Below the pieces are notes generated by a model, which saw only the letters and a list, made by a program, of their open reading frames with translations, was not told where the DNA came from and made no database searches. The position numbers were made by a program, and so were the translations under genes. A DNA stretch of 64,000 bases from Halorhabdus sp. CBA1104 (GTDB taxonomy: Archaea; Halobacteriota; Halobacteria; Halobacteriales; Haloarculaceae), in assembly GCF_009690625.1 (NCBI RefSeq), contig NZ_CP033878.1, forward strand, positions 1,612,001-1,676,000. The letters are read 5' to 3'. How positions within the stretch are numbered: the first letter of the stretch is position 1; each line of letters begins with the position of its first letter. Shown here piece by piece: positions 1 through 64,000 of the stretch.

Positions 1-117
1 CTGTGCAATCTCGTCGACTGTCGGCTCTGCGACCGCCAGATCCTCGGCGACGCGCCGGCCCTCGCTGCGCGTAAGTCGCACGTCCAGGGCCGCCGGCCAG
101 ATGACGTTCTCGACCAT
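1..117 (-). CDS. srp19: Signal recognition particle 19 kDa protein, N-terminal part
   Basis: Cut by the window edge; only the first 39 residues are visible. They begin [20 protein letters not shown] and continue with [19 protein letters not shown], which matches the N-terminus of haloarchaeal SRP19, the protein that binds 7S RNA and primes SRP54 loading for co-translational targeting to the membrane. The ATG at 117 lies 32 nt beyond the stop of cbiP. A TATA-like GCGTTTACC on the minus strand (140-148) sits 27 nt upstream, so it probably has its own leaderless promoter even though it follows the cobalamin operon. The identification is from recall of the family; the C-terminal part cannot be checked. 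Confidence 0.85.
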
Positions 118-139
118 ATCGGTTGGTCGTCGGCCCAGG

Positions 140-148
140 GGTAAACGC
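140..148 (-). promoter_or_regulatory. TATA-like box of srp19
   Basis: GCGTTTACC on the minus strand, centred 27 nt upstream of the srp19 ATG and just before the cbiP stop codon. This spacing fits archaeal leaderless transcription. Assigned by position and composition only. Confidence 0.4.
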
Positions 149-149
149 C

Positions 150-1703
150 TTACTGGTCGCGCACACCCGATCCTTCGAACTCCGGGACCAGTCCGAACGC
201 GTCGATCGGCTCGACCAACTGAGCCGCCGCGTCGAACGGATCGGCCTCGGCAGGTGAGCGATCCGGGCGCTCGACGCCGGCGTCCGCGAAGACGGTATCG
301 AGAAACGCCGTCCGGAGCGACCGATTCTCGAAACAGCCGTGGAGGTAGGTGCCGAGGACCCGGCCGCTCGCAGCACTCTCGGGTTCGATCGGCCGCGGAA
401 CGTCCGCACGCACCGTCGTCTCTCCCATGTGGATCTCGTAGCCCGAAACCGACCCGCTGACTCCCGCGATCGGGTCGACACCCGTCGCCTCGTAGGTTGC
501 GGCAGTCACGCGCTTCTCGGTCGAGAATTCGGTCTCGACGGGCAGTCGACCGAGGCCGGGAACCGTCCCCGTCGCAGTCGTGCTCTCGACGCCGACGTTG
601 TGGAGGGCCTCGCCGAGTAGCTGGTATCCGCCACAGATGCCAACCATCGGCCCCTCGAAATCCTCGACGGCTTCTCCCAGACGGGCGTCCTGCAACGCGA
701 GCAGGTCGTCGACGGTATTCTTTGTTCCCGGGAGGACGAGCGCGTCGGCGTCACCGATTCTGTCTCCGAGGGGCAGAAATGTGACACGGACGCCTGGCTC
801 GCGAGCGAGCGGGGCCAGGTCGGCCACGTTCGAAAGGTGTGGTAATCGTGGGACGCCGATCGTCACCCGTCGCTCCGGTTCGAGCCCGTCACCGTCACCC
901 CAGGTGCCGCGTTCGCCCGCCTCGGGCAGCGAGAGGCTGTCTTCCTCGGGCAACCCGGGATCGTCGTGGGGGAGGACAGCGACGACGGGCACGCCCGTCC
1001 GCTCTTCGATCGCCTCGATCCCGGAGGCGAGCAGGGAGCGATCGCCGCGGAACTTGGTGATCGCCAGGCCGGCCACGCGCTCCCGGAGATCGGCAGGGAG
1101 CAGTTCCAGCGTCCCGTAGAGGCTAGCGAAGACGCCGCCGCGTTCGATGTCGCCGACGAGCAAAATCTCGGCGTCCCCGAAGCGCGCGGTCTCGACGTTC
1201 GACAGGTCCCGATCCTGGAGGTTGATCTCGGCGATCGACCCAGCCCCTTCGGCGACGATCACGTCGTGGCGGGCAGCGAGTCGATCGTGGGCCTCGCGGG
1301 CGGCCCGGCGGGCGCGTGCCCAGTGCTCGTCGTAGTACGTCCCTGCCGAGAAGTGCCCGACTGCCTCGCCATCGATGATCAATTGGCTCTGGCCGCCCCC
1401 TCTCGGTTTGAGCAGGACGGGGTTGTGATCGGTCGTCGGCACGACGCCGGCCGCCCGCGCCTGGACGTACTGGGAGATGCCGATCTCGCCGTAGGCGTCG
1501 GGATCGCCTGCGGCTGGGTCGCTGTCACCTCTCTCCCCGATGGCGTCTGGTTTGAACCCCACGCGAGCGTTGTTGGACATGTTCTGGGCCTTGAACGGTG
1601 CGACGGAGATGCCCCGATTGGCCAGCCGTTGGCAGAGTCCGGCGACGATCGTGCTCTTGCCGACGTGACTGGCCGTCCCGGCGACGAGCAGCGTCACCGC
1701 CAT
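150..1703 (-). CDS. cbiP: Cobyric acid synthase CbiP
   Basis: 517 aa, the usual family length. It amidates adenosylcobyrinic a,c-diamide at positions b, d, e and g with ATP and glutamine to give adenosylcobyric acid. An N-terminal dethiobiotin-synthetase-like ATPase carries TASHVGKST (residues 10-18) and KAQNMSNN (38-45). The C-terminal class I glutaminase domain has the nucleophile Cys357 in VGICGGYQ and His455 in GTYLHGCF. Residues 250-275 form an acidic, halophile-style insertion between the domains. It is the last cobalamin gene of the minus-strand operon, 19 nt downstream of the cobA stop. Confidence 0.95.
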
Positions 1704-1722
1704 GGCCAGCCCACCTCAGTCA

Positions 1723-2457
1723 TCAGTACTCGGTCCCCTTCCGTGCCGGCTGGCCTGCCTCCAGCGGGTGGGCCTGCTTTTCGACGTGGCTGAGGAGGTC
1801 TGCCGCTCCTTCGAGGTACGCTGGGTACTCGTGGCCACCGGTCAAGACGAGTTCGAGGTCTTCGGGCGTGTCGTCGATCAGATCGAGCACGTCGTCGGGG
1901 TCGATCAACCCCCGGTTGGCGGCGTAGAGCACTTCGTCCAAAATCAGCATGTGGACGCCAGCAGTCGGCTCGCCGTCGAGCGCGAAGGCCGTCGTCTGTG
2001 CTCCGTCGGCATCGAGCGAAGTCGTCGGATCGCGCTCGGCCGTGGCCGCGACGATCTCCCGGGCGCGAGCGAGTGCAGCCCGTGCTCTGGCAGCGTGTTC
2101 GTCGTCGTCGGTGTCGTCCATGAAGCCGTGCCAGCCCACGTGGCCGGTGTTCTCGATGGTGTAGCCGGGGACCTGGGCGATCGCGTTGAACTCCCCGCGG
2201 ACGCCCTCGACAGATGGCGTACCGCCCTTCATGAACTGGAGGACGTGAACGCGATAGCCGTGGCCGGCCGCGCGCAGACCCATCCCGAGGGCGGCCGTTG
2301 TCTTGCCTTTCCCGTCGCCCCACCACGCCTGGACCAGGCCGAATGCCTCGGGTGTGGCGGGTTCGATCGGCTCGGTGTCGGGCACCGCGTCTTGGTCGCT
2401 CGGCGCTGTCGGTTCGTCGGTCGTCGATGCCTCGTCTTCGGTAGTGTCTCGTGTCAT
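1723..2457 (-). CDS. cobA: Cob(I)yrinic acid a,c-diamide adenosyltransferase (CobA/CobO type)
   Basis: 244 aa. Adenosylates the cobalt of corrinoid precursors with ATP. The P-loop is GDGKGKTT (residues 48-55), preceded by the family sequence GLVQAWWGDGK; further family blocks are VHVLQFMKGG and LILDEVLYAANRGL (Walker B-like). The start at 2457 was chosen because its ATG overlaps the cbiA stop as ATGA and the reading frame upstream looks non-coding. Residues 1-35 are an Asp/Glu/Thr-rich tail without catalytic motifs, typical of halophilic versions. Translationally coupled to cbiA. Confidence 0.93.
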   Translation of the reverse strand: MTRDTTEDEASTTDEPTAPSDQDAVPDTEPIEPATPEAFGLVQAWWGDGKGKTTAALGMGLRAAGHGYRVHVLQFMKGGTPSVEGVRGEFNAIAQVPGYTIENTGHVGWHGFMDDTDDDEHAARARAALARAREIVAATAERDPTTSLDADGAQTTAFALDGEPTAGVHMLILDEVLYAANRGLIDPDDVLDLIDDTPEDLELVLTGGHEYPAYLEGAADLLSHVEKQAHPLEAGQPARKGTEY

Positions 2458-3758
2458 CGTAATCGCTCCAGTAACGTATCGAACGCGCCACTCGCCGCGT
2501 GGACGTGGGCGTAGGTTCCCAGCGTCTCGTACTCGGTGAGTCCGTCCCGTCCGTCGGCGATACCCTCCCCGTCGACGGTGAACGCGAGGGTCGCATCGCT
2601 GTCGAGGCTGGCCCGCGAGTAGTGGAACTCGTGACCCCGCAGGGAATCGCCCGTATCGGCGGTCAGCGTCCGTCGATCGGCCGAGAGCTCGACGTGCCCA
2701 AGCGCCTGGTAGCGCTCGCACATTTCGACCGTTGCCGGGAGAATCCCCGACATATCGTGGCGTCTGCCGTCAGTCGTCCGCAACGAGTCCGCCAGCGCCA
2801 TGAATCCGCCACACTCGCCGTAGATCGGTACTCCCTCGGTCGCCCGGTCAGCGAGGGCGGAAAGCGTCGGGCTCGCGGCCAGTTCCGCGGCGAATCGTTC
2901 GGGATACCCGCCAGGCAAGTAGATGGCGTCGGCCGGTGGGAGACCGTCGCCGGCTACCGGCGAGAACGTCACGAGATCGCCAGCGGTCGCCAGACGCTCC
3001 CGAACAGCGGGATAGACGAACCGAAACGCCCGATCCCGGGCGATGGCCACGCGTGGTTGGTCACCCAGCGCGGGACCGTCCTGCAGACCAGGAGCCGGAG
3101 CCGGCTCCTCTGCAATCGCTCGCAGGCGGTCCGTCCGAAGGTGTGTCGCTGCGTCGTCGAGCGCGTTCTCGTCGATCGGCGCTTCGTCCCCGAGGTGCAG
3201 TCCCAGGTGCCGATCGGGGATTTCCAGATCCGAGTCCGGTGGAATCCGACCGCAGTATTCGAGTTCCGCCGGCAGCGCCTCCCAAATTGCCTGCTCGTGG
3301 CTCCCGCCGTGGGCCTGCTGGGCGATCACCCCCGCGACGCGAACATCCAGGTCAGTTCGGGCAGCATACGTCCGGAAGCCAAGCGCCGTCGCCGCAACGC
3401 TCTCGGCCCCGGCACTGGCGTCCACGACGAGGACGACCGGCAGGTCTAGCGCGTCGGCCACGTCGGCGGTGCTAGATCGGTGCCCATCGTAGACGCCCAT
3501 CACACCCTCGATCACGCAAACGTCGCCCTCGCCGCGGTGGTAGTTCCGTCGCAGTCCCTCCCTGCCTTCGAGCCAGGTGTCCAGCGTCCGGGACGGGCGA
3601 TCGACCACGGTTTCGTGGTGGCTCGGATCGATGAAGTCCGGGCCGGCTTTGGCGGGTTGAACGGTCAGCCCCTCGCGCTGGAACGCCCGGATGATCGCCA
3701 GCGTCGCGACGGTCTTGCCGACGCTCGATGCCGTCCCGCCAACGACCAGGCCCGTCAC
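2454..3758 (-). CDS. cbiA: Cobyrinic acid a,c-diamide synthase CbiA
   Basis: 434 aa with a GTG start whose GTGA overlaps the cbiZ stop. It amidates the a and c carboxylates of cobyrinate. The N-terminal ATPase shows GGTASSVGKT (7-16), PDFIDPSHH (40-48) and EGVMGVYDG (84-92). The C-terminal glutaminase domain has LPGGYPERFA and nucleophile Cys316 in YGECGGFM. Together with CbiP it means the cluster can amidate late corrin precursors and does not merely finish cobinamide. Confidence 0.95.
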   Translation of the reverse strand: MTGLVVGGTASSVGKTVATLAIIRAFQREGLTVQPAKAGPDFIDPSHHETVVDRPSRTLDTWLEGREGLRRNYHRGEGDVCVIEGVMGVYDGHRSSTADVADALDLPVVLVVDASAGAESVAATALGFRTYAARTDLDVRVAGVIAQQAHGGSHEQAIWEALPAELEYCGRIPPDSDLEIPDRHLGLHLGDEAPIDENALDDAATHLRTDRLRAIAEEPAPAPGLQDGPALGDQPRVAIARDRAFRFVYPAVRERLATAGDLVTFSPVAGDGLPPADAIYLPGGYPERFAAELAASPTLSALADRATEGVPIYGECGGFMALADSLRTTDGRRHDMSGILPATVEMCERYQALGHVELSADRRTLTADTGDSLRGHEFHYSRASLDSDATLAFTVDGEGIADGRDGLTEYETLGTYAHVHAASGAFDTLLERLR

Positions 3759-4480
3759 GGCTCGAACACCTCCGCCCGGGCAGTTGTGGCTTGCCCGTGT
3801 TCGGCCGCTTGGACGCTTGCAGGCGGGTCGGTTTCCTCGTATCGCGACCGGAAACTCGCCGTGATCGCCGCCCGGACACAGGCTCGCGTGGCCCGCCCGA
3901 CGGGCGTGGCGCTTCCCGTGTATTGTGTGGGCTCGCCCGCAGGGTCAGACGCGACGACGATCGCGTCGCTGGTCGTCCCGGTGAATCCGACCAGTTCCAG
4001 GAGCGTGGCCGTCCGGGCTTCGGCCGCGATCGCGACCAGATTGGCCATGCCGGCATCCGTCAGCGACCGCGTCGTGCCGACGACGAGATTGACTGTGCCG
4101 GGCTCGGGCGACTCGTCCGACCCGTCGACGGCCCCCACTTCGGCACGACGCTCGTCGGGTTCGAGTGGCAGCGTCGTGGGGTTCGAGAGCCCGACGGTCG
4201 CGAAGACGGTGACCGGACCGAGCCGCGCCCCGCTGGCGTGACGCTGATCGACGCCGGTCAGCAGGATCGGGCCAGCCGCCGCGTCGAAGTCAGCCCGGTC
4301 GAGGCGATCCTGAACGTCCGCCCGAATGTCGCCAGGGTCCCATCCCTTCGGTACCGTACAGTTGTATGCCGCTTCGGCCCGGCAGAACCCGCCGTCCCAA
4401 CCCGTCGAGAGCCACCGCGTCTCGGGTCGAGCAAGTCGCAGGACGCCCTCCGATCGGGCTGTTTCGAAGTACTCAGACAT
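3755..4480 (-). CDS. cbiZ: Adenosylcobinamide amidohydrolase CbiZ
   Basis: 241 aa from the ATG at 4480 (MSEYFETARSEG); more upstream in-frame starts exist but lie in sequence that codes for cobD in another frame. CbiZ removes the aminopropanol side chain of adenosylcobinamide or pseudocobalamin to give cobyric acid, the archaeal corrinoid salvage route. Family-like blocks are GFCRAEAAYNCTVP, ILLTGVDQRHASGA, VNLVVGTTRSLTDAGMANL and SDAIVVAS. It overlaps cobD by 8 nt and cbiA by 4 nt. Its presence next to btuFCD argues for import of incomplete corrinoids from neighbours. Confidence 0.9.
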   Translation of the reverse strand: MSEYFETARSEGVLRLARPETRWLSTGWDGGFCRAEAAYNCTVPKGWDPGDIRADVQDRLDRADFDAAAGPILLTGVDQRHASGARLGPVTVFATVGLSNPTTLPLEPDERRAEVGAVDGSDESPEPGTVNLVVGTTRSLTDAGMANLVAIAAEARTATLLELVGFTGTTSDAIVVASDPAGEPTQYTGSATPVGRATRACVRAAITASFRSRYEETDPPASVQAAEHGQATTARAEVFEP

Positions 4481-5483
4481 CCGCAAACACCTCCAGCGTC
4501 CGGTCGGTCGCCGTTCGATCCCGAACAGCGATCCGGACGTGATTCGCCAACCCGCGGAACGTCCGTGCATCCCGAATCGCAACGTCGTACTCGCGGGCGG
4601 TCGACAGCACTGCATCGACACCCGGCTCGCCCACCTCGACCAGCAGAAACGGCGCACTCGACGGGCGGACATCGAACCGATCGTTCAAACCGTCACGCAG
4701 GCGGTCACGCTGCTCGCGAATCCGACGCCGCGTTTCCGCGACGAACCCCGACTGGCGCATGCAGTAGCGGCCGGTCGCCAGTGCCGGCACGCTCACGTTC
4801 CAGGGCCGCCGGGCGGCGACCATGGCCTCGCGCATCTCGCCGGTCGTCACGGCGAAGCCGGCCCGAATCCCAGGCAGGCCGAACAACTTCGTCAACGACC
4901 GGGCGACCGTGACGCCCGGTGTCCCGGCGAGGGAGGTCTGCTCCGTGAATCCGAGGAACGCTTCGTCGACCAGCAGGTGCGTCTCGGCCTCACGGCAACG
5001 CTTGGCGAACGCGAGTAGGTCGTCCCGCGCGTACAGCGTCCCCGTGGGGTTGTTCGGATTGCAGACGATCGCCAGCGCGTGGTCAGCTGGGTCAGCCGTT
5101 AGGATCTCGTCCTGAGTGAGGAACGTCGGCTCGGCGCCCTGCAATCTGACCTCGCGGGCGTAAGAACTGAAACTCGGAGCGGGCACGAGCACGGAATCGT
5201 CCGGGCCGACGGCAAGATCGATTGCCAGCCTGATCGCGGCCAGACCACCCGGCGTCGGGACGACGTTACTGGGTTGGCAATCGACGTACTCGGCGGCCGT
5301 CTCGCGATAGGCAGTCGGCGGTTCGACCGGGTAGCGTCGCGCATCTTCGAAGGCATCTCGGTAGACCCCTAGGAGGCCGTCCGGCGTTCGTGGATTGATG
5401 TTCTCACTCAGATCCAGCACGTCGGGGTCGTCACTGCTGCCGTGTTCGACGCGCTCTACGTCGCGTACGTGCGCTCGATCCAT
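4473..5483 (-). CDS. cobD: Threonine-phosphate decarboxylase CobD (PLP aminotransferase fold)
   Basis: 336 aa from ATG 5483. A fold-type I PLP enzyme close to histidinol-phosphate aminotransferase: CNPNNPTG (141-148), LLVDEAFLGF with PLP-binding Asp173, and SLTKLFGLPG with probable Schiff-base Lys199. Cluster position between cobT and cbiZ points to CobD, which makes aminopropanol phosphate for the nucleotide loop, rather than to histidine synthesis. The sequence alone does not fully exclude HisC. The start follows the cobT stop by one base. Confidence 0.88.
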   Translation of the reverse strand: MDRAHVRDVERVEHGSSDDPDVLDLSENINPRTPDGLLGVYRDAFEDARRYPVEPPTAYRETAAEYVDCQPSNVVPTPGGLAAIRLAIDLAVGPDDSVLVPAPSFSSYAREVRLQGAEPTFLTQDEILTADPADHALAIVCNPNNPTGTLYARDDLLAFAKRCREAETHLLVDEAFLGFTEQTSLAGTPGVTVARSLTKLFGLPGIRAGFAVTTGEMREAMVAARRPWNVSVPALATGRYCMRQSGFVAETRRRIREQRDRLRDGLNDRFDVRPSSAPFLLVEVGEPGVDAVLSTAREYDVAIRDARTFRGLANHVRIAVRDRTATDRTLEVFADV

Positions 5484-5484
5484 C

Positions 5485-6486
5485 TCAAATATCCCCCAGG
5501 AATCGATCGTAGAGTTGCTCGGTGCGATCCCGAATCGCTTGCAGTTCGACCCCGCGACGGCGGGCCAACGCGAGCGCGCCGCCCATCCCGACGCCCTCTT
5601 TGCCCTCGCCGGCGGCAAGTCGCTCGATGCCGGCGTGGCCACAGTCCCCCAGTTCCGGGTCGGTCACCGTGAGCGAGAGATCGAGCGCAGCGGCGGTTTC
5701 GCGGACGGTCGCCGTGGCGTCCGCGGCGACATAGGCCGTCGTCGCGAGTTCGAGACCGGCGTCGACCCCTGCGTGGCGGAGCAGCGCCGCGGCGGCAAGC
5801 AGCTGCGTCCCGCCCGCCAGTGTCACCGACGCCCCGGCCGACAGTGCGCCCTCGACCACACCCACAACGGCGGCCAGGACTGGACCCCCCTGCCGACGGA
5901 CGGCCCGCTGGGGCTCGCCGGCCAGTTCGCCCGCCTCAATTCCGCTTGCGTCGAAACCGTCCCGAACGACGGCTCGTTTTCGTTCGAGCGGGTTCTCGGG
6001 CAACGACGAGGAGACTGACAGATCGACGCCAAGCGCCTGGGCGACCCCGAACGCGGTCGTCGTCCCGCCGGGGATCGTCTCGCCGACGTATACTCGGTCA
6101 GCAGTCTGTTCGGCGATCTTTTCGCCGACGGCCCTGGCACGCTCCCAGATCGCGTCTGCGTCCGGAACCGGTTCCGCCGTGCGCACGTCGCCGCCCGGGC
6201 GTTCGGCAACAGTCGTCGTGTCGATTCCGGGCGCGGTGGCGAGTCCGGCGTCGATCACCCTGGCGTCGAACCCAGCGAGTTCACGGACGGCCCGCGTCAC
6301 CAGCGCCGGTGTAGGACAGCCGGACGGACTGACCGGGACGGCCGGCGCATCGACGACATTCCCCTCGATCAGGATCTCGGCGTCCGCCGTCGGCGTCACC
6401 GCCATCGCTTCGGGATCGGCCCCGGCCGCGCTAATCCCGTCGATCCGTGCGGTCTCGGTCGTCCCAGCGACGAGGACGAACGTCAC
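5485..6486 (-). CDS. cobT: Archaeal CobT-type nicotinate-nucleotide:base phosphoribosyltransferase
   Basis: 333 aa, GTG start (GTGA overlap with the cobY stop). It resembles the archaeal CobT-like family rather than classic bacterial CobT: N-terminal FVLVAGTTETARIDGISAAG, central ETIPGGTTTAFGVAQALG, and LAGGTQLLAAAALL near the C-terminus. The expected role is activation of the lower-ligand base as its alpha-ribotide for joining to GDP-cobinamide by CobS. Family membership is strong; the exact base substrate is not deducible. Confidence 0.88.
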   Translation of the reverse strand: MTFVLVAGTTETARIDGISAAGADPEAMAVTPTADAEILIEGNVVDAPAVPVSPSGCPTPALVTRAVRELAGFDARVIDAGLATAPGIDTTTVAERPGGDVRTAEPVPDADAIWERARAVGEKIAEQTADRVYVGETIPGGTTTAFGVAQALGVDLSVSSSLPENPLERKRAVVRDGFDASGIEAGELAGEPQRAVRRQGGPVLAAVVGVVEGALSAGASVTLAGGTQLLAAAALLRHAGVDAGLELATTAYVAADATATVRETAAALDLSLTVTDPELGDCGHAGIERLAAGEGKEGVGMGGALALARRRGVELQAIRDRTEQLYDRFLGDI

Positions 6487-7052
6487 GGAAGTACCTCCGA
6501 TCGACGGAGCGCCTCTGCCACCTGCAGGTCTCGCACGTGGTTGACGTTGACCGCCAACCGCGGCGTCTCGAAGACGATTCGTCGATCCTGGTCGCCCGCC
6601 GCGATCACGTTCACGCCCGAGGGGGCGAGGTCCCGGCCGTCTGCCGGGACCGTCGTGTCGATCGTTACGCCGAGGCGTCGTTTCAGGGCCACTGGAACAC
6701 AGGCTGTCATCGAAGTACCTTCATGGGAAGTTACCACAGCGTCGATCGTTTCGGCCGCGAGCAACGGCAGATCGGCGGCGACAGTCAACACCGGACGCCC
6801 AATCCGGTCGAGGGCGTACTGTAGGTCCGGGACGTAGCCGTCGCCAGGGGCATCGATCCGAGGTAGGGAGACATACTCGCGCGTCCGGGGCGCGTTCGGT
6901 GACGTGACGGCGTAGGCTCGATCGATCGAGCTTGCCGTGAGTGCGTCGGCGACGCGATCGACCAACGCTCGCCCGCCGATCTCGACGAGCGGTTTCTCGC
7001 CGCCGACATCCAGGCGGGTACCCCGACCGCCACACATCAGGAGAGCGTCCAC
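6483..7052 (-). CDS. cobY: Adenosylcobinamide-phosphate guanylyltransferase CobY
   Basis: 189 aa, GTG start at 7052. Archaeal replacement for the GTP-transferase half of bacterial CobU. The nucleotidyltransferase signature is DALLMCGGRGTRL at the extreme N-terminus, followed by EKPLVEIGG and a metal-binding VAADLPLL. MobA is a related alternative, but the position between cobS and cobT decides for CobY. It overlaps cobS by 16 nt and cobT by 4 nt. A longer in-frame extension upstream runs through cobS and cbiB sequence and is rejected. Confidence 0.9.
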   Translation of the reverse strand: MDALLMCGGRGTRLDVGGEKPLVEIGGRALVDRVADALTASSIDRAYAVTSPNAPRTREYVSLPRIDAPGDGYVPDLQYALDRIGRPVLTVAADLPLLAAETIDAVVTSHEGTSMTACVPVALKRRLGVTIDTTVPADGRDLAPSGVNVIAAGDQDRRIVFETPRLAVNVNHVRDLQVAEALRRSEVLP

Positions 7053-7777
7053 GCGATCACCCCCGCGTGCAGCCCGACGAGGCGAGCAATCTCGGCAGTC
7101 GCACCCAGTACGTCCCCGTCGACGCCGCCAAGCGTCCGTCGAGCCCACAACACCATCGGCCCGACAGTCGCCACCGCCGTGAGGAGCGCGACGGCGGCCG
7201 CCGGCTCGGGCCACGTCAGGGCGGCCACAGGAAGGGCAACGACGACCGGCCCAGGAGCGTTCCGGGAATCGAGCCCGTCGGTAAACTGCGCGCCCAGGCC
7301 GTCGTGGGTAGCCGACCCGAAACAGGCCCCCAGTGCGACGGCACACTTCGCCCCGACTTCGGTAGCAACGACGACCAGCGCGACACGGGCCGGCAGTCCC
7401 GCCAGCTCGTAGCCGGCCGTCGTCAGTCCCACGAACACCAGTCCGACCGCCGCGAGCGCGCCGACACCGACAGTCGTGTCCGAAAGCACTTCGCGGCGGC
7501 GCTGACGGTCGCCGTGGACGACCGCCGCGTCGCCGAGATCCGCGATGCCGTCGAGGTGATTGATCCCGGTGAGGACGTATAGCCAGACGAGAAAACCGAA
7601 CGCAGCGGTAGCGGGGAAGACCGGGACGAGCAGTGGGAGCGCCGCGAGGCCGCCGGTCAGATAACCGACCAGCGGGAACGTCGCCGGACGGGCGCGAAAC
7701 GCGTGCCAGGCCGCCTCGTCGCGCCCGATCGGCAAGCGCGTCAGAAAGCCCAGCGCGCCCCGGAAGGCATCTAGCAT
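7037..7777 (-). CDS. cobS: Adenosylcobinamide-GDP ribazoletransferase (cobalamin synthase) CobS
   Basis: 246 aa polytopic membrane protein. It joins AdoCbi-GDP to the lower-ligand riboside. Diagnostic features are FLTRLPIGR (11-19), the metal-binding region NHLDGIADLGDA (73-84) and about six hydrophobic segments. The start at 7777 (MLDAFRGALGFLTRLP) overlaps the cbiB stop by 7 nt. Earlier in-frame starts lie within cbiB and have no family similarity. Confidence 0.93.
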   Translation of the reverse strand: MLDAFRGALGFLTRLPIGRDEAAWHAFRARPATFPLVGYLTGGLAALPLLVPVFPATAAFGFLVWLYVLTGINHLDGIADLGDAAVVHGDRQRRREVLSDTTVGVGALAAVGLVFVGLTTAGYELAGLPARVALVVVATEVGAKCAVALGACFGSATHDGLGAQFTDGLDSRNAPGPVVVALPVAALTWPEPAAAVALLTAVATVGPMVLWARRTLGGVDGDVLGATAEIARLVGLHAGVIAWTLS

Positions 7778-8748
7778 CGTGCCACCCCCACTGCCATGGC
7801 AAAGAGGGACTCCGGAACGATCGGCACAGCCACGAGCAGCATGGACACGAGTCCCGCGATCGCCCCTGCAATCGCGACGACGGGAATCGCCGCCGTCGCC
7901 GTGTCGCCATCTGGAAGTTGTGCGTCCGGATGCAGTACGTACACGCCCGGTTTTTCGAGGCGGACATCGAGGACCACCGCGAGCGTGGCCATCGGCCAGC
8001 CGGAGTTGGGCGACGACGGCTGGGTCCGAAACTGGCGGGCGCGCCACAACGCGCCGGGTCTCCCGCCCGCTACCGCGAGTATCACCGCTGTCAGGCGCGC
8101 CGGAAGCCACATCACGATGTCGTCCAGCCGGGCGCTCGCCCAGCCGATCGGCTTCTCGTGATACCCCAGCATCGAGTCCAGCGTGTTGACGGCCTTCACC
8201 CAGACGGCCGCCGCGATACCGACTGACAGCGACAGCTGTGCCCCGACGACAAAGGCCAGCAACGGGCCAACGTAGCCGTCGGCGAGGTTCTCCGCGAGGC
8301 TCTCGACGGCACCGCTTCGAAGCTGAGGCGAAGAGAGGGGTTCCGGGTTTCGACCCACGAGGGCAGGAATGCGTTCGCGGGCTCGCCCCGGATGAGTCTC
8401 GGTGGCGTCGATCACCGCGCGTGCGCTCCCCAGCAAGCGACGCAAGCTGATCGAACTGAACAGGAGCAAGCCGGCGAGAACGGTGCCGACGACGCGAGGG
8501 AGCGCCGAGACTGCCAGCCAGGCGAGGGCCGCCACACTCACGGGAGCCAGCGTCGCGATGGCAAGACCGACAAGCCGTGGGCTCGGCCACCGCCGATCAA
8601 GCCCGGCGATCGCTCGCCCGAATATCGCGACAGGATGTATTGTCTCAGGCGGTTCCCCGATCACTGCATCGAGCAGCACGGCGAGGAGGACAGTGACCGG
8701 CGGCTCGACGCGGACGGGCAGCGTGCCGAGGGCAACCATCACGACCAT
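7771..8748 (-). CDS. cbiB: Adenosylcobinamide-phosphate synthase CbiB
   Basis: 325 aa integral membrane protein. It attaches aminopropanol or its phosphate to cobyric acid. Recognised by LLAVLLDAVIGEPPETIHPV near the N-terminus, ENLADGYVGPLLAF and the later VNTLDSMLGYHEKP, all hallmarks of CbiB. It starts 4 nt after the btuF stop and overlaps cobS. A second ATG three codons downstream (MVALGTLP) is an equally possible start. Confidence 0.93.
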   Translation of the reverse strand: MVVMVALGTLPVRVEPPVTVLLAVLLDAVIGEPPETIHPVAIFGRAIAGLDRRWPSPRLVGLAIATLAPVSVAALAWLAVSALPRVVGTVLAGLLLFSSISLRRLLGSARAVIDATETHPGRARERIPALVGRNPEPLSSPQLRSGAVESLAENLADGYVGPLLAFVVGAQLSLSVGIAAAVWVKAVNTLDSMLGYHEKPIGWASARLDDIVMWLPARLTAVILAVAGGRPGALWRARQFRTQPSSPNSGWPMATLAVVLDVRLEKPGVYVLHPDAQLPDGDTATAAIPVVAIAGAIAGLVSMLLVAVPIVPESLFAMAVGVARC

Positions 8749-8752
8749 CGAC

Positions 8753-9919
8753 TCAGCGACGACGGGCGGCCGTGCCAGCGCCCAAGAGGGCGACGATCGA
8801 CGCGATCACGCCGAATCCGGGGCCGCTGGTCGTCGTCGTGTCGGTCGTCGTCCCCATCGTCTGGTTGGACTTGAGCGTGACCGTGCCGTCCATGTCGAGC
8901 GTCTCGGTGGCCGTTGCCGTCGCCGTCGCAGTCGGCGTCACGTCGGCTTCACAGGTCGGTGTGGAGACCGACGCCGGATCGACGCTGATCGCGGCGGTCC
9001 CATCGGGGTGGAACGCCTCCGCCATCGGCTCGAGGGGCTGGGTCACGCGCGGCCCGGGCTGGCTGATGAAGTTATTGTCCACGAACAGGACCTGCTCTTC
9101 CTGAATCGCAGTCGTGCCGTTGATATCCGGCCCGGACGGCACTGACCGGCCTTCCGGGACGACGATCCAGTCGGGGTCTTGCTGGACGACGATCTCGTTG
9201 CTGATGATCCCGTACTCGCTGATATTCGCTGCGGCGGCAACGTTCTCCCCGCCCGCGGCGTCGATGACGTCTCCGATGAACGTCTGCGGGCCGGCCGTGT
9301 ACCCACCACCCATCGCATAGAGGACTGTGGGCCGCTCAGCCCCACTGGTGGCGTTCCGATAGGCTCGGAGTGTCGCTTCCGTTCGGGCGCTAATCTCACG
9401 GGCGGTGTCGTATTCCCCGACGAGCCGGCCCGTCAAGCGAGTCTTCTCGACGACATCACTGATCGAGGCAGCCTGGTCGAACCGGTAGACGGTAAGGCCC
9501 GCATTGCGGAGTTGGGCAACCGCATCTTCGCTGACGATGTTCGGGGCGAGCACGAGGTCGGGTTCGAGACCAATGATCGTCTCCGTCTGTGGCTGTCCCT
9601 CTTGGCCGACGACGTTTTGCTTCTGAGCCGATCCGTCCAGGTAGCTGGTGTAGGGATTGACCGGCATCCCGACGACTTTCTCCTGGGCACCGATCTCCCA
9701 CATCACCTGCGAGGCACTCGGGGCGAGCGTGACGACGCGCTCGGGCTCCTCCTCGATAGTCACTGTCGCGCCGTTAGCGTCGGTGACCTCGATGGGATAC
9801 GTACAGTTGGCAGTCGTCTCGTTTCCACCGGCCTGACCGGCGACCGGACCAAAGGCCACTCCGCCCAGACTGGCGAGCAACACAACCGCGAGCAAGACAC
9901 TACCGATAGTGCGCTTCAT
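8753..9919 (-). CDS. btuF: Corrinoid ABC transporter substrate-binding protein BtuF with PGF-CTERM anchor
   Basis: 388 aa. A signal peptide (about 1-28, MKRTIGSVLLAVVLLASLGG) is followed by a periplasmic-binding fold: ERVVTLAPSASQVMWEIGA, then PDLVLAPNIVSEDAVAQLR, and NNFISQPGPRV. A Thr/Ala-rich stalk with alternating TA residues precedes a C-terminal SGPGFGVIASIVALL and RRR, the PGF-CTERM archaeosortase signal, so the protein should be processed and lipid-anchored outside the cell. ATG 9919 is preferred over a TTG nine codons upstream because the signal peptide then begins properly and the shared TATA is about 32 nt away. First gene of the cobalamin operon. Confidence 0.9.
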   Translation of the reverse strand: MKRTIGSVLLAVVLLASLGGVAFGPVAGQAGGNETTANCTYPIEVTDANGATVTIEEEPERVVTLAPSASQVMWEIGAQEKVVGMPVNPYTSYLDGSAQKQNVVGQEGQPQTETIIGLEPDLVLAPNIVSEDAVAQLRNAGLTVYRFDQAASISDVVEKTRLTGRLVGEYDTAREISARTEATLRAYRNATSGAERPTVLYAMGGGYTAGPQTFIGDVIDAAGGENVAAAANISEYGIISNEIVVQQDPDWIVVPEGRSVPSGPDINGTTAIQEEQVLFVDNNFISQPGPRVTQPLEPMAEAFHPDGTAAISVDPASVSTPTCEADVTPTATATATATETLDMDGTVTLKSNQTMGTTTDTTTTSGPGFGVIASIVALLGAGTAARRR

Positions 9920-9946
9920 TGTACACCCGGCTGTGGGCTTGTTCAA

Positions 9947-9956
9947 TAAATATTTA
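9947..9956. promoter_or_regulatory. Shared palindromic TATA element between btuF and btuC
   Basis: TAAATATTTA is a perfect 10-bp palindrome, centred at 9951.5. The btuF ATG (9919, minus) and the btuC ATG (9983, plus) lie almost equally far from it (about 32 and 31 nt). The whole intergenic region is only 63 nt. This single AT-rich core is well placed as TATA box for both leaderless transcripts. No riboswitch-like structure is apparent. Confidence 0.6.
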
Positions 9957-9982
9957 CCTAATGCAACTCAACTTGCTCACAG

Positions 9983-11083
9983 ATGCGGTTCGGCACACGC
10001 CTCCTGAGTTGGACAGTCGGGCTCGTCGCGACGTTGTTCACCGTTATCGTGGTGAGCGCTGCGATCGGCCCGGTCGCACTGGATCTACTGACGGTTGCCA
10101 AGGCGACACTCAACGCCGTTGGCGTCCCGTCGGGACTGGGTGTGGGCCTCGGCGAGAGTATGGTGGCCGGCGTCACGATCCCGTCGCCGACAGTCGACGT
10201 GAGCTATGCCTACCCCTTCTCGTTCGACGTTCCCGGAACGGCCGAGACGATCGTCCGGCAGGTGCGACTGCCTCGCATCGCGCTGGGCGCGGTCGTCGGC
10301 TTCGCGCTGGCGTCGGCCGGCGCGGTCATGCAAGGCTTTTTCCGGAATCCGATGGCCGATCCGTCGATTATCGGCGTCTCCTCGGGGGCCGCGCTGGGTG
10401 CCGTGGCGACGATCGCGTTCCCGGTCGCCGTGCCGCTTGGGCTCCAGACCGCCGCGTTCGTCGGCGCGCTCGTCGCCGCCTTTGTCGTCTACGCGATCGC
10501 AACCGAGAACGGCCGGACGCCCGTCGCGACGCTGTTGTTGGCGGGTGTCGCCATCCAGACGTTTCTCGGCGCGGTGATCTCCTATACGCTGCTGCAAGCC
10601 GGCGAGAGCCTCGATCGGGCCGTCTTCTGGTTGATGGGCCACCTCAACAACAGCACCTGGGCGAAAGTCGAGGTGACGCTCCCGTTGGCAGTGATCACGT
10701 TCCTCGGGTTGCTCACCTACGCACGGGATCTGAACGTCTTGATGCTCGGTGAAGAAGACGCACGAACGGTCGGCATCCCGGTCGAGCGGACCAAGCGTAT
10801 CCTGCTGGCACTGTCGAGCATCGTCACCGCCGCGGCGGTCGCCGTCGCGGGCGTGATCGGCTTCGTCGGGTTGATCGTCCCACACGTGATGCGGCTGCTA
10901 GTCGGCCCGGATCATCGACTGCTGTTGCCGACGAGCGCACTCGCGGGCGCGACCTTCCTCGTCGCGACCGATACCGTCGCTCGGTCCGGCCCGGCGGAGT
11001 TACCGGTCGGGATCGTCACCGCCGCCCTGGGTGCCCCCTTCTTCCTGTATCTGCTGCGACGACGGGAGGTACACGAGCTATGA
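9983..11083 (+). CDS. btuC: Corrinoid ABC transporter permease BtuC
   Basis: 366 aa FecCD-family permease with about ten membrane helices. Recognised by AGAVMQGFFRNPMADPSIIG, VSSGAALGAVA, LLLAGVAIQTFLGA and, near the end, GFVGLIVPHVMRLLVGPDHR followed by LLPTSALAGA. It overlaps btuD by ATGA and works with BtuF and BtuD to import cobalamin or cobinamide. FecCD permeases also serve haem or siderophores; divergence from a cobalamin operon makes corrinoid the likely substrate. Confidence 0.92.
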   Translation: MRFGTRLLSWTVGLVATLFTVIVVSAAIGPVALDLLTVAKATLNAVGVPSGLGVGLGESMVAGVTIPSPTVDVSYAYPFSFDVPGTAETIVRQVRLPRIALGAVVGFALASAGAVMQGFFRNPMADPSIIGVSSGAALGAVATIAFPVAVPLGLQTAAFVGALVAAFVVYAIATENGRTPVATLLLAGVAIQTFLGAVISYTLLQAGESLDRAVFWLMGHLNNSTWAKVEVTLPLAVITFLGLLTYARDLNVLMLGEEDARTVGIPVERTKRILLALSSIVTAAAVAVAGVIGFVGLIVPHVMRLLVGPDHRLLLPTSALAGATFLVATDTVARSGPAELPVGIVTAALGAPFFLYLLRRREVHEL

Positions 11084-12354
11084 GCGAGCCACCACAGACG
11101 GAGCCGACGATCGTCCTCGAAGACATCTCCCTGTCGCTGGGTGCAGTAGATGTCCTCGAAAGTGTCTCACTGGCGGTCGAAAAAGGGCAGTTCCTCGGAC
11201 TCGTCGGACCGAACGGAGCCGGCAAGACGACGCTGTTGCGGACACTCAACGGCGTTTTCGAACCGGACGAGGGACGCGTCAACCTCGACGGAGACCGGAT
11301 CGATCGTCTCGATTCCCAGGCCGTCGCCCGCCGGGTCGCGACTGTCCCACAAGACACCTCGGTCGCCTTCGAGTTCACCGTCGAAGATGTCGTTCGAATG
11401 GGGCGGACACCGTACCGTTCGCGGACTGACATCGTCGCCGACGACGACGATCACGATGCCGTCGAGGACGCCCTGGCACGGACCGAGATGTGCGACCTGC
11501 GTGAGCGCCCGATCACCGAGGTCAGCGGCGGCGAGCGCCAACGCGCCTACGTCGCTCGCGCACTGGCCCAGGAGACCCCCGCGCTCGTGCTCGACGAACC
11601 GACCGCCAGTCTCGATATCAACCATCAGGTGCGGGTCCTAGAACTGGTCGAGGATCTCGTGGCAGGCGGAACGACCGCCGTCGCCGCGATTCACGATCTC
11701 GATTTGGCGGCTCGCTACTGCGATCGGCTGGCACTGCTTTCCGACGGGCAGCTCCAGGCCGTCGGCGACCCGGAAACGGTGTTGACCGACGACAATCTCC
11801 AGCCTGCCTTCGATACCCAGACCGCTGTCACGCCAGACGTCGTTACCGGCACACCGAACGTGACCGCCATCGCCGAGCCGGCGCGCGATCGAGGGACGCA
11901 GGTTCACGTCCTTGGATGCGGAGCGACGGCTGCCCGCGTCCTGACGAAGCTCTGGCAGGCCGGCTTCGAGGTGACTGTCGGCCCGCTTCCGAGTGGTGAC
12001 GCCGCACTCTCGGTCGCTCGTGAACTCGGCATCGACGCAATCGAGACGCCACCGCTTTCGGGTCCCGACGAGCGCGCCCTGACAGACACACGGGAGTATT
12101 GCCGCCAAGCACGGGCGACTGTCCTGGCCGACCCCGTGATCGGCGCGGACGAACACGTTCTCGATCTCGCCGAAGCCAGCGACCGATCGATCTTCCTCGA
12201 GCGGCGGCCAGTAGCCGAGCGAAACCGGGCCGGCGAGGGGGCTCGACGGCGCTATCGGGACCTCAAGTCGGAAGCCACCACGGCCACAGTACACGGCCTC
12301 GTCCCGGCGATCACCGAGGCGACAACCGCCAAGGCGGTCCCGGCTGACGACTGA
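11080..12354 (+). CDS. btuD: Corrinoid ABC transporter ATPase BtuD with an extra C-terminal domain
   Basis: 424 aa, whereas a bare FecE/BtuD ATPase is about 255-270 aa. Walker A GPNGAGKTT is at 43-51, the signature VSGGERQRAYVARAL near 148, and Walker B ALVLDEPTASLD near 168, followed by an AIHDLDLAARY switch. Residues about 270-424 form a second domain starting QVHVLGCGATAARVLTKLW (Rossmann-like beta-GxGxxA-alpha), with LADPVIGADEHVLDLAEA and RRRYRDLKSEATTATV. I do not recognise its function; a nucleotide- or corrinoid-linked regulatory role is only a guess. Ends directly against the maoC-like gene on the other strand. Confidence 0.9.
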   Translation: MSEPPQTEPTIVLEDISLSLGAVDVLESVSLAVEKGQFLGLVGPNGAGKTTLLRTLNGVFEPDEGRVNLDGDRIDRLDSQAVARRVATVPQDTSVAFEFTVEDVVRMGRTPYRSRTDIVADDDDHDAVEDALARTEMCDLRERPITEVSGGERQRAYVARALAQETPALVLDEPTASLDINHQVRVLELVEDLVAGGTTAVAAIHDLDLAARYCDRLALLSDGQLQAVGDPETVLTDDNLQPAFDTQTAVTPDVVTGTPNVTAIAEPARDRGTQVHVLGCGATAARVLTKLWQAGFEVTVGPLPSGDAALSVARELGIDAIETPPLSGPDERALTDTREYCRQARATVLADPVIGADEHVLDLAEASDRSIFLERRPVAERNRAGEGARRRYRDLKSEATTATVHGLVPAITEATTAKAVPADD

Positions 12355-12798
12355 TTAGGCTGGCGCTGCTCGGCGCCCGAACAGCCCCTTCAGAAGCATC
12401 GAGAGCACGACGTCGCCATGCTGGTTTGTGGTCGTCACGCGCAGGTCGACCCGGCCGCATTCGTCGTCGAACTCTTCGACGCCCACAACCTCGATCTCCG
12501 CGGTGAGTTCCTCGCCGGGCTCGACCGGTGTCGGCCAGCGGAGGTCGTCGACCCCCAGGCCAGCCCGAACCGCCGAATCTGCCAGCACGCCGTCGACGAC
12601 GAGACGCATCGTCAGCGAGCCGGTGTGCCACCCGCTGGCGATCAGGCCGTCGAACATACCGCCCTCGGAGTGGCCTTCGACGTGCATCGGCAGCGGATCG
12701 AACTGTTCGGCAAAGGTGACGATCTCCTCGGCGCTGACAGTCCGTGGTCCCGCAGTCCAGCGGTCACCGACAGCAAAGTCCTCGAAGTACCGAGTCAT
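12355..12798 (-). CDS. MaoC-like hot-dog dehydratase
   Basis: 147 aa single hot-dog domain. MTRYFEDFAVGDRWTAGPRT, then VTFAEQFDPLPMHV and GLIASGWHTGSLTMRL match MaoC/R-specific enoyl-CoA hydratases; the Asp of FDPLPMH and the His of GWHTG are at the expected catalytic places. The substrate is unknown. It converges on btuD with no intergenic bases (TAA of this gene abuts the TGA of btuD), and starts 40 nt from the coxB stop. Confidence 0.85.
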   Translation of the reverse strand: MTRYFEDFAVGDRWTAGPRTVSAEEIVTFAEQFDPLPMHVEGHSEGGMFDGLIASGWHTGSLTMRLVVDGVLADSAVRAGLGVDDLRWPTPVEPGEELTAEIEVVGVEEFDDECGRVDLRVTTTNQHGDVVLSMLLKGLFGRRAAPA

Positions 12799-12838
12799 CG
12801 AATGCAGTGACGAGACGGCAGCACAAAAGCGACTGGGC

Positions 12839-13552
12839 TCAGTTCGACTGCTCGTCGAGCCAATCCTGAAAGGCGGCTTGGCTCGTGACGTCGACAGTCC
12901 CGAGCATGCCCGAGTGACCGGCCCCGCAGAACTCAGCGCAGTAAAGCTGGTGTTTGCCGGTCTTGGTCGGCTCGGTGACCAGGTAGTTGGCTTGCTCGGG
13001 GAAGGCGTCCTGTTTCAGTCCCATCCCCGGCACGTGAAAGGAGTGCAACCAGTCTTTGGAGGTGACGTTGAGGCGCACTTCGCGGTCGACCGGGAGAACG
13101 AGCGTGCCCCCAGTTGTGACGTTGTGCTCGGGATACTCGAACGTCCAGGCGTACTTCTCGGCAACGACCTGGACTTCGAGTGTGTCCCCGTCGGCCTCGG
13201 CCGACTGCCCGGTCGTCGTGACGTGATCCTGAGCGAGGACACCGTAGGAGGCGACACCGACAAACAGCAACACGACCGCCGTCGCGACCGTCCAGGTGAT
13301 CTCCAGACGGCGGTTTTCCCGCGTCGGCATGGCTTTCTCGACGTTCCCAGCACGGTATCGCCAGACCGTGTAGATGAGGATCCCTTCGACGAGCAGCGTG
13401 ATCGGGATGGCGATCGCCAGCAGTTCGATATTGAGCCCCCAGATTAGCCCGTCCGTCGTCGAGGACCCCGATTGGGCCGCCACGGTGGGGACGAGTGTCG
13501 AAAGCCCCGCCAGCGTGAACGCGGCGACCAGCCCGGTTCGCGTCTCGCTCAT
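12839..13552 (-). CDS. coxB: Cytochrome c oxidase subunit II
   Basis: 237 aa. A signal-like N-terminus (about 1-26) and two membrane helices (about 42-64 and 86-105) precede a cupredoxin domain. CuA ligands are visible: His170 in DWLHSFHVP, then Cys205, Glu207, Cys209, His213 and Met216 in YCAEFCGAGHSGM. It accepts electrons from a small copper or haem carrier and passes them to haem a. The oxidase subunits I and III are not in this window. The ATG lies 211 nt from the oppositely directed ctaB, and the gene between has its own upstream region. Confidence 0.94.
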   Translation of the reverse strand: MSETRTGLVAAFTLAGLSTLVPTVAAQSGSSTTDGLIWGLNIELLAIAIPITLLVEGILIYTVWRYRAGNVEKAMPTRENRRLEITWTVATAVVLLFVGVASYGVLAQDHVTTTGQSAEADGDTLEVQVVAEKYAWTFEYPEHNVTTGGTLVLPVDREVRLNVTSKDWLHSFHVPGMGLKQDAFPEQANYLVTEPTKTGKHQLYCAEFCGAGHSGMLGTVDVTSQAAFQDWLDEQSN

Positions 13553-13763
13553 ATGCCTGCTTCGGGACAGCCAGTCATAAAGAGCGTTTATGCGGCGAAT
13601 TTCGGTGATTCCTCCCGGCGTTCGAGCCGCGAATGGAGTGTAACCAGCGCTTGGGGCCGTTTGGCCGGCGGACAGCGGGCGACCGGTCGACTGGCAAACC
13701 CGACAAGTGTTGCAGCGGGGGGAAGCCTAAGTATCGCCCGGGACGGAACTGAAACGAGAACCA
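13553..13763. other. Divergent intergenic region between coxB and ctaAB
   Basis: 211 nt with no credible reading frame or tRNA. It holds the upstream sequences of coxB (minus) and the ctaAB fusion (plus). CATAAAGAGCG at 13577-13587 and CCTAAGTATCG at 13726-13736 are the most TATA-like places; the second lies about 32 nt upstream of the ctaAB start. Confidence 0.4.
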
Positions 13764-15182
13764 GTGTTACGGAACCGGATCGATGACGTCCCGCTGTCGA
13801 CGCTGCTGGCCGGGACGATCGTCGGCGTCTATCTGCTCGTCATCGCGGGGGCAACAGCCTCAGTCGCCGACGCCGCCGCGACCTGTTCGACCTGGCCGGC
13901 CTGCCAGGCCCCCTCCGCCGAGTCGCCGGCGCTACTGGTCGCCTGGGGCCATCGGCTGTTGGCAGCAGTCGTCGGCGTCGCGGTCCTGCTGAGTGCGGTG
14001 GTGGGCTTGGGCCGTGTCTCGGATCGGCGGGTCCGGACCGCCCTCGTCGTCGCCGTCGTGCTCTTCCCGATCCAGATCGCGCTTGGGGCCGTGGTGACAG
14101 TCACTGGCGCGGCCGGGCTCTCGCCGGCCGTCCACCTCGGGGTAGCGATGACCATTTTCGGCTCGCTCGTGTTCGCGCTGGCCTGGCACCTCGAAGTCGC
14201 CTACGGCGATCCAGCCGACAGCGGAACAGCCCAACCCACGCCGACTCCAGCGCCCGACGAGGGGCCCGACAGTGGGACCCCGGATGTCGGAGTCCAGAAC
14301 GACCGGAGTCCCATCCACGAAGCGATCACGACCCTTCGCGCGTACATCAGTCTGACCAAACCGCGACTGATGTGGTTGCTCTGTCTCGTCGCTTCCGCCG
14401 GCATGGCGCTGGCAGCGGGGCCGGCATTGACGGTCGGGACGGTCCTGGCGACGTTGACTGGCGGTGTGCTTGCGATCGGCGCGAGCGGGACGTTCAACCA
14501 CGTCCTCGAACGCGACCGGGACAAGCGAATGGAACGTACGTCGGATCGACCGGTCCCGACCGACCGGATCCCCATCCGGAACGCGGTGGCCTTCGGCGTC
14601 GCGCTGGCGGCGCTGTCGCTTGCCGTCTTCGCCTCGATCAACCTGCTTGCAGCTGCACTGGGCCTCTCGGCGATCCTCTTTTACAGCGTCGTCTACACGC
14701 TCTTGCTCAAACCTAACACGGTCCAGAATACGGTCATCGGCGGGTTCGCCGGCGCGCTTCCGGCACTGATCGGCTGGGTCGCCGTCACTGGGACGTTCGG
14801 CGTCCCCGGCCTCGCGCTGGCGGGGATCGTCTTTCTGTGGACGCCGGCACACTTCTACAACCTGGCGCTTGCCTACCGCGAGGACTACGAACGCGGTGGC
14901 TTCCCGATGATGCCCGTCGTCCGCGGCGAGACCGAGACCCGCAAGCACATCCTGCTGTACCTCGGGGCGACGCTGCTGGCCGCGAGCGGGCTCGCGGCGC
15001 TGGCGAATCTGGGCGTGATCTACGGCGCGACGGTCGCGACTGTCGGAGCCGTCTTCCTGTGGGCCGTCCTGCGATTGCACCGTGAGCGAACGAAAGCCGC
15101 GGCCTTCCGGGCCTTTCACGCCTCGAATGCCTTCCTCGGGGCTGCCCTGGTCGCGATCGTGATCGACACCCTGGCCGTATGA
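13764..15182 (+). CDS. ctaB: Haem A synthase-like half domain fused to protohaem IX farnesyltransferase (haem O synthase)
   Basis: 472 aa with GTG start. Residues 1-150 hold about four helices like one half of CtaA: a CSTWPAC pair (Cys41/Cys47) and two candidate haem-ligand histidines, His63 in WGHRLLA and His124 in AVHLG. Residues 150-185 are a Pro/Thr/Asp linker. Residues 190-472 are a UbiA prenyltransferase with YISLTKPRLMWLL, the metal-diphosphate motif NHVLERDRDKRM (245-256), and YREDYERGGFPMMP. The enzyme farnesylates haem b to haem o for the terminal oxidase. Whether the CtaA-like half alone oxidises haem o to haem a cannot be told. Overlaps the next gene by 4 nt. Confidence 0.9.
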   Translation: MLRNRIDDVPLSTLLAGTIVGVYLLVIAGATASVADAAATCSTWPACQAPSAESPALLVAWGHRLLAAVVGVAVLLSAVVGLGRVSDRRVRTALVVAVVLFPIQIALGAVVTVTGAAGLSPAVHLGVAMTIFGSLVFALAWHLEVAYGDPADSGTAQPTPTPAPDEGPDSGTPDVGVQNDRSPIHEAITTLRAYISLTKPRLMWLLCLVASAGMALAAGPALTVGTVLATLTGGVLAIGASGTFNHVLERDRDKRMERTSDRPVPTDRIPIRNAVAFGVALAALSLAVFASINLLAAALGLSAILFYSVVYTLLLKPNTVQNTVIGGFAGALPALIGWVAVTGTFGVPGLALAGIVFLWTPAHFYNLALAYREDYERGGFPMMPVVRGETETRKHILLYLGATLLAASGLAALANLGVIYGATVATVGAVFLWAVLRLHRERTKAAAFRAFHASNAFLGAALVAIVIDTLAV

Positions 15183-15886
15183 GCGCGGTCTCGTTCGGAC
15201 ACTCGCGAGTGGTGCCCTCGAAAGGAACGTTGCTGTGGGGTGCGTTGCTAATCAACACGGAGGCGCTCCTCCTGCTGGGATATCTCCTCGTCAGCGACTC
15301 CCAATTGCTGAACCTCGCAGCACTGCGGTTGTACGGCTACCCGTTCGTCTGGATCAACGTCTCGCTGTGGGCACTCGTCCGCGTCCGGCCGCCGACCGCT
15401 CCTCGCCGCCGACAACTGCTGGCAGGGACCCTGGCCGCCGGCTACTTCCTCGTGCTGGCGTTCCTGGGCGGACTCGTCTCGCTTGCAGGCTCGGGCGGCG
15501 TGAGTGTCTCGATCACCGCACTGTCGCTTCCACCCGGCTGGGGACCGGCACTTTCTATCGACGCGTTCGGCGTGCTGGTGACGTTGCTTCCGTTCAAGAC
15601 GATCGGATATATTACGTTGTCGTACCTCGTATACACGACTGTCGTCGAAGCAGCCGGCATGCTGCCGGCCGTACTTGGACTGTTCTCGTGTGTCTCGTGC
15701 GTGTGGGCCGCCGTCGTTCTCCCGCTGACCGGTGCCATCGGCGGCACCTCGGCGATCGCTGGGTTCGTCTACGCCGGTGGCTACGATCTCTCGACAGCAA
15801 TCTTCGTACTTGCCGTGGCGTTGCTGGCCTGGCGGCCGTCGGTATCGTCGCTGAATCGAATCGGCTTTCCCGGAGGCCGGAAGTGA
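15179..15886 (+). CDS. Polytopic membrane protein with membrane-embedded CxxC, oxidase-assembly context
   Basis: 235 aa with six or seven predicted helices. Family not recognised. The most specific feature is FSCVSCVW (Cys171, Cys174) at the start of a hydrophobic segment, a pair suited to copper or thiol chemistry. It is translationally coupled to ctaAB (ATGA) and followed 7 nt later by an ABC ATPase, so it probably takes part in assembly or export linked to the cytochrome oxidase. That role is inferred from context only. Confidence 0.75.
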   Translation: MSAVSFGHSRVVPSKGTLLWGALLINTEALLLLGYLLVSDSQLLNLAALRLYGYPFVWINVSLWALVRVRPPTAPRRRQLLAGTLAAGYFLVLAFLGGLVSLAGSGGVSVSITALSLPPGWGPALSIDAFGVLVTLLPFKTIGYITLSYLVYTTVVEAAGMLPAVLGLFSCVSCVWAAVVLPLTGAIGGTSAIAGFVYAGGYDLSTAIFVLAVALLAWRPSVSSLNRIGFPGGRK

Positions 15887-15893
15887 TCGAGAC

Positions 15894-16859
15894 GTGACCG
15901 ATGCAATCGTCGCCGAAAACGTGCGCCGCGCTTACGGCGACACTGTGGCGCTATCCGACGTGTCCCTGTCGCTGCCGGCCGGTGAGGTCTTCGCACTGGT
16001 CGGTCCGAACGGGGCCGGCAAAACCACGCTCGTCCGGTCGATCACGGGGACGACGGACTACGAGGGAACGATCGAGCTGTTTGGCGAGGATCCCCGATCG
16101 TTCGATCGATCGCGGCTCGGGTTGCTCCCCCAGGAGTTCACGCCCCACGAGCGCCTGCGTGCAAGAGAGTTGATTGCCTACTACGCCGGGCTGTACGACC
16201 AAGCACACCCACCAGGGCAGATTCTGACTGACGTCGGCCTCACCGACAGCGCGGGGGTTGCCTACGAGGATCTCTCCGGTGGCCAGCAACGCCGAGCCTG
16301 CGTGGGAACGGCCCTTGTCAACGATCCCGACCTCCTCATCCTGGACGAACCGACGACGGGGATCGACCCGGCTGGTCGCCGGCAACTGTGGACGCTGCTG
16401 GAAGAACTGGCCGAAACAGGGACGACCATCCTGTTTACCACGCACTACATGGCCGAGGCCGAGCGCCTGGCCGATCGGGTCGGATTATTAGCCGACGGTG
16501 AGTTGGTCGCAGTCGGGACGCCAGCCGCACTGATCGACGCCCATGGCGGCGAGACGCGACTGACCATCGAGACGACGCCAGCGCCGGAGGCCGTCGCGTT
16601 CGATCTCGAGTACCGGACGGCAGTGGCCGGGACCGAACTCGTCGTCTACGACGTCGGACCGACCGAAATCGGAACGGTCGTCGATACGCTGACGGCTACC
16701 GGTCTGGAGGCCGAGTCGCTGACCTGGAGTGAACCGACTCTCGCAGACGTGTATCTGGAACTCGCGGGCGAATCCATCGAGAGGGACCTGGGGCGAGGCG
16801 AGACAGCAACGCCGGAAAGGAGCGACCTCGACACAATCACGACGGAGGGATCGTCGTGA
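15894..16859 (+). CDS. ABC-2 type transporter ATPase
   Basis: 321 aa, GTG start. Walker A GPNGAGKTT near residue 41, LPQEFTPHERLRARE, signature LSGGQQRRA, Walker B LLILDEPTTGIDPAG and the TTHYMAEAERLADRVG switch region. The C-terminal 100 residues form the usual regulatory extension of ABC-2/NosF/CcmA-like exporters, ending in an Asp/Glu-rich tail. GTGA overlap with the permease. Substrate unknown; coupling to ctaAB and the CxxC protein suggests copper or haem-related export or oxidase assembly. Confidence 0.9.
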   Translation: MTDAIVAENVRRAYGDTVALSDVSLSLPAGEVFALVGPNGAGKTTLVRSITGTTDYEGTIELFGEDPRSFDRSRLGLLPQEFTPHERLRARELIAYYAGLYDQAHPPGQILTDVGLTDSAGVAYEDLSGGQQRRACVGTALVNDPDLLILDEPTTGIDPAGRRQLWTLLEELAETGTTILFTTHYMAEAERLADRVGLLADGELVAVGTPAALIDAHGGETRLTIETTPAPEAVAFDLEYRTAVAGTELVVYDVGPTEIGTVVDTLTATGLEAESLTWSEPTLADVYLELAGESIERDLGRGETATPERSDLDTITTEGSS

Positions 16860-17647
16860 GCCGCCGAGGCCGGATCACGAGCGAAACGCGTGCGGCGGCG
16901 AAGTCGTTCCTACGCCGCCGGACGGCCGTGTTCTTTACGTTCCTGTTTCCACTCCTGATCGTCGTCATCTTCGGGGCCTTGGTCCAGACCCAACCCACCG
17001 GCGGCGGGCTGTTCACGGAAGCGCCGGCCTACTACGTGCCGGGCTATCTCGCGGTCGTCGTCCTCTTTACGCCGCTGTCGCGGGTCGGCAGCGAAGTCGC
17101 CCGCCACCGGGAGGGCAATCGCTTCGAGAAGCTGGCGACGACACCGCTCTCCCGCGGGGAGTGGCTGGCCGCCCAGACGCTGGTCAACGTCGCGATCATC
17201 GGGATTGCAGGGGCACTCGTCCTCGCCGTGATGGTCGCCGTGACGGGAGCCGAAATCGTCCTCTCGCCGCTGCTCGCGGTCTTTCTGGCACTCGGGGTCG
17301 CGCTGTTCTGTGCGGTCGGTGCGCTGATCGGGTCGCTCGCCGATTCACAGGACGGCGTGATTTCGGCGAGCAACGCCATCGCGATTCCGCTCTTGTTCCT
17401 CTCTGAGACGTTCGTTCCGCCGTATCTGCTGCCGGAGTGGTTCCGTCCGTTGCTGGACCTCTCGCCGCTTTCGTACTTCTCGCGGGGCGTCCGAGCGGTC
17501 GTAACTGATACCGGCCCGTCGGCCGAGGGGACCGTCGTCGCAGCCTGGCCCTCGGGACCCGATCCGCTGTTCAATCTGGTCGTCCTCGCGGTGCTCGCTG
17601 TGGTCGCGTTCGCTATCGGGACGATCGCGTTACCCCGGACGGACTGA
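16856..17647 (+). CDS. ABC-2 type transporter permease
   Basis: 263 aa, GTG start inside the ATPase stop. Six membrane helices: FFTFLFPLLIVVIFGALV near the N-terminus, then GYLAVVVLFTPLSRVGSEVA with RHREGNRFEKLATTPLSR in a cytoplasmic loop, and LFLSETFVPPYLLPEWFRPL with LDLSPLSYFSRGVRA near the C-terminus. These are standard ABC2_membrane features. It ends 3 nt before sequence that belongs to the convergent hicA. Confidence 0.9.
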   Translation: MSRRGRITSETRAAAKSFLRRRTAVFFTFLFPLLIVVIFGALVQTQPTGGGLFTEAPAYYVPGYLAVVVLFTPLSRVGSEVARHREGNRFEKLATTPLSRGEWLAAQTLVNVAIIGIAGALVLAVMVAVTGAEIVLSPLLAVFLALGVALFCAVGALIGSLADSQDGVISASNAIAIPLLFLSETFVPPYLLPEWFRPLLDLSPLSYFSRGVRAVVTDTGPSAEGTVVAAWPSGPDPLFNLVVLAVLAVVAFAIGTIALPRTD

Positions 17648-17654
17648 TCACGTG

Positions 17655-17901
17655 TTCGAAGCGATCCACACACACAGAACGAGTCGAAGTCGTTTGCGCC
17701 AGCGTCGTCAGCTATCGAACGGAGTGTGCCCGTCTTGAGTTCATCGTGCAGCGGGACGGTTACCTGCCGACGATCGTCCTCGTTGGTCGGGTGTTCGTAA
17801 TACAGTTGAGCGTGATCGCCAACTGTCCGCCGCCATTCGAAGCCGCCGACGTTGACGAGCACTTTCACGACGTCCATCCCGGAAAAAGTCCCCCGTCCCA
17901 T
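17655..17901 (-). CDS. hicA: HicA-like toxin, 3' end frameshifted as sequenced
   Basis: HicA-type small RNase. From ATG 17901 the frame reads MGRGTFSGMDVVKVLVNVGG, with the conserved histidine in GDHAQLYYEHP and VPLHDELKTGTLR near residue 60, then DDAGANDFDSFC. After that it loses a normal end and would run on for about 200 residues antisense to the ABC permease, which is not credible. A (TG)5 tract on the minus strand follows the TTC codon; removing one TG unit gives a stop within nine codons (ending WIASNT). The coordinates use that repaired end. Starts 2 nt after the hicB stop. HicA cleaves mRNA and is held by HicB. Either a slipped base call, a phase-variable tract or a decayed 3' end. 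Confidence 0.65.
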
Positions 17902-17903
17902 CG

Positions 17904-18173
17904 CTAGTCGAGCACGTCCGGGGGGTCGCCGTCCCCAGTCGAATTGTCCGCAGGGTCAATTCCCGCCTCACGAAGTTCTGCGTCAGATGGTTCACGACCG
18001 ATTTCGCCCTCATGGAGTGCGACTGCTTCGTCGAGGTTTTCTAATGCAGCCTCACGAGATGGGCCCTGTGTGGTGACACCCGATGCAACGTCCGTAGCGA
18101 CCCACCAGTCGTCTTCACGCCACAGACGGATCTCTTCATCGTGAATGTCACCGTCCACGGTGGAGCTAGCCAT
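17904..18173 (-). CDS. hicB: HicB-like antitoxin (UPF0150 fold)
   Basis: 89 aa. DEEIRLWREDDWWVATDVAS, then GVTTQGPSREAALENLDEAV is the partial RNase-H-fold HicB domain; the tail ends DNSTGDGDPPDVLD. It lies directly upstream of hicA, the antitoxin-first order common in archaea. There is no obvious added DNA-binding domain, so repression would rely on the complex. ATG 18173 is preferred over longer in-frame starts, which lie antisense to fumC. Confidence 0.85.
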   Translation of the reverse strand: MASSTVDGDIHDEEIRLWREDDWWVATDVASGVTTQGPSREAALENLDEAVALHEGEIGREPSDAELREAGIDPADNSTGDGDPPDVLD

Positions 18174-18198
18174 GTCGGATGCATATACAGCGTCTGGC

Positions 18199-18209
18199 AC
18201 AATAATTGT
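18199..18209. promoter_or_regulatory. Palindrome at the hicBA promoter
   Basis: ACAATAATTGT, a perfect 5-1-5 palindrome. It is 26-36 nt upstream of the hicB ATG, exactly where the TATA box is expected, so it may act both as TATA box and as the autoregulatory operator. Position-based inference only. Confidence 0.4.
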
Positions 18210-18317
18210 TGGCTCAGCGAAGGTCCGAAACTGGTCGCACAGTAGCGAGTGTTTCGAAGAGTACTCTGTGCACTGACGCCGAAAGTTAAGCCACTGGCGC
18301 GTGTGGCTCCGGACGCA

Positions 18318-19730
18318 ATGACCGACGCTGAGGATTATCGGACCGAACGGGACAGTCTGGGGGCGGTTGAGGTACCGGCAGAGGCCTACTGGGGAGCACA
18401 GACCCAGCGGGCCATCGAGAACTTCCCGATCAGCGACCAGCGCTTCGGGCGGCGGTTCGTCCGGGCGCTGGGGATCGTCAAGAAAGCGTCCGCACAGGCC
18501 AATCGGGAGCTGGGGCTGCTGGACGATGAAACGGCCGGGCCGATCATCGAAGCCGCCCAGGAAGTCATCGCCGGCGACCACGACGACCAGTTCCCCGTCG
18601 ACGTCTTCCAGACCGGCAGCGGGACGTCGACGAACATGAACGCAAACGAGGTGATCGCCAATCGCGCGACCGAGATCGCCGGCGGCGAGGTCGGTTCGAA
18701 GGAGATCCATCCCAACGATCACGTCAACTACGGCCAATCGAGCAACGACGTGATCCCGACGGCGATGCACGTCGCCGCCCTGGAAGCCGTCGAACGTGAC
18801 CTCCTGCCAGCCTTAGAGACTCTCCGTGAGGAACTCGAAGTCAAGGAGACGGAATTCGACGACGTGGTCAAGACCGGGCGGACACACCTCCAGGATGCGA
18901 CGCCGATCCGCCTGGGCCAGGAGTTCTCGGGCTATCGGACGCAGATCGAAAAAGGGATCGCCCGGGTCGAGAACGCAAGCGAGCGCGTAGAAGAACTCGC
19001 GCTGGGCGGGACCGCCGTCGGGACCGGGCTGAACACCCATCCCGAGTTTCCCGAACTGGCCGCGGAGTACATCGGCGAGGAGACGCTGCTCCCCTTCCGC
19101 GAGGCCGACAACCACTTCGAAGCCCAGGCCGCCCACGACGCGATGGCCGAGGCCCACGGCGCAGTCCGGACGGTCGCCGGCTCGCTGCACAAGATCGCCA
19201 ACGACCTCCGGCTGCTGGCCTCGGGACCGCGCAACGGGATTGGGGAGATCGACCAGCCCGAGAACCAGCCCGGTTCCTCGATCATGCCGGGGAAGGTAAA
19301 CCCCGTGGTCGCCGAGTCGGTCAACCAGGTCTACGCCCAGATCGTCGGCAACGACGCGACGGTCTCGACGGGCGCAGCCAACGGCCAGATCGATTTGAAC
19401 CTCTACAAGCCCGTGATCGCGAAGAACTTCCTGGAGTCTGTACAATTGCTCACGACCGTCAGTGGAACCTTCGCCGAGAAATTCGTCGCGAAACTGGAAG
19501 CCGACCGCGACCATTGTGAACAGCGCGTCGAGCAAAGTATGGCGCTTGCGACGGCACTCAATCCCGCGATCGGCTACGACAAGGCCAGCGAGGTCGCCAA
19601 AGCGGCGATGACGTCCGGTAAAACGATCCGTGAGGTGGCCATCGAGAAGGGCTATCTCACCGCCGAACAAGCCGAGGAAGTACTCGATCCCGCTCGGATG
19701 ACCGAGCGAGTCATTCTCGGGGAAGACTGA
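18318..19730 (+). CDS. fumC: Fumarate hydratase class II
   Basis: 470 aa, the family length. Interconverts fumarate and malate in the TCA cycle; it needs no iron-sulfur cluster. Recognised by PAEAYWGAQTQRAIENFPIS, SGTSTNMNANEV, THLQDATPIRLGQE with the catalytic-region histidine, and the signature GSSIMPGKVNPV. ATG 18318 (MTDAEDYRTERDSLGAVEVP) was chosen over an upstream in-frame start because homologous sequence begins here. Confidence 0.96.
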   Translation: MTDAEDYRTERDSLGAVEVPAEAYWGAQTQRAIENFPISDQRFGRRFVRALGIVKKASAQANRELGLLDDETAGPIIEAAQEVIAGDHDDQFPVDVFQTGSGTSTNMNANEVIANRATEIAGGEVGSKEIHPNDHVNYGQSSNDVIPTAMHVAALEAVERDLLPALETLREELEVKETEFDDVVKTGRTHLQDATPIRLGQEFSGYRTQIEKGIARVENASERVEELALGGTAVGTGLNTHPEFPELAAEYIGEETLLPFREADNHFEAQAAHDAMAEAHGAVRTVAGSLHKIANDLRLLASGPRNGIGEIDQPENQPGSSIMPGKVNPVVAESVNQVYAQIVGNDATVSTGAANGQIDLNLYKPVIAKNFLESVQLLTTVSGTFAEKFVAKLEADRDHCEQRVEQSMALATALNPAIGYDKASEVAKAAMTSGKTIREVAIEKGYLTAEQAEEVLDPARMTERVILGED

Positions 19731-19759
19731 CGCGACCGGACAAGCGATACGAACGGGCC

Positions 19760-20593
19760 TCACTGGATGGGGCGTGTCGTCCCGTTTTCATGTCTGGACC
19801 GGGCCGTCTCCACCCACGGGGGCTGTCGGACGGTGACAGTGCCGATCTGGGAGAATGTAAAGCGATAGCGAACGTGCTCGGTCGAGCCAGCCTGGACGGT
19901 CGTATAGCTCGCTGTGAGGTTCCGGACGAGACCGTCCGGCCTCACGTGTGCGCGGACGCTGTAATTTTCCATCATCGAGCCACCCAGTCCCGTCGCGTTT
20001 CGGCCGACGAGCCGATACATCGTTTTCCCTTCGACAGACACGCGATCGACGCGAACCGTCTCGACGGTCAAATACCGCTGGACGGCTGCAGTCGTCGACC
20101 TGACGAGCCGGTCGCGATTGGGGACGACAGGTGACCGATCGTACCGTGCTCGCCACCAGGAGTACGACTGCGCCCGGGCGAACTGGACGGAACCATTGGC
20201 GTACTGGCTGTATCTGGCGTAGAAGGCGTCTTTCGGATGGGTCAGAAACATCGTCGCGTCACGAGAAAAGCGCGTCTCGTTTTCGAGTGCGATCTCGTCG
20301 TACGTCTCTGCACTCGATGTGACGTTGCCAACCGTGCCGGTCCAGTTTCGCTCTGCCCGCCACCGGAACGATCGATTGGCCAGGACAGCCGCCTGGGCGT
20401 CGGCGAGTAGCCCGATATCGACGCGACCGTCAGCCCACACACCGGGCGCAACCGTCGCTCCGGGGCCGCTCTCGGGGGCCTCGTCGGGAACCGGAACCGG
20501 CGTGACCGTCGATGGGTCGGCGGCACCACCATCGATGGCGCTACACCCCGCTGTCGTCGCCACCACGACGACGAACAAAACACGCCATCGCAT
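19760..20593 (-). CDS. Secreted lipoprotein, haloarchaeal family
   Basis: 277 aa. A short hydrophobic signal ends in the lipobox TAGCS with Cys17, so the mature protein should be lipid-anchored on the cell surface. A Pro/Thr/Val/Asp linker (about 20-50) leads into an extracytoplasmic domain rich in Tyr and Asn-X-Ser/Thr sites, with [32 protein letters not shown] and [18 protein letters not shown]. This outer-membrane-LolA-like layout is typical of a large haloarchaeal lipoprotein family of unknown function. Convergent with fumC. Confidence 0.8.
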
Positions 20594-20715
20594 ACCACGA
20601 CCTGGGTGTGCCAGCTACAAAAACACGTGGAGACCGGCAACGAAGCGGACATCCATGGGGGCCCCGGACGGTAACAACGGAGCGTTTTTCCCCGCAGCCG
20701 TGTCACTGCCCGGTA

Positions 20716-22613
20716 ATGACCGCCGAGTACGACTACGACGATCTGGGCCTGGTTGCCGGCCTCGAGATCCACCAGCAACTCGACACGGCGACGAAACTGT
20801 TCTGCAACTGCCCGACAGCCCTCCAGGAGCCGGAGGAATCGTCGAAAACGATCACGCGATACCTGCACCCGACGACGAGCGAGCTTGGCGAACTCGACGA
20901 GGCCGCACTCGAAGAGAGTCAGGTCGAACGCGAGTTCGAGTATCTCATGTACGATTCGACCTGTCTGGTCGAGGCCGACGACGAGCCACCGCATCGGGCC
21001 GACGAGGAGGCACTCGCGGTGTCGATGGAGATCGCCCAGTTGCTCGATATGAGTGTCGTCGATCAGCTTCACGTCATGCGGAAGCTCGTCATCGACGGCT
21101 CGAACACCTCGGGTTTCCAGCGGACGATGATGGTCGCGACCGACGGGGCGATCGAGACCAGCGAGGGGCCAGTGGGAATCGAGGATCTGATGCTCGAAGA
21201 GGAGAGCGCCCAGCGGGTCGAAGAGACCGAATCGGGCGTCCGCTACAGTCTGGATCGGCTCGGCATCCCCTTGGTCGAAATCGGGACCGAGCCGGACATT
21301 CGCTCGCCCCAGCAAGCCCAAGAGGCCGCCGAGCGCATCGGCATGCTGTTGCGCTCGACCGGCAAAGTCCGACGCGGACTGGGCACGATCCGCCAGGACG
21401 TCAACGTCTCGATCGCCGAGGGTGCCCGCGTCGAGATCAAAGGCGTCCAGAGCCTCGGCGACATCGAGGCGATCGTCCGCAACGAAGTCGGTCGACAGGC
21501 CGAACTGCTCGAGATCGCCGCGGAACTCGAAAACAGGGACGCCACGGTCGGCAATATCCAAGACGTCACGGGCGTGTTCACTGATACCGACAGCGGCGTC
21601 ATCCAGGGCGCGCTCGACGAGGGGGCGACGTGTGGGCGGTCGCGCTGCCCGGCTTTGGCGGGCTCGTCGGCCGAGAGATCCAGCCGGATCGACGCCTCGG
21701 CACCGAATTCTCCGATCACGCCAAGCGACACGGGGCCGGGGGCATCTTCCACACGGACGAACTGCCCGCCTACGGCGTCACCGACAGCGAGGTCGAGGCA
21801 CTCGCGGAGGCGGTCGGCCTCGATCCGACGGCCGTCGTCGGCGAGGACGCGACGGATGCAGTCGCCATCGTCGCCGACGAGCCCGAGATAGCCGAGCAGG
21901 CCATCGACGCGGTCGCAAAGCGAGCCGAGACCGCGATGGACGGCGTTCCCGAGGAGACCCGCGACGCCACGGAGGAGGCGACGACCCGCTACCTGCGCCC
22001 ACTGCCCGGTGCGGCGCGGATGTACCCTGAAACGGACGTCCCGCCGGTCGAACCCGATCCGGCCGCCGTCGAGCCCCCCGAGTTGCTCACCGAGAAGACC
22101 GACCGCTACCAGGAGGAGTTCGACCTCGATGCCGGCCTGGCCGAACAGGTCGCTTACGGGGAGCGTTGGGCGCTGTTCGAGGAAGCCGTCGAGGGCGGCG
22201 TCGACGCCACGCTGGCCGCCCAGACGGTCGAGTCGACGATCACGGAGATCCGCCGAGACGGTGTGCCCGTCGAGCACCTCACCGACGACCACTTCCGTGA
22301 GGTCTTCGTGCTGCTGGCCGAGGACGAACTCGCCAAGGAAGGTGTCCCGGAGCTGCTGGCCGCACTTGCTGAGGACCCTGAGCTGAGCGCCAAAGCAGCA
22401 GCCCAACAGGAGGACCTCGGCAGTGCAGCCGAAGACGAGGTTCGGGAGGCGGTCGTCCGCGTCGTCGAACGCAACGCCGAGCAAGTCAGCGCGGAGGGAA
22501 TGGGCGCTTTCTCCGGGCTGATGGGAGAGTGTATGGGTGAGTTGCGTGGGAAAGCCGACGGCGACGTGGTTAGTGACGTCCTCCGCGAAGAGATCGGAAA
22601 ACGCGCCGAGTGA
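20716..22613 (+). CDS. gatE: Glutamyl-tRNA(Gln) amidotransferase subunit E, frameshifted as sequenced
   Basis: About 632 aa when one base is restored. The N-terminal part reads [20 protein letters not shown] with LFCNCPT, then [20 protein letters not shown] and [19 protein letters not shown]. The frame then breaks at a G5 run (21621-21625). With a sixth G it reads [20 protein letters not shown] and joins [20 protein letters not shown] in the other frame, down to a GatB/Yqey tail domain ending REEIGKRAE. GatE, with GatD, converts Glu-tRNA(Gln) to Gln-tRNA(Gln) in archaea and is normally essential, so a sequencing deletion is more likely than a pseudogene. Start ATG 20716. Confidence 0.92.
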
Positions 22614-22614
22614 G

Positions 22615-23031
22615 ATGTACCCCCTCGCCCACGCCATCATCTCGCTGGTCGTCGCCGTCGGGGCCGTCGCCGTCGGCGAAGCGACTGTCAATCCAGCGCT
22701 GGCCGTGGGCTACGGCGTGGCGCTTGGCGTGTTGATCGACCTCGACCACTTCCTGCTCTCGTGGGCCGTAGGCGACAGTCTGGCCCCGCTGAAGCGAGTC
22801 GCTCGGCGACCGTGGATCGCCGCGACAGACCCGGGCGCGATCTTCGAGGACAGTGATCTCGGTCCGTACCATCGACTCGTCAGTCACGTCGTCATCGCGG
22901 GGGCGATCAGTCCCGCGGTCTGGCTCGTGGTCGATCCCTTCCTCGGGACGCTCTCGGCGGTCGTGCTGTACGCACATCTTCTGGCTGATCTGGTCGCCGA
23001 CCTGCGGACCTTCGAGACCGTCCGGCGGTAA
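22615..23031 (+). CDS. Small membrane protein, metal-dependent hydrolase-like (DUF457/YdjM type)
   Basis: 138 aa with three or four hydrophobic helices and a conserved acidic/histidine pattern: MYPLAHAIISL, VLIDLDHFLLS, GPYHRLVSHVVI and LYAHLLADLVADL. These His/Asp clusters resemble the DUF457 membrane-bound metal hydrolases. The ATG follows the gatE stop by one base, so it is probably co-transcribed. The function is unknown. Confidence 0.75.
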   Translation: MYPLAHAIISLVVAVGAVAVGEATVNPALAVGYGVALGVLIDLDHFLLSWAVGDSLAPLKRVARRPWIAATDPGAIFEDSDLGPYHRLVSHVVIAGAISPAVWLVVDPFLGTLSAVVLYAHLLADLVADLRTFETVRR

Positions 23032-23067
23032 GTAGGGGCAGTGCGGACACAGCTCCGTCGCCGTCGG

Positions 23068-23472
23068 TCACTGCTGGACGACGATACCCGCTCGGTTGAG
23101 ATAGGCGTTGAACGTCTCGACGTCCCCGGTGACGATTTCGCCCAGGGTCGCCTGGTAGGGTGTGATCGAATAGGTGCCGCCTGGCGACTGTGGCTGTTGT
23201 GGATCGGGGACGAACGCGCGGCTGTCGTCGACGCCGACGATGGTGTGATACTCGACCGGCGAATCGCCGTAATAGAGGACGTACTCGTGTCGGGTGCTCG
23301 TGGCCTGGAAGCCGTTCGTCCAGGGCTGCTGGACAGTGCCGAGTTGCCCCTCCCGTTCGAGCCTGATCTCCACCTGTGGTTGGTAGGTCCAAACCCCCAG
23401 TCCGTCGAAGCGAATCCACTCGTGATAGGCCGACTCGGCCACCGACTCGTGGATATCGTTACGGGACGTCAT
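23068..23472 (-). CDS. Hypothetical protein
   Basis: 134 aa, not recognised. Soluble, aromatic-rich and probably mainly beta: YHEWIRFDGLGVWTYQPQ, HEYVLYYGDSPVEYHTIVG, GTYSITPYQATLGEIVTG, ending NAYLNRAGIVVQQ. No signal or helix-spanning segment. ATG 23472 is the first start after a region with no coding character. It has no obvious operon partner. Confidence 0.65.
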   Translation of the reverse strand: MTSRNDIHESVAESAYHEWIRFDGLGVWTYQPQVEIRLEREGQLGTVQQPWTNGFQATSTRHEYVLYYGDSPVEYHTIVGVDDSRAFVPDPQQPQSPGGTYSITPYQATLGEIVTGDVETFNAYLNRAGIVVQQ

Positions 23473-23548
23473 TCGACGGCGTTTCTCCGGTTGCCCTATT
23501 AAGTGTCGGGGAGATCCCTCAACGGGACCGACTGCCGCCGACGGGCCA

Positions 23549-24262
23549 TCACTCCTCGATTTGCTGCTGGGCACGCCGGAAGAGTCCCCTGAGCGTGCGT
23601 ACCTCGCGGCCAGTCGGGTGTGCACGACCGAGCAGGCGACGCCACAGTCGCTGTGCCTTCGGGCGTTTCTCCTGGGGGTGGCCAACCGCCTCGAGGAAGT
23701 CGCTGAACTGCCCGTCGAGGCCGTCGATCGCCGGCTGGGCCGCGCGATCGATCGCGTCTGGATGCTGGGTTGCATCGACGGTTAGCTCACGCAGTTCGTA
23801 CAACACGATCGTCGCGGCCTGGCCCAGATTCAAGACGGGATACGTCTCGCTGGCCGGAATCGAGCAGATCTGATCGACGGCGGCGAGTTCGTCGTTGGTG
23901 AAGCCGACGCGCTCGCGACCGAACATCACACAGACGTCACTGTCGACGCCCGCGAGGTCCGCAGCGAGTTCGGCCGGCGTCACGAACGGGTACCGGACGT
24001 GTTTGGCCGCGTCCTCGTTGGTGACTGCGGTCGTCGCGACGGTGTGATACTGTTCGATGAGGGCCTCGAATGTCACCACGTCGGCGTTCGGAAGGATATC
24101 TTCGCGGGCCTGGCCGGCGAAGCCGTAGGCCTCGCCGTCGGGATCGAGTTCGGGTGGATCGACCAGTTTGAGATCCGAGAGGCCGAAATTCTTCATCGCG
24201 CGGGCGATCGTCCCGACGTTGCCGGGCGTCTGAGCGTCGACGACAGCGACGGCGAGACTCAT
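23549..24262 (-). CDS. SpoU-family tRNA/rRNA 2'-O-methyltransferase (TrmJ-like)
   Basis: 237 aa with the SPOUT knot: AVVDAQTPGNVGTIARAMKN (motif 1 Asn/Arg), VCVMFGRERVGFTNDELAA (motif 2), and SIPASETYPVLNLGQAATIV (motif 3, the AdoMet knot). This is the archaeal TrmJ pattern, which methylates C32 of tRNA. The C-terminal 70 residues are a basic helical extension ending RRAQQQIEE. Its ATG overlaps the stop of the upstream gene (ATGA). Confidence 0.88.
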   Translation of the reverse strand: MSLAVAVVDAQTPGNVGTIARAMKNFGLSDLKLVDPPELDPDGEAYGFAGQAREDILPNADVVTFEALIEQYHTVATTAVTNEDAAKHVRYPFVTPAELAADLAGVDSDVCVMFGRERVGFTNDELAAVDQICSIPASETYPVLNLGQAATIVLYELRELTVDATQHPDAIDRAAQPAIDGLDGQFSDFLEAVGHPQEKRPKAQRLWRRLLGRAHPTGREVRTLRGLFRRAQQQIEE

Positions 24263-24792
24263 AGATCGACGTCCAAATCGAGGTCACCCAGGTCGACGTC
24301 TAAGGCCTCGCGCTCGGCCTCGTCCATCTCCTGGAGGTCGTCTTCGAGCCCCTGGATCTCGTGAGGATCGAACGCCGGCAGTTGCTCGGGTGCCTCCTCG
24401 ACGTGATCGAGGCCGCTGTAGCCCGCGGGTGCCCGATTCCCGTCGTCGAACCACGCCTGGAAGCCGTTGGCCATCTCCCGGGTGCCAGCCAGCTCTTGGC
24501 CGCCCTCCTCGCGAAACCAGTACAGAAAGTCGCTCTCGTGGGCGTCACAGAGCAAGACTTCGCCCATCGGCTCGCCGTAGACGATCGCACCGGCGTTGCA
24601 CTGCTCGATCGCAGCCTCGCCGTGTTCGATGTAGCAGGCGTCGCAGGGTTCGCCAACCAGCGCCGTCAGCCGGAGGATCCGTTCGCGTGCGTCCGGTGGC
24701 ATCGCCGTCAATCGCTTGAGCATCCCCTCAGCGTCGAACACTGCGTCTTCGTCGAAGCGCCAGCCGCGTAACCCGATCGAAACCTTGGCCAT
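24259..24792 (-). CDS. Hypothetical acidic protein with Cys/His clusters
   Basis: 177 aa. Residues about 52-85 contain CDACYIEHGEAAIEQCNAG and later LLCDAHESDFLYWF, an arrangement of four Cys and His that could bind zinc. The C-terminal 60 residues are highly acidic, ending with an alternating DLDLDVDL. No family recognised. Start ATG 24792 (MAKVSIGLRGWRFDED). Translationally coupled to the SpoU methyltransferase, suggesting an RNA-related role, but that is inference. Confidence 0.7.
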   Translation of the reverse strand: MAKVSIGLRGWRFDEDAVFDAEGMLKRLTAMPPDARERILRLTALVGEPCDACYIEHGEAAIEQCNAGAIVYGEPMGEVLLCDAHESDFLYWFREEGGQELAGTREMANGFQAWFDDGNRAPAGYSGLDHVEEAPEQLPAFDPHEIQGLEDDLQEMDEAEREALDVDLGDLDLDVDL

Positions 24793-24903
24793 AGGTCCGG
24801 TAATCGCCTGCCGGACTAAAAGAGCGCGCTGTCGGACACCACTCGGCTGACAGCCGTCGCCGGGGACCGATCGTTTTTCACGGCCCCGCCCGTCACCGCC
24901 CCC

Positions 24904-25776
24904 ATGCACAATGTAGACGCCGCAGGCCTGGGAATCGGTGACGACTATCCACCCCGGATCATGGGCGTCCTCAACGTGAGTCAGGAATCGCCGTACAAAC
25001 CCAGTGTCTTCGACGACGCGAGCGAGGCTGCCGCCTACGTCGAGGACATGATCAGCGAGGGGGCCGACATCATCGACGTCGGCCTCGAATCGGCCAACAA
25101 ACGCCTAGACGTTCTCTCGGCCGAGGAGGAGCGTGATCGCCTCGATACGGCGATCGAAACGATCGAGGCCGTCAGCGGCGAGGCCGTCTTCTCCATCGAA
25201 ACCCGGTACAGCGAGGTCGCCGACGAGGCACTCACCCGCGGGTTCGACATGGTCAACGACATCTGTGGCTTCGCCGATCCCGAGATGCCGGTCGTCTGTG
25301 AGACCCACGACGCCGCCGTCGTGAAGATGGCCAGCCCGCCCGACCTCGAACGCCCAGGTGCCGTCAGGGAAACAGACTGGGCACAGCGCTGCGATGAGGG
25401 ATGGGGTGCCGACGCCGATTACGTCGATCAGGTCCACGAGGCACTCACACAGCACGGCTTCACGGAGAAGACGATCGTCGATCCAGCTTTCGGCGGCTGG
25501 AGTGACCGCCAGACGATCGAAGACGACCGCGAGACGTTCCGACGCCTCCGTGAGTTTCGAGACCTGGGCCGACCGATGCTGGTCTCGATCAATCGGAAGA
25601 ACTTCCTCCGGGAGATCGCGGGCCGATCGACCGAGGAGGCGTTGCCGGTCAGCCTCGCGGCGACGGCGATGGCCGTCGAACGTGGCGCTCACATCATCCG
25701 TACCCACGATGTGGCAGAGACGCGCGATGCAGCGCTCGTCGGCCACGAACTGGGCGACAGCGCCGAGGCACGATAA
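24904..25776 (+). CDS. folP: Dihydropteroate synthase
   Basis: 290 aa TIM barrel. The N-terminal signature is MGVLNVSQESPYKPSVFDD, the haloarchaeal variant of the usual NVTPDSFSDGG motif. ADIIDVGLESAN, DMVNDICGFADPEM, TIVDPAFGGW and SINRKNFLREIAGRS follow, with the C-terminal IIRTHDVAETRDA that binds the pterin/pABA site. Joins pABA to hydroxymethyl-dihydropterin diphosphate in folate synthesis. It is stand-alone here, without the FolC fusion known from some haloarchaea, and its stop overlaps the mptE start. Confidence 0.88.
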   Translation: MHNVDAAGLGIGDDYPPRIMGVLNVSQESPYKPSVFDDASEAAAYVEDMISEGADIIDVGLESANKRLDVLSAEEERDRLDTAIETIEAVSGEAVFSIETRYSEVADEALTRGFDMVNDICGFADPEMPVVCETHDAAVVKMASPPDLERPGAVRETDWAQRCDEGWGADADYVDQVHEALTQHGFTEKTIVDPAFGGWSDRQTIEDDRETFRRLREFRDLGRPMLVSINRKNFLREIAGRSTEEALPVSLAATAMAVERGAHIIRTHDVAETRDAALVGHELGDSAEAR

Positions 25777-26477
25777 TGGACTTTTCGACGTGGGAGCCGG
25801 TCTACGAGGCGATCCTCGCGGACTTTGGGTACGATCGGGCGGCCGACGAGCGCGTACGGGACCTGCTTTCCTCGCTGTACCAGGCGACAGACGCCGAACC
25901 GTACGAACCCGAAGCTGCTGCCTTCGCGGGCCAGACGGTCGCCATTGCTGGGGCAGGCCCGTCGCTTTCGGCGGAACGCAAAGCGGTTCGAAGGGCAGAT
26001 GCTATCGTCGCTGCCTCGACGGCCGCCGATCGACTGATTGAGGCCCAAACGAGCCCGGATGTCGTCGTGACGGACTTAGACAAGCATCCCGAGACAGTAC
26101 GAGAGCTGACGAACTCGGGTACCCCAGTTGTCGTCCACGCCCACGGCGACAACACCGCCGCCATCAGAGAGGCCGTTCCCACGTTCGATTGTGAGTGGGT
26201 GCTACCGACAACCCAGGCCGAGCCGGTGGGTCCGGTCCGGAATTTCGGCGGGTTTACCGACGGCGATCGGGCAGCCTTTCTCGCCGACGCGCTCGGAGCC
26301 GACCGGCTTGTCTTTCCCGGGTGGGACTTCGACGACGAGACGGTCGATGCCGAAAAAGGGCGAAAACTCACCTGGGCCGAGCGGTTGCTGTACTGGCTCG
26401 AAGACCGTCGCGACGAGCACTTCGCCGTACTCGATGGGCGGCGAAACGCTATCGATACCAAAGCCCTACCACCGTAG
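25776..26477 (+). CDS. mptE: 6-hydroxymethyl-7,8-dihydropterin pyrophosphokinase MptE
   Basis: 233 aa DUF115-type archaeal replacement for FolK. Recognised by MDFSTWEPVYEAILADFGYD, VAIAGAGPSLSAERKAVRRA, VVTDLDKHPETVREL with the metal-binding Asp pair, VVHAHGDNTAAIREAVP and NFGGFTDGDRAAFLADALGA. It supplies the diphosphorylated pterin that FolP consumes, so the one-base overlap with folP makes a compact two-step folate unit. Confidence 0.92.
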   Translation: MDFSTWEPVYEAILADFGYDRAADERVRDLLSSLYQATDAEPYEPEAAAFAGQTVAIAGAGPSLSAERKAVRRADAIVAASTAADRLIEAQTSPDVVVTDLDKHPETVRELTNSGTPVVVHAHGDNTAAIREAVPTFDCEWVLPTTQAEPVGPVRNFGGFTDGDRAAFLADALGADRLVFPGWDFDDETVDAEKGRKLTWAERLLYWLEDRRDEHFAVLDGRRNAIDTKALPP

Positions 26478-26499
26478 TACTCTGGGCGAGGGCAGAACG

Positions 26500-27120
26500 C
26501 TACCGCTGGACCACATAGCCCACAGCAACGCCGAGAGTCCCGACGACGAACGGATACGCAAACCCGAACGCGGCCGATTCGACCAGATCGGGTTCGAGGA
26601 GGAGCGTCCCCAGACTCCACCCGACAGACAGCTCCACGACGAAGGACCCGGCGACAGCAAGTGGGAGATAGCCGATCGCCACTGCGACACCGAGGAGCGC
26701 GATTGTGACGTACTCGACGTCAGCTGTGATCGCCCGGTAGCCGAGCACTGCCCCAACAGCGACGAGCGCGACGAAGGGGATAGCAAAGTACACGAACGTG
26801 GGGACCGCCGTGCTTCCCTGTTCGAGAATGACGTTAAACCGCACCGTTTCCTGAAGGTTCGCCGACGTTATCGTTTCGATCCCGTCGACGAACTGGGCGT
26901 TGTAGAATATCACACCGATCCCCCGAAGCCGTTCACCGGTCGAACCAGCCCCCAACGACGCTGGGCCCAGATAGAACAGCAGGGCCATCAACCCGTAGCC
27001 GACCAGCCACGCGACGGCCCCAGCGACAACACCTGGGAGCAATGGCACGTCCCGTAGATCAGCCAGCCAATCGTCGGCGAGCAGATCGGCACCCCGACCG
27101 GTGGAATCGTTTCGCGACAC
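26500..27120 (-). CDS. Haloarchaeal polytopic membrane protein
   Basis: 206 aa, GTG start. About five hydrophobic segments: VVAGAVAWLVGYGLMALLF, an extracellular-looking loop with IFYNAQFVDGIETI, then YFAIPFVALVAVGAVLGY, VTIALLGVAVAIGYLPLAVA and the C-terminal FGFAYPFVVGTLGVAVGYVV. Family not assigned. It converges with mptE and is 40 nt from the msrB stop. Confidence 0.75.
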   Translation of the reverse strand: MSRNDSTGRGADLLADDWLADLRDVPLLPGVVAGAVAWLVGYGLMALLFYLGPASLGAGSTGERLRGIGVIFYNAQFVDGIETITSANLQETVRFNVILEQGSTAVPTFVYFAIPFVALVAVGAVLGYRAITADVEYVTIALLGVAVAIGYLPLAVAGSFVVELSVGWSLGTLLLEPDLVESAAFGFAYPFVVGTLGVAVGYVVQR

Positions 27121-27160
27121 ACCAACAACTCACCGAAGACCGGGAAAAAACCTCCGGCCG

Positions 27161-27580
27161 TCAGTCCTCGCCAGGTTCGAAGTCCAGGGCCGCCGAGTTG
27201 ATACAGTAGCGTTTGCCAGTCGGATCCGGGCCGTCCTCGAAGACGTGGCCCAGATGCCCGCCACACGCACCACAGAGCACTTCGGTTCGTTCCATCCCGT
27301 GACGGGTGTCCAGTTCCGTTTCGACGTTGCCGTCCTCGAGGACGTCGGTGAAACTCGGCCAGCCGTGACCGGAGTCGAACTGCGAATCGGTGTCGAACAG
27401 GGCCGTGCCACAACCGGCACACCGGAAGACGCCGTCGTCGTCGACGTCAAGGTACTCGCCGGTAAACTTCGGTTCGGTGCCGCGTTCCCGAAGGATGTGA
27501 TACTCCTCTTCGGTCAACATCTCTTGCCACTCCTCGTCGGACGCCGGAACGTCACTCGATGCAGTCGTCGATTCGTCCAT
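27161..27580 (-). CDS. msrB: Peptide-methionine (R)-S-oxide reductase MsrB
   Basis: 139 aa. Repairs oxidised methionine. The zinc-binding CxxC pairs are CAGCGTAL and CGACGGHLGHVF, and the catalytic Cys is in RYCINSAALDF. FDSGHGWPSF is the substrate-site block. Cysteine, not selenocysteine, is encoded. Start ATG 27580 (MDESTTASSDVPASDEEWQ) leaves an acidic N-terminal tail of about 15 residues. Confidence 0.95.
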   Translation of the reverse strand: MDESTTASSDVPASDEEWQEMLTEEEYHILRERGTEPKFTGEYLDVDDDGVFRCAGCGTALFDTDSQFDSGHGWPSFTDVLEDGNVETELDTRHGMERTEVLCGACGGHLGHVFEDGPDPTGKRYCINSAALDFEPGED

Positions 27581-27752
27581 ACTCGTACCTGGGCCTCCGT
27601 CGGTAAATGTCCACGGACCTGGCGGAAACCCACCGCATTGGAACCGGCTGAGAAGGGCCAATACAGGCGTGACCAACCGCTGAGACGCCGGCTCTGGGTC
27701 GACCGCTGTAGCGTCCCGGTGCGATAGTGACACCCGTGACGCCCCGAGGAAC

Positions 27753-29537
27753 CTACAGCTGCCGGCGGAGCGTCGCCGCCGTTTCCGGCCCCACTCCAGT
27801 GACATCGCGCAGTTCGTGCTCCGAGGCGTCACGGATGCCGGCGACGCTGCCAAACCGTCCCAAAAGACGCGTCCGAAGTTCGGGGCCGACGCCTGGAACG
27901 TCGTCGAGTGCCGTCGACGCGTCGTCACGAAGCGTCTCGTGGTACTGTACCGCAAACCGGTGGGCCTCGTCACGGACGCGCTGGAGGAGGCGCAACTGCG
28001 GCGCATCGGTGTCCCATTCGTAGGTTCGCTCGGGCGTGATCAGACGCTCCTCGGCTTTCGCCAGGGCGACGGCGGGGACGTCCCATCCTGCAGCCTCGAT
28101 CGCCTCGCGGGCCACAGCCAGTTGTCCCGCGCCGCCATCGATCAACAGGAGGTCGGGGTCCGGCCGGTCGTCGCGGCCATCGACGGCTCGCTTGGCTCGC
28201 CAGGTGAGCAGCTGCGCCATCGCCGCGTAATCGTCGTTGCCCTCGCCGAGGTTCCGACGGCGATAGTCGGGTTTCTCGGGTGCGCCGTCGAGAAAGCAGA
28301 CGTCGCTGCCGACCACGCCCGACCCACCGGTGTGGCTCACGTCGAAGCCTTCGATTCGCTCGGCCGCGTCCAACCCAAGGGCCTCGGCGAGGGCTGTCGT
28401 CCCGTCCCGTTTGCCAATGTTCCGTCTGGCGTTTTTCAGTGCGAGGTCGACGAGCGTTGCCTCCCGGCCCGCCCCAGGAACGGTCACCTCGACGCCGGCC
28501 TCGGCTAGCCACGCAGTGACCTCTTGGTCTGTGAGTCGGTCCGAAAGGAGCAGGCGATCGGGCAAGGCACGTTCGGCGTAATACTGGGGAACGAACGCCG
28601 CCAGGACGTCCCCGCCGCGGCTGTCGGCTGGCGTCTCGACCTCGTGGCGCTCGCGATCGAGCAAGGACCCGTCGACGCTGTGCAAGCGGGCAACTACCGC
28701 CGACTCGCCTTCGAGGGAGACGGCGAGGACATCCGTCTTCACTCCCGTCTCACCTTCGACGACCCCACCGCCGCACTCGTGGAACGACTCGACGACCGAC
28801 AGGCGATCCCGGAGATTCGCCGCCCGTTCGAAGGCCGCGGTCTCGGCTGCCCGATCCATCTCTTCGCGGATCGGCTCGGACAGCACACCCGTCTCCCCCC
28901 GGAAAAAACGGCGGACGGCATCGACGTCTGCACGGTAGGCTGCCATCTCGATTTCGCCCGTACAGGGAGCCGAACAGAGGCCGATATCGTAATCGAGACA
29001 GGGCCGATCCCGCCCGGCGTACTTGTGATCCGAACAGCCCCGCAGCCCGTAGGTCTCCCGGATCGCCTTGAGGACAGTTTCGAGCTGTCCCTTGTCGGTG
29101 AACGGGCCAAAGACGTCCGCGCCTGCAGCCGGATCGCGCGTGATCTCGATGCGCGGCGCTCGGTGGTCGGTCAACTGCACCAGCGGATAGGACTTATCGT
29201 CGCGCAGCCGGACGTTGTACCGGGGCTGATGGCGCTTGATCAGGTTCGCCTCCAAGAGCAGCGCCTGGGTCTCGGTGTCGGTGACGACGATATCGATATC
29301 CACGGCGCGTGCGACCATCTGCCGGATACGCTGACTCCGGGGGCCGCTCGGCGTGGCGCTGGGGTCGGACGCTGAGGAGCCGTCGCCACCTCGCTGGTCG
29401 GCGTACGACCGGACGCGATCCCGAAGGTCGACGGCTTTCCCGACGTAGAGAACGGTCCCGTCGGCTGCCTCGAACTGGTAGACGCCGGGCTTGGAGGGAA
29501 AATCGGCGGCCAGATCACCCACTGCGTCGGCGTCCAT
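27753..29537 (-). CDS. uvrC: Excinuclease ABC subunit C
   Basis: 594 aa. The nuclease of nucleotide-excision repair, making the 3' cut with its GIY-YIG domain and the 5' cut with the RNase-H-like domain. Domains in order: GIY-YIG ([20 protein letters not shown] near residue 15), UVR region (about 200-240), UvrC RNase-H domain with [19 protein letters not shown], and tandem helix-hairpin-helix at the C-terminus ([15 protein letters not shown] and [18 protein letters not shown]). ATG 29537 ([14 protein letters not shown]) was chosen; upstream in-frame residues show no family similarity. Confidence 0.95.
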
Positions 29538-29636
29538 GTACCGGCAGTTGTCGCTTGAGCGTGTTGAACGTAGCGTCTGCGGTCGTGTGACCGCCTTGTT
29601 TCCCACCCCCACAGCGGCAGACCGAGAACGGTCCGC

Positions 29637-30266
29637 TCACTCGAAGGGGTTCAAAGAGCCACCGAGGAGCCCAGACGAGCGCTCGGCTGGTACGCCCTCG
29701 GGCAAGACTGCCGCCCGGACGCGTTCGACAGCGTCCCCGGCGTCCTCGGGGACGGCCACGTGAATGTCGTCGTCGCCGGCAACTTCGATGACGAGGTGGC
29801 GTTCCCGCGTCCAGGCGTACACACCGAGGGGCACGATCGCGAAGACGAGCAACAGCGCGCCAAACAGGCGCATGTAGTAATCGAGCTGGCCGATCAGCGA
29901 GATCATGCCTTCGACCATGCCCAGGACGTTTCCGATACCGAGTTCTTGGGTGCCGCCCCCGCTGAGGGAGACGCCGCCCATGAGGGCACTGAAGTCGACG
30001 ACCAGACCGATCGAGAGCAACAGGACACCGTACAGTCCAGCACGGACGCCCATCGCGAGGAAGTTCGATTCGGCCGTCGTCGAGAGCGCCGCCCCGGAGA
30101 CGTTCGGCCGCTTGACCTCCCGGAAGTTCTTGCCGTCCAGTTGTGGCGTAAACGCCAGCACGCGGTGACTGGTCACAACCACGGCCGCGTCGCCGAGATC
30201 GACCCGTCGCTCGACGTCCTCGCCATCGTAAAGCAGGTCCTCGACTCGATCACTCCAGGCGTCCAT
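29637..30266 (-). CDS. Membrane protein with PH-like domain
   Basis: 209 aa. Residues 15-60 look like half of a bacterial PH domain (VVVTSHRVLAFTPQLDGKNF, EVKRPNVSG). Two hydrophobic stretches follow (AGLYGVLLLSIGLVVDFSA and LFGALLLVFAIVPLGVYAW), then RERHLVIEVAGDDDIHVAV, a second PH-like strand set. This split PH/TM/PH layout occurs in many haloarchaeal membrane proteins of unknown function. Confidence 0.75.
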   Translation of the reverse strand: MDAWSDRVEDLLYDGEDVERRVDLGDAAVVVTSHRVLAFTPQLDGKNFREVKRPNVSGAALSTTAESNFLAMGVRAGLYGVLLLSIGLVVDFSALMGGVSLSGGGTQELGIGNVLGMVEGMISLIGQLDYYMRLFGALLLVFAIVPLGVYAWTRERHLVIEVAGDDDIHVAVPEDAGDAVERVRAAVLPEGVPAERSSGLLGGSLNPFE

Positions 30267-30375
30267 CGGGTTGACGTACGCGGCCGGATCTCAAGAAGCC
30301 TCGGGCCGATCGATCCCAGCGTCGAAGCAACCACGCGTCGGAGGATACAACCGGGTGCGACGCCAACGGCTCTGT

Positions 30376-30636
30376 ATGACCGAGGAGGTACGGTGCTGGC
30401 TGGTCGAGCGGGACTTCTACGACGAGGACCTCGTGACGCTCGTCTATGCCACGCCCGACGGAAGCCGCCACGTCACCCAGCAGCGCTCGACGGCACTCCT
30501 GATGAAGGAGTCGGTCACCGCCGCGATCGACGTCGAACGCGATCGACTAACAGCCGTCACCGAAGACGAGCGCGAGCGCTACGCCAGAGAAGCCAAGCGC
30601 ATGGCTAGCTCACACGATCCCGACGACGACGTGTAG
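30376..30636 (+). CDS. Small conserved haloarchaeal protein
   Basis: 86 aa, soluble and charged. MTEEVRCWLVERDFYDEDLV, then TLVYATPDGSRHVTQQRSTA; the C-terminus is a Lys/Arg/Glu-rich helix ending in SSHDPDDDV. Family not identified. ATG 30376 was chosen because the preceding in-frame residues look random. It is the first of three small same-strand genes. Confidence 0.7.
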   Translation: MTEEVRCWLVERDFYDEDLVTLVYATPDGSRHVTQQRSTALLMKESVTAAIDVERDRLTAVTEDERERYAREAKRMASSHDPDDDV

Positions 30637-30704
30637 TGTGTCGGTCCCGGAGGGGGCCACAGATAGCTCAAAGACGCGTTTGACCGTTCGTGAGGTTTTG
30701 GGGA

Positions 30705-30995
30705 ATGCCGATCGAGGCTGTGGATATGTCCTCGAATTGGTCCCACCGATCGCCTGGCGGGGCGATGGGAAGCTCGCCCCGACAGGTACTGTGTGGCATC
30801 GCTTTTTGGTGTGCGATTGGGCTCCCGCTCGGGTACGTGCCGTTGTTGGCGCTTGGGGAAGTTTCTGTGGGCCAGGCCAGTGCGATGATCGCGCTCAATA
30901 TCGCGTGTCTGGTGGTCGGCCACCGGCACGAGCCTGACGGACGCGTGTGGTCGCAGTCGTGGGATCGACTCGTCGCCGGGGTGAGTGGGCAATGA
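30705..30995 (+). CDS. Small two-helix membrane protein
   Basis: 96 aa if it starts at ATG 30705; an ATG at 30726 (MSSNWSHRSPGG) and a GTG at 30690 are alternatives. Two hydrophobic stretches, VLCGIAFWCAIGLPLGYVPL and ASAMIALNIACLVVGHRH, form a hairpin with the loop LLALGEVSVGQ. Ends with SWDRLVAGVSGQ. Function unknown. Its stop overlaps the next start by ATGA, so the two are co-translated. Confidence 0.65.
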   Translation: MPIEAVDMSSNWSHRSPGGAMGSSPRQVLCGIAFWCAIGLPLGYVPLLALGEVSVGQASAMIALNIACLVVGHRHEPDGRVWSQSWDRLVAGVSGQ

Positions 30996-31231
30996 GCACG
31001 ACCGCCGAGACAACGGCCGAAACCAAACGCCGACGCTTCCAGGAGTATCTTCGCGAGCGGACCGCCGACGGTGAGTGCTACTGTAAGAGCAAATTCGTCG
31101 CCGAAGACCTCGACCTCTCGACGCGTGAGATCGGGCAACTGTTCGCCGACCTTCGCGAGAATGCAAGCGACTTGGACGTCGAACGCTGGGCGTACTCGAA
31201 CGCGACGACCTGGCGGGTCAGCCAGGCGTGA
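30992..31231 (+). CDS. Winged-helix-like small protein (DUF7123 type)
   Basis: 79 aa. RRRFQEYLRERTADGECYC, then KSKFVAEDLDLSTREIGQLF and ADLRENASDLDVERWAYSNA: an alpha-helical start, a recognition-helix-like DLSTREIGQLFADL and a two-stranded wing ending TTWRVSQA. I recall this as a nearly universal haloarchaeal small protein; a DNA-binding role is plausible but not shown. Translationally coupled to the preceding membrane protein. Confidence 0.75.
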   Translation: MSTTAETTAETKRRRFQEYLRERTADGECYCKSKFVAEDLDLSTREIGQLFADLRENASDLDVERWAYSNATTWRVSQA

Positions 31232-31328
31232 TTGGGTCTAGATGAGCGGGGAGTCGTGTGCCAATCGACAAGAGACGGCAGCTGCATCGATCCACACTGG
31301 ACTGCAGCCGGTGAAATCGAGCGCGTAG

Positions 31329-31335
31329 TTATAAC
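31329..31335 (+). promoter_or_regulatory. TATA box of the first ABC pair
   Basis: TTATAAC, centred 31 nt upstream of the ATG at 31363, in an otherwise GC-rich 131-nt intergenic region. Confidence 0.5.
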
Positions 31336-31362
31336 ATATGTGGGGGAGTACCGACGATCGCT

Positions 31363-32273
31363 ATGGCAGCCATCGAAACGAGCGGATTACGCAAGCGATA
31401 CGGTGAGGAGATCCTCGCACTCGACGGCATCGACCTCCGCGTCGAAGAAGGCGAAATCTTCGGCTTTCTGGGCCCAAACGGCGCGGGCAAATCCACGACG
31501 ATCAATATCCTGCTCGATTTCGTCCGCCCGAGTGAGGGGTCGGCGACGGTACTCGGCATGGATGCACAGGCCGACTCTCAGGCGATTCGCCGACGAACGG
31601 GCGTCCTTCCGGAAGGCTATCAGGTGTACGACCGCCTGACTGGCCGCCAACACATCCAGTTCGTGATCGACTCGAAAAACGCCACGGCAGACCCCGACAC
31701 ATTGCTAGAACGGGTCGGCATCCCGAGGCCGGAACCCGGAAAGCTGGAGGCTACTCGAAAGGGATGAAACAGCGACTCACGCTGGCGATGGCGCTGGTCG
31801 GCGACCCCGACCTGTTGATCCTCGATGAGCCCTCGACGGGACTGGATCCCGCAGGCGCACGCGAGATCCGCGAAATCGTCCGCGAAGAAGCCGATCGTGG
31901 CGCGACGGTCTTTTTCTCCAGTCACATCCTCGAACAGGTCGAGGCCGTCTGTGACCGGGTCGGGATCCTCCGGGGAGGCCAACTCGTCGCCGTCGACTCC
32001 ATCGAAGGACTTCGAGAGGCGGCCGGCGATGGCGCGACGCTGCGGGTCGAACTCACGGCGGTCACCGACGACGCCATCGCAGTCGTCGAAGGCGTCGAGG
32101 GCGTCACGGACGTGACGCGGCGCGATGGGGGGGTGACTGTCTCGGTCGGGGACGGGTCGAAGACGGCCGTCCTGTCGGCCCTGGAGGACGCCGGCCACGA
32201 GGTGACCGACTTCCGGACCGAGGAGACATCGCTCGAGGAAATATTCATGAGCTACACGGAGGGGTCGCGATGA
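31363..32273 (+). CDS. ABC-2 type transporter ATPase, first copy, frameshifted as sequenced
   Basis: 303 aa after restoring one base, against 301 aa in the adjacent paralogue. The N-terminal part has Walker A GPNGAGKSTT and VLPEGYQVYDRLTGRQHIQF. The frame breaks at CCC 31722-31724; with one more base it reads ERVGIP, then EAGTRKAGGYSKGMKQRL in the continuing frame. Walker B LLILDEPSTGLDPAG and FFSSHILEQVEAVCDRVGIL follow, with a regulatory C-terminal domain. Overlaps the permease by ATGA. Substrate unknown. Single-base loss in a C run suggests a base-calling error. Confidence 0.9.
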
Positions 32274-33105
32274 GTACACTCGCCGTCGCCAAGAAGGACT
32301 TCCGAGATGCACTGCGCTCGCGCGCACTCTGGGGCTTGTCGGCACTGTTCGTCCTCCTCTCGGTGTTGATCGCCTACGCGTTCGGAGAGTTTACCACGGA
32401 GATGGGGGTCGAAGAACAGACCGCCGAAGGCCTGGCGTACTTCCTGGCCAGCCAGATCGGGCTGTTCGTCTCGGTCACAGCCATCGTCATCGCGTACAAG
32501 GCCATCGCGGGCGAGCGCGAGAGTGGCTCGATCAAGATTCTCCTGTCGCTGCCTCACACGCGAAGGGATGTCTTGGCAGGGAAGGTACTCGGCCGGGGGC
32601 CACGCTGGCCGTCCCCACGCTCGTCGGACTCGCCGCCGGCGGGGCACTCGGGAGCGTGCTGATGGGCGAGTTCGCCGCCCCGGCGTTCGCGGCACTACTG
32701 GTCACGTCGTTGTTGTTTGTGATGACGTACATCAGCGTCGTCGTCGGCCTCTCCGCGTTGACGGGCTCGACCTCCCGCGCGTCGATGCTGACGATCGGCT
32801 TTTTCGTCGTCTTCGAATTCATGTGGGGAGCCGTCAGCTACGGTGTCGTGTGGCTGACGAACGGGTTCGCGCTACCGCCCCTCAGCGAGTTCCCGAATTG
32901 GGTCTTCCTCGTCAATCAGGTTCCGCCGAGCGCGGCGTTCACGACCGGATTGACGGCATTCATCCCGGGCGATATCTCGGGTGTGGCTGGCCCCGATTTC
33001 GAGGCGTTCTACGCGACGCCGTGGGTTGGCATCGTCATGCTCGTCTTCTGGCTGGTGGTGCCGCTTGCGATCGGCTACTGGCGGTTCTCGAACGCAGATC
33101 TCTGA
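32270..33105 (+). CDS. ABC-2 type transporter permease, first copy, frameshifted as sequenced
   Basis: 278 aa when one G is restored, exactly the length of its paralogue at 34074. MSTLAVAKKDFRDALRSRAL begins the protein; ERESGSIKILLSLPHTRRDV is the cytoplasmic coupling region. The break is in a G5 run at 32595-32599: a sixth G gives KVLGRGATLAVPTLVGLAAG and joins the second half (MGEFAAPAFAALLVTSLLFV ... PLAIGYWRFSNADL). Six membrane helices. Works with the ATPase that overlaps it. Confidence 0.9.
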
Positions 33106-33134
33106 GGGCAGCGGGGGCGACAGTACGTAAGACA

Positions 33135-33144
33135 AGGATTATGC
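33135..33144 (+). promoter_or_regulatory. TATA-like box of the second ABC pair
   Basis: AGGATTATGC centred 27 nt upstream of the ATG at 33167, so the second pair probably has its own promoter rather than relying on read-through. Confidence 0.4.
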
Positions 33145-33166
33145 CAGCCGCCCCGGAACCGGGGGC

Positions 33167-34072
33167 ATGGTCGCTATCGACCTCGATGGCGTCACCAAGA
33201 CCTACGGTGGCGTCACTGCCCTCCAAGGAGTCGACTTGACCGTCGAATCAGGCGAGGTGTTTGGCTTTCTGGGCCCGAACGGGGCCGGCAAGTCCACAAC
33301 GATCGACATCCTGCTCGATCACGCCCGCCCGACGACCGGTCACGTAACGGTTCTTGGGATGGATGCACAGACAGAAACCGTCGCCGTCCGGGAACGGATC
33401 GGCGTGTTGCCCGAGCGGTTCGGACCACTCGGCGAAATGACCGGCCGCCAACAGCTCGAATTCGCCATCGAAGCGAAGAGTGCCGAGGATGATCCGGATG
33501 CGATCATGGAGCGGGTGGGAATCGCCCACGCCGCCGATCGGCCAACCAAAGGCTACTCGAAGGGGATGACCCAGCGGCTGATGCTCGGGATGGCGCTGGT
33601 CGACGATCCCGACCTGTTGATCCTCGACGAGCCGACGACCGGACTGGACCCAAACGGCGCACGACAGTTGCGCCAGATCGTCCACGAAGAAGCCGACAGG
33701 GGAGCGACGGTGTTTTTCTCCAGTCACATCCTCGAACAGGTCGAGGCCGTCTGTGATCGGGTCGGCATTCTCGATCAAGGGAATCTCGTGGCTGTCGACT
33801 CAATCGATGGCCTTCGGGACGCGGCCGGCACCACGGGAGAGATGACCCTGGAACTCGATTCGGTGCCCGACAATTTGGACGCCGAGATCGAACGGATCGA
33901 AGGCGTCGCATCCGTCCGTCGCGAAGACGGCAGTGTCACGGTCGGCTGTGAAAATCCCGCGAAGGGGGCCATCGTCCGGGCCTGCCAGGACGCCGGTGCG
34001 ACCGTCGAGAACATCGAGACCAGCGAAGCGAGCTTAGAGGATCTGTTCGCCGCCTACACAGGGGGTGCCTGA
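33167..34072 (+). CDS. ABC-2 type transporter ATPase, second copy
   Basis: 301 aa. Walker A GPNGAGKSTT, VLPERFGPLGEMTGRQQLEF, SKGMTQRLMLGMAL in place of the classic signature, Walker B LLILDEPTTGLDPNG, and FFSSHILEQVEAVCDRVGIL as switch. The C-terminal domain ends ASLEDLFAAYTGGA. Closely similar to the copy at 31363, including an identical 44-nt stretch (33713-33756 versus 31911-31954). ABC-2 exporters of this type move lipids, polymers or drugs; the substrate is unknown. Confidence 0.93.
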   Translation: MVAIDLDGVTKTYGGVTALQGVDLTVESGEVFGFLGPNGAGKSTTIDILLDHARPTTGHVTVLGMDAQTETVAVRERIGVLPERFGPLGEMTGRQQLEFAIEAKSAEDDPDAIMERVGIAHAADRPTKGYSKGMTQRLMLGMALVDDPDLLILDEPTTGLDPNGARQLRQIVHEEADRGATVFFSSHILEQVEAVCDRVGILDQGNLVAVDSIDGLRDAAGTTGEMTLELDSVPDNLDAEIERIEGVASVRREDGSVTVGCENPAKGAIVRACQDAGATVENIETSEASLEDLFAAYTGGA

Positions 34073-34073
34073 G

Positions 34074-34910
34074 ATGGGGTGGCTCCAGCTCGCCCGGAAG
34101 GACTTCACCGATGCACGGCGAGAGCGCCAGCTGTATTACCTGCTGGGGCTGCTCGGAGTGGTCGGGCTCGCCATCGGCTACTTCATCGGCGAAACGCCCG
34201 ATATAGCATCGGAGGGAACGACGGCGTTCGGACTGCTCAGCGTGTTCGGATTTTTGGCCCCGATCGTGGCGCTGACGATCAGCCAGGCGGACGTGGTCGG
34301 CAAGCGCACGACCGGAGAGCTCTCCGTGCTGTTGACTCTCCCGTTCTCACGGCGGTCGATCGTCGCCGGGAGTTACGCCGGGCGGATGGCTGTGATGACG
34401 GTCGTCCTGCTGCCGGCGTTCGTCTTTGCCCCACTCGTGGCAGCGTTCCGGGGCGTCCCGATCGACCCAGTTGTCCTGGCAGGCTCGTTCCTGGTGATCT
34501 GGGGACTGTCGCTGATCTTTACCGCGATCGCACTCGGAATCTCGACGTTCACGAAGTCGACGACGGTCTCTGCCGGCGGGTCGTTCGGTATCTTCCTGTT
34601 GTTCGTCATGAATCTGTGGGTGGCCATCCCGACGGGGATTCGATTCGTGCTCAACGGCCTCTCGCTACCCACGGGGCCACAGCCGGAGTGGGTCTCGATA
34701 TTCGGACAACTGTCGCCGTTTGCGGGCCTGCGCAATCTCGCACACCCGGTACTGCCTGATCTCGTCGCCGGGTTCCCGCTAGCGCCAGGGCGCATCGGCG
34801 AGAGCCTGCCGTGGTATCAAGAGCCGGTCTTTGCCGGGATCGTCGTCCTCGCGTGGATCGTCTTGCCACTGGCGATCGGCTACTACCGCTTCCAGACGAC
34901 CGACCTCTAA
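34074..34910 (+). CDS. ABC-2 type transporter permease, second copy
   Basis: 278 aa from ATG 34074 (MGWLQLARKDFTDARRERQL), one base after the ATPase stop; a GTG nine bases upstream is possible. Six helices, with VGKRTTGELSVLLTLPFSRR in the coupling loop and VLAWIVLPLAIGYYRFQTTD at the C-terminus, matching the end of the first permease. Partner of the second ATPase. Confidence 0.92.
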   Translation: MGWLQLARKDFTDARRERQLYYLLGLLGVVGLAIGYFIGETPDIASEGTTAFGLLSVFGFLAPIVALTISQADVVGKRTTGELSVLLTLPFSRRSIVAGSYAGRMAVMTVVLLPAFVFAPLVAAFRGVPIDPVVLAGSFLVIWGLSLIFTAIALGISTFTKSTTVSAGGSFGIFLLFVMNLWVAIPTGIRFVLNGLSLPTGPQPEWVSIFGQLSPFAGLRNLAHPVLPDLVAGFPLAPGRIGESLPWYQEPVFAGIVVLAWIVLPLAIGYYRFQTTDL

Positions 34911-34925
34911 TCCGATCGCATCGGT

Positions 34926-34934
34926 AGTATTTTG
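34926..34934 (+). promoter_or_regulatory. TATA-like box of the M29 aminopeptidase
   Basis: AGTATTTTG, centred 29 nt upstream of the ATG at 34959 in a 48-nt gap; consistent with a leaderless transcript. Confidence 0.4.
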
Positions 34935-34958
34935 CTCGAACGCTCGAAGGGACCAGCC

Positions 34959-39281
<4,323 letters not shown>

Positions 39282-39509
39282 ACACGCCGGGCTACCACGC
39301 AGACGGGGATAACCCGTCGATCAGTTCCCACGGGACGAAAACCCAGTCGCATTTTAATACGACACCAGAACGGGGCTGGAGCCCGAGCGTGTGAAACATC
39401 GATCGGTCGGGTGATTCTGGTGGAAGAAACCTGTTGAATAGCCACTCAAAGGATCCGTGTGCCGAGATACGAAGGCCAGACCGAGCGTCCAAGCCAGTCG
39501 GCGGTGACA
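39282..39509. other. Intergenic region upstream of the MDR dehydrogenase
   Basis: 228 nt without a plausible gene. It contains the AT-rich GTATTAAAATG (39350-39360, minus) as a possible promoter for the dehydrogenase. Nothing else recognisable. Confidence 0.4.
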
Positions 39510-39535
39510 ACCCAATCCGGACAGCGGGATTGGGT
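39510..39535 (-). terminator. Hairpin after the class V aminotransferase
   Basis: ACCCAATCC (39510-39518) and GGATTGGGT (39527-39535) form a perfect 9-bp inverted repeat with an 8-nt loop, only 4 nt beyond the aminotransferase stop codon. No long T run follows. It could end the transcript or protect its 3' end. Confidence 0.45.
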
Positions 39536-39538
39536 CGT

Positions 39539-40660
39539 TCAGAAATCGGCCACGTCTTCGATCGCGTCAGTGAGCGCTTTGATACTCTCGAGGTCGTGTT
39601 CGCCCATGTGCCCGATACGGAAGGTCTTCTCGCCCAATTGGGAGCCATACCCATTCGAGAACACCATGTCGTACTGCTCTGAGACTTCCTCGATCGTCCC
39701 GGCGACGTCGATGCCCTGCGTGTTCTCGATACAGGTGACCGTCTGGGAGCGATACCCCTCCTCGGCGAACAGATCGAAGTGCTCGGTGGCCCAGTCGTGA
39801 ACGTACTCGGTCATCTCGCGATGGCGCTGGTCGCGCGCGTGATGTCCCTCTTCGAGCATGTACTTCATCTGCTTGCGGTAGGCAAGCATAATCGGAATCG
39901 AAGGCGTCGAATGGGTCTGGCCCTTCCGGTCGTAGTAGTCCAGACAGCGCTGGAAGCCACCGTACCACGAGGCCTGGTCGGATTCGAGTTCCCGCTCGTA
40001 GGCATCGTCGCTGACGACACAGACCGCCAGGCCAGGCGGCATCGCGAAGGCCTTCTGGGTCGAGGTGAAGATCACGTCGATGTTGTGCTCGTCGATGTCG
40101 ACGTAATCGCCACCCAGCGAACTCACGGCGTCGACGACGAAGTACGTATCCTCGTAGTCGGCAACCACGTCACCGATCTCCTCGATCGGATTGCGGACAC
40201 CCGTCGAGGACTCGTTCATGACGCTGGCGACGACGTCGTACTCGTTGTCACTCGCTTCGATGGCCTCGCGGATGTCCTCGGGCTTGATCGCCTCGCCCCA
40301 GTCGTACTCTAAGCGGTCGACGTCCTTGCCCAGTCGCTCTGCGACGTTGGCGTGGCGCTCGCTGAAACTCCCGCAGGTCGGCACGAGGATCTTCTCCTCG
40401 ACCAGATTCAGCGTCGATGCCTCCCAGAACTCGGTCCCGGAGCCCGTCAGGATAATGACCTCGTTGTCGGTGTCGAGGAACTCCTTCGTATCCTCGACGA
40501 TCGTGGTGTAGAGGTCGGTCATCCGGTCCATCCGGTGGCCAAACATCGGCTGGGCCATCTCACTGAGAACGTCCTCGCGAACTTCGGTCGGGCCGGGGAT
40601 GTACAACGTCTTTTCGGGGTAGTCGTCGGTATACTCGCGTTTCTCGGTCACGGAACTCAC
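39539..40660 (-). CDS. Class V PLP aminotransferase (serine-pyruvate/alanine-glyoxylate type)
   Basis: 373 aa, GTG start. IPGPTEVREDVLSEMAQPMF, GSGTEFWEASTLNLVEEK, MNESSTGVRNPIEEIGDVV, FVVDAVSSLGGDYVDIDEH (PLP-binding Asp) and FTSTQKAFAMPPGLAV with the Schiff-base Lys are characteristic. Likely transfers amino groups between alanine or serine and glyoxylate or pyruvate. A GTG three codons downstream is an alternative start. A minus-strand TTTAAA at 40731-40736 is the nearest AT-rich promoter-like element. Confidence 0.9.
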   Translation of the reverse strand: MSSVTEKREYTDDYPEKTLYIPGPTEVREDVLSEMAQPMFGHRMDRMTDLYTTIVEDTKEFLDTDNEVIILTGSGTEFWEASTLNLVEEKILVPTCGSFSERHANVAERLGKDVDRLEYDWGEAIKPEDIREAIEASDNEYDVVASVMNESSTGVRNPIEEIGDVVADYEDTYFVVDAVSSLGGDYVDIDEHNIDVIFTSTQKAFAMPPGLAVCVVSDDAYERELESDQASWYGGFQRCLDYYDRKGQTHSTPSIPIMLAYRKQMKYMLEEGHHARDQRHREMTEYVHDWATEHFDLFAEEGYRSQTVTCIENTQGIDVAGTIEEVSEQYDMVFSNGYGSQLGEKTFRIGHMGEHDLESIKALTDAIEDVADF

Positions 40661-40899
40661 CTTGGTAGGCTAACGCTCACGGTCGGCCGGCATGGTAGTT
40701 TTGATCCGACATCGAGTGCCGATAGGCGGATTTAAAGGCCCACTCACGGGAACGAGGCCAACAGGAGACACAGAGTTCAGGACGATAACCGGACGCCGCT
40801 GTCGGTATCACGACCGACGGTTTGCTCACCCCCGACTTCTCCCGGGGTCTACGAATGCAGTGATCGCAACCGACCCTGCCCAAATTTGCCGTAACTCGT
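40661..40899. other. Divergent intergenic region, aminotransferase / metY
   Basis: No gene or RNA recognised. It contains GGATTTAAAGG at 40728-40738 (possible promoter for the minus-strand aminotransferase). The last part leads into the metY promoter. Confidence 0.35.
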
Positions 40900-40908
40900 A
40901 GTTATACC
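40900..40908 (+). promoter_or_regulatory. TATA box of metYX
   Basis: AGTTATACC, centred 31 nt upstream of the metY ATG at 40935. A second AT-rich GGTATATGC (40917-40925) is too close to the ATG to be the TATA box. Confidence 0.5.
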
Positions 40909-40934
40909 AGTCCAGAGGTATATGCATACGAAAC

Positions 40935-42272
<1,338 letters not shown>

Positions 42273-42276
<4 letters not shown>

Positions 42277-43499
42277 CGGTCACCGCCGAACGCGAGACGA
42301 TCTCAGTAGGTGAGTTCGAGTTCGAGTGTGGCGAGTCCATTCCCGAACTCGAAATCGCCTACGAGGCCTACGGCGAGTTCGAGGGCGACAACGCAATACT
42401 GGTCTGTCACGCCCTGACCGGCTCAGCCCACGTCGCCGCCCATCCCGATGCGGACGACACCACCAGCGGACAGGCCCGTGCCTGGTGGGACGACATCGTG
42501 GGTCCAGGCAAGGCCATCGACACCACCGAGTACTACGTCGTCTGTGCGAACGTCCCCGGATCGTGTTACGGGACGACCGGGCCGGCGAGTACGAATCCCG
42601 AAACCGGCGAGCCCTACGGGACGGAGTTCCCGCCCGTGACAGTCACCGATTGGACCGACGCCCAGCGCCAGCTTCTGGACGAGCTGGGTATCCCACACCT
42701 GCACGCCGTCGTCGGCGGCAGCGTCGGGGGCATGAACGTCCTCGAATGGGCCAAGCGCCACCCAGATCACGTCGACCGGATCGTCTCGATCGCCACGTCG
42801 GCCCGCCTGGACGCCCAGAGCCTTGCCTTACACGGGATCAAACGCCGGGCGATCACGAGCGACCCGGCCTGGGACAACGGTGAGTACTACGACGACGAGC
42901 ACCCCAACCCGACTGATGGGATGGCCCTCGCTCGGCAGATCGGCCACGTCATGTACCTCTCGAAGGCCTCGATGGACCGGAAGTTCGGCCGCCGGTCGGC
43001 CGGTCGTGAGGCCCACCGGACGTTCCCCGAAGAGCCCGCCGCCTCGTTTTTCCCCTACCGGGACGTCGAGTCGTACCTGGATTACCAAGCCGAGAAGTTC
43101 GTCGGGCGCTTCGATCCGAACGCGTTCCTGGCGATGACCCGTGCCACGGAAAATTTCGACCTCGCCGCGGGCTTTGAATCCGATGCCGACGCGCTGGCGG
43201 CCTTCGACGGCCAGGCACTGGTCGTGTCTTTTACCTCGGACTGGCACTTTACGGTCGCCCAATCGGAATCGCTGGCCGACGCGCTTCGGGAGACCGATAC
43301 TGCCGTTGCCCACCACGTGATCGACTCGGATCACGGTCACGACGCCTTCCTCGTCGAACCCGAAAACGTCGGGCCGCCGCTCGGGGATTTCCTGACCGAC
43401 GGGGTCGACGGGTCGGCCGTCACTGACACGGCCGAGACAGACGAGTCGGTTCCCGAAAGCGACTTTGCACCGGTCCATACGAGCCTCTTTTCGCCGTAA
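42273..43499 (+). CDS. metX: Homoserine O-acetyltransferase
   Basis: 408 aa alpha/beta hydrolase that acetylates homoserine, feeding the overlapping metY. Catalytic triad visible: nucleophile Ser in [18 protein letters not shown], Asp in [16 protein letters not shown], His in [16 protein letters not shown]. Also [14 protein letters not shown] and [17 protein letters not shown], typical of MetX. An acidic 20-residue C-terminal tail follows the domain. Confidence 0.95.
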
Positions 43500-43506
43500 G
43501 TCACTG

Positions 43507-44259
43507 CTAAATAGCGGAGACGACACCGAGAGTCGCGAGGGCGAGAATCACCTCGAAGGTAAGCGTCCCGAGCGCAGAGAGGAGCGCGAACCGCCGGAGT
43601 CCCATCCCGGCCAGGCCCGCCGGAACCGTTGCCAGTCCGCGGACAAACAGAAGCGTGTTCGAAATCGGCACTGCCAGAGGACCCCACCGGCCAAACCAGT
43701 CCTCGAAGCGGGCCAAGCGATCCTCACCAACGTGGAACCAGCGGGCGTTCAACAAGTACTCCCGGCCGCCGTACTTCGCGAGGCTGAACAACAGACACTG
43801 CCCGATCGTCGCCCCGACCACCGAGACCAGAACGATCGTCAGGTACCCGAGCGGTGAGTCGGCAAGCAAGAGGACGGCCGCCGGAACCAGACTCTCGCTG
43901 GGTGCGAAATACAGGACCTGTCCACCCTCGATGACGAACAGGACGAACAGCGCGATCAGCCCGTAGTCCCGGAGCAAACCCCTGGCAAGCCCGGTCGTCT
44001 GGGTCGGGAGCGCAAAGAAGTCGAATTCGAGGACGAACAACACGACGAGGGCGGCCCCGACAGTGGCGAGGACGATCACCGCCGCAACTCTCGTCGAGAT
44101 GGACTGTCGAATCGACGCCCGCGTCGGTCGTCCGGTTCGACGATAGAGCAAGCCAGCGACAACGCCCAGCAATCCTACCAAGCCACTGGCGAGGACAACT
44201 GAGCCCGGCACACCCAACAGTGATGCCAGGACGACAGGGAGTCCAGCTACCCCGATCAT
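43507..44259 (-). CDS. DedA/SNARE-associated family membrane protein
   Basis: 250 aa with about six hydrophobic segments. The DedA core is LRDYGLIALFVLFVIEGGQV, then FAPSESLVPAAVLLL, IGQCLLFSLAKYGGREYLL and the C-terminal NTLLFVRGLATVPAGLAGMG. DedA proteins act as lipid flippases or in membrane homeostasis. An N-terminal pair of helices precedes the core. ATG 44259 (MIGVAGLPVVLASLLGVPG) was chosen; the longer frame upstream looks non-coding. Convergent with metX. Confidence 0.87.
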   Translation of the reverse strand: MIGVAGLPVVLASLLGVPGSVVLASGLVGLLGVVAGLLYRRTGRPTRASIRQSISTRVAAVIVLATVGAALVVLFVLEFDFFALPTQTTGLARGLLRDYGLIALFVLFVIEGGQVLYFAPSESLVPAAVLLLADSPLGYLTIVLVSVVGATIGQCLLFSLAKYGGREYLLNARWFHVGEDRLARFEDWFGRWGPLAVPISNTLLFVRGLATVPAGLAGMGLRRFALLSALGTLTFEVILALATLGVVSAI

Positions 44260-44429
44260 CGCATCTCCTCCGTGGAATGCCGTCGGTTTCGTCTCATGCG
44301 TAACCGTCGTCTCGAAGCAAGATACGAACGTGGCGTAATATGCCTTTCCGGTCGACGACGCGCTCGGCCATACGTGGCTGCGGTGGCGACCACAGGTTTT
44401 TGTTTGTTGGTACCTAGTAACACAGTGCC

Positions 44430-44723
44430 ATGTCAGGGGAAGCAACGAACCGACAGGCGGGGTTCGGGGAATCGATCTACGACGCCGACGGCAACGAACT
44501 CGGCACTATCAGGGGGGTCGACGAGCACGGCTTCTACGTCTCCACCGAGGACGGAATCGCCGCGCTTTCGAGTGAACACCTCGCAAGTGGCCCCGCCGGC
44601 GAGGCCGAGTTGATGTGGCGCTGCTGGGCGTGTGGCGAGATGGGCGACATCGAGGAGATCCCGACCGAGTGCCCGGCCTGTGGCGCACCGAAGGAGGACA
44701 TCTACTACTGGCAAGAGGACTGA
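44430..44723 (+). CDS. Rubredoxin-like zinc/iron protein
   Basis: 97 aa. The first 60 residues are a small beta domain (ESIYDADGNELGTIRGVDEH, PRC-barrel-like). The end carries CWACGEMGDIEEIPTECPAC followed by GAPKEDIYYWQED: two CxxC pairs spaced as in rubrerythrin/rubredoxin. It should bind iron or zinc and may carry electrons. An isolated gene with an AT-rich region (TTTTTGTTTG at 44398-44407) upstream. Confidence 0.82.
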   Translation: MSGEATNRQAGFGESIYDADGNELGTIRGVDEHGFYVSTEDGIAALSSEHLASGPAGEAELMWRCWACGEMGDIEEIPTECPACGAPKEDIYYWQED

Positions 44724-44763
44724 ATAGCCGACAGACAGGGCCATCGTCAGGGACGGCCCAGAT

Positions 44764-44769
44764 GTTATG
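44764..44769 (+). promoter_or_regulatory. TATA-like box of the 64-aa gene
   Basis: GTTATG, centred 28 nt upstream of the ATG at 44794; supports that start and leaderless transcription. Confidence 0.35.
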
Positions 44770-44793
44770 TGATCTCGGTGACAAAGATATTGT

Positions 44794-44988
44794 ATGCTCG
44801 AGGGTTTGACCGAGTGGGTCCGGTCGCGTTTTGCCCCCAGCGATGCCGACGAACAACGACGGTTTCGGCCTTCCCTCCTCGACCGGTCGGTGCTGTTCGC
44901 CCATGGAAGCGGCCGGAACGACGTCGATCGGGAACTGGCTGAGGTCCAGGAGAACGCCAACGAGCTCGAAGAGCATCGCCGGAAGTGA
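44794..44988 (+). CDS. Small charged haloarchaeal protein
   Basis: 64 aa: MLEGLTEWVRSRFAPSDADE, then RRFRPSLLDRSVLFAHGSG and a C-terminal Glu/Asn-rich helix (VDRELAEVQENANELEEHRR) that could form a short coiled coil. No known domain. Supported by codon use, a TATA box at the right distance and the 51-nt gap before panE. Confidence 0.65.
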   Translation: MLEGLTEWVRSRFAPSDADEQRRFRPSLLDRSVLFAHGSGRNDVDRELAEVQENANELEEHRRK

Positions 44989-45039
44989 GTCGGCACAGAT
45001 CCAGTACTGTCTTGCTTTTGGGGGCCGGAACGTCGACCA

Positions 45040-45927
45040 ATGGAGATCCTCGTCTTCGGTGCCGGCAGCCTGGGCAGCCTGATCGGGGGGCTGCTGGCTC
45101 GCGACCACGACGTGACACTCGTCGGTCGTGAGCCACACGTCGAAGCGATCGAGCAATCTGGGCTGACGATCGATGGCGAAATCGAGCGAACCGCTCGGCC
45201 ACAGGCCACGACAACGACTCCGGCTGAAGCGGAACTGGTGATCGTCACTGTCAAAGCCTACGACACGGCGACGGCCGCCGACGCACTCCGGGACTGTGAG
45301 TGTGAGGTAGTACTCTCTGTCCAGAACGGGATCGACAACGAAGCGACACTCGCGGATGCACTCGATGCCCAGATTCTTGCGGGCACGGCAACCTACGGCG
45401 CAATCGCTGCCGAACCCGGACACGTCACGTGTACGGGCATCGGCGAGGTGGTGCTTGGCGATCCGGACGGGGGACCAAACACAGTTGCCGACAGGGTCGG
45501 TGCGGCGTTCAGATCTGCGGCTATCGAAACGACCGTCGCGACGGATATGCCACGCCGGCTCTGGACGAAACTCGCCGTCAACGCGGGCATCAACGCGACG
45601 ACTGCCCTGGCGCAGGTGGAAAACGGCGCACTTGCCGAGGAGCCGGCCAGAATGGTGGCCCACCGGGCCGCTCGTGAGACTGCGCGTGTCGCAGATCGAA
45701 ACGGTGTCGCCCTGGCCGAAGGAGACGCAGTGACCGCACTGGAAGCAGTCATCGAGGCCACGGCGGACAACGAGTCGTCGATGTACCGCGATATACAGAG
45801 CGAACACCGAACGGAAGTCGACGCGATCAACGGTATCGTGGCCGACAGCGACCTCGAGACACCGGTCAACGAGACGCTGGCCGCGCTAGTGCGAACGTGG
45901 GAACGCGAGCGAACACGTCGGCGTTAG
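45040..45927 (+). CDS. panE: 2-dehydropantoate 2-reductase
   Basis: 295 aa. Rossmann start MEILVFGAGSLGSLIGGLLA binds NADPH; LVIVTVKAYDTATAADAL, LSVQNGIDNEATLAD and RLWTKLAVNAGINATTALAQ (catalytic Lys) follow, then DNESSMYRDIQSEHRTEVDA at the substrate site. Reduces ketopantoate to pantoate for coenzyme A synthesis. Ends 4 nt into the convergent nifU-like gene. Confidence 0.93.
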   Translation: MEILVFGAGSLGSLIGGLLARDHDVTLVGREPHVEAIEQSGLTIDGEIERTARPQATTTTPAEAELVIVTVKAYDTATAADALRDCECEVVLSVQNGIDNEATLADALDAQILAGTATYGAIAAEPGHVTCTGIGEVVLGDPDGGPNTVADRVGAAFRSAAIETTVATDMPRRLWTKLAVNAGINATTALAQVENGALAEEPARMVAHRAARETARVADRNGVALAEGDAVTALEAVIEATADNESSMYRDIQSEHRTEVDAINGIVADSDLETPVNETLAALVRTWERERTRRR

Positions 45928-46289
45928 AAGGGGGCGCTGGGGCCTTCGTCGTCGTCGCTCTCGATACTGCCACCGCGAGAATCACCAGGACTGGTCGACC
46001 CATCCATCCCGCCCATGCCACCGCCGCCCATACCGGCGTCGGCGTGCACCGTGTCGATTTCCGGGATTTCCTTGGTCATGCGGGACTTGATCGCCTGGAT
46101 AGTCATCGGCGAGATGCCACATCCGCTGCAGGCACCGCCCAGAGCGATTGTCACTTCACCCGCTTCCTTGTCGAGTTCCTGGATCGCCGCCGAGCCGCCG
46201 TGCATCTGGATCTGCGGGAAGTTGCGCCGCAGGAAGTTGGTGACGCGCTGTTCGAGGTCGGAGTCCCCTTCCTGGGTATCTGTACTCAT
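45924..46289 (-). CDS. NifU C-terminal domain iron-sulfur scaffold
   Basis: 121 aa. VTNFLRRNFPQIQMHGGSAA, then EVTIALGGACSGCGISPMTI with the CxxC that binds an Fe-S cluster, and GIKSRM-type helix QAIKSRMTKEIPEI. The last 40 residues are a Gly/Met/Asp-rich low-complexity tail (GMGGGGMGGMDGSTS) ending SDDDEGPSAPF. Acts as Fe-S scaffold or carrier. Start ATG 46289 (MSTDTQEGDSDLEQRV). Confidence 0.9.
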   Translation of the reverse strand: MSTDTQEGDSDLEQRVTNFLRRNFPQIQMHGGSAAIQELDKEAGEVTIALGGACSGCGISPMTIQAIKSRMTKEIPEIDTVHADAGMGGGGMGGMDGSTSPGDSRGGSIESDDDEGPSAPF

Positions 46290-46350
46290 TGGTGGAGACA
46301 GGTAGGTGACGGCCGGGTTTAGGCCTTTGGTATCCGACAATACGAGGGCG

Positions 46351-46665
46351 TCACGAGTCGAATTCGAACACCGCCTGCAATTGGGTGTTCAGTGTCGAAG
46401 TATACTCCTCGAGGGCAGATTCGATTCGGTCTCGATCCTGGTCGGGGAGGCGATCGGCAGCATCTGCCGGGAGCTCGATGCGAAACTCCCCGTCGCCGAC
46501 ATAAAACGGCTCGCTCTCGGCGAGGATCTGTTGATCGATCGCGTGGATCAACTCGGAATCGTGTCGTTCACTCATGGCTTCGAAAGCCTGCCGGTACGCC
46601 TGTTGCAGTTCCATGAAGTAGTGTTCGTACTTCTCTTCGAAGCGGTCGGGATCGAACGCTGTCAT
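46351..46665 (-). CDS. Small conserved haloarchaeal protein (DUF5783-like)
   Basis: 104 aa, acidic and helical: FDPDRFEEKYEHYFMELQQA, then YRQAFEAMSERHDSELIHAI and DQQILAESEPFYVGDGEF. No membrane segment or metal motif. I recall it as a conserved haloarchaeal protein of unknown function. Single gene between the NifU-domain gene and a small membrane protein. Confidence 0.72.
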   Translation of the reverse strand: MTAFDPDRFEEKYEHYFMELQQAYRQAFEAMSERHDSELIHAIDQQILAESEPFYVGDGEFRIELPADAADRLPDQDRDRIESALEEYTSTLNTQLQAVFEFDS

Positions 46666-46713
46666 TGGGGGCAGTTCCCGGTGGGCGTCTAAAAGGGCAC
46701 TGTCGTCGGCAGG

Positions 46714-46983
46714 TTACTCCTGATCGTCGGCAGCGATCGGAATTCGAGACCGGTTTTCCGGAAACGAGAGCACGAACAGGGCCACCCCAACGATACCTGT
46801 AAAGACGATCCCAGCAATCACGATCAGGGCGTCCGCCGACGTCAGAAGGTCCCCGACCGCAACGGTACCGTTCGCTACCAGGACTAACTCCAAGACGAGC
46901 AACGTCAACATGACACCGAAAGCAAAGCCCGCCGCTAGCAACAGCCGTTCTTTGTCTCTCACCGCACCAGTAGTGTCTGCCAT
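46714..46983 (-). CDS. Small two-helix membrane protein
   Basis: 89 aa with two hydrophobic stretches (LLLAAGFAFGVMLTLLVLEL and ALIVIAGIVFTGIVGVALFV) and charged termini. Unknown function. A minus-strand TATA-like GGTTATTTGAG is centred about 29 nt upstream of the ATG at 46983 (47007-47017). Confidence 0.68.
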   Translation of the reverse strand: MADTTGAVRDKERLLLAAGFAFGVMLTLLVLELVLVANGTVAVGDLLTSADALIVIAGIVFTGIVGVALFVLSFPENRSRIPIAADDQE

Positions 46984-47111
46984 ATCACCCTGGTAACGCG
47001 CCTCAACTCAAATAACCACGTGTCGAAGGCACCGCGGCCCCACTTTTGTATAGCGGCATATAGTTTATTCGGCGGCTACACACCGCCCCCTACGGGCAGA
47101 CGTCCCGCCAA
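46984..47111. other. Intergenic region, promoter of the small membrane protein
   Basis: Contains the GGTTATTTGAG TATA-like element (47007-47017, minus) and an AT-rich stretch around 47045-47070 downstream of the DHH gene. No gene seen. Confidence 0.35.
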
Positions 47112-48518
47112 TTACGCGATCTGCTCGCCGATCGCTGCGTCCAGCCGGTCGAGAAAGGCCATGCGTTGGTCCGTTGGAATCGTCGCCCCGGCAGCGACGT
47201 CGTGTCCGCCACCGTCACCGCCGACGGCTCGACTCGCCGCCCCGATCGCGTCGGACAAATCCAATCCTTGAGTAACGAGTGCAGGCGTCCCCCGAGCGGA
47301 CACCTTCCGTTCGGTATCGGATTTCTCGGCGAAAGCTACAATGGGCCGATCGCGCTTGACGCCGGGCGTCCCAAACGCCATTCCGGCGACGATCCCCACG
47401 ATCGTCTCCCGGATTGCGTCACCGGCGTCGAACCACTGGAGGTTGGATTCGAGAGTCACACCCTGTTGGCGAACCCATTCGAGCCCTTCAGAGAGGTTGC
47501 GACGATGGTTAGCGAGCAGACGGCGGGCCCGGGCGAGAGCATCCCCACGATCACCAAGACAGACAGCGAGTCCGACGTCGGCGCGTTCGTAGCGTGCGGT
47601 CGCGTTCAGCAGTGTCGAGAATTCACTTGCGTCCCGAAGCTCCGTCCCCGGTTGTTCCTCGGCAAGCGTGTATGTCGTCCCTACGAGGCCATCAATCGAG
47701 TCCGCCGAGACACCTCGGTTGACACCACGCTTTAGCAGGGCGCTAACGACCGACTGGCGTTCGTCCATCGAGAGGTCGACCCACCGTCGCCACTCGCCGT
47801 CGGCCTTCAGTTGGATCCCGACCGACTCTAAAAACTCGATTGCACCCGCCTGGTCGCCTGTCACCCCAGGGATGCGTGGTCGATCTGCGTATTCGAGCAG
47901 TTTCGGGAGTGGCCGGGTTTGTGTCCCGTACAGTGCTAGGTCGGTTCGCTCTTCGAGGACGCCCGCGGCCATGCCTTCGTCGACGATCGCCCGGTTTGTG
48001 CCCACCAGTTCGCCACCACTGGCCTGCATGTCACCGACTGCCCCCACGACCGCGAGCCCGGCGAGGTCCCGGTTGTCCGTGTCGTCTTCCAGCGCACGCG
48101 CGAGCAGGTAACACGCCCCAGCCCCGGAAAGTTCGGACGCGCCGTCGATCCCTTCCAAAAGCGGGTTGAGATGGTAGCGCGTCTCGGCATCGGCCGGTTG
48201 GTGGTGATCGACAACGATCGGCTCGAAGTCTCCACGGCTCTCGTGATCACTGATCGCGTCGAGCTGCCCGCTTCCGAAGTCCGTAAACAGCACTGTCTCT
48301 TCCTCACGGGCGGCGATCGAAGCGATCTCCTCGTCGTCCAGCTGGTTCTTGAAGACGACGGTCGTCGGAATCTCAGCCCGTTCGAGGGCGCTGGCGGCGA
48401 TCGCGGCACTGGTCAGCCCGTCGGCGTCGATATGAGATGCCAACAGGACAGACTCCGCCTGGCGGAGTCGGTCGGCACACGAGCGAGCGCGATCGGCCAG
48501 TTCGGGGACAGGACCCAT
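47112..48518 (-). CDS. DHH/DHHA1 single-strand nuclease, archaeal RecJ-like
   Basis: 468 aa. DHH motifs: LLASHIDADGLTSAAIAASA (motif I), LFTDFGSGQLDAI (II), IVVDHHQPADAET (III, the DHH itself) and VVGAVGDMQASGGEL (IV). The C-terminal DHHA1 domain ends in VGGDGGGHDVAAGATI. Likely a RecJ-type 5'-3' exonuclease acting on single-stranded DNA or RNA, as in the archaeal GAN/RecJ group. Start ATG 48518, 28 nt downstream of a minus-strand TATA (GTTTTTATCG, 48541-48550). Confidence 0.9.
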   Translation of the reverse strand: MGPVPELADRARSCADRLRQAESVLLASHIDADGLTSAAIAASALERAEIPTTVVFKNQLDDEEIASIAAREEETVLFTDFGSGQLDAISDHESRGDFEPIVVDHHQPADAETRYHLNPLLEGIDGASELSGAGACYLLARALEDDTDNRDLAGLAVVGAVGDMQASGGELVGTNRAIVDEGMAAGVLEERTDLALYGTQTRPLPKLLEYADRPRIPGVTGDQAGAIEFLESVGIQLKADGEWRRWVDLSMDERQSVVSALLKRGVNRGVSADSIDGLVGTTYTLAEEQPGTELRDASEFSTLLNATARYERADVGLAVCLGDRGDALARARRLLANHRRNLSEGLEWVRQQGVTLESNLQWFDAGDAIRETIVGIVAGMAFGTPGVKRDRPIVAFAEKSDTERKVSARGTPALVTQGLDLSDAIGAASRAVGGDGGGHDVAAGATIPTDQRMAFLDRLDAAIGEQIA

Positions 48519-48856
48519 CGGCAGTACTTGGTTCGGGCCACGATAAAAACGCCAGGGTCGAATAGATAAACCATATACCACTATATCAAATTGCCGTCGC
48601 TCGAAGACACAGATTCTGCGTTTGGATTTCTACAAATCAACAAAATTCCAACATGTGGTCTGCGGGCGGGAATAAATAGGTGTTCGCGTCAACTTCGACA
48701 CAGGCACGGAGTAGATAGTTTCTCGTGCCTCACCCGTGAGCAGGCTTGCACAATCGGCTACACTTCAGATTGGTCTCTGAATCGCAAAGTGGTCAACCCG
48801 GTTGAGAAATTACAGCATCGTGTGAAAGGACGAATGCGTGTGCGCCCTATGGAGAT
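48519..48856. other. Lower-GC intergenic region at the left edge of the accessory stretch
   Basis: 338 nt. The first 30 nt hold the promoter of the DHH gene (TATA 48541-48550, minus). 48565-48665 is unusually AT-rich, with a near-palindromic CCATATACCACTATAT. No credible coding sequence: the one plus-strand frame here runs into the exporter gene in antisense and has no start context. No identifiable insertion-sequence end. Confidence 0.4.
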
Positions 48857-51457
48857 TCAGGCAACTCTTGTGAGTACGCGCTCCCGAACCACGAGCAGAC
48901 ACGGAAGTACCGTCACGCACGCGATGAACGCGTAGACGATACTCAAGCCTGTGACGATGCCAAACCGTTGGAGCGGGGGTGACAGCGCCAGTGCGAGCAC
49001 CCCAAAGCCCGCCGCAGTCGTCACCGCACTTCCGAGTAACGCACCGCCAGTTCCCTCAAGTGCTGTCCCCAGCGTTTCGGCGAGCGAATCGTGGCGAACG
49101 CGTTCATCGACAAACCGCTCACTGACGTGAATGCTGTAATCCACGCCGAGACCAATGGCTAAACTCGTGATCACGACGGTCTCGCTGTTGAATGGGATAT
49201 CGAGCACAGACATGGTGCCGAGCAACCACGCGAGCGCGATTACGACGGGTGCGAGCGTCACGATACCCAGCCCCGGTGCATGGTATCGCCACCAGTACAT
49301 ACTGATAAGAAGGGCAAGGATGACTCCTAAGGTGATAGCGAATCCCTCGACGAGCGTTTCGAACAGAGCACTCTGGACGACAGCAGTGATGACCGGACCA
49401 CCTGTTGCAGTAGCTCGTACTGGGGCGTCCTGTTCAATGGTCGAGGAGATGTCTCGTACGTCCCTTGCGACCGACTGAGCCGAGGCGTCCCCCTGCACGC
49501 CGACAGTTAGCCGTGCAGATTCGTATGACCCGTTCTCGGCTCGATAGAGAACCGACGATGCTTGTTCGGGAGCAACATTGAACATTAGGTCATAGACTGC
49601 TGCGACGTCTCTATCTGGGAGACCATCACCATCCGTGTCACGGGCTGCAATTGCATCCGCAACCGTTTGATTCTCCGAAGCCACAGCTCGAAGGACAGAT
49701 GTTGGGCTTTCGATAGCTGGTCTTCCATCGGAACCAATAACGACTGTCCCGCTGCTCTTAGTATTGCGGACCACATCGTCGGTCGCGGTAAGGAGTGCTG
49801 GCGCGGTCACGTTCCCACGTATCAATATTTGACCTTCTGATCCCTCTCCACGTTGCCGGAAATTGTCGCTGAGGTATGCAAGATTCTCACTCACCTCGTA
49901 CTCACCGGGTGCGAACGGTTCCGGGAGGGAATCCATCCACGACGGCGCATCCTGCGGGATGAAATCGGCTTGGTTGAACTCGGTGTCGATACTGGTCGCG
50001 CCGTACGCCCCTGCGGAGGCGAGGAGTAACGATAGAACGATGACGACGAGGGGGACTCGCCGAGCAAGCGTAGCGGTACCCGAGAGAACACGGTTCAGCC
50101 GCCCCGAACCGACGCCGACGGCGGGGGTATGCCGGTCGCGGCCACGGCGGTCGAAAAACTGTTCGAGTTCAAGTTTGACGGCTGGTACAAGCGCGGCGAA
50201 AACGACGAAGATGGCGACGATTCCCACACCGCTCAGGATGGCGAAATCCTGAATTGAGCCCAGCGGACTGATGTAGTTCGAGAGGAACCCGACAGCCGTC
50301 GAGAACGCGGCGGTAGCGAGGGCGAGAACGACCCCAGCGATTCCGAGACGCATCGCTGTCGTGGGATCTCGTCGACTGACGTTCTCATCGTCGGTGTCGA
50401 GCGCTCCCTCTCGGGCTTCGCGGTAGCGCATGACGACATGGAGCGAGTAATCGATACTCAGGCCGATAAGCAAGAACGGAACGGCGATCAGGGTCGAATT
50501 CGACGGAATCCCGAGCCACCCCTGTATGCCAGCGTACCACACCAGCACGACGGCCACGCCGAATAGACTCACGAGAACGTCGATGAGGTCGCGGTAGGCG
50601 ATTGTGAGGACGGTGAGCAAGAGAACGATTGCGACCGGTGTGATGATGATGAACGTGTCGCCGATGGCCTGCGAGGATTCCGCATCGATGAGACCCTGCC
50701 CGAACACGAACGCGTCGTCGAAGCGCTTCTCGACGAGAGAGCTGATGACCAGCTGTGCATCGTTCACCGATTCGGTTGTTGTAGTCGAACTGCTCGGACT
50801 CTGCTGAAAGACGAGAGTCGTTCTCGCGTCTGCACTCGTCGTCCCTGGTTCGTAATCCGTCGGCAGAAATTGAGTTGGCTCGTTGCCGGGAACAGACGCG
50901 TCTGGGTCGAGGATTCGGCTGAGATACGTTTCCACTTCCTCGTCGGTGCTGGATTCAAGTGCTGTGATCTGCTGGTCAAGTGCCGGTGCTGACGACTGAC
51001 CCTGTCTTGCCATCGACGTATTGTTTCCAGAACCATTGGCGATAGCTGACGAACCGTTACTCTGTTGGTGTGCGTACGCAACGTTGGCAACTATATTCTC
51101 AAGGCCGACGATCCCCGTTCCGTCACGAAGTGTCGCATTGATCGATGCATTCTCTCGGAGATCCTGCTGAAGACGGAGACTTTCGAGTAGCGATTCGCGG
51201 GTGAGAACGTCACCTCCCTCGTCCCTAATAACAACCTGTGCGACAACTGTATCATCCGTCTCGTACGTCGCTTCGATACGATCGAGTGCTGCCTGTTCTG
51301 GGGAATCGATGCCGGTTTGGCCGATCTGGCCTTCCCCAGTGGTGCCGACAATCGCGCCAGCCCCAACGACGGCACTAATGACGAGCAACAGTACAATAAC
51401 CAACCTGCTCCGCGATGCGACGAAATCTGCGTACTCAGAAGTAAGGCTTCGCTTCAT
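48857..51457 (-). CDS. MMPL/RND-superfamily exporter
   Basis: 866 aa with the duplicated RND layout: one helix, a large extracellular domain (about 40-260), helices 2-6 with LIGLSIDYSLHVVMRYREAR, a seventh helix near 450, a second extracellular domain (about 480-690), and five more helices with AIGLGVDYSIHVSERFVDER. The Asp-Tyr pairs in these two helices are the probable proton relay. Exports hydrophobic compounds or lipids; substrate unknown. It lies downstream of a small membrane protein and an HTH regulator on the same strand. Base composition is lower in GC than in flanking core genes. Confidence 0.9.
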   Translation of the reverse strand: MKRSLTSEYADFVASRSRLVIVLLLVISAVVGAGAIVGTTGEGQIGQTGIDSPEQAALDRIEATYETDDTVVAQVVIRDEGGDVLTRESLLESLRLQQDLRENASINATLRDGTGIVGLENIVANVAYAHQQSNGSSAIANGSGNNTSMARQGQSSAPALDQQITALESSTDEEVETYLSRILDPDASVPGNEPTQFLPTDYEPGTTSADARTTLVFQQSPSSSTTTTESVNDAQLVISSLVEKRFDDAFVFGQGLIDAESSQAIGDTFIIITPVAIVLLLTVLTIAYRDLIDVLVSLFGVAVVLVWYAGIQGWLGIPSNSTLIAVPFLLIGLSIDYSLHVVMRYREAREGALDTDDENVSRRDPTTAMRLGIAGVVLALATAAFSTAVGFLSNYISPLGSIQDFAILSGVGIVAIFVVFAALVPAVKLELEQFFDRRGRDRHTPAVGVGSGRLNRVLSGTATLARRVPLVVIVLSLLLASAGAYGATSIDTEFNQADFIPQDAPSWMDSLPEPFAPGEYEVSENLAYLSDNFRQRGEGSEGQILIRGNVTAPALLTATDDVVRNTKSSGTVVIGSDGRPAIESPTSVLRAVASENQTVADAIAARDTDGDGLPDRDVAAVYDLMFNVAPEQASSVLYRAENGSYESARLTVGVQGDASAQSVARDVRDISSTIEQDAPVRATATGGPVITAVVQSALFETLVEGFAITLGVILALLISMYWWRYHAPGLGIVTLAPVVIALAWLLGTMSVLDIPFNSETVVITSLAIGLGVDYSIHVSERFVDERVRHDSLAETLGTALEGTGGALLGSAVTTAAGFGVLALALSPPLQRFGIVTGLSIVYAFIACVTVLPCLLVVRERVLTRVA

Positions 51458-51651
51458 CGATTACTGACACCCCCAGCTATACCAGAAAATACGATGTCTA
51501 ATCGAGTTTGTTCTGTATCGGACGTGTCCATATGCGCATTCCGATGGGGATTGATAAGGAGCGATGGAAGGGTCCCAAGATGTGGGAGAACCAGTCGTAG
51601 CTTCGAACGTTCTTACTGGAGTAGCGACCGTCGGCGACGACAGACCGGATT
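51458..51651. other. Intergenic region upstream of the exporter gene
   Basis: 194 nt. A minus-strand GGTATAGC about 20 nt upstream of the exporter ATG is the most TATA-like element. Otherwise nothing recognisable. Confidence 0.35.
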
Positions 51652-51927
51652 CTACGTCTGGTTGAGTCCGTAGATCATCACGACGAATCCAATGCTGATG
51701 ATCACACTCTCAAGAGTCATCCCGGTGATAGTGGACGCTCCACCGATGTGGTTGAAGACTCCGACGAGAAACGTTCCAAGTGTGATGACTGCTAATCCTA
51801 TCGCAAAGAACTGGAGGCCCGCGATTCGCGTGCGATTGTATGCTCTGTACGCCATCAGAGACACAATTCCCCCGAGAATGAGGGCAGTGATCTTCACGAC
51901 GCCGAGTAACACGATAGAGAGGTTCAT
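51652..51927 (-). CDS. Small three-helix membrane protein (DUF7521-like)
   Basis: 91 aa: VVKITALILGGIVSLMAYRA, YNRTRIAGLQFFAIGLAVIT and SVIISIGFVVMIYGLNQT. Three hydrophobic helices with a single positive loop (YRAYNRTR). Haloarchaeal proteins of this type often sit next to an HTH regulator, as here: its ATG overlaps the regulator stop by ATGA. Function unknown, perhaps a membrane partner of the regulator or exporter. Confidence 0.75.
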   Translation of the reverse strand: MNLSIVLLGVVKITALILGGIVSLMAYRAYNRTRIAGLQFFAIGLAVITLGTFLVGVFNHIGGASTITGMTLESVIISIGFVVMIYGLNQT

Positions 51928-52379
51928 TTCGATTCCTCCTTCATTGCAGACCAGAACGTTGCCATGCGGTCTTCTGGGTCTTCTTCGGGTCGGGATACCT
52001 CTATCGTGAACTCGTCATCGGTGACGCTAATTGAGATGTCAGTAAAATCGCGTTCGTAGAGAGTCACGTTGGGTCCGTCACGTCGAACCTCGGTGTATTC
52101 ACGGACGAGCATCGATTCACGGAGCAAGTCGAGCTTCCGATACACCGTCGAGCTTGAGAGACCGCACTCCTCACAGAGTTCGCTGGCAGATTTCGGTTCG
52201 GCCAGTAGCGTGAGTATGGTTCGACATTTATCGTCGTCGAGGGATTTCAACACCGTCGGGAGGCCGGGTTCGTCGAGTTCCTCGGACGACCATCGATCCA
52301 TTTCAGTAGATGAATTGCGGAATGAATTCTTCGACGGAATTAGTGATAGACGATTCGGATCAACGTTTTGTTCGGTCAT
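51924..52379 (-). CDS. Winged-helix transcriptional regulator (ArsR-like)
   Basis: 151 aa. A 40-residue N-terminal tail, then LKSLDDDKCRTILTLLAEPK, SASELCEECGLSSSTVYRKL as the HTH recognition region and LDLLRESMLVREYTEVRRDG as the wing. The C-terminal part (VTLYERDFTDISISVTDDEF) is a beta domain. It is the first gene before the small membrane protein and the MMPL exporter, so it probably controls them. The two Cys in ELCEEC could sense redox or metal, speculatively. Confidence 0.85.
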   Translation of the reverse strand: MTEQNVDPNRLSLIPSKNSFRNSSTEMDRWSSEELDEPGLPTVLKSLDDDKCRTILTLLAEPKSASELCEECGLSSSTVYRKLDLLRESMLVREYTEVRRDGPNVTLYERDFTDISISVTDDEFTIEVSRPEEDPEDRMATFWSAMKEESK

Positions 52380-52724
52380 CTCAAGTGCTGTATATTGTAG
52401 AGCTGCTGTGGCATTTCACGGACATCGTATTTTGTAGTGTTTAATTCATTCGGCGCGATGGCTTTAGAGTCCCGGTTATTCCCAAGTTGCTGGAATAGCA
52501 CGCTGTGGTGCGTTACTGCTGTTTCTGGTCGTTTACAGGTACTACTCCCAGACTCTGGGACACCTCCTTTGGTGTATATGGCCAGCCTCGAATAATCGAC
52601 TGATGACACACGAAGCTAATAAATGAATCAACCTGCGAGACGCGGGGTGTGAAGCATCCAGCACAAAACGCCGATCGAGCAACCCTAATTCGATTGTCAC
52701 ACAATTGAACGCGGAGGTGCGACA
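52380..52724. other. Intergenic region between the ArsR-like regulator and the CopD-like gene
   Basis: 345 nt, AT-richer than flanking core genome, with no credible gene. Upstream of the plus-strand gene lies ATTGTCACACAAT (52693-52705), a perfect 5-3-5 inverted repeat near the expected promoter, and a clear Shine-Dalgarno GGAGGT (52713-52718) 6 nt before the ATG at 52725, so that mRNA probably has a leader. Confidence 0.45.
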
Positions 52725-53165
52725 ATGACAACTATGCTTGATGTGGTAATGACCATCCACACGGTCTTCGCCGCATTATGGACGGGCGGGACACTCGTGG
52801 TTGCAGGGGCCGTCATCCCGGCAGCACGCAGCGATTTGCTGAGTACAGAAGGGCTGACGCTTATCGCACGAAGATTCTGGTATCTTACGGTGGCCTCAGT
52901 CCTGCTATTGTTGTTCAGCGGCGGCCATCTCGCAGGGACGCTCTATACTGCCGAATCGCTCCAGGCGACGGGCCGAGGAAACCTCGTCCTGACGATGGTC
53001 GGCCTGTGGCTTGTCCTCGCAATCGTGCTGTTCTTCGGGTTCCGTCGACTGACCGGCAGCCAATCGGAGACGTCAGCGGTCGCAGCTTCAACGCGAGCGC
53101 GACCGTGGTTCCTTGGTGCGAGCGGTGTCTCGATAGCGCTGCTCGTCGTTGCCGGGCTTCTGTGA
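52725..53165 (+). CDS. CopD-like four-helix membrane protein
   Basis: 146 aa. VVMTIHTVFAALWTGGTLVV carries the His...Trp-Thr-Gly pattern of CopD/DUF4149-like proteins; AARRFW-type loop RRFWYLTVASVLLLLFSGG has another helix and a histidine follows in GGHLAGTL. Four hydrophobic helices. Copper or haem handling is possible from the fold, but unproven. Shine-Dalgarno GGAGGT 6 nt before the ATG. It is alone on its strand in the accessory stretch. Confidence 0.75.
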   Translation: MTTMLDVVMTIHTVFAALWTGGTLVVAGAVIPAARSDLLSTEGLTLIARRFWYLTVASVLLLLFSGGHLAGTLYTAESLQATGRGNLVLTMVGLWLVLAIVLFFGFRRLTGSQSETSAVAASTRARPWFLGASGVSIALLVVAGLL

Positions 53166-53452
53166 GACGAGTCGACAGAATTTATCACCGTATGAAGCAG
53201 AGAACAAGGTCGGATCTCAATAACGCTACGTAAGAATATTCCTTCTATCTCGGTTGACGAGGATTCGAGTTATAAGAAGAAGTTGGCATCGTGATAAACT
53301 ACTTAAAGTACAGACCACCTCATGGCTCATGAGCCATAAGACGGTGGAAGGTGTGTTTGATTTGCTTCCTGCCCTGAACCGTCAGCTGAGACAGTTCCAT
53401 TTGTGGCTGAGAGTTTCACAAGAGGTAGCCGAGCCGCTATAAATCGTTTGTC
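53166..53452. other. AT-rich intergenic region with a 16-bp palindrome
   Basis: 287 nt. It contains ATGGCTCATGAGCCAT (53322-53337), a perfect 16-bp palindrome, and an AT-rich tract at 53230-53315. No gene. The 3' end of the HTH gene follows at 53453. Confidence 0.4.
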
Positions 53453-54001
53453 TCAGTCGCTGCCCCCTCCCGTCCCATCGGCGTCCTCGAGTTCTTCGAT
53501 TGGCTCAAGATTCGCTTCCATACGTTTGTGTTTAGCTTCACGAAGCTTCTCTTCTGACGCCATCTTCGGCACTAAAGACGCCCCTTCGGGAAGGTCGACA
53601 TCCTGATCCTCTACGGGTTCCGAATCGGTGACCATCTTGCGGATCTCCATATCTCGGTTGAGTTTCCCAACCATCCGTTCGAACGCCGTCTCACGTTCGT
53701 GCTGAACCCGCCGGAGCTCCCGGACCTTCCGTTCGAATTCCGTCTTAGCTGCCCAATCGTAGATACGACGTCCAAGAATCGTGAGCGCATACCGTTTCTC
53801 TGTCCCATGCTCGGTCGGCTTATGGCTGACCGTGAACACTTCGCGTTCAACGCCTTCTGAGAGTCGTGAAGACACCGTCGATCCACTTACCGCAACCGCG
53901 TCGGCAAGCGCGTTGAATGTCGCTGTTTCCATCCCAATCTCCGTGATGAGTTCCGCCGCTCCCTTCTTCCGAAGAAATGCTTCGAGTTCGTCCAAGCCCA
54001 T
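53453..54001 (-). CDS. HTH transcriptional regulator of mobile-element type
   Basis: 182 aa. LDELEAFLRKKGAAELITEI, GMETATFNALADAVAVSGST and VSSRLSEGVEREVFTVSHKP form a winged helix (MarR/HxlR-like), with YALTILGRRIYDWAAKTEFE after it. Residues 105-182 are a long charged helix ending in an acidic tail (IEELEDADGTGGGSD). Such regulators are common in haloarchaeal mobile regions. A minus-strand TATA (TTTATAG, 54027-54034) is 29 nt upstream, with two near-identical 15-nt repeats farther upstream that could be its operator. Confidence 0.8.
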   Translation of the reverse strand: MGLDELEAFLRKKGAAELITEIGMETATFNALADAVAVSGSTVSSRLSEGVEREVFTVSHKPTEHGTEKRYALTILGRRIYDWAAKTEFERKVRELRRVQHERETAFERMVGKLNRDMEIRKMVTDSEPVEDQDVDLPEGASLVPKMASEEKLREAKHKRMEANLEPIEELEDADGTGGGSD

Positions 54002-54026
54002 CGTATCTCCTTCTTCTCACACATCA

Positions 54027-54034
54027 CTATAAAC
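54027..54034 (-). promoter_or_regulatory. TATA box of the HTH gene
   Basis: GTTTATAG on the minus strand, centred about 29 nt upstream of the ATG at 54001; leaderless arrangement. Confidence 0.5.
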
Positions 54035-54044
54035 CCAACCGAAA

Positions 54045-54076
54045 TTTGATTCAAACTGATTTTTGACTCATACTGA
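54045..54076. repeat. Pair of 15-nt direct repeats upstream of the HTH gene
   Basis: TTTGATTCAAACTGA (54045-54059) and TTTGACTCATACTGA (54062-54076) agree at 13 of 15 positions and start 17 nt apart. Each begins with a TTTGAnTCA half-palindrome. Their place just behind the TATA box makes them candidate binding sites for the adjacent regulator. Confidence 0.5.
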
Positions 54077-54297
54077 ATAATGGCTACAACCAATTCTCCA
54101 AATACAGCACGTATACTCCTTGAAATGTCTCCAGCGATAAGCTCAGAGCAAGCAATCGACACAAATTCTCTACTCTACTTTTACTCTACTTTATACTGAA
54201 GTATGCTCTTGGATAGCGGACAGAACTACACAGAATCACTCCAGTAGTTGGTCGACCACAGCTCAGAATCGGAACAGTTCGCCCTGGAGGTGGCTCA

Positions 54298-56028
54298 ATG
54301 CCAACTGATCCGTCGGCTGTCGCTGATTCAATCATTGTCCACGCGGAGACACTCTGTGAGCGTGAAGACCACCTCTGGGATGTCATTCGTCAGCTTTCGA
54401 TCCCTGTCGACAATCTCGAGGATGCCCGCGACCAGAGCCGCGTGACCTTCGGAACTGACGAAATGTTTCGCACGCTCCTGTTCAAAGGAATTCGAGGGAT
54501 CTCACAGAACGAACTAGCCCAACGACTCGGGCGTGAGCCGAGCCTCGTCAAGAGCTTCCACCTCGATATTACCGATCTCTCGAATACGCCGACCCAACAA
54601 CAGCTCTCGTACACGCACGCGCAGTTCAGTGAGGACACCCAGGAAGTCCTCAATCGGACGGTTGCTGGCGTCCGGCAAGTTGCTCTCGACAACGGCGTCC
54701 TCACGGAGGGTCTTGTTCCGTCAGTCCCAGCCGAAACCGAGGAGGAGTCACAAAGCGCGAATGAGTACAAGAAAGAGAAGGCCCAGAAGACGCTGACGCT
54801 CGCTCGAAAACACGTTATCCCTGAGTTCGACACGCACCGAGCAGCTCACAAGACGTACTCCGACGAAGTGATGCTGGATATGTTCGCAAGTATCTGCGCG
54901 AACAACGGTAGTGCCCACTCAGAAGCCGAGTACGGTTGGCTCACTGATGACGACCTGATCTGTGACGATTCGACGTTCCTCCGCGCAATCAAGAAGATCG
55001 CGACACCCGAAGACTCCGATGGCCAGCTCACGTTCGAAGATTTCCAGGACGATGACTCGATGCCCGAGATCGACCAGATTCGGGACGCTATTATGACGGC
55101 GTTCAACGCCGCGACGGAAAACATCATCAACTCAATTCGTGGCGAGGACCCCTTCGACTCCCGTAAGAAGATTGCAGCCATCGACATCACGCACGAGCAA
55201 TTCCACGTCTGGCCGTGGGAGGACAAGGAAGCAGGCATCGCGAAGCCAGACTACCCGAAGATGGTGAGTGGGTACAAGAAAGACGGCGAGTACAAACACG
55301 GCTACAAGTACGCCACCATCACCCTAGTCGGTGACCACGCGCCGATCGCCCTCGGCATTGAGCCGGTCAAAGAGGACTCTGCGTGGGAGCGTGAGGACTC
55401 GCCGTCGTACTCAAAGGCTGACCTGGTGAGCCGATTGCTCGACCGGGCGGAGCAGTTCGTTGATCTGGACATGGTGATGTTCGACCGTGGATTCTACGTC
55501 AATCGCGTGTACGCAGATGTTCACGAGCGCGGGCTCACATACCTCTCTCCAGTGCCGACGTATGAGGATGATTTGGCGGCAATTCAGGATATTCAGGAAC
55601 ATCCGACGGCAGACGCAGCTGTCAAGCACGACGTTCCATTTGGACTCGATGGCGAAGTACATCACGAGGCCGAATTCTTGTACGCGCCGAGCACGAGTGA
55701 CGATGCCGAGGGGAAGTATGCGGTGTTCGTGACGAATCGGGATCGCGTTGAGCCCGAGGAAATCAGGAGTATCGTGAACGGGTACAGTCGGCGCTGGGAT
55801 ATCGAGAACCAGTACAAGTCGATCAAGGACTTCATGCCGAAGACGTCGTCGACGGACTACCGGCTTCGGTTGTGTAACTTCGCGCTGTCAACGCTGATCT
55901 ACAACCTGTGGCGGCTGACTGACTATCTAATCAAGGTCGCGCTCGACGAGCCGATCCGGTCGCCGCCAGTGATTACGGCGAAGACGTTCGTGCGAGCGTT
56001 GGGCGACTTCCTACGGGAGTTCGGGTAA
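54298..56028 (+). mobile_element. IS4-family DDE transposase gene of an insertion sequence
   Basis: 576 aa. The C-terminal part shows the IS4 signature Y(2)R(3)E(6)K exactly in YSRRWDIENQYKSIK (Y, R, E, K spaced 2, 3 and 6). The catalytic Asp residues are probably in KIAAIDITHEQFHVW and MVMFDRGFYVN. An N-terminal helical region with LFKGIRGISQNELAQRLGRE is HTH-like. The gene appears intact. I could not identify terminal inverted repeats or a target duplication by eye in the 250 nt on either side, so element ends are not given. Codon use is less GC-biased than in core genes. Confidence 0.87.
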
Positions 56029-56440
56029 CGCTTTTCTCACTCTGGGTTCACCGATTCGGTAGCGACTGCTCTATCGATTTTCGTCTTTTCGGACTACTTA
56101 TCACATAGAATACTAATTGACAGTCGCTAATTCGATCGCATCCGGTTTTCGCACCGGAATTTAAGTCACCAACTCGGGAATTTCCCAGTTTCATTTGTAA
56201 GCTTATAAGCACGCTAAGAATGTGAAGAATCTCACGATGGCGAGCTAGTGTCCAAGTGTGCCAAGATAAGCAGTAGGACGGGTCCAAAAGCCCTCAGCAG
56301 GGCGATCGACACCGGGGCAAGTGAGCGAACGCTGAAAATGTGTAGACGGCGGCGAAGCCACTCGCCACGAGAAGTCAGTGAGACAGCGCTGATGGACGAG
56401 CACTATCGGACCGGCAAACGAACAGTGGTCGCCGTCGGCG
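56029..56440. other. Intergenic region after the transposase, right edge of the accessory stretch
   Basis: 412 nt without a credible gene. The first 200 nt are AT-rich; a hairpin with TCCGGT (56141-56146) and ACCGGA (56153-56158), and a palindromic GGGAATTTCCC around 56175-56185 lie there. From about 56240 the composition returns to GC-rich. No IS end or tRNA recognised. Confidence 0.4.
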
Positions 56441-57190
56441 TCAGGGACGATCGATACGATCGGCGACCGTCCGGGCCAAGGCTTCGAAATCGGCGGTGTC
56501 GGGAACAACCACGTCATCGAGCCCGTGATCGCCCGCCGTCTCGCGAGTCGGTTGCCCGATCGCGCCGACGACCGCGCCAGACAGCCCCTCGAGGACGGCA
56601 GAGTGGCGATCGCGTTCCCCAGCGATCGCAAAGAAGTGTTCGACAGTCAGCGAGGAAGTAAACAGCGCGCCCGCCAGCTCGCTGCGTGCTGCCATCTCGA
56701 CGGCGTTGCCTGCGTCTGGCGGACGAACGAGTCGGTACAAGACCGTCTCGTGGACGAACGCACCACACTCCCACAGTCCGTCCGGCAAGACGTCGCTGCC
56801 GTGGTCACTCCGCGCAACCTCGACCCGACGACCGTCGATACGGTCGGCCAGTGCGTCGACGAGCCCGGCCGAGGAGAACTCCTCGGGCACGACGTCGACA
56901 CCGATGCCAGCCGCTTCGAGGGCCGTCGCCGTCGGGTCGCCGATCGCGGCCACTGTCGCGTCCCCGGGCGTCCACGCGCCAGCGACGAGTTCGGCCCCGG
57001 TCTTGCTCGTGAAAATGACGACATCGGCGTCCTCCCGGGGGAGTGCCCCGGTCGGCTCGACAGCGAGCATGGAATCGGCGATCGGTTCGACGCCGAGGGA
57101 TTCGAGGAACTCGATCGCATCGCGCATACGCTCATCGTCGGGGCGGAAGACGGCCACTCGCGGAGGAGTGGTCCCGTGATCGGGCGTCAC
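56441..57190 (-). CDS. hemD: Uroporphyrinogen-III synthase HemD
   Basis: 249 aa, GTG start overlapping the sumT stop (GTGA). VAVFRPDDERMRDAIEFLES, ADVVIFTSKTGAELVAGAW, ATVAAIGDPTATALEAAGIG and VVGAIGQPTRETAGDHGLDD match the two-domain HemD fold, which is weakly conserved; the operon position settles the call. It closes and inverts ring D of hydroxymethylbilane. It terminates at the accessory stretch boundary. Confidence 0.88.
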   Translation of the reverse strand: MTPDHGTTPPRVAVFRPDDERMRDAIEFLESLGVEPIADSMLAVEPTGALPREDADVVIFTSKTGAELVAGAWTPGDATVAAIGDPTATALEAAGIGVDVVPEEFSSAGLVDALADRIDGRRVEVARSDHGSDVLPDGLWECGAFVHETVLYRLVRPPDAGNAVEMAARSELAGALFTSSLTVEHFFAIAGERDRHSAVLEGLSGAVVGAIGQPTRETAGDHGLDDVVVPDTADFEALARTVADRIDRP

Positions 57191-57951
57191 TCGTATCCCT
57201 CCAGCCACGCGAGCACGTCGTCGCGAACGCCAGCCACTTCGCCGATGACCGTCACCGCTGGCGGCTCGATCCCGGCGGACTCGCGGGCCTCGACGATCGT
57301 CTCCAGGGTCCCGGTCGCGACCTGCTGGTCGGTCCAGCTGGCTCGTTCGACCAGTGCAACGGGTGTCTCCGGGTCCATGCCCGCCTCGATCAACGCGGTC
57401 GTGTACTCCTCGAGTCTGGTCACGCCCATCAGGACGACGATTGTCCCGTTCGTGTCGGCCAGACACTCCCAGTCGACCGCCGACTCCGATTTCGAGGGAT
57501 CCTCGTGGCCAGTGACGATCGTGACACTCGAGGCGAACTCGCGATGCGTGAGTGGAATACCCGCGACTGCAGGCCCGCCAGTCGCCGAGGTGACGCCTGG
57601 GACGACCTCGAAGGGGACGTCGTGAGCGGCGAGATACGTCATCTCCTCGCCGCCACGGGCAAAGACCGTCGGATCGCCGCCCTTGAGTCGGACGACCGTC
57701 TTCCCGTCCTGGGCGTGTTCGACCAGCCGGCGATTGATCTCTGCCTGGGGCGTCCGGTCACCGTGGGCGCGTTTCCCGACATCGATTCGGGAGTCGGCGG
57801 GGACGAGTTCGATGATCTCCTTGCCGGGCAGTCTGTCGTGCATGACGAGATCGGCGTCCTCGAGCAACCGGCGAGCCTTGACCGTCAATAGTTCCGGATC
57901 ACCGGGGCCACTCCCGACAAGATAGACCGTTCCGGTTGTCGCCGCGCTCAT
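57187..57951 (-). CDS. cobA: Uroporphyrinogen-III C-methyltransferase (SUMT)
   Basis: 254 aa. VYLVGSGPGDPELLTVKARR at the N-terminus, VRLKGGDPTVFARGGEEMTY, VVPGVTSATGGPAVAGIPLT, then VALVERASWTDQQVATGTLE are characteristic SUMT blocks. Makes precorrin-2 for sirohaem, haem and cobalamin. Sits between hemC and hemD with 4-nt overlaps both sides. Note that the unrelated adenosyltransferase at 1723 also carries the traditional symbol cobA. Confidence 0.95.
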   Translation of the reverse strand: MSAATTGTVYLVGSGPGDPELLTVKARRLLEDADLVMHDRLPGKEIIELVPADSRIDVGKRAHGDRTPQAEINRRLVEHAQDGKTVVRLKGGDPTVFARGGEEMTYLAAHDVPFEVVPGVTSATGGPAVAGIPLTHREFASSVTIVTGHEDPSKSESAVDWECLADTNGTIVVLMGVTRLEEYTTALIEAGMDPETPVALVERASWTDQQVATGTLETIVEARESAGIEPPAVTVIGEVAGVRDDVLAWLEGYE

Positions 57952-59071
57952 GTCTGTTCCTGTGTCGCCTCCCGTGCGCGATCGATCAACTCCTCGGCAC
58001 CGCGATCGGCCAGATCCAACGCCATCTCGCGGGCTGCCTCGGCGTGTCGTCTAGCGGGCAGTTCTCGGCGATCGCTCACTTCCTCGGTGCCGTCCCCGGA
58101 GAGCACGCGGACGGTCGTCGAGACGACTCGGCCCTGCAAGACCGCATAGACGCCGATCGGCGCGACACAGCCCCCGCCAAGCGTTTCCAGAATCGTCCGC
58201 TCGACGGTTACCTCGACGCGTGAAGGAGGGTGGTCGATCGAGCTACGGACCTCTTCGGTGACGTCTTCGTCGGTTGCAACGACAGCGAGAGCCCCCTGAC
58301 CTGGCGCCGGCACGAACTCACGGGGGGCAATCGCTGGAACTGGAGGTGGTGGGTCAACCCGAGGCGATCGAGCCCCGCCTCCGCGAGGACGATCGCGTCG
58401 TAGGTCGTCTCGATGTCGCGTTCGAGTGCCTGGCGCTCTATTTCGGCGAGGCCGTTGAACCACGCCTCGGCAGAACTATCGTCTGGGTCGTCGCTTCCAT
58501 CGTCGTCGGTTGTCGCGTCGCCGTCCGCTGACTCAGCCGTCTCTTCTTCGGCGGCCAGTCGATCGGCGTGTTCGGCCTGCAGCGACGGGGCTAGGAGCTT
58601 CTCGACGCGCGTGTCGACGTTCCCTCGGAGTGGTTGGACGTCGAGGTCGGGACGAGTCGCAAGCAACTGGGCTTTGCGGCGCAAGCTCGACGTACCGACA
58701 GTCGCGCCGGAGTCGAGGTCTTCGAGGGCTGTTCCGTCGGGACTCACCAGAACGTCGTTGGCAGGTGCGCGCTCGGGGACCGCCGCGACGACGAGATCGG
58801 AGCGGTCCTCGGTCGGGACATCCTTCAGGGAGTGGACGGCGAGATCGGCCTCGCCATCGAGCACCCGCTCGTCGAGGCTGTGGACGAACGCGCCCGTCTT
58901 CCCCAACCGATGGATGAGTTCGTCGCGAATGCGGTCGCCGGCCGTCTCGACTTCCAGCAGTTCGACATCTTGTCGACGACTGGCCAGGGCCTCACGGACC
59001 GAACTCGCCTGGCGAGTCGCCAGATCCGACCCACGTGTCGCCACCTGGAGTGTCGTAGAACGATCGCTCAT
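57948..59071 (-). CDS. hemC: Hydroxymethylbilane synthase (porphobilinogen deaminase), frameshifted as sequenced
   Basis: About 374 aa after restoring one base. LQVATRGSDLATRQASSVRE, LGKTGAFVHSLDERVLDGEA and AVHSLKDVPTEDRSDLVVAA, GTSSLRRKAQLLATRPDLDV are the family blocks. Residues about 170-205 are an acidic insertion (AEEETAESADGDATTDDDGS). The frame breaks in a G6 run (58322-58327; C6 on the coding strand): restoring one base gives QFQRLPPREFVPAPGQGALA, joining ETLGGGCVAPIGVYA with the dipyrromethane cofactor Cys. ATG 59071 preferred over one 12 nt upstream. Likely a base-calling deletion since the gene is needed for all tetrapyrroles. Confidence 0.92.
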
Positions 59072-59176
59072 TATCGAGACCATCTTCGGCCAAGCGGGAT
59101 AACCCCACCGCTCGACTGTCGCCGAAACGGGACAGTGCGGCCCGTCGAAACCGTAGAGTGATACTCCGCAGGCGGA

Positions 59177-59722
59177 TCAATACGGTTCGTCTTTTAGGCC
59201 GAGACCGTACGCGATCGCGTTCGTCGAGAGATGCAAAAGCGGAGTCAGCAAGACGACAACCAGGAGAACGCCGGGCGTGAAGGTGTCGGCGAACCAGGTA
59301 GGAACGAAGAGGGCAGCGAGCGCCAGCGCGCCGACGACGAAATCAAGTTGGTCGAGACCAGGCACTGGCGCGCCGCGTTCCCGGTCGAGACGGCGCTTGA
59401 TGAACGACGCCGCGATATCACCCACCATCGCTCCGAACGCGAGTGCGAGTGCAGCGAAGAGCGGAAATCCCGGCACGTCGACACCGATCACAGCGGCGAC
59501 TGTCGGTCCGATTCGGTCGAGGATGAGCGCCAAGCCGACACCCGCGGCGGTCCCCGCCGCCGTCCCACGCCAGGTTTTGCCGTCGCCGAGGGCGCGCGCC
59601 CCACCAAGGGTCCGGCCGCCGTCGATCGGCCGGCCGCCACCCGCAAGCACCGCGGCATTGTTCGGGACGTACGCCGGCAACATCGCCCAGACAGCGACAA
59701 CGACGACCGACAGCCATGACAT
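59177..59722 (-). CDS. carS: CDP-archaeol synthase CarS
   Basis: 181 aa. [20 protein letters not shown], then [36 protein letters not shown] and [15 protein letters not shown] are the DUF46/CarS blocks, with five hydrophobic helices. Activates unsaturated archaeal phosphatidate with CTP for polar-lipid synthesis. A minus-strand TATA-like CACTTAAGGG (59748-59757) lies 30 nt upstream of the ATG. Confidence 0.93.
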
Positions 59723-59747
59723 ACTGTCCCGAGATACGAACGCCGGC

Positions 59748-59757
59748 CCTTAAGTGC
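59748..59757 (-). promoter_or_regulatory. TATA-like box of carS
   Basis: CACTTAAGGG centred 30 nt upstream of the carS ATG at 59722, in the 98-nt divergent region. Confidence 0.4.
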
Positions 59758-59790
59758 TGATCGTTCGGTAGCGAGGGTGTCTCCGAATGG

Positions 59791-59797
59791 ATTAAGG
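59791..59797 (+). promoter_or_regulatory. TATA-like box of the first GIDGDG membrane protein
   Basis: ATTAAGG, centred 27 nt upstream of the ATG at 59821. Confidence 0.4.
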
Positions 59798-59820
59798 CTC
59801 ACGACACCGCCGGGAATTGC

Positions 59821-60252
59821 ATGGGCAGTCAGAATTGGGCCGGTCTGGACACGCTCAGCGAGAGACTGTCGGGTTTGCGAGTCGTCCTCGCGGGGGCAGC
59901 AGTCGTCGCCGTCGCTGCCTGGCTCCCCTGGGCACGCATCGAGTCGATCGGGACGGTGACCGGCATCGACGGCGACGGCTTTTTGACACTCATGCTTTCG
60001 ACTGCTATCGCCGGCCTGCTGGGAACCCGCGAGTGGGGCCGCATCGAACAGGCTGCAGTCGCCGTGATCGGCCTGCTCGTGCTCGCGCTCGTCTGGAAGT
60101 TCGTGACGGATCCGGCAACACCCATCCTGGCGAGTGGCGACCCCAACGCAGCCGGGAAGTCACTGTCACCGGTCTACGGGCTCTATCTCACCGTATTCGG
60201 TGGTATCACGATCGTCGGAGGCAGTCTCTGGGCGGCAGTGGGAGACGGCTGA
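59821..60252 (+). CDS. Haloarchaeal membrane protein, GIDGDG family, copy 1
   Basis: 143 aa with four hydrophobic helices. After the first helix comes WLPWARIESIGTVTGIDGDG, a short exposed loop that also occurs in the next gene, followed by FLTLMLSTAIAGLLGTREWG. LSPVYGLYLTVFGGITIVGG ends the protein. Function unknown. Paralogous to the gene at 60303. Confidence 0.75.
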   Translation: MGSQNWAGLDTLSERLSGLRVVLAGAAVVAVAAWLPWARIESIGTVTGIDGDGFLTLMLSTAIAGLLGTREWGRIEQAAVAVIGLLVLALVWKFVTDPATPILASGDPNAAGKSLSPVYGLYLTVFGGITIVGGSLWAAVGDG

Positions 60253-60271
60253 CAGTCGACCGCCCCCGCAG

Positions 60272-60279
60272 CTATAAGG
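60272..60279 (+). promoter_or_regulatory. TATA box of the second GIDGDG membrane protein
   Basis: CTATAAGG, centred 27 nt upstream of ATG 60303, in the 50-nt gap; so the two paralogues are separately promoted. Confidence 0.5.
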
Positions 60280-60302
60280 ACCGGTGGGCGGAAGTGGGGC
60301 TG

Positions 60303-60794
60303 ATGGCAGGCCAGCAACCACAACGATCGAGACAGTCACAGACAGGCCGATTCAGCCGGAGTGAACAGATCGCGCTCGGCAGCGTGGCAGCCGTAACGAT
60401 CGGGGCGTTTCTTCCCTGGATCACGGCGTCGGCATTCGGCACGAGCGTCTCGGTCAACGGCATCGACGGCGACGGCGTATTCACCTTGGGCATGGCGATT
60501 GTCGCTGCCGTCCTCGTCGTTGCCCGAAACTGGGACCGGATCAATACGTTCGCTATCGGCGGGTTAGGCGTATTGATCACCGCATTCAGTATCCTCTATA
60601 TTGTCGACCCCGCGTTCGGTATCGAAGAGAGTGGTGCGATGGCCGAAGCCGCAAAGGAGATGCTGAATCCGGGGATCGGCCTGTACGTGACGCTGCTTGG
60701 CGGGGTCGGTCTGATCGCCGCCAGCGTGCTCGATCGCCTGCGAGGGAGCGACTCGGCCCCTGAACAGCAGTCCCAGCAGCCACCCCAGCTTTGA
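60303..60794 (+). CDS. Haloarchaeal membrane protein, GIDGDG family, copy 2
   Basis: 163 aa. A polar Gln/Arg/Ser-rich N-terminus (1-22), then four helices with FLPWITASAFGTSVSVNGID and GDGVFTLGMAIVAAVLVVAR in the place equivalent to the first copy, an extra acidic loop (DPAFGIEESGAMAEAAKEML) and a Gln/Pro-rich tail. Unknown function; a tandem duplication of the preceding gene with diverged ends. Confidence 0.75.
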   Translation: MAGQQPQRSRQSQTGRFSRSEQIALGSVAAVTIGAFLPWITASAFGTSVSVNGIDGDGVFTLGMAIVAAVLVVARNWDRINTFAIGGLGVLITAFSILYIVDPAFGIEESGAMAEAAKEMLNPGIGLYVTLLGGVGLIAASVLDRLRGSDSAPEQQSQQPPQL

Positions 60795-60819
60795 ACTGTT
60801 CCAGCCCGTAGGTGCGGAC

Positions 60820-61014
60820 ATGAGCGTTTCGGGGCTGTGTACGGTCTGTGAAAGCGAGAGCGCCGAATACACTTGCGGTCGCTGTGGGTCACTCGTCTGT
60901 GAGGTCCACTACGATCCGACGGTCGGTTTCTGCGTCGAGTGTGCCGGAGAGATCGGTAACAGTCGACCTGGCGACACCGACCAGCCTGACGATGGTGACA
61001 CCTACCGGTTCTGA
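60820..61014 (+). CDS. Small zinc-ribbon/HIT-like protein
   Basis: 64 aa. GLCTVCESESAEYTCGRCGS followed by LVCEVHYDPTVGFCVECAG: seven Cys and one His in CxxC-type pairs, close to the zf-HIT or B-box arrangement binding two zinc ions. The tail is acidic. It follows the paralogous membrane proteins by 25 nt and overlaps the end of the sensor gene on the other strand by 13 nt. Confidence 0.75.
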   Translation: MSVSGLCTVCESESAEYTCGRCGSLVCEVHYDPTVGFCVECAGEIGNSRPGDTDQPDDGDTYRF

Positions 61015-61712
61015 TCGCCTGCGTCGAAGAGCCCGACAGCCAGCCATCCCAGAACGGAAGCGACGCCGTTGAAGACGTGCAGGGCGACCAGCAAGACGAC
61101 CGCGCCGACGACCGACGCCACCAGTGCCTCGGGTGCAGTGTCGATGAGAACCATGTCGAACCCACCAGTGCTGAGAGAGTTCTCGACTTCCATCGGTCCA
61201 AGGGTGATCATCGAGCCGTCGCCGCCCAGGAACTGATAGCGGACACCCGGAATCCAGAAGACCAGCGGCGCGACCAGCAGCGCGAGGGGGATGATCAGCC
61301 CGGTCGTGAGCGCGATAAACAGGATGACGCCGACGACGAATTGCGCCAGAAAGTACGCGACCAGACCGTAGTTCCGCGGAGTTGCCACGATCGTTTTGGC
61401 GTACTCAGTCACCGACAACGCACTCGGGTCGGTCGGCGTCCAGTCGACATCGACCCCGAGGAGGCCGTCCGCGATACGCGCTTCGATTACGCCCGCGTAA
61501 TCGGCGGCGACGAGGACGCCGATCAAGATCGGCACGCCAACGAGCAACGGGAGCAAGACAATACCCAGGACGATGCCGGTGAAAAAGAGCGTGAAGTAGG
61601 CGATCCCCAGCGGAAACCGCAAGAAAAGATACGCGAGATTACGGTACGTTTGTTCGGCCGCGACGATGCTGACGATCCGGCCGAGCAATGAGGGACTTTG
61701 ACTGGCTGTCAT
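61002..61712 (-). CDS. Membrane protein with putative sensor domain (PF13796-like)
   Basis: 236 aa. QTYRNLAYLFLRFPLGIAYF is the classic start of the putative-sensor family, followed by LLPLLVGVPILIGVLVAADY, RNYGLVAYFLAQFVVGVILF and VALHVFNGVASVLGWLAVGL. Four or more helices; no kinase domain is attached. ATG 61712 is supported by a minus-strand TATA (TTGGTATACC, 61733-61742) 26 nt upstream; a GTG 12 nt upstream is also in frame. Confidence 0.8.
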   Translation of the reverse strand: MTASQSPSLLGRIVSIVAAEQTYRNLAYLFLRFPLGIAYFTLFFTGIVLGIVLLPLLVGVPILIGVLVAADYAGVIEARIADGLLGVDVDWTPTDPSALSVTEYAKTIVATPRNYGLVAYFLAQFVVGVILFIALTTGLIIPLALLVAPLVFWIPGVRYQFLGGDGSMITLGPMEVENSLSTGGFDMVLIDTAPEALVASVVGAVVLLVALHVFNGVASVLGWLAVGLFDAGDQNR

Positions 61713-61732
61713 CGAGTGAATCACCGATCGCC

Positions 61733-61742
61733 AGGTATACCA
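61733..61742 (-). promoter_or_regulatory. TATA-like box of the sensor-domain gene
   Basis: TTGGTATACC, centred 26 nt upstream of the ATG at 61712. Confidence 0.4.
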
Positions 61743-61786
61743 AAAGGAGTGCCGGGTTGTTCGCCGCTCAAGTCTGCGTAACGTTT

Positions 61787-62638
61787 TTAGGCATCGCGGT
61801 GGCGGTTCAGCCGGCGCTTGAGTCGCTTTGCAGCCTCCCCCGCGGCCCGATAGTACGCGTCGGGATCCGGCTTGCCCGGTCCACCGGCCTCCTCGCCCGC
61901 AAAGATGATCCCGCGTGATGAGTTCACGAGCCCGACACGTGTGTCGGTCCCACTCTCGGCGAGCCCGTATTCGACGGCCGCTTCAGCGTCGCCACCCTGG
62001 GCGCCGACGCCGGGCACGAGGAATGGGAGGTCAGGCACCTGTTCGCGAAGCGTTTCGAGCTCTTCCGGCGCGGTCGCACCGACGACGAGGCCGACGTTAC
62101 CGTTCCGATTCCACAGGTCTGCCAACGCGGCCACGCGCTCATAAAGCGTGTCGCCGCCGTCGAGTTCCAGGTCCTGTAGGTCCGCCCCACCCTGATTCGA
62201 GGTCCGACAGAGGACGAACACGCCTGCCTCCTGGCGGGAGAGAAACGGCTCCAGAGAGTCCCGGCCGAGATAGGGGTTGACGGTGATTGCATCGGCATCG
62301 AGACCCCCACTGTCGAGGGCGCTCGCGTACTTGCGTGCCGTATTCCCGATGTCGGCCCGCTTTGCGTCTAAGAGGACGGGTACATCCTTGCCGTGGGCGT
62401 AGGCGATGGTCTCTTCGAGGGCGCGCCAGCCGTCACGGTCCTCGTAGAAGGCGGCGTTGGGCTTGTAGGCCGCGGCGTGTTCGTGGGTCGCGTCGATGAT
62501 CCGGCGGTTGAACGCCCAACGGGGAAGGTCGCGATCGGCGAGATGGGCGGGCAGGCGGTCTGGATCGGGATCGAGACCAACCGAAAGAACGCTGTCGACC
62601 GCATCGATCCGGGCGGCCAGTCGCTCGAAGAAGTCCAT
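61787..62638 (-). CDS. pyrF: Orotidine 5'-phosphate decarboxylase (type 2)
   Basis: 283 aa, larger than the 210-230 aa classic archaeal enzyme and like the type 2 family. VLSVGLDPDPDRLPAHLADR, VPVLLDAKRADIGNTARKYA with the catalytic Lys-Asp pair, ITVNPYLGRDSLEPFLSRQE and LVPGVGAQGGDAEAAVEYGL. Makes UMP, the last step of pyrimidine synthesis. A minus-strand TATA (GAAATACTTGAG, 62662-62673) is 29 nt upstream. Confidence 0.94.
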   Translation of the reverse strand: MDFFERLAARIDAVDSVLSVGLDPDPDRLPAHLADRDLPRWAFNRRIIDATHEHAAAYKPNAAFYEDRDGWRALEETIAYAHGKDVPVLLDAKRADIGNTARKYASALDSGGLDADAITVNPYLGRDSLEPFLSRQEAGVFVLCRTSNQGGADLQDLELDGGDTLYERVAALADLWNRNGNVGLVVGATAPEELETLREQVPDLPFLVPGVGAQGGDAEAAVEYGLAESGTDTRVGLVNSSRGIIFAGEEAGGPGKPDPDAYYRAAGEAAKRLKRRLNRHRDA

Positions 62639-62661
62639 GCGGGGGCAACCGGCCGGGGCGA

Positions 62662-62673
62662 CTCAAGTATTTC
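62662..62673 (-). promoter_or_regulatory. TATA-like box of pyrF
   Basis: GAAATACTTGAG, centred 29 nt upstream of the pyrF ATG (62638). Confidence 0.4.
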
Positions 62674-62737
62674 CATCGCCCACGCGAGCGGATCGAACGG
62701 GAAGACTCAATTACTCACGTCAGGTTAGGCCTATCTG

Positions 62738-63397
62738 ATGACACTCGCGGCGGTGGTGTTCGACTTAGACGAGACGCTCGCCGTGACGACCCGCGACCGC
62801 CAACGATTGCTCGCGGACACGGCGACTGCGGCCGGGTTAGAACCGATCGAGTACGGCACGTACGAACGCGCCCACCGGGAATCCGTGACGGGCGACACTC
62901 GCGCGCGGATCTTCGAAACGCTCATCGACGACGAATCGATCGACCCCCACGCCGTCGCCGAGACCTACCGGGGCGTGGTCAACGAGCACTTAGAACCGAT
63001 CGAGGGGGCCGAAGCGTTGCTCACCCAACTCACCACGGGAGCCGGCTACCGCGTCGGCGTCCTGACTGACGGTCCCGAGCGCGCCCAGTGCTCGAAAATC
63101 GAGAAACTAGGATGGGGAGACCTCCTTGACGCGACCGTCGTCACCGGACGTATGGAGACGCGCAAGCCCGATCCGGTCGCCTTCGAAGCGGTGCTTGGGG
63201 CCCTGTCTGTCGACGCCGACCAAGCAGTCTACGTCGGCGACAAGCCGGAAGCTGACGTCGAAGGAGCACTCGACGCCGGCATGCGGGCGATCCAGGTCCT
63301 CTATCAGGGCGGCCCGGACCCCCATCCGCGCGCCGACGCTCACATCGAACGGGAGAATCTCGGCACGGAATTGCCGGCGGTCGTCGAATCACTGTAA
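62738..63397 (+). CDS. HAD-superfamily phosphatase
   Basis: 219 aa. Motif I VVFDLDETLAVTTRDR, motif II VLTDGPERAQCSKIEKLG, motif III and IV region MRKP-like METRKPDPVAF and VYVGDKPEADVEGALDAG. A C1-type cap lies between motifs I and II. Substrate unknown; small phosphomonoesters are typical. A TATA-like CAATTACTC (62708-62716) lies 26 nt upstream, so it diverges from pyrF with its own promoter. Confidence 0.88.
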   Translation: MTLAAVVFDLDETLAVTTRDRQRLLADTATAAGLEPIEYGTYERAHRESVTGDTRARIFETLIDDESIDPHAVAETYRGVVNEHLEPIEGAEALLTQLTTGAGYRVGVLTDGPERAQCSKIEKLGWGDLLDATVVTGRMETRKPDPVAFEAVLGALSVDADQAVYVGDKPEADVEGALDAGMRAIQVLYQGGPDPHPRADAHIERENLGTELPAVVESL

Positions 63398-63414
63398 CGA
63401 ACGGACGGCAGTAC

Positions 63415-63756
63415 TCACGGCAAGCGATCGACGACCGCGACGAGCAGATCGACGGCAGCCTTCGTTTCCGCGGCCGAGTCGACGACGACCACGACTGGGC
63501 CTTCCGTCTCCTCGACTTCGAGACTGGTATGTTCGGCAGCCGATCGAACGGCTGTTGTGCCTTCGGGAAATCGTATCTCGACGCCCGTTTCGCGGGGAAC
63601 TATCTCGGCCAGTGGGCTCTCATCGCAGACGATCGTCGTATCGTCCCCTGTCGCCTCGATCGAGAAGCGTTCGAGGCCGGCCGTCTCGCGGCCGTCGATC
63701 TCCGCACGGAGGACCTCAGCAATGCGGTCGCCGTCGGGAAGCCGATCCCGAACCAT
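63415..63756 (-). CDS. Hypothetical protein
   Basis: 113 aa. MVRDRLPDGDRIAEVLRAEI, a short helix, then a mainly beta part with FSIEATGDDTTIVCDESPLA, VEIRFPEGTTAVRSAAEHTS and VVVVVDSAAETKAAVDLLVA. No known family. ATG 63756 is one base after the stop of the upstream gene, so the two are coupled; longer in-frame sequence reads through the neighbour and is rejected. Confidence 0.7.
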   Translation of the reverse strand: MVRDRLPDGDRIAEVLRAEIDGRETAGLERFSIEATGDDTTIVCDESPLAEIVPRETGVEIRFPEGTTAVRSAAEHTSLEVEETEGPVVVVVDSAAETKAAVDLLVAVVDRLP

Positions 63757-63757
63757 C

Positions 63758-63994
63758 TCAGCGCCCCTCGATCGCTTGGTTTGGGGCCTCACTGACGTCG
63801 ATACCCTGGCGGCGAGCGTAGAGGACAGCCGCGGCTTCCAGCGTGATCGCGAGGTCTGACTGGAGGCCGTTGATGGCCGCGACGGCTTCCTGTTTGTCGA
63901 TGCCTTCGGCGAGGAGTGCATCGAGAACGCGTTCGAACGTCGAACGCTCCCGGAGGATGGACTCGTCGGGGACGAAATCAGGTGGGACCGTCAC
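63758..63994 (-). CDS. Small hypothetical protein, possibly incomplete at the window edge
   Basis: 78 aa from a GTG at 63994; an upstream start outside the window cannot be excluded. FVPDESILRERSTFERVLDA, then LLAEGIDKQEAVAAINGLQS and DLAITLEAAAVLYARRQGID: helical, cytoplasmic, no motif recognised. Directly upstream of, and coupled to, the gene at 63415. Confidence 0.6.
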   Translation of the reverse strand: MTVPPDFVPDESILRERSTFERVLDALLAEGIDKQEAVAAINGLQSDLAITLEAAAVLYARRQGIDVSEAPNQAIEGR

Positions 63995-64000
63995 CGAAGC

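Follow-up and report, generated by a model that had tools for sequence, protein, structure and literature searches.

A mobile haloarchaeal efflux cassette with a putative HTH-DUF7521 control pair and a candidate palindromic operator

Genes and features of the locus

The window, by which we mean the whole 64-kb stretch of DNA analysed, carries genes for an HTH regulator, a small DUF7521 membrane protein and an MMPL-type exporter, accompanied by a divergent CopD-like gene, short leader ORFs and promoter elements (Table 1). Open reading frames and Pfam matches bear out where an earlier description, made from the letters alone, had placed the first three genes. A codon-model gene caller missed cassette genes, and its calls were excluded.

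Table 1. Features of the efflux cassette, in window coordinates
Feature	Position	Strand	Basis
HTH regulator, ArsR-like winged helix, 151 aa, partner of DUF7521	51924..52379	-	ORF, Pfam
DUF7521 small membrane protein, three helices, 91 aa	51652..51927	-	ORF, Pfam, AlphaFold2
MMPL / HAE3-like RND-type exporter, 866 aa	48857..51457	-	ORF, Pfam, motifs
CopD-like membrane protein, 146 aa, divergent fourth cassette gene	52725..53165	+	Pfam below cut-off, neighbourhood
DDE transposase within the inserted region	54298..56028	+	Profile match
Exporter leader ORF, 25 codons, TGA overlapping the exporter ATG, starting 41 nt past the operator	51454..51531	-	
CopD-like leader ORF start, stop after 7 codons in the window genome	52603..52626	+	
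Putative exporter-promoter operator TCCCACATCTTGGGA	51573..51587	-	Motif count, promoter alignment
Exporter TATA-like box TTATCA, 15 nt past the operator	51552..51557	-	
Putative CopD-like operator TCCCAGACTCTGGGA, then TATATG 14-15 nt on	52546..52560	+	
Weaker operator-like site before the regulator TCCAGCAACTTGGGA, 2 mismatches, then TATA-like CTCTAAAG	52480..52494	-	

The regulator, first described as ArsR-like, matches HTH_20 (E 4e-9) and, weakly, the ArsR-type HTH_5; its structure model is of low confidence (pLDDT 57) and has the winged-helix order of elements, and no solved relative was found at E <= 0.01. The small protein, described as three-helix, matches DUF7521 (PF24365) over its full length (E 2.5e-23, 82.6 bits against 27, profile positions 3-81 of 82), and its AlphaFold2 model consists of three long helices (pLDDT 89.1); a fold search, which is uninformative for three helices, found nothing in the PDB below E 0.001, the best match being at 0.71. 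The exporter is indeed an MMPL protein, matching PF03176 over the gathering score (E 2.7e-33, 115.8 bits) in two stretches covering both halves, matching solved HpnN, MmpL and Patched chains, and carrying two G-x-x-x-D-Y motifs, GLSIDY at 332 and GLGVDY at 769. In MmpL3, Asp-Tyr motifs in the two membrane halves constitute the proton relay. Against HAE3 (TIGR00921) the exporter scores 226.7 bits, below the curated cut-off of 351.9, and it reaches the cut-off for none of the listed NCBIfam transporter models; the CopD-like protein scores 26.9 bits against CopD (PF05425), below its cut-off of 32.1.

The regulator stop and the DUF7521 start overlap by 4 nt (ATGA), the translational overlap seen at the outset, and overlaps of this type recur in 29 of 30 cassette pairs and 52 of the 59 other pairs of the family (a count that leaves out three further rows flagged 'A'), so that the arrangement is not due to chance. 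ATGA coupling has been demonstrated for tested gene pairs of H. volcanii, according to the available text of that study (PMC6728339). The exporter follows in order and on the same strand, as initially noted, but it starts 194 nt downstream of DUF7521, behind a conserved promoter-like block of its own. Since every exporter is preceded by an operator and a TATA-like block of its own, a single three-gene operon was rejected as the main reading, and the three genes are not to be taken as one transcript.

Linkage across haloarchaea

Across 292 genomes of the haloarchaeal class, close DUF7521 relatives (E <= 1e-15) occur at 33 places in 31 genomes and 17 genera. An HTH gene of the cassette kind directly precedes DUF7521 at all 33 (32 fetched loci and the window), an MMPL/HAE3-like exporter lies downstream at 29, where the three families stand together well beyond a single genome, and a CopD-like gene is the fourth member of the unit at 18. 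The lack of association beyond one genome that the earlier description named as refuting its proposal is not what the sample shows. With the regulator as anchor, HTH homologues outside the cassette have DUF7521 next to them in 59 of 60 loci; exporter homologues outside the cassette have neither partner (0/19), and none of the 9367 ORFs of 165 loci encodes a fused HTH-DUF7521 protein. Gene order holds down to about 50% exporter identity and in two exporter lineages. The exporter tree requires at least two label changes to place those of the cassette, so that the arrangement is common to two lineages, and the exporter probably joined the HTH-DUF7521 module twice.

The exporter is absent at four of the 33 HTH-DUF7521 places (G288, and G087, G136 and G108 of one genus), which indicates that the regulator has other uses. 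Multicopper oxidases neighbour the pair in 20 of 65 other HTH-DUF7521 loci by the stricter search (26 by clustering), and P-type ATPases in four. Among sampled relatives 50 of 59 have DUF7521 matches, as does the model species Haloferax volcanii, and the host genome carries seven copies. The literature searched did not contain the term 'DUF7521', and the available text of a denitrification transcriptome study (PMC11218638) does not mention the gene pair.

The cassette lies within an inserted region (48603-56440) that is absent from the four congeners with checkable flanks. Transposase relatives or remnants adjoin it in four other genomes, and exporters 97% identical occur in other haloarchaeal families; the cassette has clearly been transferred recently.

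A palindrome shared by the cassette promoters

What ties the exporter to the regulator? We describe here as a putative cassette operator, new to this work, the palindrome TCCCA-N5-TGGGA. At all 29 exporter promoters (<=1 mismatch; 26 exact) it precedes the TATA-like box by about 15 nt, and it does so in exact form, again at about 15 nt, at all 18 CopD-like promoters; its distance to the box is near-constant across both kinds of promoter, and it is conserved inside spacers that have otherwise diverged. One-mismatch palindromes precede the regulator gene in other loci. Exact sites on the regulator side are mostly the CopD-like operator read from the opposite side.

The exact palindrome occurs twice in the 64 kb, both times in cassette intergenic DNA, against 0.06 copies expected, and 0 of 100 shuffles contained two; the two window matches obtained with one mismatch allowed are not significant, and significance attaches to the exact count only. 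All 26 genomic matches to an extended form, TCCCAN5TGGGAN4TCC, in 14 cassette-bearing genomes fall at the cassette, with none in six congeners that lack the cassette and none for the reversed control. Diverged HTH-DUF7521 pairs share the palindrome core before their own targets: their loci hold 14 exact cores in 540 kb, versus one in 328 kb of controls, and 12 of these 14 immediately precede a gene for an HTH protein, a multicopper oxidase or a TFB. Among one-mismatch sites in the diverged loci, 19 of 30 have no listed target adjoining.

The palindrome common to the exporter, the CopD-like gene and, in weaker form, the regulator ties the exporter to the cassette HTH protein, and we infer with strong confidence that this protein binds TCCCA-N5-TGGGA. 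The functional unit of regulator and exporter proposed in the preliminary description is partly borne out by this shared site and by the linkage, though with the exporter under a promoter of its own rather than in one three-gene operon, and with the CopD-like gene added at 18 of 33 places.

Leader ORFs

Of the 29 exporter loci, 26 have a short leader ORF ahead of the exporter gene, with 24-27 codons in 25 of them and 69 in one (L154); the count leaves out a one-codon artefact (L188). Differences by codon position are flat in the exporter leader (136/126/163) and the CopD-like leader (39/52/45), as against 144/75/464 in the exporter gene itself, which rules out a conserved leader peptide. Such ORFs are not confined to the cassette: of 19 exporters outside it, 6 also have some overlapping ORF upstream.

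A model of cassette control

Judging from these comparisons of sequence, we consider it likely that the locus is a mobile haloarchaeal efflux cassette run by a dedicated HTH-DUF7521 two-gene regulator that acts on the exporter through the palindrome. The HTH protein would be made in translational coupling with DUF7521, which most likely anchors it at the membrane or signals to it from there, and it would bind the palindrome at the exporter and CopD-like promoters and, in its weaker copy, at its own operon. Once its membrane partner is triggered, the HTH protein would most likely activate by aiding TBP/TFB at the promoter; the exporter mRNA probably starts at the 25-codon leader ORF, which would pass ribosomes to the exporter start, and the exporter would then expel a hydrophobic or amphiphilic compound. 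The inducers suggested earlier, membrane stress or a lipid substrate, found no support.

That the HTH protein is an activator rather than a repressor is likewise probable. Archaeal activators have their site upstream of BRE/TATA, as the available text of two studies describes (PMC5937170, PMC13286277). Repression is possible, since a palindrome 15 nt upstream of TATA could hinder TFB. For DUF7521, the near-universal coupling to the HTH gene (33/33, 59/60) makes the originally suggested role as tether or sensor plausible, and we somewhat favor it.

The HTH protein could instead be an ordinary cytoplasmic repressor that leaves the palindrome on meeting the substrate, with DUF7521 assisting the pump or helping to protect the membrane rather than sensing. 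Repression is the usual mode of ArsR/TetR-type local efflux regulators, and DUF7521 here always occurs with the exporter's own regulon, a linkage that a pump-side role would likewise yield. However, DUF7521 also accompanies the HTH gene where the exporter is absent (59/60 HTH-anchored loci and the four exporter-free places), which identifies the regulator as its constant partner, and at the exporter and CopD-like genes the palindrome lies upstream of the TATA-like box without overlapping the inferred start; we therefore regard this alternative as unlikely.

Might the cassette instead sense copper, another metal or redox state, with an ArsR-type HTH protein that senses through its cysteines and a metal-stress module made up of the exporter and the CopD-like protein? 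The CopD-like fourth gene, the multicopper oxidase and P-type ATPase neighbours elsewhere, and the invariance of C52 and C72 in eight aligned regulator orthologues would fit, but the ELCEEC cysteine pair singled out in the preliminary description, although present in the window, is not conserved, its first Cys being replaced by Ser or Arg in two of the eight, so metal sensing through that pair was rejected. The CopD match is below the Pfam cut-off, the regulator scores far below the cut-offs of the NCBIfam metalloregulator models (30 bits against 55 for ArsR/SmtB, NF033788), and the exporter is MMPL/HAE3-like and no heavy-metal RND pump; we doubt this reading. That the genes form no functional unit and are neighbors merely through a recent block move by an insertion element would suit the 97% identical exporters, the insertion missing in congeners and the adjoining transposases, but the gene order kept in two diverged exporter lineages and, above all, the palindrome conserved within diverged spacers make it highly improbable.

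Returning to control by the HTH-DUF7521 pair, we tentatively suggest, at a little under an even chance, that such pairs represent a separate class of haloarchaeal membrane signaling. It would be a split one-component system, a cytoplasmic HTH protein with a coupled three-helix membrane sensor, that shares a TCCCA-N5-TGGGA code among many genera and has recruited multicopper oxidases, TFB genes and, on at least two occasions, efflux pumps as targets; the cassette leader ORFs would be leaderless and serve only ribosome delivery.

The analysis gives DUF7521, a family with no assigned function, a testable role, and a widespread gene pair a precise candidate operator. If the model is true, haloarchaea possess a simple split switch from membrane to DNA, and the cassette offers an explanation for how exporters are exchanged between haloarchaeal families with their control circuit attached. 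The operator core common to the pairs, together with the seven DUF7521 copies of the host, raises the question of cross-talk.

Relation to known systems

The exporter resembles the MMPL/HAE3 RND transporters (MmpL3/4/5, HpnN, Patched, NPC1) in its above-threshold MMPL match and both GxxxDY motifs, and differs in its NCBIfam scores and in a cassette with no visible MmpS-like adaptor gene. For the regulator, CsmR of Haloferax volcanii is a haloarchaeal counterpart, with a semi-palindrome, TATCA-N4-TGATA, by BRE/TATA, from whose position it was taken to be an activator; it controls motility and cell shape through this other motif, and the available text mentions neither DUF7521 nor an exporter (PMC13286277).

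Another comparable regulator is TFB-RF1 (PF1088) of Pyrococcus furiosus. According to the available text, its small gene shares an operon with the hypothetical gene pf1089, a palindrome precedes a weak BRE and TATA box, and the regulator controls itself and an export system (pf1011/1012) in a conserved network (PMC5937170). TFB-RF1 has its own palindrome, TCTGAANTTCAGA, and an ABC exporter in place of the MMPL exporter of the cassette, and its binding and activation are proven (PMC5937170), whereas those of the cassette HTH protein are predicted. The TFB-RF1-like arrangement, in which a palindrome keeps a constant distance to a downstream BRE/TATA, is found at 29 of 29 exporter and 18 of 18 CopD-like promoters.

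The regulator and the small membrane protein form the conserved unit

Across 292 sampled genomes of the class, DUF7521 places at E <= 1e-15 number 33 and span 31 genomes and 17 genera. The HTH gene lies directly upstream at every one (32 fetched loci and the window) and the exporter downstream at 29, so that a lack of association beyond the window's genome, which the preliminary description named as refuting its idea, is not what was observed. The places lacking an exporter belong to G288 and to three genomes (G087, G136 and G108) from a single genus; at L155, the locus checked by Pfam, the neighbour is a xanthine/uracil-type permease. Outside the cassette, DUF7521 is the next gene on the same strand at 59 of 60 HTH homologues. 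Taken from the DUF7521 side, HTH is present at 27 of 30 anchored loci, a few of which are cassette copies. Both genes are absent from 19 loci of related non-cassette exporters (L158-L163, L191-L203), among them L158, flanked, by Pfam, by a class I aminoacyl-tRNA synthetase and an HFX_2341-type regulator. On these linkage counts within and outside the cassette, HTH-DUF7521 is therefore a near-obligate pair, which the exporter joined in one branch.

The translational overlap first noticed in the window, of the regulator stop with the DUF7521 start, recurs in 29 of 30 pairs from the cassette and in 52 of 59 others. For the small protein, proposed to have three helices, an AlphaFold2 model (pLDDT 89.1) places them at residues 3-33, 36-62 and 66-90. 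By the established positive-inside rule, the conserved R-A-Y-x-R-T loop would lie on the cytoplasmic side. The exporter carries two GxxxDY motifs and has HpnN, MmpL4/5 and Patched as solved relatives. Cassette HTH proteins bear an N-terminal tail before the winged helix, in which the motif V..N.L.LIPS is conserved; matches to diverged family members mostly start past this tail. The stretch from the CopD-like gene to the transposase also contains a second winged-helix-like gene, unrelated to the first, which matched no family above a cut-off.

Coordinates of the features discussed (positions in the window unless a locus or contig is named)
Feature	Position	Strand	Remark
HTH regulator	52379-51924	-	
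DUF7521 protein	51927-51652	-	shares ATGA with HTH regulator
MMPL exporter	51457-48857	-	
V..N.L.LIPS tail	52332-52364		regulator residues 6-16
CopD-like leader	52603-52626		stop codon leaves 7 codons
Second winged-helix-like gene	53453-54001		182 aa
Region between flanking genes	48603-56440		7.8 kb
L170 exporter	G016:C14:387167-389764		one in-frame TGA; may be damaged or end misread
Palindrome before TFB gene, near cassette	L178:11602-11616		
Palindrome before TFB gene, near cassette	L177:978-992		
Palindrome before TFB gene, near cassette	L261:1749-1763		

A shared palindrome marks the cassette promoters

Aligned DUF7521-exporter spacers contain a conserved block amid diverged DNA, TCCCA-N5-TGGGA followed after about 15 nt by a TATA-like CTTATCA. 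The palindrome occurs at all 29 exporter promoters with at most one mismatch (26 exactly) and exactly at all 18 CopD-like promoters, including that of G016, where the CopD-like gene lies more than 1 kb from the regulator and has its own copy; the regulator promoter has a weaker copy, then CTATAC or CTCTAAA. Two exact palindromes occur in the window against 0.06 expected, the count at one mismatch not being significant there, and 19 control exporter loci gave a single match, with one mismatch. Across 20 whole genomes, the extended form TCCCAN5TGGGAN4TCC matched 26 times in the 14 with the cassette, always at the cassette by coordinates, and never in the six congeners; the reversed pattern was absent from all 20.

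The exact core also recurs at diverged HTH-DUF7521 loci, with 14 sites in 65 loci (540 kb) versus 1 in 25 control loci (328 kb; Fisher p 0.014), or 44 versus 3 when one mismatch is allowed (p 1e-6). This recurrence ties the palindrome to the HTH family rather than to exporters themselves. Seven of the exact sites precede a TFB gene, four lie between HTH and a multicopper oxidase gene, one precedes HTH and two fall elsewhere. Neighbours of these kinds are missing at 19 of the 30 one-mismatch sites. With L261 counted in, 12 palindromes (7 exact, 5 one-mismatch) precede a TFB gene in the 65 diverged loci, and in G188, G162 and G237 a TFB (TFIIB) gene close to the cassette has one roughly 95 nt upstream; these sites hint at a dedicated TFB within the regulon. 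HTH-DUF7521 is divergent from a multicopper oxidase gene in L243, L254, L257, L267 and L281, with the palindrome beside HTH in L243 and between the two in the others. Since the host genome carries DUF7521 copies at seven places (G000:C1), regulators sharing the operator core may cross-talk there.

Short leader ORFs follow the operator

A leader ORF precedes the exporter in 26 of 29 loci. Its first codon lies 35-43 nt past the operator (41-43 with a single exception), near the expected 5' end of a leaderless mRNA, and its stop shares bases with the start of the exporter. It spans 24-27 codons in 25 loci and 69 in L154; L187 and L188 have the exporter's own start 43 nt past the operator. A comparable leader, about 27-43 codons long, precedes the CopD-like gene in 17 of 18 loci; in the window, a stop codon truncates it. 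The leader peptides show no conservation, their differences being flat over codon positions, so these ORFs, if they matter, act by being translated. Among 14 ATGA/TGATG pairs that one study examined in H. volcanii and E. coli, 13 are reported to be strictly coupled (PMC6728339). Some overlapping upstream ORF is found before 6 of 19 non-cassette exporters too.

The cassette is mobile and its exporters fall into two lineages

The host is a haloarchaeon with a single-contig genome of 2.63 Mb. The region between the flanking genes, 7.8 kb in the window, measures 1.2-2.9 kb in the congeners G002, G003, G005 and G006 (G001 and G004 showed one flank each), and the cassette genes have 51-60% G+C against 63.6% for the window. 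Copies in other families share up to 97% identity with the window's exporter, related transposases or remnants adjoin the cassette in G086, G238, G074 and G188, and a Halostella pelagica plasmid record of 322,915 bases carries one copy.

A tree of 49 exporters included 26 cassette members (L170, L178 and L179 of the 29 were left out), which form two clades of 22 and 4, the smaller nested among non-cassette exporters of family f7; L189 and L154 are long branches of less certain placement. Supported branches require two changes between cassette and non-cassette states, which would reflect either two separate recruitments of an exporter by the module or an exchange of the exporter.

Proposed mechanism and relation to known systems

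A likely cycle runs from signal through DUF7521 and HTH to transcription. From linkage and topology, a membrane signal would act on DUF7521, and DUF7521 in turn on HTH; HTH would then, judging by the operator, control transcription of the exporter, the CopD-like gene and the HTH-DUF7521 pair itself. A site upstream of BRE and TATA is the position described for archaeal activators such as TFB-RF1 (PMC5937170), and for CsmR an activator role was inferred from a site placed in that way (PMC13286277).

The term DUF7521 was absent from a literature collection of 5.39 million papers, which left out most subscription papers. Among the titles and abstract openings listed from it, none described HTH-DUF7521 or the cassette, nor, by motif letters, a TCCCA-N5-TGGGA-type motif. 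As far as we have seen, no description exists of a regulator split in this way, with its coupled membrane protein, of its operator or of its spread; control of an efflux pump by a local regulator is itself of a known kind.
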